Of a DNA stretch of 35,864 bases, positions 1-35,864 are shown one piece after another. Position numbers and translations under genes: made by a program. The DNA lies in contig CAMAWU010000008.1 of assembly GCA_945862025.1 (NCBI GenBank), positions 1-35,864 on the forward strand, written 5' to 3'. The notes below the pieces were generated by a model. That model was not told the DNA's origin, did not search any database, and saw only the letters and a program-made list of their open reading frames with translations. The DNA is from Ferrithrix thermotolerans DSM 19514. Lineage in GTDB: Bacteria > Actinomycetota > Acidimicrobiia > Acidimicrobiales > Ilumatobacteraceae. Within the stretch, counting starts at the first letter, position 1. Each line of letters opens with the position of its first letter.

Positions 1-1043
1 CGTCGCCGCTGAACTTCGATCGGCGCGTCAATATTCTCGGGTTGAGCAGTCGCCCCGCTGAAAAGTTGCCTCTCATATGCGGCGAGAGTCTCTCCAGCGC
101 CGAAGCCAACTTGTTTCAATCCTTGCATCACCGCAACAAGACAATCATCGCGCAGCATCTCAAGTTCACGAATCGTCCTAGATCCTGCCTGAGCGTCTGA
201 TTGCGAAACTATTTTCTCAAGCAGCACATCGTCAAGCTCAGGAACATTCATAAATTTAGTCCACGGCCACTTTAGAGTTGGTCCGAATTGTGCCATGAAG
301 TGACGCATTCCGGCCTCGCCGCCAGCAATTCGGTAGACCAAGAAAGTTCCCATAAACGACCATCTCAAACCAGCACCAAAGCGAATCGCATCATCAATTT
401 CTTCGGCTGTTGCAACACCATCATTAACTAGCCAAAGCGCTTCTCGCCACATTGCTTCCATTAATCGATCGGCGACGAAACCATCAATTTCTTTTTTCAA
501 CATTAATGGTCGCATTCCGATCAATTCGTAAACATCTCGTGCTCGTTCGCGAGCGATGATCGAAGTTTTATCTCCACCACAAATCTCAACTAGTGGCAAA
601 AGATATACAGGATTAAATGGGTGACCTACAACAAGCCTCTCAGGAAATGTCATGTCTTGTTGTAATAAACTCGGCAGAATTCCTGAAGTTGAAGAGCCAA
701 AAACAACATGGTTCGGGGCAACGCGACTTGCTCGTGCCAGCAACTCTTGCTTTAACTCAACTCGCTCTGGTGCACTCTCTTGAACAAAATCAACATCAGT
801 TGCGGCATCCTCTGGCGTATCAACAAATGTAATCGTGCCTTCTTCGGGTAGAGGCGCAAGCGTGAGTTTGGCGTACGCGCGACGAGCGTTTTCCATCACT
901 TCACCAATTTTGCGTTTTGCTTGTGGATCAACGTCGTAAATTTTTACGTCGTAGCCATTGAGTACGAAGCGAGCAGCCCAGCCACCACCAATAACTCCGC
1001 CACCGAGCAGGCCAATTGTTTTAAGTTTTTTGGATGAACTCAC
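1..1043 (-). CDS. lcdH: L-carnitine 3-dehydrogenase, 3' end beyond the window; possible C-terminal thioesterase fusion
   Basis: Oxidises L-carnitine to 3-dehydrocarnitine with NAD+ in the cytoplasm. Reading the minus strand from a GTG at 1043-1041 gives 347 codons without a stop up to the window edge. Visible motifs are an N-terminal Rossmann loop GGGVIGGG (residues 14-21), the active-site signature HPFNP (141-145), and the carnitine-dehydrogenase-like blocks GMRPL (176-180), DRLMEAMWREAL (192-203) and RFGAGLRWSFMGTF (221-234). These fit carnitine dehydrogenase better than a generic 3-hydroxyacyl-CoA dehydrogenase. Stand-alone enzymes are about 320 residues, and this frame continues past 347. 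In some bacteria the enzyme is fused to a betainyl-CoA thioesterase, so a fusion is likely but its second domain lies outside the window. The GTG start overlaps the TGA stop of the upstream BKACE gene (GTGA at 1043-1040), which suggests translational coupling. The substrate assignment rests on motifs plus the neighbouring genes. Confidence 0.88.
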   Translation of the reverse strand, partial: MSSSKKLKTIGLLGGGVIGGGWAARFVLNGYDVKIYDVDPQAKRKIGEVMENARRAYAKLTLAPLPEEGTITFVDTPEDAATDVDFVQESAPERVELKQELLARASRVAPNHVVFGSSTSGILPSLLQQDMTFPERLVVGHPFNPVYLLPLVEICGGDKTSIIARERARDVYELIGMRPLMLKKEIDGFVADRLMEAMWREALWLVNDGVATAEEIDDAIRFGAGLRWSFMGTFLVYRIAGGEAGMRHFMAQFGPTLKWPWTKFMNVPELDDVLLEKIVSQSDAQAGSRTIRELEMLRDDCLVAVMQGLKQVGFGAGETLAAYERQLFSGATAQPENIDAPIEVQRR

Positions 1044-1936
1044 GAATGTTTTGTTAGTTGTAGTTTTTTACGCACGGCGTCAGGTCCAATGACATTGACA
1101 TTCATATTTTCAAGAATTTTCACTGCCCGACCAACAAGGTCAGCATTTGATGCCATCTCACCTCGTGAGAGGTAGATGTTGTCTTCGAGTCCAACACGAA
1201 CGTTGCCACCAGCAAGTGCCGCCATTGCAACAAATGGCAACTGCATCCGACTGATTGAAAACGCTGAGAATATTGCTCCAGGTGGCAACTGATGAACTAG
1301 TGCCATAAATGTCGTTGGGTCATCTGGCGCCCCGTACGCGATCCCCATGCAGAGTTGAATCATTACTGGATCTTCAAGCAATCCTTCTGCAATTAAATCT
1401 TTGACCATCACGAGATGCCCCGTATCGAAAACTTCGAGTTCAGCACGTACACCGAGTTTTTGCACTTGTTTGGCCATTGACCGCAAAACACTTGGAGTGT
1501 TGACCATGATGTAGTCACCACCAGACGAGAAGTTCATCGTGCCGCAATCAAGTGTGCAAATTTCGGGCTTCAAACGCGCAACATGTGCAAGTCGCTCTGT
1601 GGCGCCGACCATGTCGGTGTTAGCAGTGTCAATTGGCAGAACTTTCTCATCACCACCAAGAACGAGATCACCACCCATGCCTGCAGTGAGATTTATCACT
1701 ACATCCGTATTGGACGATCGAATTCGATCAACTACTTCTGCGTATAAATCAACATCTCTCGAACCCTTGCCAGTTTTTGGATCGCGTACATGAATATGTA
1801 CGACCGCGGCTCCGGCTTTGGCAGCATCTAGCGCCGATTCAGCGATCTGTTGCGGGGTTACTGGAACCTTGTCACTCTTGCCTGTTGTGTCGCCCGCGCC
1901 AGTGACTGCACAAGTAATGAAGACGTCCCAGTTCAT
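1040..1936 (-). CDS. BKACE (DUF849) 3-keto acid cleavage enzyme, probably dehydrocarnitine-specific
   Basis: Predicted to convert 3-dehydrocarnitine plus acetyl-CoA into betainyl-CoA plus acetoacetate. This is a zinc-dependent TIM-barrel of the beta-keto acid cleavage family. Visible motifs are ITCAVTGAGDT near the N terminus, HIHVRDP (the two metal-binding His), NLTAGMGGD, TLDCGTMNF, EVFDTGH, and VRVGLEDN carrying the family's Glu-Asp pair. It is about 298 residues from the ATG at 1936, within the normal family length. An ATG at 1957 would add seven residues (MSYKLIA), but it overlaps the start codon of the divergent synthetase. The 1936 start also has a TAAACT hexamer 7 nt upstream. The stop overlaps the carnitine dehydrogenase start by 4 bp. 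Family members cleave several keto acids; dehydrocarnitine is inferred from the fused context. Confidence 0.88.
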   Translation of the reverse strand: MNWDVFITCAVTGAGDTTGKSDKVPVTPQQIAESALDAAKAGAAVVHIHVRDPKTGKGSRDVDLYAEVVDRIRSSNTDVVINLTAGMGGDLVLGGDEKVLPIDTANTDMVGATERLAHVARLKPEICTLDCGTMNFSSGGDYIMVNTPSVLRSMAKQVQKLGVRAELEVFDTGHLVMVKDLIAEGLLEDPVMIQLCMGIAYGAPDDPTTFMALVHQLPPGAIFSAFSISRMQLPFVAMAALAGGNVRVGLEDNIYLSRGEMASNADLVGRAVKILENMNVNVIGPDAVRKKLQLTKHS

Positions 1937-1942
1937 AGCAAT

Positions 1943-1949
1943 TAGTTTA
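1943..1949. promoter_or_regulatory. Candidate bidirectional -10 element shared by BKACE and acetoacetyl-CoA synthetase
   Basis: The 7-mer TAGTTTA reads TAGTTT on the plus strand (1943-1948) and TAAACT on the minus strand (1949-1944). Each is a TAnnnT hexamer exactly 7 nt before an ATG: 1956 on plus and 1936 on minus. No Shine-Dalgarno sequence is visible on either side. The spacing fits leaderless transcripts starting at or next to both ATGs. This is inferred from pattern only. Confidence 0.55.
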
Positions 1950-1955
1950 TAGGAC

Positions 1956-3923
1956 ATGACTCAGCGAGGGAAAATCGTCTGGCGACCATCAGTCGAAAAG
2001 GCGAAGGTTACTCGGATTCGCGACTTCTCGAAGTTTGAAGAGTTTTCTGATGTTCATCAGTGGTCGGTTGATAAACCCGACGAGTTTTGGGTAAGAATTT
2101 GGGAGTTTTGTGGCGTCGTTGGTGAGCGGGGTGAGCGAATTATTGATCGCTTCAATTCTCCAGGCGATCCATCACTTGAATTTATCGCTACGCGATTTTT
2201 TCCTGATGCTCAGTTGAGCGTTGTCGAGAATTTCTTGCGCCGCACAGGAGATGGAGATGCAATCGTCGCAATAGATGAGACAGGAAATCGATCAACACGA
2301 TCTTGGGATGAATTGCGGCATCGAGTGGCGAGTCTCGCGGGTGGGTTGGAAAATCTCGGAGTCGTCGCAGGCGATCGCGTTGTGGCCTGGCTTCCAAATG
2401 GAATTGAGGCAATTGAAACAATGCTTGCAGCAGCCTCAATCGGCGCTGTGTTCTCATCATGTTCACCAGACTTCGGAACGCAAGGTGTGCTGGACCGATT
2501 TAGTCAGATCTCACCCAAGGTTCTAGTGGCAACTGATTCGTATATATACGGTGGCAAAAAATTCGATTGTCTTGAACGACTTTCTGTAATTCGGACAGGA
2601 TTGCCAAGCCTCGTCAAAACTTTGTTAGTGAGCCCGAGTGCGATTACACACGGCTCAGACATAACTAGTTACGAAGTTTTTTTGGCTTCGTCAGTAGTCC
2701 ATTCGGTTCAGCCAAAACGATTCAAATTTGATCATCCGTGGTATGTGCTGTATTCGTCGGGCACAACGGGAGTGCCGAAATGCATAGTGCACAGAACTGG
2801 TGGGGTGTTGTTGCAACATTTGAAAGAGCATCAGTTGCATTGTGATGTGCGCCAGGGTGATCGCGTGATGTACTTCACTACAACGGGCTGGATGATGTGG
2901 AACTGGCTCGTGTCCGTATTAGCCAGTGGTGCAACAGCGGTGCTTTACGACGGATCGCCTAGTTATCCGACCATGAATCATTTATTTGATATTTGCGAGA
3001 CTGAGAAAATCTCTCTGCTTGGAACTTCGGCAAAATTTATTGACTCGGCTCGTAAATCGGAAATCTCACCAATTGACTCACATAATTTGCAATCGTTGCG
3101 AACTATTTGTTCAACTGGCTCGCCACTCGCGCCTGAGGGATTTGAGTGGATTTATGACAAGGTCGCAAAAGATATTCATCTTGCATCAATTTCCGGGGGT
3201 ACAGATATCTGTGCTTGCTTCGTCGGCGGTGACCCAACGAGTGCAGTGTTCGCTGGCGAGATACAACGACCGTGCCTTGGTATGGCCAGCGATGTCGTTG
3301 ACGAGAATGGCAAATCCTTGATAAGTGATTTCAACATTGCAGGAGAGCTTGTTTGTCGAGAACCTTTTCCGTCTGTGCCGCTGGGTTTCTGGGGCGATGG
3401 TGCCCTGGGTTTACCAGACCCAAAATTTCCAGGGCCAAGATTTCGCTCTGCATATTTTGAAAGATTTCCAGGAACCTGGAATCACGGTGATTTCGCGTCG
3501 TGGACAAGTCACGGCGGCATGGTGATTCATGGTCGCAGCGATACAACTCTCAATCCGGGCGGAGTCAGAATTGGTACGGCAGAGATCTATCGTGTTGTTG
3601 AACAGCATTCTGAGGTGCTTGAAAGTCTCGTCTTTGGTCAAGATTTTGAAAACGATGTTCGGATTATTCTTGCGGTGCGACTTGTCGCAGGTGCAACAAT
3701 GACAGAGCAACTTGTCGTTGATCTCAAATCGCGAATCAGAATTGCGTGCACGCCACGGCATGTGCCAGCCGTTGTGATTGCCGTTGCCGATCTGCCACGC
3801 ACGCGAAGTAATAAATTAGTTGAACTTGCGGTAATTGATGCGGTTAATGGTCGACCAGTGCGAAACATTGAAGCGATTGCTAACCCGGAAGCTATCACCG
3901 CGATAGTGGACGCTTTGAAATGA
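1956..3923 (+). CDS. acsA: Acetoacetyl-CoA synthetase
   Basis: Activates acetoacetate to acetoacetyl-CoA with ATP and CoA; a member of the acyl-adenylate (ANL) superfamily, cytoplasmic. The 655 residues match the usual family length. The N terminus has the family's WxPS block (WRPSVEKAK) followed by WSVDKPDEFW. The adenylation loop YSSGTTGVPK begins near residue 266, followed by TTTGWMMWNW, GGTD near 414, and a C-terminal lysine in the TRSNKLVE block near 619. The tail NGRPVRN...ANPEA is characteristic of acetoacetyl-CoA synthetases rather than acetyl-CoA synthetases. It is divergent from the BKACE gene, whose second product is acetoacetate, so it probably returns that carbon to acetyl-CoA with a thiolase encoded elsewhere. 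The symbol acsA is used for this family but also for acetyl-CoA synthetase. Confidence 0.9.
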   Translation: MTQRGKIVWRPSVEKAKVTRIRDFSKFEEFSDVHQWSVDKPDEFWVRIWEFCGVVGERGERIIDRFNSPGDPSLEFIATRFFPDAQLSVVENFLRRTGDGDAIVAIDETGNRSTRSWDELRHRVASLAGGLENLGVVAGDRVVAWLPNGIEAIETMLAAASIGAVFSSCSPDFGTQGVLDRFSQISPKVLVATDSYIYGGKKFDCLERLSVIRTGLPSLVKTLLVSPSAITHGSDITSYEVFLASSVVHSVQPKRFKFDHPWYVLYSSGTTGVPKCIVHRTGGVLLQHLKEHQLHCDVRQGDRVMYFTTTGWMMWNWLVSVLASGATAVLYDGSPSYPTMNHLFDICETEKISLLGTSAKFIDSARKSEISPIDSHNLQSLRTICSTGSPLAPEGFEWIYDKVAKDIHLASISGGTDICACFVGGDPTSAVFAGEIQRPCLGMASDVVDENGKSLISDFNIAGELVCREPFPSVPLGFWGDGALGLPDPKFPGPRFRSAYFERFPGTWNHGDFASWTSHGGMVIHGRSDTTLNPGGVRIGTAEIYRVVEQHSEVLESLVFGQDFENDVRIILAVRLVAGATMTEQLVVDLKSRIRIACTPRHVPAVVIAVADLPRTRSNKLVELAVIDAVNGRPVRNIEAIANPEAITAIVDALK

Positions 3924-3971
3924 CGAGTAGATAAAAATTTAATATTTATTATTCGGATAGAAAAATTGTAA

Positions 3972-4736
3972 TTACAAATTCGGGGTCAAAGATCTAAGCG
4001 AAAGATAATCGTCAAGTTCAAGAGCGTCAAACCCAGTAATGAACAAGGCTTCAGTTGCGCGAGAAAGTTTAATATCGCGTGTTGCATTTGCTAGTGCTTC
4101 GCGTAATTCTTGAAGTTGCTTGCTAGTCGTTGTGAGGTTCGTTATTAGTGGCAAACAAGGAACGAGTGGTCCGTTACAGATGATGAATAGTGATGAAATT
4201 ACCTCGGGAATCACTCTTTTGAGATGGGCAAATGTAACGCTGTCGATTGAAGCAACATCTGCCTCGCCGCGACTCAACATCAGTGCGCTTTCGTAATGCG
4301 ATTTAGATATCTTGACATCACCGCGCCAAGTTTCTTGCGGACCATGAATCGCAGCGATAAGACTGATCCACCCTGAAAGACTTTCGATGCCATTAACGGC
4401 GGCTGTCGAACCCTGAAAATCAAATGGTGTTCCATCTACTCGGCCCAAAACAATACTGCGGTAATAATGGCTTACCGATTCTGGTGTTGAGTGACGAAAT
4501 GATCCAACTACCCGAACTCGTTGCGATAGTCGCGTGATTAACGGCCATCCACATGTCTGACTGACGGCTAACTCGGGCGCAAGCCACAGAGCCTCGGGAT
4601 TTTGAGTCCATTGCAATTTTTCTGGCAGCCATTTGGCTTGCGAGTAGACGTTGTCCCAAATCTCGTTCCATGCCCAACGAGTATCTTCGAATGGATAGAA
4701 ACTGAGTTCGGCTAGTTGTCTTGAATTAGAAGGCAC
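3972..4736 (-). CDS. PhnD-like substrate-binding-fold protein without signal peptide
   Basis: A 254-residue protein with the fold signatures of the phosphate/phosphonate ABC-transporter binding family (PhnD-like). The central YYRSIVLGR strand is followed by an AAVNGIESLSGW segment and GEADVASIDSVTFAHLKR, with CLPLITN near the C-terminal third. It has no signal peptide, lipobox or membrane segment, since the N terminus is MPSNSRQLAELSFYPF. It is therefore predicted to be cytosolic, and no permease or ATPase gene lies nearby. Such solitary relatives are common, and their ligands are mostly unknown. The start is GTG at 4736, with a TAAAGT hexamer about 8 nt upstream. It is divergent from the membrane-protein pair that follows. 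The ligand cannot be assigned from sequence. Confidence 0.72.
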   Translation of the reverse strand: MPSNSRQLAELSFYPFEDTRWAWNEIWDNVYSQAKWLPEKLQWTQNPEALWLAPELAVSQTCGWPLITRLSQRVRVVGSFRHSTPESVSHYYRSIVLGRVDGTPFDFQGSTAAVNGIESLSGWISLIAAIHGPQETWRGDVKISKSHYESALMLSRGEADVASIDSVTFAHLKRVIPEVISSLFIICNGPLVPCLPLITNLTTTSKQLQELREALANATRDIKLSRATEALFITGFDALELDDYLSLRSLTPNL

Positions 4737-4802
4737 TATCTACAACTTTATTACTACGAGTAGGTGACAGTGCAACAAATGCCAGCCTTGGCGTCGATCT
4801 TC

Positions 4803-4808
4803 TAAGAT
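4803..4808 (+). promoter_or_regulatory. Candidate -10 element for leaderless transcription of the first GT-C-like gene
   Basis: TAAGAT ends 7 nt before the GTG start at 4816. No Shine-Dalgarno sequence is visible. The same spacing is seen before several other operon-head genes in the window. Confidence 0.45.
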
Positions 4809-4815
4809 ATTTGGT

Positions 4816-7152
4816 GTGCGTATCTTAAGTAAAGACTTGGCGACGAAGTCCTTCCTTAGTGTGATTTTTCTCATCTCAGTTCTTGCTCTAAGCGGTTTAG
4901 GGACTTTAGATATTGCGGTGATCATCTTGCTCGCTGCGGTACAAGTGTCTTTAGGGTCAAGAATCTGGTCGTATTTTCGAGCGAATCAACAAGTGTCTTT
5001 TTCTGAAACTATCGGAATGGGGGCTGCAATCGGATTTGGTTTGTCAATGATTTCAAGCCAAGCATTTCGCACCGTGCTACCGCGATCGGTTTCGTGGATT
5101 GTTTTGCCTCTGGCTTTCGCTGTAATTGTGCGCAAAGTTTCTAAAGTACCGCAAATTAGAGTCGAGTCGCAGCCCCGGAAGGCTAATGAGATCTACATCA
5201 TTATCACTGGCACGATAATCGCGCTGAGTACTTCTTGGTATTGGCTTATTCCAACTGCCCTCGCTGCGTTGTCGGGGACTATCTGGGCATTACTTCGCGA
5301 AAATAGAAGCAACCGAACAAAACCGAAAGTTATTTTGAGTCGGCTTCTTGGTTTATTCAGTATTTTCCTCATTGTTCGGGCCGCAATCGTGTTGAATGCG
5401 TTGGAGGAAGTTCGCAATCCACTGTGGTGGAGTTATCGATACGCAAAGATTCAGGATCCTGATGTTGTATTTGTTGAGTCGATGATGCGCTCAGTTCGCC
5501 TGCTGGGTGGAGGCGAAAGCATTTTTTTTGCTGGCGTAAGACTCCACTACCACTGGTTTTCTTTCGCATGGAATGACACGTTGAATGCCATTGTTGAAAC
5601 AGAACCATTTGCAATATCAGGTATTGCTGGCCCGGTTCTAGTTTTGTTCGTGATTATGTGTTTGCTTTCGGCAATTGCTGACCGTTTATCAACTAATCGG
5701 ATTGGCACAATTGCAACAGTTGTTGCAGTATCGGCAATGTGCGCGGGACCGGTACCTTTTCTGCGCGCATTGCATCCATATTCTTACTCGTTTGCTTTTT
5801 CGCTGATATATATTTTTGCGATCGTATTGATCTTGCTTAGTCAAGAAACAACAAATATTGTGTCGAATCTTGGATTGACATTTCTATTCTCCACAATGTT
5901 GATCGGAAGCAAAGTTACTGCGGCACCGACAATGATTTTAGGAATATTATCTATAAACATCTTCTGTCACTTCACGAAAAATAAACAACGGAATCAGATT
6001 TTTGCTATTTCCTTAGCGGCTGCAGCGGCAACTATTTCGGTTTGGTTTTTCGTGTATTTCGCTCCCGAGGCGGAGAAATCAAATTCGTTCAAGCTTGGTG
6101 TTGGTGAGATTTTCAAACAAAAGGCATATCTCTCATCTGGGCTAACGACTTTGGTATTTGCCGTTGGGTTCATCAGTCTGTTATTGGTATCTAGTTATTC
6201 GCTAATCGGACTGGCATGGATACGTGAACTAACAACTTCTGGGTCGCGTCTTGCGTTGATTTTTGCTGTAGCAGGAGGGGCCGTCAGTCTGGTTATGGCT
6301 TTATTGATTTCGGATGATCTTGAGAGTTCGGGCTATTTAATTCAGACTAGTTTTGCTTTATTGATTCCGTTTTCGGTTATCGCATTGTCAAATTCTTCAC
6401 GGAACTTAATAGTTCGCAAACGAAAACTCTTACTGGGGTTTGTTGTAATCGGTATTTTGTTGGCACGAGTTAGCTGGTCATTAGTTGACAAAGTCAGCGG
6501 CAACGCAAATGCTGTCGTTTATAAAACCTCGATAATTATCTTGCTTCCGATTATTGTTTCGTTTCTATTCTTAATTGCTTCGGCTTTATTTGGCCTTACT
6601 AAATTCCGTACAGTACTCGTTCTCGTCAGTGCTCTTTTGGTTAGTGCAGGAACCGTTGGAAGTTATGCCGCATTTGCAACTGAGTTTTACCGTGATGGCG
6701 TAAATTACAGAGAGTTACATGTCGACGACGCCGACACTATTACTGGCTCAGATGCCTATCGGGAGATGTTGATTTGGCTTCGTAATAATTCGCGAAGTGT
6801 CGACTTAGTCGCCACGAATCGATACTGTTCTGATTCGTACGAAACACCACCAGGTTGTCTTTCACTTTGGAGTCTCACTTCAGCAATTTCAATTAGACAA
6901 GTGCTTGGCGAAGAAATGCCAGGCACACGTGTAATTGGATACGTTGCGGAGCGTGAGAAGCGCAGGGTGCTGGTTGAGTCTTTTGTCAACCTACCGACTG
7001 AGCAGAGTCGTTCTGCTTTGCTTGATTACGGAGTTCATTGGGTGGTCGCTGATTTTGCAGTGACACAAACTCGTGATTGGGGTAATTTCGCTAATTTACG
7101 GTTTAAGAACAGCGCAGGTGCAATTCTTGAATTAACTAGTGCAAATTCTTAG
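4816..7152 (+). CDS. Polytopic membrane protein, GT-C glycosyltransferase-like (first of a tandem pair)
   Basis: A 778-residue integral membrane protein with roughly 12-14 hydrophobic segments by eye and a C-terminal soluble domain of about 130 residues. A loop after the first third carries DPDVVFVESMMRSVRLLG followed by LHYHWFSFAW. This arrangement of acidic and His/Trp residues is typical of extracytoplasmic catalytic loops in GT-C-fold glycosyltransferases, which use polyprenyl-phosphate sugars. The C-terminal domain (YREMLIWLRNNS...LVATNRYC...DYGVHWVVADFAV) resembles those of large actinobacterial membrane proteins of this type. The start is GTG at 4816. The next gene is a paralog only 1 bp downstream. 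I do not recognise a specific family, so substrate and enzymatic activity are inference. It could instead be a non-catalytic envelope protein. Confidence 0.65.
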   Translation: MRILSKDLATKSFLSVIFLISVLALSGLGTLDIAVIILLAAVQVSLGSRIWSYFRANQQVSFSETIGMGAAIGFGLSMISSQAFRTVLPRSVSWIVLPLAFAVIVRKVSKVPQIRVESQPRKANEIYIIITGTIIALSTSWYWLIPTALAALSGTIWALLRENRSNRTKPKVILSRLLGLFSIFLIVRAAIVLNALEEVRNPLWWSYRYAKIQDPDVVFVESMMRSVRLLGGGESIFFAGVRLHYHWFSFAWNDTLNAIVETEPFAISGIAGPVLVLFVIMCLLSAIADRLSTNRIGTIATVVAVSAMCAGPVPFLRALHPYSYSFAFSLIYIFAIVLILLSQETTNIVSNLGLTFLFSTMLIGSKVTAAPTMILGILSINIFCHFTKNKQRNQIFAISLAAAAATISVWFFVYFAPEAEKSNSFKLGVGEIFKQKAYLSSGLTTLVFAVGFISLLLVSSYSLIGLAWIRELTTSGSRLALIFAVAGGAVSLVMALLISDDLESSGYLIQTSFALLIPFSVIALSNSSRNLIVRKRKLLLGFVVIGILLARVSWSLVDKVSGNANAVVYKTSIIILLPIIVSFLFLIASALFGLTKFRTVLVLVSALLVSAGTVGSYAAFATEFYRDGVNYRELHVDDADTITGSDAYREMLIWLRNNSRSVDLVATNRYCSDSYETPPGCLSLWSLTSAISIRQVLGEEMPGTRVIGYVAEREKRRVLVESFVNLPTEQSRSALLDYGVHWVVADFAVTQTRDWGNFANLRFKNSAGAILELTSANS
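7012..7061 (+). repeat. Near-identical 50-bp coding block, copy 1
   Basis: This stretch matches 9371-9420 at 47 of 50 positions by direct alignment. Both copies encode the SALLDYGV[H/R]WVVADFAV region in the C-terminal domains of the tandem membrane proteins. Two of the three differences are synonymous and one changes His to Arg. The rest of the two genes is far more diverged. Confidence 0.8.
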
Positions 7153-7153
7153 T

Positions 7154-9502
7154 ATGTCAAGAATCTCAAAGCTTTACGAACCGATGCGCGAGAACGTGAT
7201 CACACAATTTTTGATCGCTAATATAATTTTTGCGTTGCTATTTCGATTGTGTGAATTAAACCTCATAGATGTTGTTCAAATTTTGTTTGTAGTCAATGTG
7301 CAAATTGTTCTTGGTGGACTCACCTGGATGAATTTTCGACGGGGTAAGAGTATTCCGTTGGCCGAATTTGTCGGCATGGGTGGCGCAATTGGATTCGGAC
7401 TCGCAATATTGTCAAGCCAGATTTTTCGCACAATCTTGCCACAATCAGTTGCTTGGTTAATTTTGCCCGCACTTGTTTCTGTTATTTGTCGGATTCAAGG
7501 CTCAAGATCAATCAAAGAAGTTGCTGCCGACATTGGTTACGACGCTGACACTGGAGTCATCTTTGCTGCAACACTAATTGCGCTCAGCACTTCTTGGTAC
7601 TGGTTGATAAGCACAGCGGTTTCTGTACTTTTGTGGGCTATTTTCTTTCGTTTACGCCAACACCGAACGTCGAGCAGTTTCTTTAAATCCAAGAGCCATA
7701 TCGCTCTGCTGATCTCTGCATTAATAATTTCAATTCGCGCGTTGAAGCATCTCTCGTTATTAGATCAAATTCGTAATCCTCTGTGGTGGAATTTGCGTTT
7801 TGGAGTGTTGCAGGATCCTGATCAAATTTTCTACGAGTCAATGGTTAATTCAACTCGTTTGTTAGGCAACCAAGGCAACATCTTTTTTACTGGACTCAAC
7901 TTTTATTACCACTGGTTCAGTTATGCATGGGAGAGCACTCTTAGTTCGCTGAACGAAACACAACCTTTCGTAATAACTGCCATTGCTGGACCTGCAATCG
8001 TTTTGCTTGTTTTGCTCTGTCTGGTGTGCACAGTCGCCAAAAGAATTTCATCCAATGCGCTTAGCGGTCCAGCAGCGGTTTTGGTCGTCTCGATGATGTG
8101 CGCGGGACCAATACCGTTCCTGCGTGTTTTACACCCATACTCCTTTTCTTTCAACTTTAGTTTGATATTTCTTTACGCGATATTGGTCGTGTTGTTTACA
8201 AATACTGAAATCAAGACTGCACATTTATTCTTTATTTTATTTTATTTATGTGTTTGTCTTTTTGGAAGCAAGGTTTCGTTCGTCCCAATCTTGGTTATCG
8301 GCTCGTTTTGCAATGTCCTGTGGTCGCTAAAAACTGCTCAAAGAGTTACACAGGCAGCAGCGGTATTCGGTGCGTCAATCTTGGCTACTGTTGCTTGTTT
8401 CTCAACGATGTACAGTCTCAGCAGTAATTCTGGCTCGAACTATCATCTTTCATTTGCTGACATTTTGTGGCAAAAAGCGAATATCGAACAACAACTTCCC
8501 ATTTATATTGTTTTAGTCTCGTTTGTATTCGTAACTACGATTCTGATTCTTCCGACATTAGGAGTTTTTCTAACGAGAAGCGTTTTTCAAATTGAACGAC
8601 AACCAGGAATTGTTGTTGCAGTTTCGGCAGGAGTCTCTGGATTAATTCTCGGTTTCCTGCTGTCTGATCCGGCGGAATCAAACGCATATTTCATTCAGGC
8701 TGGATTAGCACTTTTGGTTCCGATTTCTGTTGCGATTGCTTTACATAGATTCAACTTAAATAACTTTCGGACTCAGATATTCTTCGTCGTTTCATTTTTC
8801 TTCAGTGTCGAAGGTGCGCGATTGTGGCCACGTACATATCGCGGGATAACTGGTGAGGGTTTAAGTCCATTTATTAAAACATCGTTAACGATGGGAATAC
8901 CAACTTTAATTCCAATCTTTTGTTTCGTGTTAGTGCGTTACTTACCTCAGTTAAGGTTTGCGGTTAAATCAACGCAGTTTTTGGTGATTTTATTAATCGT
9001 GTCTTCTGCTGGTTCGTATTATGCCAACGCTGGTGAGTTTTTCAATAAAGGGGTATGGGCGGCTAACAATGTCCAATTCGCCAACGCAGATGTGATCAGC
9101 GGATCGCCTGCGTACAGAAACCTGTTGTTGTGGTTACGAAATAATTCGGAGTTGTCTGATCTCGTGGCGACTAATAGATATTGCTCGGTGTCAACAGATC
9201 TGCCATCAGAGTGTCAGGCTTTATGGAATCTAACCTCAGCGATAAGCGGTCGACGAATGCTTAGCGAGGGTGTATGGACAATTGTTACCATTTCTGGTCT
9301 TGAGTCAGAACTCGCAACGCGTGTTGACCTTGTCGATAGCTTTGTCGATCAGCCCTCTTTGCAGAATCGCTCTGCTTTGCTTGATTACGGTGTTCGTTGG
9401 GTGGTGGCTGATTTTGCAGTTGCAAAGAATCGTAATTGGGGAGAGTTCGCTGAAGTGCGCTTCGAAAATAAGGCTGGCGCAATTCTTGAGCTTGTGCAGT
9501 AG
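7154..9502 (+). CDS. Polytopic membrane protein, GT-C glycosyltransferase-like (second of a tandem pair)
   Basis: A paralog of the preceding gene, about 782 residues, with the same order of hydrophobic segments. It conserves NPLWWNLRFG, DPDQIFYESMVNSTRLLG, FYYHWFSYAW, MMCAGPIPFLRVLHPYSF and the C-terminal YRNLLLWLRNNS...ATNRYCS...VVADFAV domain. I chose the ATG at 7154, one base after the upstream stop codon. A GTG at 7139 in the same frame would add five residues and overlap the upstream gene by 14 bp. The two proteins may act as a heteromeric pair or on related lipid-linked sugars. Conservation of the acidic and YHW loop in both copies argues that both are functional. Exact function unknown. 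Confidence 0.65.
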   Translation: MSRISKLYEPMRENVITQFLIANIIFALLFRLCELNLIDVVQILFVVNVQIVLGGLTWMNFRRGKSIPLAEFVGMGGAIGFGLAILSSQIFRTILPQSVAWLILPALVSVICRIQGSRSIKEVAADIGYDADTGVIFAATLIALSTSWYWLISTAVSVLLWAIFFRLRQHRTSSSFFKSKSHIALLISALIISIRALKHLSLLDQIRNPLWWNLRFGVLQDPDQIFYESMVNSTRLLGNQGNIFFTGLNFYYHWFSYAWESTLSSLNETQPFVITAIAGPAIVLLVLLCLVCTVAKRISSNALSGPAAVLVVSMMCAGPIPFLRVLHPYSFSFNFSLIFLYAILVVLFTNTEIKTAHLFFILFYLCVCLFGSKVSFVPILVIGSFCNVLWSLKTAQRVTQAAAVFGASILATVACFSTMYSLSSNSGSNYHLSFADILWQKANIEQQLPIYIVLVSFVFVTTILILPTLGVFLTRSVFQIERQPGIVVAVSAGVSGLILGFLLSDPAESNAYFIQAGLALLVPISVAIALHRFNLNNFRTQIFFVVSFFFSVEGARLWPRTYRGITGEGLSPFIKTSLTMGIPTLIPIFCFVLVRYLPQLRFAVKSTQFLVILLIVSSAGSYYANAGEFFNKGVWAANNVQFANADVISGSPAYRNLLLWLRNNSELSDLVATNRYCSVSTDLPSECQALWNLTSAISGRRMLSEGVWTIVTISGLESELATRVDLVDSFVDQPSLQNRSALLDYGVRWVVADFAVAKNRNWGEFAEVRFENKAGAILELVQ
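9371..9420 (+). repeat. Near-identical 50-bp coding block, copy 2
   Basis: Second copy of the 7012-7061 block, 47/50 identical, in the same position of the paralogous C-terminal domain. Consistent with recent gene conversion or very strong local constraint. Confidence 0.8.
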
Positions 9503-9517
9503 AGAGGCTTTTTAGAT

Positions 9518-10798
9518 TTAAGGATGCAAGCCACGCATACGATGCGAATCAGCAATCGTCTTTACTCCTAATACTGATGCCGCCAATCGATAAGGAATTT
9601 TATTTTCGGTCGAAAATGAGTGAAGCCGATTAAACGCTCCTTGCATCAGCGATATCACTTTTTCGTTGACCTCGTCTTCGTTCCAACTTAAGTGTGCGAA
9701 GTTTTGGCATTGCTCTAAATAGCTACAGGTGACTCCACCTGCGTTGGCATAAACATCTGGCACGACAATAATGTTGCGACTTTGTAAAACTTTGTCAGCC
9801 TTAGGCGTCAATGGACCATTTGCCCCCTCGACAACAAGTCGAGCTTTAATCTGGTTGGCGATAAGTTCATCAACGGCATCACCGAGAGCGCAGGGCATAA
9901 GAATGTCGCAATCTGCCGCGAAAATGCTCGATGCACCCGCGAGCCCATTGCCTATCAAGTCACCTGCACCAGTTTCAATCACACTTTTTGCGCCTTCGCG
10001 AATTTTAGAATCAACTTGTGCGATATCTATTCCGTTTGAATTATGAATTGAACCACCAACATCGGCGAGAGCAACAATTTTCGCTCCACGCGCATCGGCC
10101 AATCTCGCTGCCCAAGCGCCAACTTGACCGTATCCTTGAATCGCAATTCGTGAGCCGCTGAGGGACATTCCAATTTTTCCGCATGCTAGAGAAGCGGCTT
10201 CGACAACGCCTCGACCTGTAGCCGATTCGCGGCCAAGTGATCCACCAAGTTCAATCGGTTTACCTGTTACAACTCCTGGAACAATATGTCCGACACTGGC
10301 GGAGTATTGGTCAAGAATCCATGCCATTACTTGAGAATTCGTTCCTACATCCGGCGCCGGGACATCTTTGTCTGGTCCAAGAAAAGGAATCAACTCCGAA
10401 ACATAACGTCGTGTAATTCGTTCAAGTTCGCCAATAGACAAAACTTTCGGATCAATTGCGATGCCACCTTTCGCGCCGCCAAGGGGCAGGTTCATGATTG
10501 CGGTTTTCAGCGACATGCCAATTGCAAGTGCTACAACTTCATCACGAGTTACTCCTGGGTGATAGCGAATTCCGCCTTTGGCAGGCCCCCGAGTTGTGTT
10601 GTGGTGCACTCTCCAGCCAACAAGGTGATCACGATTTCCATCGTCGCGTCGAAACGGAATTGAAACTTCCAGTACACGTCGCGGAGCAATAATCGTTTCG
10701 ATCAATCCGTCCTCAAGCCCGAGCCATTCACCAGCCTGACGCACTCTAAATTCTGCAGAGTCAAGTGATAATTCTTTAGCGATCTTTTTTGTGCTCAT
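9518..10798 (-). CDS. gdhA: Glutamate dehydrogenase (Glu/Leu/Phe/Val dehydrogenase family)
   Basis: Interconverts glutamate and 2-oxoglutarate plus ammonia with NAD(P)+ in the cytoplasm. From the ATG at 10798 the protein is 426 residues, typical of the small hexameric class. Visible residues are the substrate-binding RGPAKGGIRYHP (70-81), Lys in MSLKTA (98), the catalytic Lys in LPLGGAKGG (110), PDKDVPAPDVGTN with catalytic Asp near 150, and a Rossmann loop GYGQVG (222-227). The open frame extends 30 codons upstream, but that extension has no family character and would overlap the preceding gene. It lies 55 bp downstream of the GGDEF-EAL gene on the same strand. Cofactor preference cannot be read with certainty. 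Specificity for glutamate over leucine or phenylalanine is supported by length and motifs but not proven. Confidence 0.9.
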   Translation of the reverse strand: MSTKKIAKELSLDSAEFRVRQAGEWLGLEDGLIETIIAPRRVLEVSIPFRRDDGNRDHLVGWRVHHNTTRGPAKGGIRYHPGVTRDEVVALAIGMSLKTAIMNLPLGGAKGGIAIDPKVLSIGELERITRRYVSELIPFLGPDKDVPAPDVGTNSQVMAWILDQYSASVGHIVPGVVTGKPIELGGSLGRESATGRGVVEAASLACGKIGMSLSGSRIAIQGYGQVGAWAARLADARGAKIVALADVGGSIHNSNGIDIAQVDSKIREGAKSVIETGAGDLIGNGLAGASSIFAADCDILMPCALGDAVDELIANQIKARLVVEGANGPLTPKADKVLQSRNIIVVPDVYANAGGVTCSYLEQCQNFAHLSWNEDEVNEKVISLMQGAFNRLHSFSTENKIPYRLAASVLGVKTIADSHRMRGLHP

Positions 10799-10853
10799 AC
10801 ATTGAAGCCTGCCACATCTCCTAACTTTGGTAATTGGCAATAGGAAACGCCAA

Positions 10854-13046
10854 CTAGTTAACGGGGCGAAGGCGCGGCCATTTTCCAATTTTACTTAAAC
10901 CAATAAGCGTTTGAGCCATATCGTGAGGTTCAACAGGATGGCTAATCAAATATCCCTGTGCTTGGCTACATTGCAAATCGCCAAGTGCGTGCAGTTGCTG
11001 GACAGTTTCAACGCCTTCGGCAACGACATCCAAACCAAGCGATTGCGCCATCACAATTATTGTTTTGACGAGAGTTCGCGCACTGTTATCGATTGCCAAA
11101 CTACTCACGAAAGATTTATCAATCTTTAATCGATGAATTGGGAATCGTTGCAGAAAAGATAAAGACGAATAGCCTGTTCCGAAATCGTCAATCGCAATAC
11201 GAACCCCAAGCGATGATAACTCTCGAAGAGTTTTGAGTGCTTGATCCGGCTGAGTAATCATCATGCTTTCAGTGACTTCAAGCCAAAGTTGTTCGGCTGG
11301 CATATTTGAGCGAGTTAGAGCCTCGTTGACAACGGCGACGAAATTTGGATCATGTAATTGGCGTGATGAGACGTTCACCGACATTGTTGCATCAGGTGCA
11401 CAAATTTCTTCGGTGATCCAATTTCGTAAATGAATCAGTGCCTCTAACAGTGCCCAGCCACCAATAGGAACAATTATTCCTGTGTCTTCGGCTATTGGGA
11501 TAAATTCGGTGGGTGGAACTACTGTTCCGTCTTGCGTTGTCCAGCGCATCAATGCTTCAAACCCAGTCACATCACCCAAATCAATGTCAATTATTGGTTG
11601 ATGCACAAGTCGTAACTCGCGGCGTTCTAGCGCGCGATAGAGCGCAGTCTCAGTCGCCAGCCGCTGCTTGGCACGTTGATGCATTAACTCATCAAAAATG
11701 GCAACACAGTTTCGGCCTGCATCTTTAGCCCAATATTTGGCGGTGTCAGCGTTGCTCAAAAGATCGGCGCTCGATCTCGTTTGAGTGGGGCGGTACGTTG
11801 CCACTCCGATGCTGGCAGAAATTAAAACATCGCCGTGACTCAATGTGAATGGAGTTAGCAATTGCGCAAGAATTTGGTCTGCTAAAACGACTGAGTCAAT
11901 GGCAGTTTTGGTCTTCACATCAAGAACTACGAACTCGTCTCCAAAAAGTCTCCCAACTAGTCCGCGATCAGCTATTGACGCGCTAATGCGTCGCGCGATC
12001 GCGATTAATAACTCATCTCCGATCGAATGTCCATGGCTCTCATTAATATTCTTGAAACGATCAATATCAATTATTAAGACCGTCGGCAGGCAACCGGTTG
12101 CCGAAGAGACTTCAATAGCAACAGATAACTGTTCGAGAATTAGAGATCGATTCGCGAGGTTAGTAAGTTCGTCTAATTTGCTTGCGTTGATTAATTCTTT
12201 TTTGTTTGCTGTAAATGATCGAAAAGCGAAAATTATGCGAATGGTGATTGCAGTGAACAATCCAATCAAAGAAACTCTGCTCACTTGAACACTGAAAGAG
12301 TTTGAAGTTTGATCAGGGGTCGTCATTAGATAAATAAGGAACGATGGGACAATTGTTGCAGTAAGTAAAACCACTCGGTTGTAGTTACCTGATCTTGGTT
12401 GCAAAACGATTTTTGAAAAAGGTATTTTTTTATATTTGCTCATCGCAGAAATAATGCACATCAGAATTAATAGCGACACAGAAAAAACAAAGGGAAAATC
12501 AACAGTTTTGGTCGAGAACTGATAAGTACCTGAAAGGTCGATTACCAGTACTGAGTTGCCGATGAGCAGTGATGTCATCAGTGCCGAGACGATCCAAATA
12601 ATAACACCGTGATGACTGATGCTTATCTTTACGGCAAAGGTCAACCAAACCAAAACAACAAAAAAGACAATTATGAGCGGCAGAAAGAAGTTGAAATTTA
12701 TGAAATTGTCAAAAGTCTTAAGGTTCTTACACAAGACGGCGCTCCACAGAAAAAACCAGGCGGCAATTGCGACCAAGATAGCGTCCGACATGTATTCAAC
12801 GATCTGTGCTTTGTTTGCCCAGTGGACATTCCGCAGAACTGTAATTAGTAAGAGAAAATGAATTCCAAAGAAAATCGCAGTAAGTAAAAACTGCACCATT
12901 TCATTGATCTCAGATGGGGCCGAAACGATGTAGGCAGGTGTGGTTGCGAGACATCCAATGCCAAACAAGCTAATAATCGAACGAGAGACTACAGATCCTC
13001 GATTATCAACAGTCTCAGACATCATAAAAACGGTACTACATAGCAT
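10854..13046 (-). CDS. Membrane GGDEF-EAL protein, probable c-di-GMP phosphodiesterase with degenerate GGDEF
   Basis: About 730 residues. An N-terminal sensor with about eight hydrophobic segments (residues 20-275) is followed by a GGDEF domain (285-455) and an EAL domain (465-715). The EAL domain keeps the phosphodiesterase residues: FEALMRW (EAL 496-498), SVNVSSRQL, EVTESM, IDDFGTGYSSL and VVAEGVET. The GGDEF signature reads FGDEF (368-372, in GRLFGDEF), so the first glycine is replaced by Phe, and no RxxD inhibitory site is seen just upstream. The cyclase domain is therefore probably inactive or regulatory, for instance binding GTP. The net activity predicted is hydrolysis of c-di-GMP. The membrane sensor does not match a named family that I recognise. 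The start at 13046 is uncertain; ATGs at codons 8-9 are alternatives. Divergent from phoH, with 40 bp between them. Confidence 0.87.
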   Translation of the reverse strand: MLCSTVFMMSETVDNRGSVVSRSIISLFGIGCLATTPAYIVSAPSEINEMVQFLLTAIFFGIHFLLLITVLRNVHWANKAQIVEYMSDAILVAIAAWFFLWSAVLCKNLKTFDNFINFNFFLPLIIVFFVVLVWLTFAVKISISHHGVIIWIVSALMTSLLIGNSVLVIDLSGTYQFSTKTVDFPFVFSVSLLILMCIISAMSKYKKIPFSKIVLQPRSGNYNRVVLLTATIVPSFLIYLMTTPDQTSNSFSVQVSRVSLIGLFTAITIRIIFAFRSFTANKKELINASKLDELTNLANRSLILEQLSVAIEVSSATGCLPTVLIIDIDRFKNINESHGHSIGDELLIAIARRISASIADRGLVGRLFGDEFVVLDVKTKTAIDSVVLADQILAQLLTPFTLSHGDVLISASIGVATYRPTQTRSSADLLSNADTAKYWAKDAGRNCVAIFDELMHQRAKQRLATETALYRALERRELRLVHQPIIDIDLGDVTGFEALMRWTTQDGTVVPPTEFIPIAEDTGIIVPIGGWALLEALIHLRNWITEEICAPDATMSVNVSSRQLHDPNFVAVVNEALTRSNMPAEQLWLEVTESMMITQPDQALKTLRELSSLGVRIAIDDFGTGYSSLSFLQRFPIHRLKIDKSFVSSLAIDNSARTLVKTIIVMAQSLGLDVVAEGVETVQQLHALGDLQCSQAQGYLISHPVEPHDMAQTLIGLSKIGKWPRLRPVN

Positions 13047-13086
13047 TAAAGAAGGATCTTCTTTATTAGATAGTGTTTACATCTAG

Positions 13087-14058
13087 ATGAGCGTTTCTGA
13101 AGCCGTAGCGACGGTGGTTGTTCCAGGTTCGCATTTGATGGCAGGCATGCTGGGCGAGCGTGACGCTAATTTGCGTCTAATAGAAAAAGCCTTTCCATCA
13201 ACGCAGATAACGGTTCGGGGGAACGAAGTCTCGATCTCAGGGCAAGAAAGTGAATTGGTTCGACGGTTGTTTGAAGAACTTGGCGGGCTATTGCAAAGTG
13301 GTGAGAATCTTGATCTTGTGGTCGTGTCACGAAGTATCGACATGGTTCGATCAAATCAGAATCCCACTTCGGTTTTAACAGAAGATATTGTCCGTCTAAG
13401 TCATGGTCGGCCAGTGCGAGCGAAAACTTCTGGTCAGAAGCGTTATGTAGATGCAATCCGGGAAAATGTAATCACATTTGGTCTCGGTCCTGCAGGAACC
13501 GGTAAGAGTTGGTTGGCAATTGCAATGGCAGTTCAGGCGCTTCAGACCAAAGCAGTGCAGAAGATTATTCTCACGCGACCCGCAGTTGAAGCAGGCGAGC
13601 GACTTGGGTTTCTGCCCGGCGATTTGATGGCCAAACTTGATCCGTATTTGCGACCTCTTTACGATGCGCTACATGACATGGTTGGGGCTGAAGGCGCATT
13701 GAAACTTGCTGAAAAGCAAATTGTTGAAGTGGCGCCTCTTGCGTATATGCGCGGTCGAACGCTTAATAATAGTTTTATAATCTTGGACGAAGCACAAAAT
13801 GCAACTCCCGAGCAAATCAAAATGTTTTTAACACGAATTGGTTTTGGGTCAAAAGTTGTCGTTACTGGTGACACGACACAGGTTGATATTCCTGATAATC
13901 GTAGCGGGCTGGTCGGTTTAGAAAATATCCTCCAAGGTATTGATGGCTTGACTTTTGTGCATTTGGATGTTCGCGATGTTGTAAGACACCGAATTGTTTC
14001 CGACATTGTTGCCGCATATGAAAGCAAACTCGGCAACACGGCTAATAATCGTGCCTGA
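13087..14058 (+). CDS. phoH: PhoH-family ATPase
   Basis: A PhoH-like P-loop ATPase of 323 residues, with an N-terminal PhoH-associated region and the ATPase core from about residue 110. Walker A is GPAGTGKS (134-141) and Walker B is IILDEAQNAT (231-240). A downstream sensor strand reads VVVTGDTTQVD. Proteins of this family are linked to RNA metabolism, and in many bacteria the gene sits just before ybeY, as here. It overlaps ybeY by 8 bp and heads the phoH-ybeY-corC operon. Unlike several neighbours, it has no TAnnnT hexamer 6-7 nt before its ATG. TAGTGT at 13071-13076 would imply a short leader. No Shine-Dalgarno sequence is evident. Confidence 0.92.
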   Translation: MSVSEAVATVVVPGSHLMAGMLGERDANLRLIEKAFPSTQITVRGNEVSISGQESELVRRLFEELGGLLQSGENLDLVVVSRSIDMVRSNQNPTSVLTEDIVRLSHGRPVRAKTSGQKRYVDAIRENVITFGLGPAGTGKSWLAIAMAVQALQTKAVQKIILTRPAVEAGERLGFLPGDLMAKLDPYLRPLYDALHDMVGAEGALKLAEKQIVEVAPLAYMRGRTLNNSFIILDEAQNATPEQIKMFLTRIGFGSKVVVTGDTTQVDIPDNRSGLVGLENILQGIDGLTFVHLDVRDVVRHRIVSDIVAAYESKLGNTANNRA

Positions 14059-14644
14059 GCCTCACATAAAACGCACTGGTCCGCGGAAAGTCGGTGGTGA
14101 GGGCGAGATTGAAATTTTCTGTGCTGATGAACAATCTGATTGCTCAATTGATGTTTTGAAATGCCGTCAATTGGCGGAAGAAATTCTGCGCGCACAAGGT
14201 GTCCGCGGTTCAGTTGAACTAACACTCATGTTCGTTCCTGAATCGACGATTGCAGGGCTGAACGAACAGTACATGAATAAGGCTGGCTCAACAGATGTTT
14301 TGGCCTTCCCACTAGACGTAGTTGAGGCTATGCACTCTCCTGGTCCGTCTGCCATCTCTCGTGGGCCAGAGCGACCGTCACTTGACCTAAGCGATTTGCC
14401 TATTCTGCTTGGTGACGTGATTGTCTGCCCTGCAGTCGCTAATCGTCAAGCACAACAGCACGCTGGAAATTTTGAAGACGAAATTGCGTTATTGATTTGC
14501 CATGGAGTGTTGCACGTACTTGGGTTTGACCACGACACTGAAGAAAAAGCCAACATCATGCAGAGCCGTGAGCGGGAGTTACTTGAGATTCATCATTGGC
14601 AAGCCACGATGCCCGAATCATTCCGCAAGGTGTACGAATTGTGA
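14051..14644 (+). CDS. ybeY: YbeY endoribonuclease / rRNA maturation factor
   Basis: A zinc-dependent single-strand endoribonuclease involved in 16S rRNA maturation and ribosome quality control. The metal site is visible as HGVLHVLGFDH, with His 151, 155 and 161 of a 198-residue protein. It is preceded by NEQYMNKAGSTDVLAFP, the other conserved YbeY block. I chose the GTG at 14051, which overlaps the phoH stop codon by 8 bp. The open frame reaches further upstream, but only into phoH coding sequence. An insert of about 20 residues (roughly 92-112, rich in Pro and Ser) follows the LAFP block. The 3' end overlaps the CorC-type gene by 4 bp (GTGA), so the three genes are translationally coupled. 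Confidence 0.92.
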   Translation: MPEPHIKRTGPRKVGGEGEIEIFCADEQSDCSIDVLKCRQLAEEILRAQGVRGSVELTLMFVPESTIAGLNEQYMNKAGSTDVLAFPLDVVEAMHSPGPSAISRGPERPSLDLSDLPILLGDVIVCPAVANRQAQQHAGNFEDEIALLICHGVLHVLGFDHDTEEKANIMQSRERELLEIHHWQATMPESFRKVYEL

Positions 14645-15918
14645 TTTACTCGACGGCGCCTACGAATAGTGATGTTTGGATGCTTGTAATTATTTGCGGT
14701 CTTCTCGTAGGTCTCACTTTCTTGTCATTGGCAGAGATGAGCCTGTCTCGAATCACTAAACAAAAGGCGCAAGCACTTGTTGAGCAAAATGCCAAGAGTG
14801 CGAAAATGATTCTTAAACTTGCCGCTGAACCAACGCGATGGGTTAACCCGCTGTTGTTGACAGTGAATATATTTCAAACAGTTCAAGCAACTCTAACTGG
14901 CGTAGTCGCCGGACGACTTTTTGGTGCCGCCGGAGTAATCGTTGGGGTGGCATTAAACGTAATTATTTTCTTCGTACTCGCGGAGGCAGTGCCAAAGACT
15001 TACGGTTTGCTTCATCCAGTCCGCGGTGCAACTATTACTGCCAGACCTGTGACAGCGATAGTTGGATTTTTGCCACTTCAAATGATGTCGCGTTGGTTGA
15101 TCAAACTCACAAATGTAATTGTTGGCGGTAAGGGACTAGCAGCCGGTCCATTTATCAGCGAGCAAGAGTTTCTTGGAATAGTGGAGGCCGCAGCACAGGA
15201 CTCAGTTATCGAGCATGAAGAGCGTGAATTAATAGAATCTGTCATCGAGTTTGGTGACACAATTGTTCGTGAGATCATGATTCCTCGACCGGATATTGTG
15301 ACGATTAATGACGATCTCACCGTGTCAAATGCATTAGACATAATTGTTGATAATCAGTTGAGTCGGCTTCCTGTTTTGCGAGCGGATGATGATGACCAAG
15401 ATGACCTAGTCGGCGTTGTTTTTGCAAAAGATTTATTCGCAGCAGACCGATCAGGACGCGGGAGCGAATCTATAAAAAATTTGCTACACAATGTAGAGGT
15501 GGTTCCTGAAACGAAACTTGTTTCAGATTTGATGCGTCAGATGCAGGCAGAAAAATTTCATCTTGCGATGGTTGCCGATGAATACGGACTATTGGCTGGT
15601 CTCGTGACGCTGGAGGATTGCTTAGAGGAGTTGGTTGGTGAAATCGGGGATGAACATGATGAAGATGATCTTTCAGTGCAACGTCAAGCCAATGGTGATT
15701 GGTTGGTGATTGGTGTAACAACAATTAACCGACTCAACGAAGTTCTTGATTTCAAAATTAGTGAAGACGAGTATGACACTGTTGGTGGACTTGTTTTCGG
15801 TTTATTGGGTCACGTGCCTGAAGTTGATGAATTCATTGTGCACGATAAATTACGCTTCAGCGTTGAAGAACTTGACGGACGACGAATTCAGACAGTGCGA
15901 ATTTCAGCGCATCACTAG
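14641..15918 (+). CDS. CNNM/CorC-type transporter-like protein with CBS domains
   Basis: About 425 residues in the order DUF21/CNNM membrane domain (roughly 10-180), paired CBS domains (about 200-320) and a C-terminal CorC/HlyC domain (about 335-420). The CBS start is marked by IMIPRPDIVTI and the link region by GLLAGLVTLEDCLEELVGEIGDEHDE, which is strongly diagnostic. The family (also called HlyC/CorC or MpfA-like) is implicated in Mg2+ and other divalent-cation export, with nucleotide sensing by the CBS pair. The GTG at 14641 forms GTGA with the ybeY stop and begins just before the first membrane segment. The position after phoH-ybeY is conserved in many bacteria. Ion specificity cannot be assigned. 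Confidence 0.88.
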   Translation: MIYSTAPTNSDVWMLVIICGLLVGLTFLSLAEMSLSRITKQKAQALVEQNAKSAKMILKLAAEPTRWVNPLLLTVNIFQTVQATLTGVVAGRLFGAAGVIVGVALNVIIFFVLAEAVPKTYGLLHPVRGATITARPVTAIVGFLPLQMMSRWLIKLTNVIVGGKGLAAGPFISEQEFLGIVEAAAQDSVIEHEERELIESVIEFGDTIVREIMIPRPDIVTINDDLTVSNALDIIVDNQLSRLPVLRADDDDQDDLVGVVFAKDLFAADRSGRGSESIKNLLHNVEVVPETKLVSDLMRQMQAEKFHLAMVADEYGLLAGLVTLEDCLEELVGEIGDEHDEDDLSVQRQANGDWLVIGVTTINRLNEVLDFKISEDEYDTVGGLVFGLLGHVPEVDEFIVHDKLRFSVEELDGRRIQTVRISAHH

Positions 15919-15925
15919 TCGCGGT

Positions 15926-15931
15926 TAGTCT
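15926..15931 (+). promoter_or_regulatory. Candidate -10 element for leaderless transcription of the SDR gene
   Basis: TAGTCT ends 7 nt before the ATG at 15939, inside the 20-bp gap after the CorC-type gene. No Shine-Dalgarno sequence is seen. It suggests the SDR has its own promoter rather than belonging to the phoH operon. Confidence 0.45.
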
Positions 15932-15938
15932 TTAAATT

Positions 15939-16688
15939 ATGGAGATTTCACTTAAAGGTAAGACAGCATTAGTCACTGGCGCATCCCGAGGCATCGGCAA
16001 AGCAATTGCTAAAACGTTTGTTGACGCCGGAGCACAAGTAATGCTTACATCCCGAAAAGAAGATGCATTGCGCGCAGTCGCAACTGAGATCAAGGGAGAA
16101 ACTGCGGTGTTCGCGGCAAACACTGGAGACCTAGAACAAGGCCAAGCATGCGTTGAAGCGACAATTCAGCGGTTCGGCAAGATTGATATTCTCGTCAACA
16201 ATGCGGCAACCAACCCTTATTATGGCGAGACTTTAGGCGTTGATTCATCGCGATTTGATAAGACATTTCAAGTCAACTTAAAAGGTCCGCTTTTTTGGAG
16301 TCAGGCTGCATGGAATGCGTCTATGAAAAATAATCCAGGTGTGATTCTAAATATTGCCTCCGTCGGCGGTTTGCGTGCCGAACAGGGTTTAGGGGTTTAC
16401 AACTTAACAAAAGCGGCGATCATTCATCTCACAAGCCAGTTGGCGTGCGAATTGGGGCCAACTCGCGTAGTAGGAATCGCTCCTGGTCTTGTAAAAACTA
16501 TGTTCGCCTCGGTGCTAGTTGAAAACTTTGGCGACAGGCTCGCCGCGGCTTTGCCAACTAAACGACTCGGCGAACCACAAGACATCGCAAACTTGGCATT
16601 GTTTCTCTGCTCTGATTTAGCTTCTTGGATAACCGGGGAAACTTATGTAATCGACGGCGGCGCAGGAGTTCGTTCAGGTTCGATGTAG
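15939..16688 (+). CDS. Short-chain dehydrogenase/reductase (FabG-like)
   Basis: A classical SDR of 249 residues. The cofactor loop is TGASRGIG (13-20), followed by NNAA (87-90), the structural Asn in NLKG (113), and a catalytic Ser141/Tyr154/Lys158 set in NIASVGG and YNLTK. The C terminus ends with the usual GETYVIDGGAG block. An Arg at position 39 after the second strand (TSRKED) suggests NADP(H). Members reduce or oxidise 3-oxoacyl thioesters, steroids, sugars and other alcohols; the substrate is not predictable here. It ends 7 bp from the convergent acyltransferase gene. Confidence 0.85.
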   Translation: MEISLKGKTALVTGASRGIGKAIAKTFVDAGAQVMLTSRKEDALRAVATEIKGETAVFAANTGDLEQGQACVEATIQRFGKIDILVNNAATNPYYGETLGVDSSRFDKTFQVNLKGPLFWSQAAWNASMKNNPGVILNIASVGGLRAEQGLGVYNLTKAAIIHLTSQLACELGPTRVVGIAPGLVKTMFASVLVENFGDRLAAALPTKRLGEPQDIANLALFLCSDLASWITGETYVIDGGAGVRSGSM

Positions 16689-16695
16689 ATGGAAT

Positions 16696-18627
16696 CTAGT
16701 TTTTAATCAGTTCATCGATATTTGAGAACAGTCGCTCAACAACATATTTTGATCCAGCCTCAGTTAGATGACCGTAATCCCAAACAATAAGGTCAGTGTC
16801 AAGGTTTGGCCCAACCATTGTTAAGCATTGGTCTTTTTCGCACAGAATTTCATCCATTGAGAGATAGGTGACTCCTTTTGGATACTTAAATGAAGCGATG
16901 TATTCCATTGTTCCCGGTGGGTCATTATCGATGCGCTGTCGGGGCAAGCGAAGAGGAATTGGTAATTTTTTTTCAGCGAAATTCCTGGATAAGAATCTTG
17001 GCAGTCCTAGGTCTGCGGTACCCCATACAGGAATTTGACCAACAATAATAATCTTCTGGATGCCGATCCTGTTCAATTCAGAAATATAATTCAATAGTTG
17101 TTTTTCTAGCGAGCCACTTCGAGACACTTCAGCCCAATACTGATCAATCACTACTATTTGTGGTTTTACGTTAGCTATTGCTTTCAAAACTTCATTATTT
17201 AATTTCACACAAGATTTGTCTTGATGAGGTAAAACGATTTCAAAAATACAATCTCTAGTGGTGGAGCCGATTAAGTTGATATTTCTTGTTGCTAAGAAAG
17301 GTTTGAGACCGATTCGAAGAGATGCTGAATGAGAATCACCGATTAGAAAAACCGTTGGATTTGTTTTAATTTCCGGAATGTAACAATCTTGACGGATAAA
17401 CGTTCTGACGGTGATTTCTTTACGGAATCTCAAACAGGTCTTGTCTTGATCCGCTCGTCCAACCCATTGAATTTTTTCAAGTGTGTAACTCGCATCCCTT
17501 GGCTCAGACTGAAATGCGAGACGATAAGCGGGTAAAAAGCTGATTGCCAAAAGTGCGATCAAAAAGCCCAAGGAGGGGATTCTCTTTAGCGAACCGAACC
17601 GAATTGGATTTTCAAAAAGTTTGGTACTCAGCCAAGCAATGCCGATTGACGCGATAACCGTAGCAACTGTGAGTGGTTTGTTCGTTAGTCCGGGATGTAA
17701 TTGACGTAAAAGAAAGAGGGCTGGGAAATGCCATAAATAAAGTGAATAACTAATCTTGCCGAACCAGACAATAATTGAATTTGATAGGAGCACCTTGTTG
17801 ATCGTTTGATTGGGACCCGCAATAATGATCAGACATGTTCCAAATACGGGGAGAAGTGCCCAGTAACCTGGGAAATAAGAGCTCTCGTGGATGAAGACAA
17901 ATCCAAAAACTATAAAAGCCAACCCGACCAAAGACGTGATCGGTCGTATAAAAACTTTTCGGGTTGCTAAGTTCAATCCACTGGGGGCTACGAATAGACC
18001 GATAGACGCTCCTGCCATAAGTTCCCAAACGCGGGTATGGGGATAGTAGAACGCAGTGGGAATATCTTCGACATAATAGATTGTTATTAAATTCGCGGAA
18101 AATGAAGTCACTAAAATAACTAGGCTCATTAATTTGATTGATTTGATTTCTCTATATTTATAAGCAGCGAAGCAGGCAAGCGGCCAAAACAAATAGAACT
18201 GTTCTTCTATTGCTAAAGACCAAAGATGCAAAAGTGGATTGAGCACTTGAGCGCCAAAGTAGTCAGCTTCGCCGATACTAGAATAATTCGAAGTGAAGGT
18301 GGAAGCCCGAATCAAATTCTTCAATAATTCGCGCCGAAGATAAGGACTTAACACAATCGAGAAGACAACACCACTAACGGCAAGTACCAAAATTAAACTT
18401 GGCAAAATTCGTCTGATTCTTCGTGACCAAAACTGAATAAAGGAGAAACTGCCGTGTGCTAATTCATTTGAAATAATTGAAGTTATTAGAAAACCAGAAA
18501 GTACGAAGAAAATATCTACACCGATAAAACCACTCTCAAATAATGGAATATCTGGTGCCGCGTGGTTTGCGACTACTGCTAGTACCGCTATCCCACGTAA
18601 ACCGTCAATATCTTTGCGATAAATCAC
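16696..18627 (-). CDS. OafA/YrhL-type membrane acyltransferase with C-terminal SGNH domain
   Basis: A 643-residue two-domain protein. The N-terminal acyltransferase-3 domain begins YRKDIDGLRGIAVLAVV, with the catalytic His22 and the FFVLSGFLIT motif, and has about ten membrane segments up to residue 375. The C-terminal extracytoplasmic SGNH hydrolase-like domain begins with FLIGDSHSAS (Ser432). It ends with DYGH (Asp617, His620), which completes the Ser-Asp-His set. Relatives O-acetylate cell-envelope polysaccharides; the first domain moves the acyl group across the membrane and the SGNH domain transfers it. The start is GTG at 18627, 14 bp after the MFS stop. The acceptor sugar is unknown. 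Confidence 0.87.
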   Translation of the reverse strand: MIYRKDIDGLRGIAVLAVVANHAAPDIPLFESGFIGVDIFFVLSGFLITSIISNELAHGSFSFIQFWSRRIRRILPSLILVLAVSGVVFSIVLSPYLRRELLKNLIRASTFTSNYSSIGEADYFGAQVLNPLLHLWSLAIEEQFYLFWPLACFAAYKYREIKSIKLMSLVILVTSFSANLITIYYVEDIPTAFYYPHTRVWELMAGASIGLFVAPSGLNLATRKVFIRPITSLVGLAFIVFGFVFIHESSYFPGYWALLPVFGTCLIIIAGPNQTINKVLLSNSIIVWFGKISYSLYLWHFPALFLLRQLHPGLTNKPLTVATVIASIGIAWLSTKLFENPIRFGSLKRIPSLGFLIALLAISFLPAYRLAFQSEPRDASYTLEKIQWVGRADQDKTCLRFRKEITVRTFIRQDCYIPEIKTNPTVFLIGDSHSASLRIGLKPFLATRNINLIGSTTRDCIFEIVLPHQDKSCVKLNNEVLKAIANVKPQIVVIDQYWAEVSRSGSLEKQLLNYISELNRIGIQKIIIVGQIPVWGTADLGLPRFLSRNFAEKKLPIPLRLPRQRIDNDPPGTMEYIASFKYPKGVTYLSMDEILCEKDQCLTMVGPNLDTDLIVWDYGHLTEAGSKYVVERLFSNIDELIKN

Positions 18628-18641
18628 GAAGCAAGGCTAGT

Positions 18642-19889
18642 TTAAGCGCCGAGCGCTGAAGGTTCAATGTAGATTTTGTTTGCGCGAAGGAATACTGGGC
18701 CCAAAATGCAGAGGGCTGTTAGCAATATTGCTGCTGAAAGTAAATAAGTGGCGCGCAATCCATAGTTGAATGCGATCTGCCCTCCGATTAGTGCACCGAT
18801 TGCAGTTGTGCCAGTTCCGATAAACCGATACACACTGTTGACACGGCCGAATAATTCTGCTGGGATCAGTCGTTGCCTTGCGCTCACCGTTATCACATTC
18901 CACATAGTGCTAGCGATTGACATTACGACGCCGCCGATAGCGACGGCCCAGATGTGCGGAAACAATCCAGGAATAGCATCTGACAAACCAAACACGAAAT
19001 ATGAACTCAATATCGCAGTCGCCATCCCGAGTTTTTTGCCGAAGTATTCGCCAAACAGTCCTCCTAAAACCGAACCGATAGAAATAGTCGCGAGCAACAG
19101 TCCGAATCCCTTGGCGCCAAGCCCTAGTTCATCGCGTGCAAATTTGACGAAGATAGCTTGAGCAAACATTCCACACATATTTGCTAAACCGAGCATGATC
19201 GCTAAAGTGCGCAACAGTTTATGCGACCAAAGCCAACCAAATCCTTCACGAAGATCATGCATGTATGAATTATTTGAAAACGCAGATGGATAATTTGCTT
19301 TGACTCGGAGTGACTTAATCAGAAATGCGGCTATCAGTAAAGCGAATGCATTTATTGCGAATGGTGCGCCAATTGCGATGGCAAAGACCCAAGCACCAAG
19401 TGGTAATCCAATAAATCCGTTGCTGACAATCTGAGATATAAAGAGTCGTGAATTGGCCTTCTCGAGTTGATCGGATGTCACTATCGCGGGAAGGATTGCT
19501 TGGGAGCTCATATCAAATAGCAACTCGCAAACTCCGAGAGCGGCGCTTGCTAAAACGAGAAGATAAATCGACAGTGTGTTTGTTATCGCGGCGAACGAAA
19601 CAGCAGCGAAAATAAGCGCTCTTACGAGATTTGCGTTGATCATCACACTCTGTCTATTTGTGCGATCAAGAAATACGCCTGCAGGAAGAGATAGCAGCAA
19701 CCAAGGCAACATCGCAGCGAATGAAACAGTTGAAATCAATCGCGTATCGTCGGTCATTGACAAAGCCAGGAGCGGCCCTGCCGACACAATCATGCCGTCA
19801 CCAAGGTTCGAAACCGTGCTGGCAGAAAACAGGCGCCAGTATTGGTTTGTTAGTGGAGAAACTGAATCCTGGTGTTCGTGCTTACTCAT
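18642..19889 (-). CDS. Major facilitator superfamily transporter, EntS-like
   Basis: A 415-residue MFS permease with about 12 membrane helices. The N terminus, YWRLFSASTVSNLGDGM, and the loop FLDRTNRQSVM between helices 2 and 3 are typical of the EntS/MFS_3 type of exporters. I used the ATG at 19889 (MSKHEHQDS). It overlaps the menE stop codon by 8 bp, while the longer frame would run further into menE. It lies within a same-strand run menE-MFS-acyltransferase. Substrate unknown; drug, siderophore or metabolite export are the family's usual roles. Confidence 0.83.
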   Translation of the reverse strand: MSKHEHQDSVSPLTNQYWRLFSASTVSNLGDGMIVSAGPLLALSMTDDTRLISTVSFAAMLPWLLLSLPAGVFLDRTNRQSVMINANLVRALIFAAVSFAAITNTLSIYLLVLASAALGVCELLFDMSSQAILPAIVTSDQLEKANSRLFISQIVSNGFIGLPLGAWVFAIAIGAPFAINAFALLIAAFLIKSLRVKANYPSAFSNNSYMHDLREGFGWLWSHKLLRTLAIMLGLANMCGMFAQAIFVKFARDELGLGAKGFGLLLATISIGSVLGGLFGEYFGKKLGMATAILSSYFVFGLSDAIPGLFPHIWAVAIGGVVMSIASTMWNVITVSARQRLIPAELFGRVNSVYRFIGTGTTAIGALIGGQIAFNYGLRATYLLSAAILLTALCILGPVFLRANKIYIEPSALGA

Positions 19890-21000
19890 AAACCAAATCA
19901 CTGACACGAACTTTGCCAAGCGCGTTGCGTGGAATTTCTTGTAACCAGTAAATCTTTTTTGGCGCTGAGTAATCGGGCAGAGTGTCGCTCAAGAAATCTC
20001 GAACATCACTCAACGATAAATTAGTCGTGCTGTCTTTTCTGACGATCCACGCAGTCACAGCGTTACCCCAAGTCGGGTCGGGTACTCCCTTGACACATAC
20101 ATCGCCGATATTTGGGTGAAGCATTAGTGCGCGCTCTACCGTGCTCGGCCATACTTTGTGAGCACCCGAAATGATTAGATCATCTTTACGACCAAGAACT
20201 CTGAGTTGACCATCAGTGTCAATTTCTCCTAGATCTGCCGTTGCAAACCAACCGTCAATTGATTTCGGATCCGAACCGTCGCGATAGTTGCGAAATAACA
20301 TCTTTCCGCGAATTTCAATTTCCTCTTCGGTATTGATCCGAATTTCTGCTCCCTCTAAAGCGAGTCCGTTGTAGGCAATGCCTCCCATACTTTCTGTCAA
20401 TCCATAAGTTGTGATCGCGTTTGTTGGAAGTGCATCAATCATTGCTGATCCACCAACAAGAACAGCTCGAAAATTCGAAACATCAACCCGTTGCAAAATA
20501 GTTGGTACAAGTGATGTCAGCGTTGCTCCGTGATTAAGGGCATTCGCAATAGTGCTACTTAGCGCACGAGGTTCGATTGTGAGTTTTGATCCGTAGTGGA
20601 GTGCCCGAAGAACTACAGAAAGCCCACCAACATGAGCGAGTGGTAAACAAGAAAGCCAATGATCGGTGTTTGAACAATCAATACGGTCCCCGCCAGCAAC
20701 TACTGCGGCGAGTATTGAATCGTGAGTATGAACGACGCCTTTTGGTGCACCGGTTGACCCAGATGTCGCTACGACCAATGCATCACCGACTTCCACAGCA
20801 AATCCTGAGGAAGTTGCCGACACATTTCCCTGTTGGTCAATAACAAAAGATGCTCCTAACTGGCTGATCAACTGTTGCTTGGCAATAACCGGAAGGCGTT
20901 GATCAATTGGCAATATCGCGTCGCCATTATCCCAGACCTTCTTCATTTGATCAACAAAAAATCGCCCTGGAGTAATGTCTAAAGCAACGAGTGACGGCAT
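19882..21000 (-). CDS. menE: o-Succinylbenzoate-CoA ligase
   Basis: Activates o-succinylbenzoate to its CoA thioester in menaquinone synthesis; a short ANL-family enzyme of about 372 residues. Visible motifs are the P-loop TSGSTGAPKG (79-88), CLPLAHVGGLSVV, TYGLTESMGG, DGWFATADLG and the C-terminal lysine in NALGKV. The compact size and LAHVGG block are typical of actinobacterial MenE. I chose the ATG at 21000, which has TACGAT 6 nt upstream. The longer frame would need a TTG at 21048 inside the divergent menA gene. The menA gene next door supports the pathway assignment. Confidence 0.87.
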   Translation of the reverse strand: MPSLVALDITPGRFFVDQMKKVWDNGDAILPIDQRLPVIAKQQLISQLGASFVIDQQGNVSATSSGFAVEVGDALVVATSGSTGAPKGVVHTHDSILAAVVAGGDRIDCSNTDHWLSCLPLAHVGGLSVVLRALHYGSKLTIEPRALSSTIANALNHGATLTSLVPTILQRVDVSNFRAVLVGGSAMIDALPTNAITTYGLTESMGGIAYNGLALEGAEIRINTEEEIEIRGKMLFRNYRDGSDPKSIDGWFATADLGEIDTDGQLRVLGRKDDLIISGAHKVWPSTVERALMLHPNIGDVCVKGVPDPTWGNAVTAWIVRKDSTTNLSLSDVRDFLSDTLPDYSAPKKIYWLQEIPRNALGKVRVSDLVYE

Positions 21001-21006
21001 CCGAGT

Positions 21007-21012
21007 ATCGTA
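21007..21012 (-). promoter_or_regulatory. Candidate -10 element for leaderless menE
   Basis: On the minus strand TACGAT ends 6 nt before the menE ATG at 21000. It supports the short start over the upstream TTG. Confidence 0.45.
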
Positions 21013-21024
21013 GATGTTTATTGT

Positions 21025-21030
21025 TAAGTT
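21025..21030 (+). promoter_or_regulatory. Candidate -10 element for leaderless menA
   Basis: TAAGTT ends 6 nt before the menA GTG at 21037. It lies 12 bp from the opposing menE hexamer, so the upstream parts of the two promoters overlap. Confidence 0.45.
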
Positions 21031-21036
21031 TGCAGT

Positions 21037-21936
21037 GTGCAAAAACAAGCAAAGATGAATTTGAAAATATGGATCAACGGTGCCCGCCCACGTACATTGC
21101 CTGCGGCGATCGCCCCAGTCTTGGTTGGGGCAGCGTGTGCTCGAGCGAACGTTTCAGGTGCTAAAAGTTCAGTTGATTCGCTGAATATTTTTTATGCGTT
21201 GATCGTGAGCCTTTCGTTGCAGGTCGCAGTTAATTATGCGAACGACTATTCAGATGGTGTGCGTGGAACTGATCGACAAAGAGTTGGACCGATGCGACTC
21301 GTTGGGTCAGGATCAAAATCTGCAAAGGCTGTGAAGTTGGCTGCATTTATTGCGTTTGGCATTGCGGCGTTATTTGGATTTGTTCTCGCAGCAACCACGA
21401 GTTGGTGGCTGTTATTAGTTGGTGTTGCCTGCTTTGCGGCAGGATGGTTTTACACGGGTGGTTCGAAACCCTATGGATATTATGGTTTTGGGGAACTTTT
21501 TGTTTTCATTTTTTTTGGAGTCGTCGCCACAACTGGGACAACTTTCGTTGCAATTGAAACTGTTTCGTCAGTCAGTTTGATTGCGTCTATCGCAGTTGGT
21601 TGTTTGGCGTGTGCGCTATTGGTAGTAAACAATTTGCGCGATATCCCTGGTGATACTGAATCTGGAAAGAAGACTTTGGCGGTTCGAATTGGCGATCTGC
21701 GCACCCGACACGTTTACTATTACTTATTATTTGCTGCGACTGTTGCAATCGTGATCATGTCGCTCAACCATCTGAGTTCGTTGTTGGGATTATTTGGGTT
21801 GATTGCAGCGCTACCAGCGATTCGCAAGATTCAACGAGGCGCAAGTGGTAAAGACTTGATTTCTGTACTTGGTATTACTGGTCGAACTCAAATGCTCACT
21901 GCAATATTATTAAGCATCGGGATCGTAATTAAGTAG
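21037..21936 (+). CDS. menA: 1,4-Dihydroxy-2-naphthoate polyprenyltransferase
   Basis: Attaches the isoprenoid tail to 1,4-dihydroxy-2-naphthoate at the membrane; a UbiA-superfamily enzyme of about 299 residues with eight or nine membrane helices. It starts with the family-typical WINGARPRTLPAAIAPVLVG. The first Asp-rich motif is NDYSDGVRGTD (69-79) and the second is NNLRDIPGDTESGKKT near 208-223. The GTG at 21037 is preceded by a TAAGTT hexamer at leaderless spacing. An ATG at 21055 is an alternative that loses six residues. The gene converges with menH, leaving only 8 bp between stop codons. Confidence 0.92.
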   Translation: MQKQAKMNLKIWINGARPRTLPAAIAPVLVGAACARANVSGAKSSVDSLNIFYALIVSLSLQVAVNYANDYSDGVRGTDRQRVGPMRLVGSGSKSAKAVKLAAFIAFGIAALFGFVLAATTSWWLLLVGVACFAAGWFYTGGSKPYGYYGFGELFVFIFFGVVATTGTTFVAIETVSSVSLIASIAVGCLACALLVVNNLRDIPGDTESGKKTLAVRIGDLRTRHVYYYLLFAATVAIVIMSLNHLSSLLGLFGLIAALPAIRKIQRGASGKDLISVLGITGRTQMLTAILLSIGIVIK

Positions 21937-21944
21937 CAGGCGAG

Positions 21945-22688
21945 TTAATTAGATAGAAAATTATTCAGTACATCTTCAGTAATTTTGGGCTGTTCAAGAT
22001 GCGGCGAGTGTCCCGAATGCGCAATGATTCTAAGTTGTGCATTATCACCAATCTCATCAACTAATCGTTTAGCGACTGCGACAAACTTCGAGTCGTCTGC
22101 GCCAGCAATCACTAACACTGGCATTTCTAATTCGCTTAGTCGTGACCATGATGGCTGTTGTTTGCCAGCACCACACAGTCGCAGACTTGAAGATAGACCC
22201 ATAGCGGTATTGCCTAATCGAAGCTCCCGCTGACTATTTTGACCTGATAGTCCCGCAAACATCGGTTGTGCCAACCATTCAGTAATGAACTGCGGAACAC
22301 CAATTTGTTCAATATGATTTGCAAGATCTTCATCAGTTGCGATGCGAGTTTGCCTGTCGACCTTGTCCTCAATTCCAGCAGTGCCACTGATCAATACAAG
22401 TCGTTTAACTTTTTCGCGGTGGGTCAGTGCTGCGGTCAAGCAGAATCGTGCTCCCAATGAATAACCAATGTAATTTGCAACATCGGCGATCTCGACAATC
22501 GCATGTGCACCTGTTTCTAGGTTGAAAGAGATATCTGTCGAGTCTCCATGATTAGGCAGATCAATCGCAATCATTTCAAATTTTGAACTCAAGTTGCTTG
22601 CAAGATGCAGCCACGATTCTTTAGTCTGTGTGAAACCGTGCAACAGTGCAACTCTTTCGCCCACACCGACAGTTGACGACGCAAGCAT
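21945..22688 (-). CDS. menH: Alpha/beta hydrolase, probable SHCHC synthase
   Basis: Predicted to eliminate pyruvate from SEPHCHC to give SHCHC in menaquinone synthesis. About 247 residues from the ATG at 22688. It has the oxyanion HGFTQ near 17-21, DLPNHGDS, and a nucleophile elbow GYSLGAR with Ser77. GADDSKF supplies the acid residue, and HSGHSPHLEQP supplies the catalytic His. The GYSLGAR elbow and PNHGDS block fit MenH better than other hydrolases, and menD is nearby. The ATG shares a base with the TAA stop of the FrnE-like gene (TAATG), so the two are probably translated together. MenH is hard to separate from other hydrolases without alignment. Confidence 0.78.
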   Translation of the reverse strand: MLASSTVGVGERVALLHGFTQTKESWLHLASNLSSKFEMIAIDLPNHGDSTDISFNLETGAHAIVEIADVANYIGYSLGARFCLTAALTHREKVKRLVLISGTAGIEDKVDRQTRIATDEDLANHIEQIGVPQFITEWLAQPMFAGLSGQNSQRELRLGNTAMGLSSSLRLCGAGKQQPSWSRLSELEMPVLVIAGADDSKFVAVAKRLVDEIGDNAQLRIIAHSGHSPHLEQPKITEDVLNNFLSN

Positions 22689-23341
22689 TAAGAACTTGTT
22701 GACTGTTCGGCCAACCGTCGAATAATACGCTCGAACATCTCGCTGTCTTGAGCTCCGGGCACAGACCATTGTTCGTCAAAAACATAAGTAGGCACCGCTG
22801 TAATGCCAAGTTTATGCGCGCGCTCTAGATTGCTATTTAACAAATCCACACTCAAGTCCGATTCAAACATCTGTACGACTGCTGTCCCGCTCATACCAAA
22901 GTTAATTCCGATGTCAGTGAGCACGTCTATATTCGAAATATCTTTGCCATTACAAAAATACGCGATCATCAGTTGTTCTTTAAGTTTGGTGTGATCTAGC
23001 GCTGTCGTTTGACAAAGTGCAATTAGTTGATGCGCGCGAGATGTGTTGGCGCGTAACGCTATATCTAAATTAAAATCGATCCCTTCTGACGCGGCAATTT
23101 TGGTCACATGTGTCAAAATCTCGTCGGCATGCTCGTTTCCACCAAATTTTTTGGCGTACGCTTCACGGACTGGGGTCGGTGTGTCCTGTGGTGCTGTTGG
23201 ATCAAGTTGAAATGGCCGGTACACAACCTCAAGATTAAGTTCTATTCCTGACGATGTGAGGTTTGCCACAGCCCTGTCAAATCTACGTTTACCGATGTAA
23301 CACCAAGGGCAAATCACATCGGAGAAGATTTCGAGCCTCAT
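22688..23341 (-). CDS. FrnE-like DsbA-family oxidoreductase
   Basis: A 217-residue cytoplasmic DsbA-fold protein of the FrnE / 2-hydroxychromene-2-carboxylate isomerase-like group. The active site CPWC (Cys11-Cys14) follows MRLEIFSDVI, with IGKRRF after it. Family blocks YRPFQLDP, NTSRAH, and a cis-Pro loop ITAVPTYVFD followed by VPGAQ are present. The open frame reaches 55 codons upstream, but the ATG at 23341 matches the family start and has TATCGT 7 nt upstream. There is no signal sequence. It is coupled to menH by TAATG. Possible roles are thiol-disulfide exchange or stress tolerance; a role in quinone metabolism is only suggested by position. Confidence 0.85.
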   Translation of the reverse strand: MRLEIFSDVICPWCYIGKRRFDRAVANLTSSGIELNLEVVYRPFQLDPTAPQDTPTPVREAYAKKFGGNEHADEILTHVTKIAASEGIDFNLDIALRANTSRAHQLIALCQTTALDHTKLKEQLMIAYFCNGKDISNIDVLTDIGINFGMSGTAVVQMFESDLSVDLLNSNLERAHKLGITAVPTYVFDEQWSVPGAQDSEMFERIIRRLAEQSTSS

Positions 23342-23347
23342 TCCTGC

Positions 23348-23354
23348 CACGATA
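23348..23354. promoter_or_regulatory. Candidate bidirectional -10 element between frnE-like and menD
   Basis: The 18-bp gap contains CACGATA. On the minus strand it reads TATCGT, 7 nt before the ATG at 23341. On the plus strand it reads CACGAT, a weaker match, 6 nt before the menD ATG at 23360. The geometry repeats that at 1943-1949. The menD side is the weaker call. Confidence 0.4.
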
Positions 23355-23359
23355 GAGGC

Positions 23360-25051
23360 ATGACATCCTTGGCGGCTACAACTGCTACTTTTTGCGCAAC
23401 CCTCGTTGACGAATGGGCGAGTTGCGGCGTGCGCCATGCCGTGATCTCGCCAGGCTCGCGTTCGACACCGATGGCGATGGCGTTGGCTGCGCGAGAAGAT
23501 TTTCACTTACATGTTTTTCACGATGAGCGCAGTGCATCATTCGCTGCAATCGGAATTGCAAAAGCATCTGGTCTTCCGGCAATTCTGTTGTGTACATCTG
23601 GTACAGCAGCAGTCGAATTTCACTCAGCGGTGGTAGAGGCAAACCACGCTGAGGTGCCGATTTTAGTTTGCACGGCCGACAGACCTCCCGAACTACAGAA
23701 TGTTGGCGCTCCACAAACGATAAATCAACAGAATTTATATGGCGACTCTGTGCGATTATTTCATAATTCTGGGGTGCCAAATAGTCGGGAGTCACGTACT
23801 TGGCGATACTTGGCTCAGGAATTATTTAACGCATCTTTGGGACAAATCCGAGGACCTGTTCACTTGAATCTTCAGTTTCGCGAGCCATTAGTCGCCGAGG
23901 CAAATACTTTGCCGAAGAAGATTTCGGTTATTAAAAATCAATTGTTAAATCAAGAAATCGGATTTTGGCAAAAAAGAAAACTACTTCGGCTTTTAAAAAA
24001 TCAGCGTGGGGTCGTTATCGCGGGATTTGATACGTACGAGCCAAAAGCGGTTTTGGAATTAGCAACCAAACTTGGCTGGCCTATTTTCGCTGACCCGCGC
24101 AGTGGCACTCGGGTTGTGGGCGAGGCAGTGGTTATTGCTGCAATGGACTCGCTATTGCGAGACAATGAATTCGCCAAGTCGCATAATCCAAGTGTCATTT
24201 TAAGAATTGGGTCGCCACCAGTATCAAAGATTGTCAACGCATGGTTGGCAAAGTGCGATGTGCCGCAGATTGTAATTACGAGTTCGCCGAGGCTCGTCGA
24301 TCCAGAACGAAAAACCACAGTACATGTTGTTGGTGAAGTCACGCAGATTTGTAGCTCATTAATCGCACAAGTCAAGGCGACAAATCAAAATTGGTTGGAT
24401 AGTTGGTCCAATGCCGAAAGCAAGGCGCAACTTGCGATTAATCATGCTTTGATAAGTGAGCCCGCAATCAGCGAGCCAGCGATTTCGCGAACTATATATA
24501 GAAATATTCCCGACGGTTCTAACCTATTCGTCTCTAGTTCGATGCCGATTAGAGATATCGAATGGTTCGCTGCGCCAAGATCACGAATTAAAGTTCACGC
24601 TAATCGTGGAGCGAATGGGATTGATGGTGTTGTTTCTACTGCTGTTGGGGTCGCTTTGGCCAGCAACGCTCCGACTTTTCTGTTGATCGGTGACTTAGCG
24701 ATGTTGCATGATACAAATGGATTGATTAATTTAGCGCGGCGCCAAGTGGATCTGCGAATAATATTGATCGACAATCGTGGTGGTGGTATATTTTCGTTTT
24801 TACCTCAAGCAACTTCGCTCAATAAAGATAGCTTTGAGATGATTTTTGGAACCCCGCATAATGTCGACTTTGAGTTGCTCGCGAAAGCTCATGGCATTGA
24901 CTCAAATACAGTTACAAATTTGGATCAACTAACTGAAGCGATCTCCCGTAAAGGGCCGTATCTGGTGAGAGTTGTAACCGATCGGGATGAAAATGTGCGA
25001 GTCCATGAACGAATTAATCAGCGAATCTCTGCGTCGCTACGCGAAAGTTAA
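23360..25051 (+). CDS. menD: SEPHCHC synthase (2-oxoglutarate decarboxylase, menaquinone synthesis)
   Basis: A thiamine-diphosphate enzyme that joins 2-oxoglutarate and isochorismate to make SEPHCHC. The 563 residues match the family. The N-terminal isochorismate-binding SPGSRSTPMAMAL and the CTSGTAAVEFHSAVVEA segment with the conserved Glu are visible, followed by ADRPPELQNVGAPQTINQ. The C-terminal half has SSSMPIRD and a ThDP/Mg site GDLAMLHDTNGLINL, ending with DNRGGGIFSFLP. It starts 18 bp from the divergent FrnE-like gene and converges with menF 23 bp away. It probably has its own promoter in the 18-bp gap. Confidence 0.95.
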   Translation: MTSLAATTATFCATLVDEWASCGVRHAVISPGSRSTPMAMALAAREDFHLHVFHDERSASFAAIGIAKASGLPAILLCTSGTAAVEFHSAVVEANHAEVPILVCTADRPPELQNVGAPQTINQQNLYGDSVRLFHNSGVPNSRESRTWRYLAQELFNASLGQIRGPVHLNLQFREPLVAEANTLPKKISVIKNQLLNQEIGFWQKRKLLRLLKNQRGVVIAGFDTYEPKAVLELATKLGWPIFADPRSGTRVVGEAVVIAAMDSLLRDNEFAKSHNPSVILRIGSPPVSKIVNAWLAKCDVPQIVITSSPRLVDPERKTTVHVVGEVTQICSSLIAQVKATNQNWLDSWSNAESKAQLAINHALISEPAISEPAISRTIYRNIPDGSNLFVSSSMPIRDIEWFAAPRSRIKVHANRGANGIDGVVSTAVGVALASNAPTFLLIGDLAMLHDTNGLINLARRQVDLRIILIDNRGGGIFSFLPQATSLNKDSFEMIFGTPHNVDFELLAKAHGIDSNTVTNLDQLTEAISRKGPYLVRVVTDRDENVRVHERINQRISASLRES

Positions 25052-25074
25052 AACCAATGTGGCCAGTTTATTGT

Positions 25075-26268
25075 TTAACGATTTGTTATCGCAATTAACA
25101 TAGCCTGAAATTTTGCTTCTGTTTCCGCTAGTTCATTGAGTGGATCGCTGTCGCCGACAATTCCACCACCAGCAAAAAGATGGGCAGTTCGATCTGAATT
25201 ATTTATTTCAGCACAACGAATCGCGACAGCAAAGCAACCATCACCGCCGGCATTGAAATAGCCAACTGCGCCACCGTATCTTCCTCGGTCAAAGCCTTCT
25301 ACCCGCTTTATATGCTGCAGTGCAATTTCGCGTGGGTGTCCACCAAGTGCGGGCGTTGGACTTAGAGCGTAAGCGAGCTCTAAAACCGTCGGTCTTGGTT
25401 CGCTGAGTCGACCTGAAATTTCAGTGCCAAGATGTGCGACATTAGCGATTTCTACTATTGAAGGTTCGGGTTGCCAATCTAGATACGAACACCAAGGTAA
25501 CAAGGTGTCGTGCACCATATCGATCACAATCCGATGCTCGAGTTGGTTCTTGGTGCTATTGATTAGTTCTTGAGCTAGGTGATCATCAACTTTCGCGTCT
25601 CCGGTTCGCGAAGTTGTACCGGCGAGAGGATGACTTGAAACTGTGTCACCGTCAATACTTACTAATAGCTCAGGTGATGCACCAAGAAAACCCTCGAACA
25701 TAAACCTGTAACTCGAACGATATCTGTCTCTTAGTCGCAACAAAATTGAATAGATATCGAACTCTTTATTACTGGTGATGATTAAGTCTCGAGCGATCAC
25801 GGCTTTTCGGAATTCTCCGTTAGACACAGCATCGCGAGTTAGTCGGACGGCTTCAAGGTAATGCTCAATTGAAACACCTGGGGTTATATCAAATTCAGCG
25901 ACAGAATCTTGCTGTCCCATTTGAGCACTGAGATTAAAACTTGCATCATCAATAATTGTGATCCATTGCTGCCCACTATTTGAACAACCAACAACAACGT
26001 TTGGAATCACGAAATCGTGTGGCGAATTACTGTCAAAAGGTATGCACCCAATTGCGACTGGTCCAGCGTGAGCGATATCAGTTGAATTTTTGTGGTTCAG
26101 AGTTTTCAGTGCCTGTTGTATTGTCCTGCTGTCGCCGCGCATCGCAACACCACGACCTGCCACACCCAAGCCGTTTCGTGCAAATAAATAGCCGTCAGGT
26201 CCTACAAATTCGTTCAAGTCAACAGGGTTATCAGTTAAATCAGCAACTAGTTTTGTAATTGCCTGCAT
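25075..26268 (-). CDS. menF: Isochorismate synthase
   Basis: Converts chorismate to isochorismate, the first committed step of menaquinone synthesis. A chorismate-binding enzyme of 397 residues. Visible blocks are ELLVSIDGDTVSSHPLAGT, with the family's HPLAGT signature, and HLGTEISGRL. Further on are LSPTPALGGHPRE, GRYGGAVGYF and FAGGGIVGDSDP near the C terminus. Siderophore-type isochorismate synthases (EntC/DhbC) share these motifs, but the menD-ubiE setting favours menaquinone. The ATG is 3 bp downstream of the ubiE stop codon, so the two form an operon. Confidence 0.9.
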   Translation of the reverse strand: MQAITKLVADLTDNPVDLNEFVGPDGYLFARNGLGVAGRGVAMRGDSRTIQQALKTLNHKNSTDIAHAGPVAIGCIPFDSNSPHDFVIPNVVVGCSNSGQQWITIIDDASFNLSAQMGQQDSVAEFDITPGVSIEHYLEAVRLTRDAVSNGEFRKAVIARDLIITSNKEFDIYSILLRLRDRYRSSYRFMFEGFLGASPELLVSIDGDTVSSHPLAGTTSRTGDAKVDDHLAQELINSTKNQLEHRIVIDMVHDTLLPWCSYLDWQPEPSIVEIANVAHLGTEISGRLSEPRPTVLELAYALSPTPALGGHPREIALQHIKRVEGFDRGRYGGAVGYFNAGGDGCFAVAIRCAEINNSDRTAHLFAGGGIVGDSDPLNELAETEAKFQAMLIAITNR

Positions 26269-26271
26269 TAA

Positions 26272-26991
26272 CTAATTTCGAGTCGCAACAAATAACTGGC
26301 TGAGGCCTCCGGAGAGTTGTTCGTGTTTAACGCCCGTGAATCCTGATTGTTCGAGCAACTTGATGATTTCATTTGTTGGTGGAAGATATGCGACACTGCG
26401 TGGAAGATATTTATACGCAGCCCGATCAGAAAACAGCCCACCAATTATTGGCACAATTTTTCCGAAATATATTGAGTTTCCAAAACGGATAAATCTATTT
26501 GTCGGTGTACCGACATCCAAAAGTGCGATTCGGCTATTTAATCGTGTCACGCGAGCAAGTTCTTTGAAAAAAACTTGCAGATTTTCGAGATTGCGTAAAG
26601 CGAACCCGCAAGTCACACCGTCAATACACGCATTTGGAAACGGCAAACGAAGAGTGTCTGCTTGGCATCGCGGAGAACCACTTCTATCAGCGCTCAACAT
26701 CCCAAAAGAGAGATCAACTGATAGGGCTGTATAGCCGGACTTCTGTAACTCAATGCACAGGTCGCCGGTGCCACTGGCAAGGTCCAAAATTCGCGACCCT
26801 TCGGGTAGGTCAATTGCGGCGACTGTCCTTTTGCGCCACTTAACATCTAAGCGAAATGTCATTAACCGATTGACAAAGTTATAACGAGGCGCGATTGCAT
26901 CAAACATTTCCCGCACCGCTTCAACCTTTTCGCTTCCAACCGGGAGGTCACTGCGATCCCAACTTCGGGCTGACTTTTTTGGCGATTTCAT
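26272..26991 (-). CDS. menG: Demethylmenaquinone methyltransferase
   Basis: Methylates demethylmenaquinone with S-adenosylmethionine, the last step of the pathway; UbiE/MenG family (also called ubiE). From the ATG at 26991 it has about 239 residues. It shows the family signature MFDAIAPRYNFVNRLMTF (29-46) and a SAM-binding loop LDLASGTGDL (69-78). The second UbiE signature appears as DGVTCGFALRNLEN. The open frame extends 17 codons upstream, but the 26991 start has TAGTCT 7 nt upstream and fits the family. It is the first gene of the ubiE-menF operon. Confidence 0.92.
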   Translation of the reverse strand: MKSPKKSARSWDRSDLPVGSEKVEAVREMFDAIAPRYNFVNRLMTFRLDVKWRKRTVAAIDLPEGSRILDLASGTGDLCIELQKSGYTALSVDLSFGMLSADRSGSPRCQADTLRLPFPNACIDGVTCGFALRNLENLQVFFKELARVTRLNSRIALLDVGTPTNRFIRFGNSIYFGKIVPIIGGLFSDRAAYKYLPRSVAYLPPTNEIIKLLEQSGFTGVKHEQLSGGLSQLFVATRN

Positions 26992-26998
26992 GCTTTTT

Positions 26999-27004
26999 AG
27001 ACTA
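26999..27004 (-). promoter_or_regulatory. Candidate -10 element for leaderless menG/ubiE
   Basis: TAGTCT on the minus strand ends 7 nt before the ATG at 26991. The same hexamer and spacing precede the SDR gene at 15939. It supports the shorter start. Confidence 0.45.
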
Positions 27005-27065
27005 CGCCAAAAGCAACATCGCATTGCCGATAGAGAATTCATGTCACAGGTCTGACAAGATTGCT

Positions 27066-27072
27066 GGAGGAG
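27066..27072 (+). promoter_or_regulatory. Strong Shine-Dalgarno sequence of the acyl-CoA dehydrogenase gene
   Basis: GGAGGAG ends 7 nt before the ATG at 27080. It is the clearest ribosome-binding site in the window, where most operon-head genes lack one. It implies a leadered and probably well-translated mRNA. Confidence 0.75.
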
Positions 27073-27079
27073 TTTTCAA

Positions 27080-28300
27080 ATGATTGATTTCACATTTTCA
27101 CCCGAAATAGAAAAAGTACGTTTAAAAGTTCGCGAATTCATGGATACGAAAGTTCGCCCCGAATGGGAAGCAACGGATGAGAAAGATCGCGCTGCAGTGG
27201 TTCGAACAATCGTCAAGTTGCGTGGTGTCGCGCGAAGTGAATGGAACTTGTGGTTGCCACACATGCCTGCTGAATGGGGCGGCATGGGGCTCGGGCCGAC
27301 TGCAATGGCTGCAGTATCTGCAGAAGCAGCCAAGGTAAGTATCGGACCGTTTGTAATGAATGCCCAAGCGCCAGATGAGGGTAATCAGCACACTCTTTTG
27401 CATTGGGGAACAACAGAACAAAAAGAGAAGTATCTCCGTCCACTGTGTGAAGGTACTACTCGTAGTTGCTTTGCGATGACTGAACCTGAAGTTGCAGGAA
27501 GTGATCCGACATTAATTCAAACTCGTGCGTACAAAGATGGTGATGAGTGGGTCATCAATGGTCATAAATGGTTCATCTCAGGTGCTCGTGGCGCAAAATT
27601 TGCATTATTGATAGCGCGTACTGAAGATGACCCAGATCTACCGCAGGCTGCGAACTCGTGTTTTATCGTTGACATTCCTAGCGAAGGTTTCAATATCGTT
27701 CGTGATGTTCAGACAATGTCTGGCGGACATAATCATTGCGAAATTCAAATCAACGATTTACGAGTACCAGCTAGAAATATGCTCGGCGGACGAGGTCAGG
27801 GTCATCTACTAGGCCAATATCGTCTTGGACCTGCTCGACTTGCGCACTGCATGCGTTGGATTGGTCAAGCCGAAATTGCACTTGACATGATGGTTGATCG
27901 CGCACTCAAGCGTTATTCACACGGATCGATACTCGCAGAGAAGCAGGGCATCCAATGGTTGATCGCAGACTCGGCGATGGAAATGTATCAATGCAAATTG
28001 ATGGTACTTCATGCGGCTTACAAACTTGAGAGTGGACAGTCTTTTATTTCCGAAGTTTCAATGGCGAAACATTTTGTCGCAAATAGTTTGTGGCGAATTA
28101 TTGATCGCGCGATACAGGTTCATGGTGCTCTTGGGTATTCAACCGATACGCCGTTAGCGAATATGTTGCAGCAGGCCCGCTGGAGTCGTTTTGCAGATGG
28201 CGCCGATGAAATTCATCAGATGCGCATCGCGCAACGCACTATTGCTGCGTATAAAGACCACGGCTCAACAAAAACAGCTACTGGAGATTTACCACTGTGA
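27080..28300 (+). CDS. Acyl-CoA dehydrogenase
   Basis: A FAD-dependent alpha,beta-dehydrogenase of acyl-CoA thioesters, 406 residues, cytoplasmic. Domain order is N-terminal helices with MPAEWGGMGL, a central beta domain with CFAMTEPEVAGSDP and INGHKWFISGA, and a C-terminal helical domain with IQVHGALGYSTDTPLAN. The ISGARGAKF and MSGGHNH features and the overall form resemble the long-chain ACAD10/11-like group. No Glu can be assigned as catalytic base by eye. It has a strong Shine-Dalgarno sequence. Its TGA stop overlaps the GTG start of the F420-type oxidoreductase (GTGA), so the two should be made together. The acyl substrate is unknown. Confidence 0.9.
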   Translation: MIDFTFSPEIEKVRLKVREFMDTKVRPEWEATDEKDRAAVVRTIVKLRGVARSEWNLWLPHMPAEWGGMGLGPTAMAAVSAEAAKVSIGPFVMNAQAPDEGNQHTLLHWGTTEQKEKYLRPLCEGTTRSCFAMTEPEVAGSDPTLIQTRAYKDGDEWVINGHKWFISGARGAKFALLIARTEDDPDLPQAANSCFIVDIPSEGFNIVRDVQTMSGGHNHCEIQINDLRVPARNMLGGRGQGHLLGQYRLGPARLAHCMRWIGQAEIALDMMVDRALKRYSHGSILAEKQGIQWLIADSAMEMYQCKLMVLHAAYKLESGQSFISEVSMAKHFVANSLWRIIDRAIQVHGALGYSTDTPLANMLQQARWSRFADGADEIHQMRIAQRTIAAYKDHGSTKTATGDLPL

Positions 28301-29268
28301 GTACATCAAAGCAGCACATCACTTTCGGAGTTTTTATACCACAAGGGTGGAAAATGGAATTGGTTTCAATTTCTGATCCCGTCGCGAAATGGAACAAAGC
28401 CGTCGAAATTGCGCAGTTAGCAGAGCAACTTGGATACGACTCGATTTGGGTTTACGACCACTTTCATAATGTGCCAAGGCCTGCGCATGAAGCTGTTTTT
28501 GAATGTTGGACAGTGATGGCAGCAATCAGTCAACGAACAACAAAGATTCGTCTCGGACAAATGGTTGGTTGCAATCTTTATCGAGAGCCAAGTTTGCTGG
28601 CAAAAATTACATCGACGATTGATGTGATTTCTGGCGGTCGGCTTGATTGGGGGATTGGTGCTGGTTGGTATGAAAACGAATGTCGCGGCTATGGGTATGA
28701 CTTCCCAGAACCAAAAGTGCGAATTGCGATGTTGCGCGAGTGCGTCGAGATTGTCCGATCAATGTGGAGTCAAGAAGAAACAACTTTTGACGGGAAGTAT
28801 TACAAATTGGTTCGTGGCAATTGTGATCCGAAACCACTTCAGAAGCCGCATCCGCCTATTTGGATTGGTGGTGGAGGCGAGCAACTCACATTGAGGGTTG
28901 TCGCCAGATATGCAGACTATTCAAATTTCGGAGGAAGTCCTGATGAATTCGCTCGCAAGGTCGAGATATTGAAGGGTCACTGTTTGGCAGTCGGTCGAGA
29001 CGAATCTGAAATCAGGAAAACATGGTCACCCGATGTTTTTATTCGCCGAACAGAAAAAGAGTTATTGGCGTCCGGAACCAAGAGTTTACGCGGAGACTCT
29101 TTTGATGAATGGCAAAAAAATAATCTCGTAGGTACAGTCGAGCAGGTCTCGGAGAAAGTTCAACGATATATTGACCTAGGTTGCAGTGGATTTATTCCGT
29201 GGTGTGCCGATTACCCAAGTACAGAGACCGTCGAGTTATTTGCCGAAGTAATGAGAAATTTTCGATAG
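28297..29268 (+). CDS. LLM-class F420-dependent oxidoreductase
   Basis: A luciferase-like TIM-barrel oxidoreductase of 323 residues. It has ITFGVFIPQG at the N terminus, GYDSIWVYDHFH, the TTKIRLGQMV strand, and GGRLDWGIGAGWYENECRGYGYDFP. A substrate loop WSQEETTFDGKYY and PPIWIGGGGE follow. These are the usual signs of the actinobacterial F420-dependent branch rather than FMN luciferases, but cofactor choice is inference. The GTG start overlaps the acyl-CoA dehydrogenase stop by 4 bp. It converges with the MaoC gene 21 bp away. Joint expression with an acyl-CoA dehydrogenase suggests a catabolic redox step. Confidence 0.87.
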   Translation: MSTSKQHITFGVFIPQGWKMELVSISDPVAKWNKAVEIAQLAEQLGYDSIWVYDHFHNVPRPAHEAVFECWTVMAAISQRTTKIRLGQMVGCNLYREPSLLAKITSTIDVISGGRLDWGIGAGWYENECRGYGYDFPEPKVRIAMLRECVEIVRSMWSQEETTFDGKYYKLVRGNCDPKPLQKPHPPIWIGGGGEQLTLRVVARYADYSNFGGSPDEFARKVEILKGHCLAVGRDESEIRKTWSPDVFIRRTEKELLASGTKSLRGDSFDEWQKNNLVGTVEQVSEKVQRYIDLGCSGFIPWCADYPSTETVELFAEVMRNFR

Positions 29269-29289
29269 TTTTGGTTAAGTTTTAAGTAT

Positions 29290-29748
29290 TTATAGATAAT
29301 AACGAAATACAACTTCAGCGACGCAAGATGGTTTTTTTGCGTTCTCCACTTCAAATGTAGTTTCGAGTGTTACTTGAACTCCACCAGTTACGTCTTCGAC
29401 TGAAAGGAGTTTTACGCCCGCGCGAAGTTTTGATCCAACAGGTACTGGGGACGGGAAACGAACCTTATTCGCGCCATAGTTAACACCCATTGCAACTCCT
29501 TCGACACTAAATATCTGTGGCAACATCACCGGTCCGAGCGACAAAGTTAAATAACCGTGAGCAATCGGCCCTTTGAAAGGTCCGGCCTTCGCCCTCTCAA
29601 CATCAATGTGAATCCACTGATGATCGCCAGTTGCATCGGCAAAACGATTGACTTGATCTTGTGTGACTGTTAAATAATCTGAATAACCCAGATGGTTGCC
29701 AATCATCGATTTCAGTTCATCAACACCTTTGATAATGAGTTTTGTCAT
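29290..29748 (-). CDS. MaoC-family (R)-enoyl-CoA hydratase
   Basis: A single hotdog-fold hydratase of 152 residues. The active-site block reads FADATGDHQWIHID, with Asp42 and His47 as the catalytic pair. It continues into GPFKGPIAHGYLTLSL, the standard hydratase-2 motif. It would hydrate trans-2-enoyl-CoA to (R)-3-hydroxyacyl-CoA, for polyhydroxyalkanoate, fatty acid or side-chain catabolism. The RFPSPVPVGSKLR strand is also typical. It lies opposite the acyl-CoA dehydrogenase/oxidoreductase pair, so a shared pathway is possible but not shown. Substrate unknown. Confidence 0.88.
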   Translation of the reverse strand: MTKLIIKGVDELKSMIGNHLGYSDYLTVTQDQVNRFADATGDHQWIHIDVERAKAGPFKGPIAHGYLTLSLGPVMLPQIFSVEGVAMGVNYGANKVRFPSPVPVGSKLRAGVKLLSVEDVTGGVQVTLETTFEVENAKKPSCVAEVVFRYYL

Positions 29749-29821
29749 CTCATAAGTGTGGCAGATCTACTACCAGAATTCGCTAGCCAAACGCTCAAGC
29801 AAGAGTTGCCGGTCGAGCCAA

Positions 29822-30262
29822 CTATTTGTACCAGATGCGTTGGTGCGAACGACTTTGAGGGTGCAACATCAATGCGCACAAAGCGATTTCGAAGATCAGG
29901 CTTGTTGTGCTACCTCCGCTTATTTTGCGATACAAACTAATTTCACCACCGAGCATATTTGAGAGGTCAGAGAACGCCCAATACCGCAATACAAATGGCG
30001 AGAAGGCTGCTGCCACCCCAAACTTGTAACCCAATTTACGATCGTTAGCCATCAACAGACCCCCGAACGCATGAAAACCCACGACCGCCAGTGCGAGTAA
30101 TGCACCAAACCAGTAACGGGTTCTTAGATATCCGAGGTAGTCAGTCTTGTCAATCACACTGATCAACGCGAAAAATCCATTTAGATATAGCAGCATCGAT
30201 GCAATCTGTAAGGTCTGCGGTTGCATTCTGTCAAACCATTTTCGCCAATCAATATTTATCAT
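29822..30262 (-). CDS. Small integral membrane protein, function unknown
   Basis: I do not recognise this 146-residue protein. It has about four hydrophobic segments (roughly 17-36, 51-71, 80-97 and 117-134) separated by short basic loops such as RKWFDRM and NDRKLGYKFG. The C terminus is polar (HPQSRSHQRIWYK). The ATG at 30262 is immediately preceded by GAAGG, too close for a normal ribosome-binding site, and CACAAT lies 6 nt upstream, a weak -10 match. It is divergent from era with a 48-bp gap. Regularly spaced hydrophobic helices and a good start support it over the antisense frames in the same region. Confidence 0.65.
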   Translation of the reverse strand: MINIDWRKWFDRMQPQTLQIASMLLYLNGFFALISVIDKTDYLGYLRTRYWFGALLALAVVGFHAFGGLLMANDRKLGYKFGVAAAFSPFVLRYWAFSDLSNMLGGEISLYRKISGGSTTSLIFEIALCALMLHPQSRSHQRIWYK

Positions 30263-30298
30263 CCTTCAATTGTGGCAGATCCTGATCGGGGTTATGGG

Positions 30299-30304
30299 TA
30301 GCCT
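30299..30304 (+). promoter_or_regulatory. Candidate -10 element for leaderless era
   Basis: TAGCCT ends 6 nt before the GTG at 30311. No Shine-Dalgarno sequence is visible. Confidence 0.4.
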
Positions 30305-30310
30305 TCTGTC

Positions 30311-31150
30311 GTGCGAACTGCGTTTGTTTCTCTTGTTGGTAGACCCAACGTTGGAAAATCAACTTTGCTCAACGCTCTAATCGGAAAAAAGATCAGCATT
30401 GTTTCAGATAAGCCTCAAACAACACGAACCCGGGTTCGAGGTATTGTCACTACCGCCGACACTCAACTTGTGTTCGTCGACACACCCGGATTGCATAAGG
30501 CAACTACGGCACTTGGACAAAGAGTGAATTCAACTGCTCTCGAGTCGATGCGTGATGTAGATGTTGTCTGTTTAGTTTTAGACGCTACACAGACTGTCGG
30601 AACTGGTGACCAATGGGTGAGTCAACAACTTGAGATCAAAAATGCGATTGTAATTTTAAATAAGATAGATGCAGTAACCACGAGTAAAGTTTTGAGTCAG
30701 TTATCGGCAGCAGCAAAATTCGGCGCAGCAGAGTATTTCCCGGTTTCAGCAAAAACTGGTGACGGAGTGAAAGAACTCATTGTCGCCCTTTCGCGGCGAG
30801 CAGTAGTCGGTGATGCGATGTTTCCGACAGATATGGTTTCAGAGACTCCGCAGGCTGAGTGGATCGCCGAACTCGTTCGTGAGCAACTGCTCGCGGTGAC
30901 TCGTGATGAATTGCCATATTCAATCGCAACTCGTGTGACTGAGTGGGAGTGGCCAAGAGTGCGTTGCGAGATTATTGTTGAACGCGAAAGCCAAAAAGGA
31001 ATGGTCATCGGCAAGTCTGGAAGTCTTCTCAAGTCTGTAGGAATTGAAGTTCGTAAGCAAATGCCCGATGGCGCATATCTTGAATTATTTGTCGTAGTTG
31101 ACAAAGATTGGCAACATCGTGCAGATCGGGTTGAACGCCTCGGCTACTAG
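30311..31150 (+). CDS. era: GTPase Era
   Basis: An essential GTPase that binds 16S rRNA near the 3' end and assists 30S assembly. 279 residues, a little shorter than E. coli Era. G motifs are visible: G1 GRPNVGKS (10-17), a switch region PQTTRTRVRGI, G3 DTPG (57-60), G4 NKID (117-120) and G5 SAK. The C-terminal KH domain carries VIGKSGSLLKSVG and ends at VERLGY. In many actinobacteria era closely follows phoH-ybeY-corC. Here it lies 14.4 kb further on, as a single-gene unit. The stop abuts the convergent lipoprotein stop with no gap. Confidence 0.96.
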   Translation: MRTAFVSLVGRPNVGKSTLLNALIGKKISIVSDKPQTTRTRVRGIVTTADTQLVFVDTPGLHKATTALGQRVNSTALESMRDVDVVCLVLDATQTVGTGDQWVSQQLEIKNAIVILNKIDAVTTSKVLSQLSAAAKFGAAEYFPVSAKTGDGVKELIVALSRRAVVGDAMFPTDMVSETPQAEWIAELVREQLLAVTRDELPYSIATRVTEWEWPRVRCEIIVERESQKGMVIGKSGSLLKSVGIEVRKQMPDGAYLELFVVVDKDWQHRADRVERLGY

Positions 31151-31807
31151 TCACTCGCTTACGAGCAGCACAAAATAATCATCGAAACTAACTGGAACTC
31201 CTGGTTTGACGAGGTCTCCTTTCCCGCGGGGCACAGCTATCTGAACTCCGTTGACACTGAAAATAACTTGGCCAATACCTGGTCGTCGAGTGAAGGTCAG
31301 CACGAGTTGGGCGATGGCTAGTCGCTGATCAACAGGCGACAGTCCTGCGAGTATAAATCCAGTTGAATCAATAGTCGCGATTCCTTTTGCGATCTGAATC
31401 GTCGCATTAAGTTGTGGCGAAAGTGCGCTCCGTAAACCTAAGCCTGCGTCTCCGGATGGTGGACCCGCGACTAGTGCTGCGAGTACTTGTGAAGTTGTCG
31501 CAGGGCTTGCAATTTGTATTCTCGTCGCAAGAACTCTGTTGTTGCTGATGAAATAAAGATCCACGGTTTCATTGATGTTCTCAAGCAACTGCTCTGATCC
31601 ATCTGTCTTTGACTTATCTGGTTGCTGCGCAATTGTCGTAGATGTTGTCGTGGTGCTTGTGGTCGTGACATTCAATTCAAAAGGGACATCTGAGTCACTA
31701 ATCGCAACAAATTTGCTTGAACTTGGGACACCGCACGAACTTGCGACGAATGTAACTACAAAAATAGAAATCGCTTTAAGTAACGTGAATCTTACACTTG
31801 TTGTCAT
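31151..31807 (-). CDS. GerMN-domain lipoprotein, short LpqB-like
   Basis: A 218-residue probable lipoprotein. The N terminus is a signal sequence ending in FVVTFVASSC, an imperfect lipobox with Cys25. A Thr-rich low-complexity linker (TTTSTTTTSTT, about 48-58) leads to a GerMN domain (about 80-218). That domain begins DLYFISNNRVLATR and includes LAALVAGPP and a C-terminal FDDYFVLL. LpqB of other actinobacteria carries GerMN followed by a beta-propeller; here the propeller is absent. The ATG overlaps the kinase stop by 4 bp (ATGA), matching the mtrB-lpqB order. It may modulate the adjacent sensor kinase from outside the membrane; that is inferred from LpqB. Confidence 0.8.
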   Translation of the reverse strand: MTTSVRFTLLKAISIFVVTFVASSCGVPSSSKFVAISDSDVPFELNVTTTSTTTTSTTIAQQPDKSKTDGSEQLLENINETVDLYFISNNRVLATRIQIASPATTSQVLAALVAGPPSGDAGLGLRSALSPQLNATIQIAKGIATIDSTGFILAGLSPVDQRLAIAQLVLTFTRRPGIGQVIFSVNGVQIAVPRGKGDLVKPGVPVSFDDYFVLLVSE

Positions 31808-33258
31808 AATTCTTGACTTTGCAAATTTTCGACTATTGACTTGCGACTGATAACTACAATAAATCTTGCTCCACCAGAACTAGTATTTTCCGCCCATGCG
31901 CTGCCATTCAATGCGTGTGCATGCTCTTGGACAATCGCAAGGCCAAGACCGCTGCCAGTGCTGTTGCGCGATGCAGACCCCCTTGCAAAACGCTCAAAAA
32001 TTCGCTCCCGTTCACTTTGTGCAATACCCGATCCCGCATCTTCAACGATGATTCGAAGTTCGTTGGCATCTCCTGTTACTGAGATTGCAGTCGCACCCCC
32101 GGCGTGGTCACGCGCATTTTCTAAAAGATTTAGTACGATTCGCTCAATTCTGCGGCGGTCAAGAATTGTTTCATCTTGCTTATTTAGTGTTGTGATGAAC
32201 GGAGTCTCCCCGAATCCGTGTCGTTGTGCGACGCGTCTTACAAGGTCGGCGAGATTAACAGTTTCATCATTTGGAGTCCCTGCGCCAGCGTCAATTCTGG
32301 AGAGTTCAAGTAAATCTAGAACCGTTCGATCAAATCTTCGTACTTGGTTTGCGACGATATCGAACGCCTGCTGATTTCGTTCACTGAGTTCATCACGTCG
32401 TGCTTGCAGCACTTCAACGGCGGCTGCGAGTGCTGTGACTGGTGAACGCAGTTCATGGCTTACATCACTTGCGAACCGTGCTTCGCGTTGAATTCGACTT
32501 TGAACGGCGTCCACCATGTTATTAAACGATCCAGCAAGTCTTGCTAATTCAGGATCACTCTCTTCGGCTAATCGAACATCCAAACCTCCGGATGCAATAT
32601 CGGTTGCTGCTCTAGCAACACGGCGAAGCGGACTCAAAACTCTGGTGCTTGTTCTTAGCCCAAGTAGTCCTGCGGCAAATGTGATCAGAAGTACTCCGAA
32701 ACTTAGAGTTGTACGAAGAGTAGTCAAAGTGCGCGAAACATCAGTTAGCGGAAATGCCTCAAAATAATGTGCGTTAATCGCAACGATGTTGATACCGATG
32801 GCCTCATATGGTTCACCATCGAATGTAAATTTTTGGCTACCTGTGGTGCCGGAAAGAGTTTTTGAAACTAATTCGATTGGTAAATTTGACTGTGTAAAGC
32901 GAAGTGGCTCCTGAGGAAAGAATGAATCATCATCGGCGAGATGTAACACCGCATAGCCGCCGCGTTCGCTGCGAATATTCATCATCAAATCACCGGCGTC
33001 CGAAGAGTTAAGAGAAATTACTGTTCGCACAAGTTGCGCATTATTAAACGCTTGACGAGTTGCGAATTCTGTACGTTGATCTAGTAGATAAGCGCGAGTA
33101 GACGCATATGTAACGATGCTCAAGACGAGCGCTGCGGCTAGTGAGGCAAGGCCAAAATATAGAACCATTCGGCCACGCAAACCGCGAAGGTTTTTCAGAC
33201 TTGCAACCATCTGCGGAATTGTCAAGCCTGTGTGCTTCTCGGCGATCTGGTCCACCAC
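31804..33258 (-). CDS. MtrB-like sensor histidine kinase
   Basis: A membrane sensor kinase of about 484 residues. Two membrane helices (about 33-50 and 182-202) flank an extracytoplasmic sensor of some 130 residues. A HAMP domain (about 203-255) precedes HisKA with DVSHELRSPV (phospho-His near 265) and a HATPase domain. That domain has NLLENARDHA, VEDAGSGI, FERFARGSAS and GSGLGLAIV. The frame starts with two GTG codons at 33258. An ATG at codon 17 (MVASLKNLRG) is a plausible alternative. Coupling to a GerMN lipoprotein and the divergent regulator suggest an MtrB-like role in envelope or division control. This rests on context as much as on sequence. Confidence 0.87.
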   Translation of the reverse strand: MVDQIAEKHTGLTIPQMVASLKNLRGLRGRMVLYFGLASLAAALVLSIVTYASTRAYLLDQRTEFATRQAFNNAQLVRTVISLNSSDAGDLMMNIRSERGGYAVLHLADDDSFFPQEPLRFTQSNLPIELVSKTLSGTTGSQKFTFDGEPYEAIGINIVAINAHYFEAFPLTDVSRTLTTLRTTLSFGVLLITFAAGLLGLRTSTRVLSPLRRVARAATDIASGGLDVRLAEESDPELARLAGSFNNMVDAVQSRIQREARFASDVSHELRSPVTALAAAVEVLQARRDELSERNQQAFDIVANQVRRFDRTVLDLLELSRIDAGAGTPNDETVNLADLVRRVAQRHGFGETPFITTLNKQDETILDRRRIERIVLNLLENARDHAGGATAISVTGDANELRIIVEDAGSGIAQSERERIFERFARGSASRNSTGSGLGLAIVQEHAHALNGSAWAENTSSGGARFIVVISRKSIVENLQSQEL

Positions 33259-33283
33259 CTAAGCATTGCCGATTTTTGCTAAA

Positions 33284-33328
33284 CCCCCACCGACGGGAGT
33301 CAAGGGGGAGCATGACTTCCCGCCGGTG
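33284..33328. promoter_or_regulatory. Large imperfect hairpin between kinase and regulator genes
   Basis: CACCGACGGGAGTCA (33288-33302) pairs with TGACTTCCCGCCGGTG (33313-33328), leaving one mismatch, one bulge and a 10-base loop. CCCCC just outside the stem (33284-33288) is complementary to GGGGG in the loop (33304-33308), which allows a pseudoknot or an alternative pairing on either transcript. It sits just upstream of the kinase start on the minus strand. No U-tract follows in either direction that would make a clear terminator. It may be an RNA leader element or a protein operator. Confidence 0.6.
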
Positions 33329-33399
33329 TGTTAATAAATTCTCCAGCCCTTATATGACGGTCAGTTCGTAGAACTGTGCTATTCCTGTAACAATGCCAA

Positions 33400-33417
33400 C
33401 TATTAGGGCTATTAGGG
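33400..33417 (+). repeat. Tandem 9-bp direct repeat upstream of the response regulator
   Basis: CTATTAGGG occurs twice head-to-tail, ending 6 nt before the regulator ATG at 33424. Response regulators of this family bind direct repeats, often upstream of their own genes, so an autoregulatory site is possible. The second copy also supplies AGGG as a weak ribosome-binding site. Confidence 0.45.
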
Positions 33418-33423
33418 CAGAAT

Positions 33424-34119
33424 ATGGTCGTGCAGAAACTGCTTTTCATTGAAGACGACGATCACATCAGGACGGCACTTCGCCTCGCACTCGAGGACGA
33501 AGGATATGCAATAACCGAGGCGGTAGACGGAATTACGGGGTTGAAGGCGTTTGACCTTGATTCATTTGATTTAGTTTTATTAGATTTACGGCTTCCTGAT
33601 CTGTCTGGCTTTGAAGTTTGTCGGTTGTTGCGTGCGAAAAGTTTAGTGCCAATAATTATTGTCACTGCGCAAACGGACACTCACGATTTAGTCGCGGGCC
33701 TCGAAGCAGGAGCTGACGACTATGTAACCAAGCCAGTGATTGCTAAAGAACTTGCTGCAAGAATTCGAGCGGCGTTACGAAGAACAACATTGACTTCATC
33801 AATGCCTGGTTCAAATGACCGTTTTATTGTCAGGGATATTGAGTTGAGGCTGCAACAAGGCATTGTCTTAAAATCTGGTGTCGAAATTTTGCTCACTAAA
33901 ACTGAATTTCGTTTACTACAAATATTTTTAGAAAATCAAAACAATGTTTTATCTCGAGATCAGCTGCTTGAAATTGTCTGGGGTTACGAATATTTGGGTG
34001 ACAGTCGTCTTGTTGATGCCCACATCCGACGATTGCGAGTAAAAATCGAGGATTCTCCCGACGACCCTAAAATTATTGTGACAGTTCGGGGAATGGGTTA
34101 TCGCTTGCTAACAGCGTGA
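33424..34119 (+). CDS. OmpR-family response regulator, MtrA-like
   Basis: A 231-residue regulator with a receiver domain (1-120) and an OmpR/PhoB winged helix (about 130-230). Receiver residues are the acidic pocket EDDD (10-13), phospho-acceptor Asp54 in LLDLRLPD, Thr81 in VTAQTD and Lys103 in YVTKP. The DNA-binding block LLEIVWGYEYLGDSRLVDAHIRRLR closely resembles MtrA of Actinobacteria (VWGYxxxxDTRLVxVHVQRLR). It is divergent from the kinase gene rather than in line with it as in mtrA-mtrB-lpqB. It overlaps the convergent helicase by 22 bp. The alternative PhoP/KdpE-like identity cannot be excluded. Confidence 0.9.
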   Translation: MVVQKLLFIEDDDHIRTALRLALEDEGYAITEAVDGITGLKAFDLDSFDLVLLDLRLPDLSGFEVCRLLRAKSLVPIIIVTAQTDTHDLVAGLEAGADDYVTKPVIAKELAARIRAALRRTTLTSSMPGSNDRFIVRDIELRLQQGIVLKSGVEILLTKTEFRLLQIFLENQNNVLSRDQLLEIVWGYEYLGDSRLVDAHIRRLRVKIEDSPDDPKIIVTVRGMGYRLLTA

Positions 34120-35864
34120 CGCAAAAAATCGTGCGCTTCGCTTGCAACAATAGTCATCTCCATTGGTGGCAACATTGCAATTATCGTCTTACCGTAACCT
34201 TTGGTTACAAGCCGCGGGTCTAAGACTGCAACAACTCCCATGTCGGTTTGAGTTCTTATGAGTCGGCCCGAGGCTTGAGCAAGTTTTGTAGCAACAATCG
34301 GAATGTCGATTGCAGTGAAGGCAGACTTTCCGTGTACCTCTCGTCGCGCACTCATCAATGGATCTGTTGGCACAGGGAATGGAAGTCGATCAATAATTAC
34401 GAGACTTAAAGTTGATCCAGGCACATCCACTCCTTGGAAAAAACTTTGTGTCGCAAATAGGCAACTTGATTCATTAGCCGTAAATTTTCGTAGTAACTCC
34501 ATTTTGGGAAGATCATCTTGTTTCAAGATTTCAAAACCTAAACGATCTTTAAGATCGTTATATGCCGCATTTAGTCTTGCGTAGCTCGTAAACAGAGCAA
34601 GAGTTCTGCCTCCAGCTGCTTCTATTAAAGTCTTAATTTCTGCGTGAACCACTTTGTCGCGAGGGCCTTGTGCCGGGTCTGGAAGATGTGAGGCGCAATA
34701 AAGTAATGCATTGCGTTGATAGTCAAATGGGCTGGCAACACTGTGCGCATCAAATCCTTCGGGCGGCAAACCAATTCGTTGTGGCAAATTTATAGGAATT
34801 GTCGCACTCGTCATGATTGCAGTGCGTTGTGACCAAACCGATTCATTTAATAACGACCCAACATCAAGCGGCCGCATCTCTAGCGCGCTTCGGTCAGCAG
34901 TTCCGGAAATATAGGCGACATATCCAGCGCGGTCCTGAAGTGCTAAATCTAAATCGTTTAGAAATCTTGTGCAGACAGATTGCGCTCGTAGTTTTCGTTG
35001 TTTCGCCGAATCATCGTTGGTGTTGATTGTCCGTAGTGACTCGAGTGCCTCGCTGGCTCGACCACGCAACTCGATTAGCGTCTCACGGGTTTCACCAGTA
35101 AGTGGCAAAACAACTCGTTGATTGATCAATGAAGTAAGTTGATCGCGCAGTCGGCTGGCACTCTTGGCAAAACCGCCGGATAACGCGTCATCTCTAACGA
35201 TTACACGCATTGATGAGGCAAGACTTGTGATTCTGCCGGGGCTGATCTCTAGTCCGCTTGAGTCGCTGACCACATCTTCAAGTTCATGAGCCTCGTCAAA
35301 AATTACTACATCATGCTCGCCGACAATGGTGCCTTCAGCGGCAATGTCAAGGGCATAAAGCCAACCATTGACTACGACGATGTCGGAAGTTTGACTTTGC
35401 GCACGGGCACGCTCAGCAAAGCAACTTTCACCTTGAGGGCATCTCGAAGCACCTGGACATTCCTCGCTTGTGACACTAACCATCTGCCACGCCTGTTTTA
35501 GTGGTTGCCAACTCAATTCACCCTCGTCACCAGTTTGTGTAACGGCAGACCACTCAACAAGTTTTTTTATATCAGCCTTAACTTTTGGTGAAACATCGCC
35601 AAGTTCTAATCGCGACACTGCGCGTTCGGCGAGTTCGGCAATTCTCTGACGACAGAGATAATTGCTCCTACCTTTCAGAACCGTCCAAGTGATTGGTTTG
35701 GCGAGGGATTCTTTCAGCGCATTAGCTAGCAACGGCAAATCATTTTGCGATAGTTGATCTTGCAGTGCCTTAGTCACCGTCGATACGACGATGCGACGAC
35801 CCGACAGCACTGCAGGGACTAGATACCCAAGAGTTTTGCCGGTACCGGTACCGGCTTGAACAAT
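34098..35864 (-). CDS. dinG: DinG/XPD-type ATP-dependent DNA helicase, 5' end beyond the window
   Basis: A superfamily 2 iron-sulfur helicase. The frame is open to the right edge, where VQAGTGTGKT (Walker A) is already in place, so the start lies only a short way outside. Further motifs are a four-cysteine iron-sulfur set (one Cys in NYLCRQ, then three at five-residue intervals in ECPGASRCPQGESC), the DEAH box VIFDEAHELEDV, TSATI, FQGVDVPG (motif V region) and QASGRLIRT (motif VI). About 588 residues are visible. The family unwinds 5' to 3' and resolves D-loops, R-loops or G-quadruplexes. The 3' end overlaps the regulator gene tail by 22 bp in convergent orientation. Confidence 0.92.
   Translation of the reverse strand: MVQAGTGTGKTLGYLVPAVLSGRRIVVSTVTKALQDQLSQNDLPLLANALKESLAKPITWTVLKGRSNYLCRQRIAELAERAVSRLELGDVSPKVKADIKKLVEWSAVTQTGDEGELSWQPLKQAWQMVSVTSEECPGASRCPQGESCFAERARAQSQTSDIVVVNGWLYALDIAAEGTIVGEHDVVIFDEAHELEDVVSDSSGLEISPGRITSLASSMRVIVRDDALSGGFAKSASRLRDQLTSLINQRVVLPLTGETRETLIELRGRASEALESLRTINTNDDSAKQRKLRAQSVCTRFLNDLDLALQDRAGYVAYISGTADRSALEMRPLDVGSLLNESVWSQRTAIMTSATIPINLPQRIGLPPEGFDAHSVASPFDYQRNALLYCASHLPDPAQGPRDKVVHAEIKTLIEAAGGRTLALFTSYARLNAAYNDLKDRLGFEILKQDDLPKMELLRKFTANESSCLFATQSFFQGVDVPGSTLSLVIIDRLPFPVPTDPLMSARREVHGKSAFTAIDIPIVATKLAQASGRLIRTQTDMGVVAVLDPRLVTKGYGKTIIAMLPPMEMTIVASEAHDFLRHAVSKR

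Follow-up and report, generated by a model that had tools for sequence, protein, structure and literature searches.

Predicted bidirectional promoter around a common -10 element in the 19-bp gap between divergent BKACE and acetoacetate-CoA ligase genes

The 19-bp gap between the divergent genes for a beta-keto acid cleavage enzyme (BKACE) and an acetoacetate-CoA ligase (AACS) probably holds a bidirectional promoter, in which one shared -10 element would serve two leaderless or nearly leaderless mRNAs in mutually exclusive orientations. Conservation of the gap among related genomes lends good support to the promoter reading, and the two leaderless starts that it predicts are likely. Symmetric -10 promoters and leaderless genes, each already known, appear to be combined in an unusually tight and conserved form, which is probably a stripped-down version of a known two-way promoter type, here in uncultured freshwater-type actinobacteria.

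We propose that one pseudo-symmetric -10 element, TAGTTTA, forms the centre of the promoter in this gap. On the plus strand, what we take to be the housekeeping sigma factor would read TAGTTT and set the AACS start at or next to the ATG at 1956, and in the opposite orientation TAAACT would be read and the BKACE-carnitine dehydrogenase operon would start at or next to the ATG at 1936. Both mRNAs would then be leaderless or nearly so and be translated without a Shine-Dalgarno sequence, and the polymerase would bind TAGTTTA in either orientation, one at a time.

Judged by protein families and neighbourhood, both sides of the gap are plausibly part of one pathway. From dehydrocarnitine, BKACE produces betainyl-CoA together with acetoacetate, which AACS activates. 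The route would accordingly lead from carnitine to dehydrocarnitine and on to betainyl-CoA and acetoacetate, the latter being converted to acetoacetyl-CoA. The best NCBIfam match of the dehydrogenase-like gene is PRK07531, carnitine 3-dehydrogenase, with 497.2 bits, which is below the cut-off of 592. The features at the start of the window (the whole stretch of 35,864 nucleotides that was analysed) are as follows, where paired genomes are the 12 genomes of the same genus, that of the window included, in which the BKACE/AACS gap can be read.

1..1040, minus strand: carnitine 3-dehydrogenase-like gene, directly behind BKACE and cut by the window edge (PF02737)
1040..1936, minus strand: BKACE, 298 aa from the conserved start (PF05853, E 5.1e-96)
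1920..1925, plus strand: weak, tentative -35-like AAGACG, 17 bp from the AACS -10 and within BKACE codons
1937..1955, no strand: intergenic gap between both start codons, read from the sequence; 19 bp in 8/12 and 18 bp in 4/12 paired genomes
1943..1951, no strand: invariant core TAGTTTATA, in 12/12 paired genomes
1943..1949, no strand: symmetric TAnnnTA 7-mer TAGTTTA, the predicted shared -10 element, in which -11A of each direction pairs with -7T of the other (sequence; geometry after an excerpt of PMC10268837)
1943..1948, plus strand: predicted AACS -10 hexamer TAGTTT, 7 nt before the ATG (6 nt in 1/12 genomes)
1944..1949, minus strand: predicted BKACE -10 hexamer TAAACT, 7 nt before the ATG (6 nt in 3/12 genomes)
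1946..1951, minus strand: alternative -10 TATAAA, 9 nt before the ATG, a less likely spacing by the spacing histogram
1955..1957, minus strand: second possible BKACE start in the same frame, sharing a CATG with the AACS ATG; non-conserved (4/12 paired genomes)
1956..3923, plus strand: AACS, 655 aa (NF002937, 814 bits, cut-off 639; TIGR01217, 763.5 bits, cut-off 520.9)

The whole gap reads AGCAATTAGTTTATAGGAC and is flanked by CAT (1934-1936) on the left and ATG (1956-1958) on the right. A sequence-only reading had counted 19 bp between the two ATGs and had seen in TAGTTTA a TAnnnT hexamer on either strand, each 7 nt before its ATG, and the sequence bears out both statements. Its remark that neither side has a Shine-Dalgarno sequence, as expected of leaderless genes, also holds. 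On the BKACE side none of AGGA, GGAG, GAGG and AAGG occurs in any of the 12 paired genomes, and on the AACS side an AGGA one base from the ATG, present in three of them, is not usable as a Shine-Dalgarno sequence because it is too close to the start codon and unconserved. Every paired genome has a pyrimidine as the base preceding each of the two start codons. In the AACS direction, a weak -35-like AAGACG or AAGACA lies at 16-17 bp in 11 of the 12, with AACACA in its place in G016, and these bases are protein-coding; for BKACE, a -35-like hexamer was not seen at the locus in the paired genomes. A scan of positions 1-5000 with a sigma-70 consensus returned no promoter in the gap, as is to be expected of a scan that requires a -35.

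Two details of the start codons had escaped the sequence-only reading. An in-frame TAG at 1950-1952 means that AACS can start no further upstream, which makes 1956 the first possible start, and both AACS models of NCBIfam align from residue 6; this codon is ATG in four and GTG in eight of the paired genomes. BKACE has a second in-frame ATG, at 1957-1955, which overlaps the AACS ATG. Since the start at 1936 is kept in all 12 paired genomes (ATG in seven, GTG in five) and the overlapping CATG in four only, BKACE likely starts at 1936, and the longer reading from 1957 was set aside for lack of conservation.

The comparison drew on 29 genomes of the genus, of which the paired ones are G000, G024, G021, G010, G003, G005, G016, G019, G011, G015, G025 and G028. 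One further genome (G002, locus L147) has both genes with N across the gap and was left out of the count, and in the remainder the two genes are absent, fragmentary or apart. TAGTTTATA is invariant in 12/12 paired genomes, mostly fragmented drafts whose sequences share ancestry, and this despite ATG/GTG swaps and a 1-bp variation of the gap; the 1-bp indels move the hexamer-to-start spacing between 6 and 7 nt, with 7 nt on both sides in eight genomes, and leave the core untouched. All 12 therefore carry a TANNNT hexamer 6 or 7 nt before the ATG or GTG on both sides, within the approximately 6-8 nt of leaderless genes, and overlapping -10 elements on the two strands with reciprocal -11A and -7T. 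Loss of the 7-mer in close relatives had been named beforehand as a result that would count against the promoter; comparison of the gaps found the 7-mer kept throughout. Of the fourfold-degenerate columns present in at least nine of the 12 genomes, AACS has 183, only 3 of them invariant, and BKACE has 131, only 6 of them invariant. At 82-94% of fourfold sites G024 and G021 are the same as the window, and at 25-51% the other nine relatives, the lowest value (2/8) being that of a short AACS fragment in G028. Nine adjacent invariant bases set against nearly all-variable fourfold sites are not explained by recent ancestry.

The home genome itself shows the -10 spacing of leaderless genes. In a sample of 434 kb (the window and 20 other stretches), 328 genes with a usable start were called by a simple gene caller; 38 of these have TAnnnT at 6 nt before the start, 10 at 7 nt and 13 at 8 nt, compared with a background of 4.06 per position (the mean at 14-44 nt before starts). 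Such a peak is the signature expected if leaderless genes are frequent. Spacing 7, which is used at the BKACE/AACS locus, is a minor class beside spacing 6, and by that count alone, 10 genes where about 4 are expected, no more than about 60% of the sites with spacing 7 would be genuine. A pyrimidine at -1 is found in 28 of the 38 spacing-6, 7 of the 10 spacing-7 and 4 of the 13 spacing-8 genes, and in 111 of the remaining 267. That TAnnnT genes have no Shine-Dalgarno 4-mers was not taken as evidence, since the motif itself fills the bases concerned and so biases the count.

It is conceivable, albeit unlikely, that the element is the promoter of AACS only, and that BKACE is transcribed from a start inside the AACS coding region with an antisense leader that has no Shine-Dalgarno sequence. 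Leaders of this kind seem common, because 196 of the 328 sampled genes have neither TAnnnT at 6-8 nt nor a Shine-Dalgarno 4-mer, and the want of a -35-like hexamer for BKACE would fit as well. The same is true of loci with another arrangement, since TAG[GAT]TTA at 7 nt is kept in a sister genus and where another gene, or none that is seen, faces AACS. In five genomes of the same genus that do not have BKACE as the immediate neighbour (G001, G006, G008, G014 and G026), all five readable AACS genes are preceded by TAG[AT]TTA, with TAGATT or TAGTTT 7 nt before the ATG or GTG; the surrounding sequence is TAGATTACA in G006 and G026, TAGTTTAAG in G008 and TAGATTATA in G001 and G014. In the sister genus g23, TTAGGTTAGTG precedes AACS in 13 of 14 fetched loci, the core being TAGGTTAGT, with TAGGTT 7 nt before the ATG. 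Conservation of the motif in these settings can be explained by AACS alone; however, the core of the pairs, TAGTTTATA, is longer in 12/12 than that before most other AACS genes (TAGATTACA, TAGTTTAAG and TAGGTTAGT, but not TAGATTATA), and every paired genome has TAAACT at 6-7 nt upstream of the BKACE start.

The rearranged loci also bear on the symmetry of the element. Its last A is present in all five same-genus genomes named above, and being kept where BKACE does not adjoin it is not tied to BKACE itself. What faces AACS varies among them. G006 has a 42-bp gap to the listed divergent start. In G014 and G026 the first divergent gene encodes a protein of 688 or 683 aa, followed by BKACE; the two proteins are 45% identical to each other and gave no Pfam or NCBIfam match. 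The gap to this gene is 20 bp in G014, with TAATCT 8 nt before its GTG, and for G026 a TTG at 18 bp from AACS is listed as the start of this gene, although a GTG further inside is possible. The contig of G001 ends 189 bp upstream of AACS. In G008, where the contig ends about 600 bp upstream, no divergent start is seen near AACS, so the symmetric A need not be kept for divergent transcription. We therefore regard the symmetric element as a property of the AACS promoter, with a divergent gene often lying opposite, and not of BKACE alone.

The region before the BKACE start was also compared between arrangements for a Shine-Dalgarno sequence. In the sister genus, where BKACE lies 73-87 bp from AACS, AAGGG precedes its ATG in 14/14 loci, and GAGGA or AAGGA precedes the BKACE GTG in G023 (L091) and G026 (L092), in the latter behind another gene. 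For BKACE of G014, which overlaps the end of the upstream gene, no Shine-Dalgarno sequence is evident; its absence is thus not unique to the compact pairs and does not constitute a strict rule.

A regulator that controls both genes might also be imagined, with the conserved 9-mer as its operator and the -10 match as incidental, and the strong conservation of the 9-mer and the plausible shared pathway would suit it. We consider this highly improbable, as the 10-mer TTAGTTTATA is rare (0-3 per genome in 17 genomes searched), is not palindromic and falls at the -10 position of either strand, though a local regulator with a single site may still act there. That a lone AT-rich gap shows the pattern by chance deserves hardly any credence: of random 19-mers with the sampled intergenic composition, 2.3% have TAnnnT at 6-8 nt from the end on each strand, and divergent neighbours are frequent (43 pairs in the 434 kb, by the simple gene caller), which makes the single sequence weak evidence, but the strength comes from conservation, in 12/12 genomes amid nearly all-variable fourfold sites and with both start codons conserved.

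If a bidirectional promoter with a shared -10 element is indeed present, its regulatory meaning differs from that first put forward. The sequence-only reading had concluded that the two halves of the pathway would be co-regulated, with one melted bubble serving both directions. Co-regulation is not supported and does not follow from a shared -10 element, at which polymerase can be bound in only one orientation at any moment; according to an excerpt of PMC12825309, strong activation of one direction can bring repression of the opposite one. The bubble could serve both directions, as had been claimed, but only alternately, because the polymerase is bound in one orientation at a time. More tentatively, and with slightly less than an even chance in our estimate, the 7-bp shared -10 and the 5-6 bp on each side may together form the whole intergenic control region for a pair of opposing operons that serve a single pathway. 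Loss of the BKACE Shine-Dalgarno leader, which the sister genus has kept, would have welded the promoter to both start codons such that any shift of the -10 changes both starts, and polymerase orientation alone would set the enzyme ratio. The change of the gap between the genera would presumably have run in this direction.

Compact divergent gaps are also seen at another locus of the genus. The gene for the C-terminal subunit of methylmalonyl-CoA mutase (TIGR00640) lies opposite that of an unnamed protein across a 19-bp gap in 20/20 fetched loci, drawn from 24 genomes with a near-full-length match. Its core, TAACCTTA, has TAACCT 6 nt before the plus-strand start and TAAGGT 9 nt before the minus-strand start, and on account of the latter spacing it is the looser case. 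This second conserved gap suggests that such units may recur in the genus. A membrane protein gene facing an acyl-CoA dehydrogenase gene (L123) was rejected as a second symmetric case, the plus-side ATG being unconserved in 25 fetched loci; TAATAT 6 nt before the minus-side ATG is mostly conserved there. This false pair indicates that the simple gene caller yields some false short gaps among the 43 divergent neighbours. The exact 25-bp geometry is not enriched in the 29 genomes, with 16 sites (eight of them the BKACE/AACS locus) compared with 73 for a reversed control, itself imperfect in that it swaps TA for AT steps. The other match in the home genome (C28:9893) lies in a divergent intergenic region and was discarded, as neither of the two listed genes begins at the CAC or GTG beside it.

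Should the shared promoter prove real, two genes would have promoter, transcription start and translation start all in one place, in a minimal natural bidirectional promoter that is conserved as a compact unit between species whose silent sites are almost randomised. It could provide a clean test of polymerase orientation alone setting the ratio of two opposing genes, as well as of how compact genomes convert Shine-Dalgarno genes to leaderless ones.

Carnitine dehydrogenase and BKACE have been described in Pseudomonas (excerpt of PMC12482172). The present locus is alike in that BKACE adjoins a carnitine 3-dehydrogenase-like gene, and unlike in that this dehydrogenase is below the NCBIfam cut-off and the BKACE substrate is a predicted one. 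The acetoacetate product would feed AACS. In Mycobacterium tuberculosis, 26% of the genes with a primary start are leaderless, with TANNNT and no conserved -35 (Cortes et al. 2013, PMC3898074, excerpt); in the same excerpt closely juxtaposed divergent promoters are common, and the divergent Rv1129c and Rv1130 both have leaderless mRNAs. The BKACE/AACS gap shares with these actinobacterial mRNAs the TANNNT -10 without a conserved -35 and an ATG or GTG at the predicted 5' end; it differs in having a single shared element between two divergent genes that are both predicted to be leaderless. Among the listed titles and abstract openings of open-licence papers, none states a leaderless-leaderless pair over one -10, and an excerpt of PMC10937400 has nothing further on divergent pairs. 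The closely related type is that of bidirectional promoters by -10 symmetry (Warman, Grainger and colleagues), in which, according to the excerpted text, -11A and -7T of both directions pair reciprocally and opposite starts are 7-25 bp apart, most often 18 (PMC10268837), a usual separation of 18 bp with small variations and binding of polymerase in one orientation at a time also being given in the excerpt of PMC12825309. The gap described here resembles them in its one shared -10 with reciprocally paired -11A and -7T; it differs in that the starts, which are predicted, would be 19-20 bp apart and both at start codons, and in that the element and the 5-6 bp on each side make up the entire intergenic region.

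Between the genes for acetoacetate-CoA ligase (AACS) and the beta-keto acid cleavage enzyme (BKACE), two same-genus genomes (G014 and G026) carry the gene of a hydrophobic protein of 683-688 aa, and the window itself encodes two adjoining hydrophobic proteins that share 38% identity with each other:

Window 4816-7152 and 7139-9502: adjoining hydrophobic proteins, 778 and 787 aa long
L164:1400-3466, minus strand, and L165:2859-4910, plus strand (loci of relatives): hydrophobic protein of 683-688 aa

Pfam and NCBIfam searches returned no match for the 778-aa and 787-aa window proteins, nor for the 683-688-aa protein of G014 and G026. BKACE proteins 91-99% identical to that of the window are encoded in named draft genomes (L002-L004, L010, L011) titled with the unrelated names Ferrithrix thermotolerans and Bifidobacterium breve; these drafts are probably mislabelled.

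In the sister genus (L097-L110), most of the 13 motif-bearing loci have a TTGYCAAT block upstream of the AACS -10 element, and 19 bp separate the first hexamer of the block from that element; where Y is T, the opposite strand reads TTGACA-like. Two other intergenic elements were observed in the home genome:

G000:C28:1513-1531 (fetched loci L180-L199): second conserved 19-bp divergent gap, in which the gene for the methylmalonyl-CoA mutase C-terminal subunit faces that of an unnamed protein
L112:1493-1536 (G000:C28:9885-9928): TAnnnTA element with the 12-bp palindrome GGTGCTAGCACC on either side, in two copies

The core of the mutase gap, TAACCTTA, is present in 20 of the 20 fetched loci. Of the genes bordering the palindrome-flanked element, one is repeat-rich and the other, judged by eye, response regulator-like.

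Finally, the block CATCTGCC.ATATTA precedes a membrane protein gene, with small variations, in most of 25 loci (L200-L224) and places TAATAT 6 nt before the ATG of this gene, which makes it a probable leaderless promoter.
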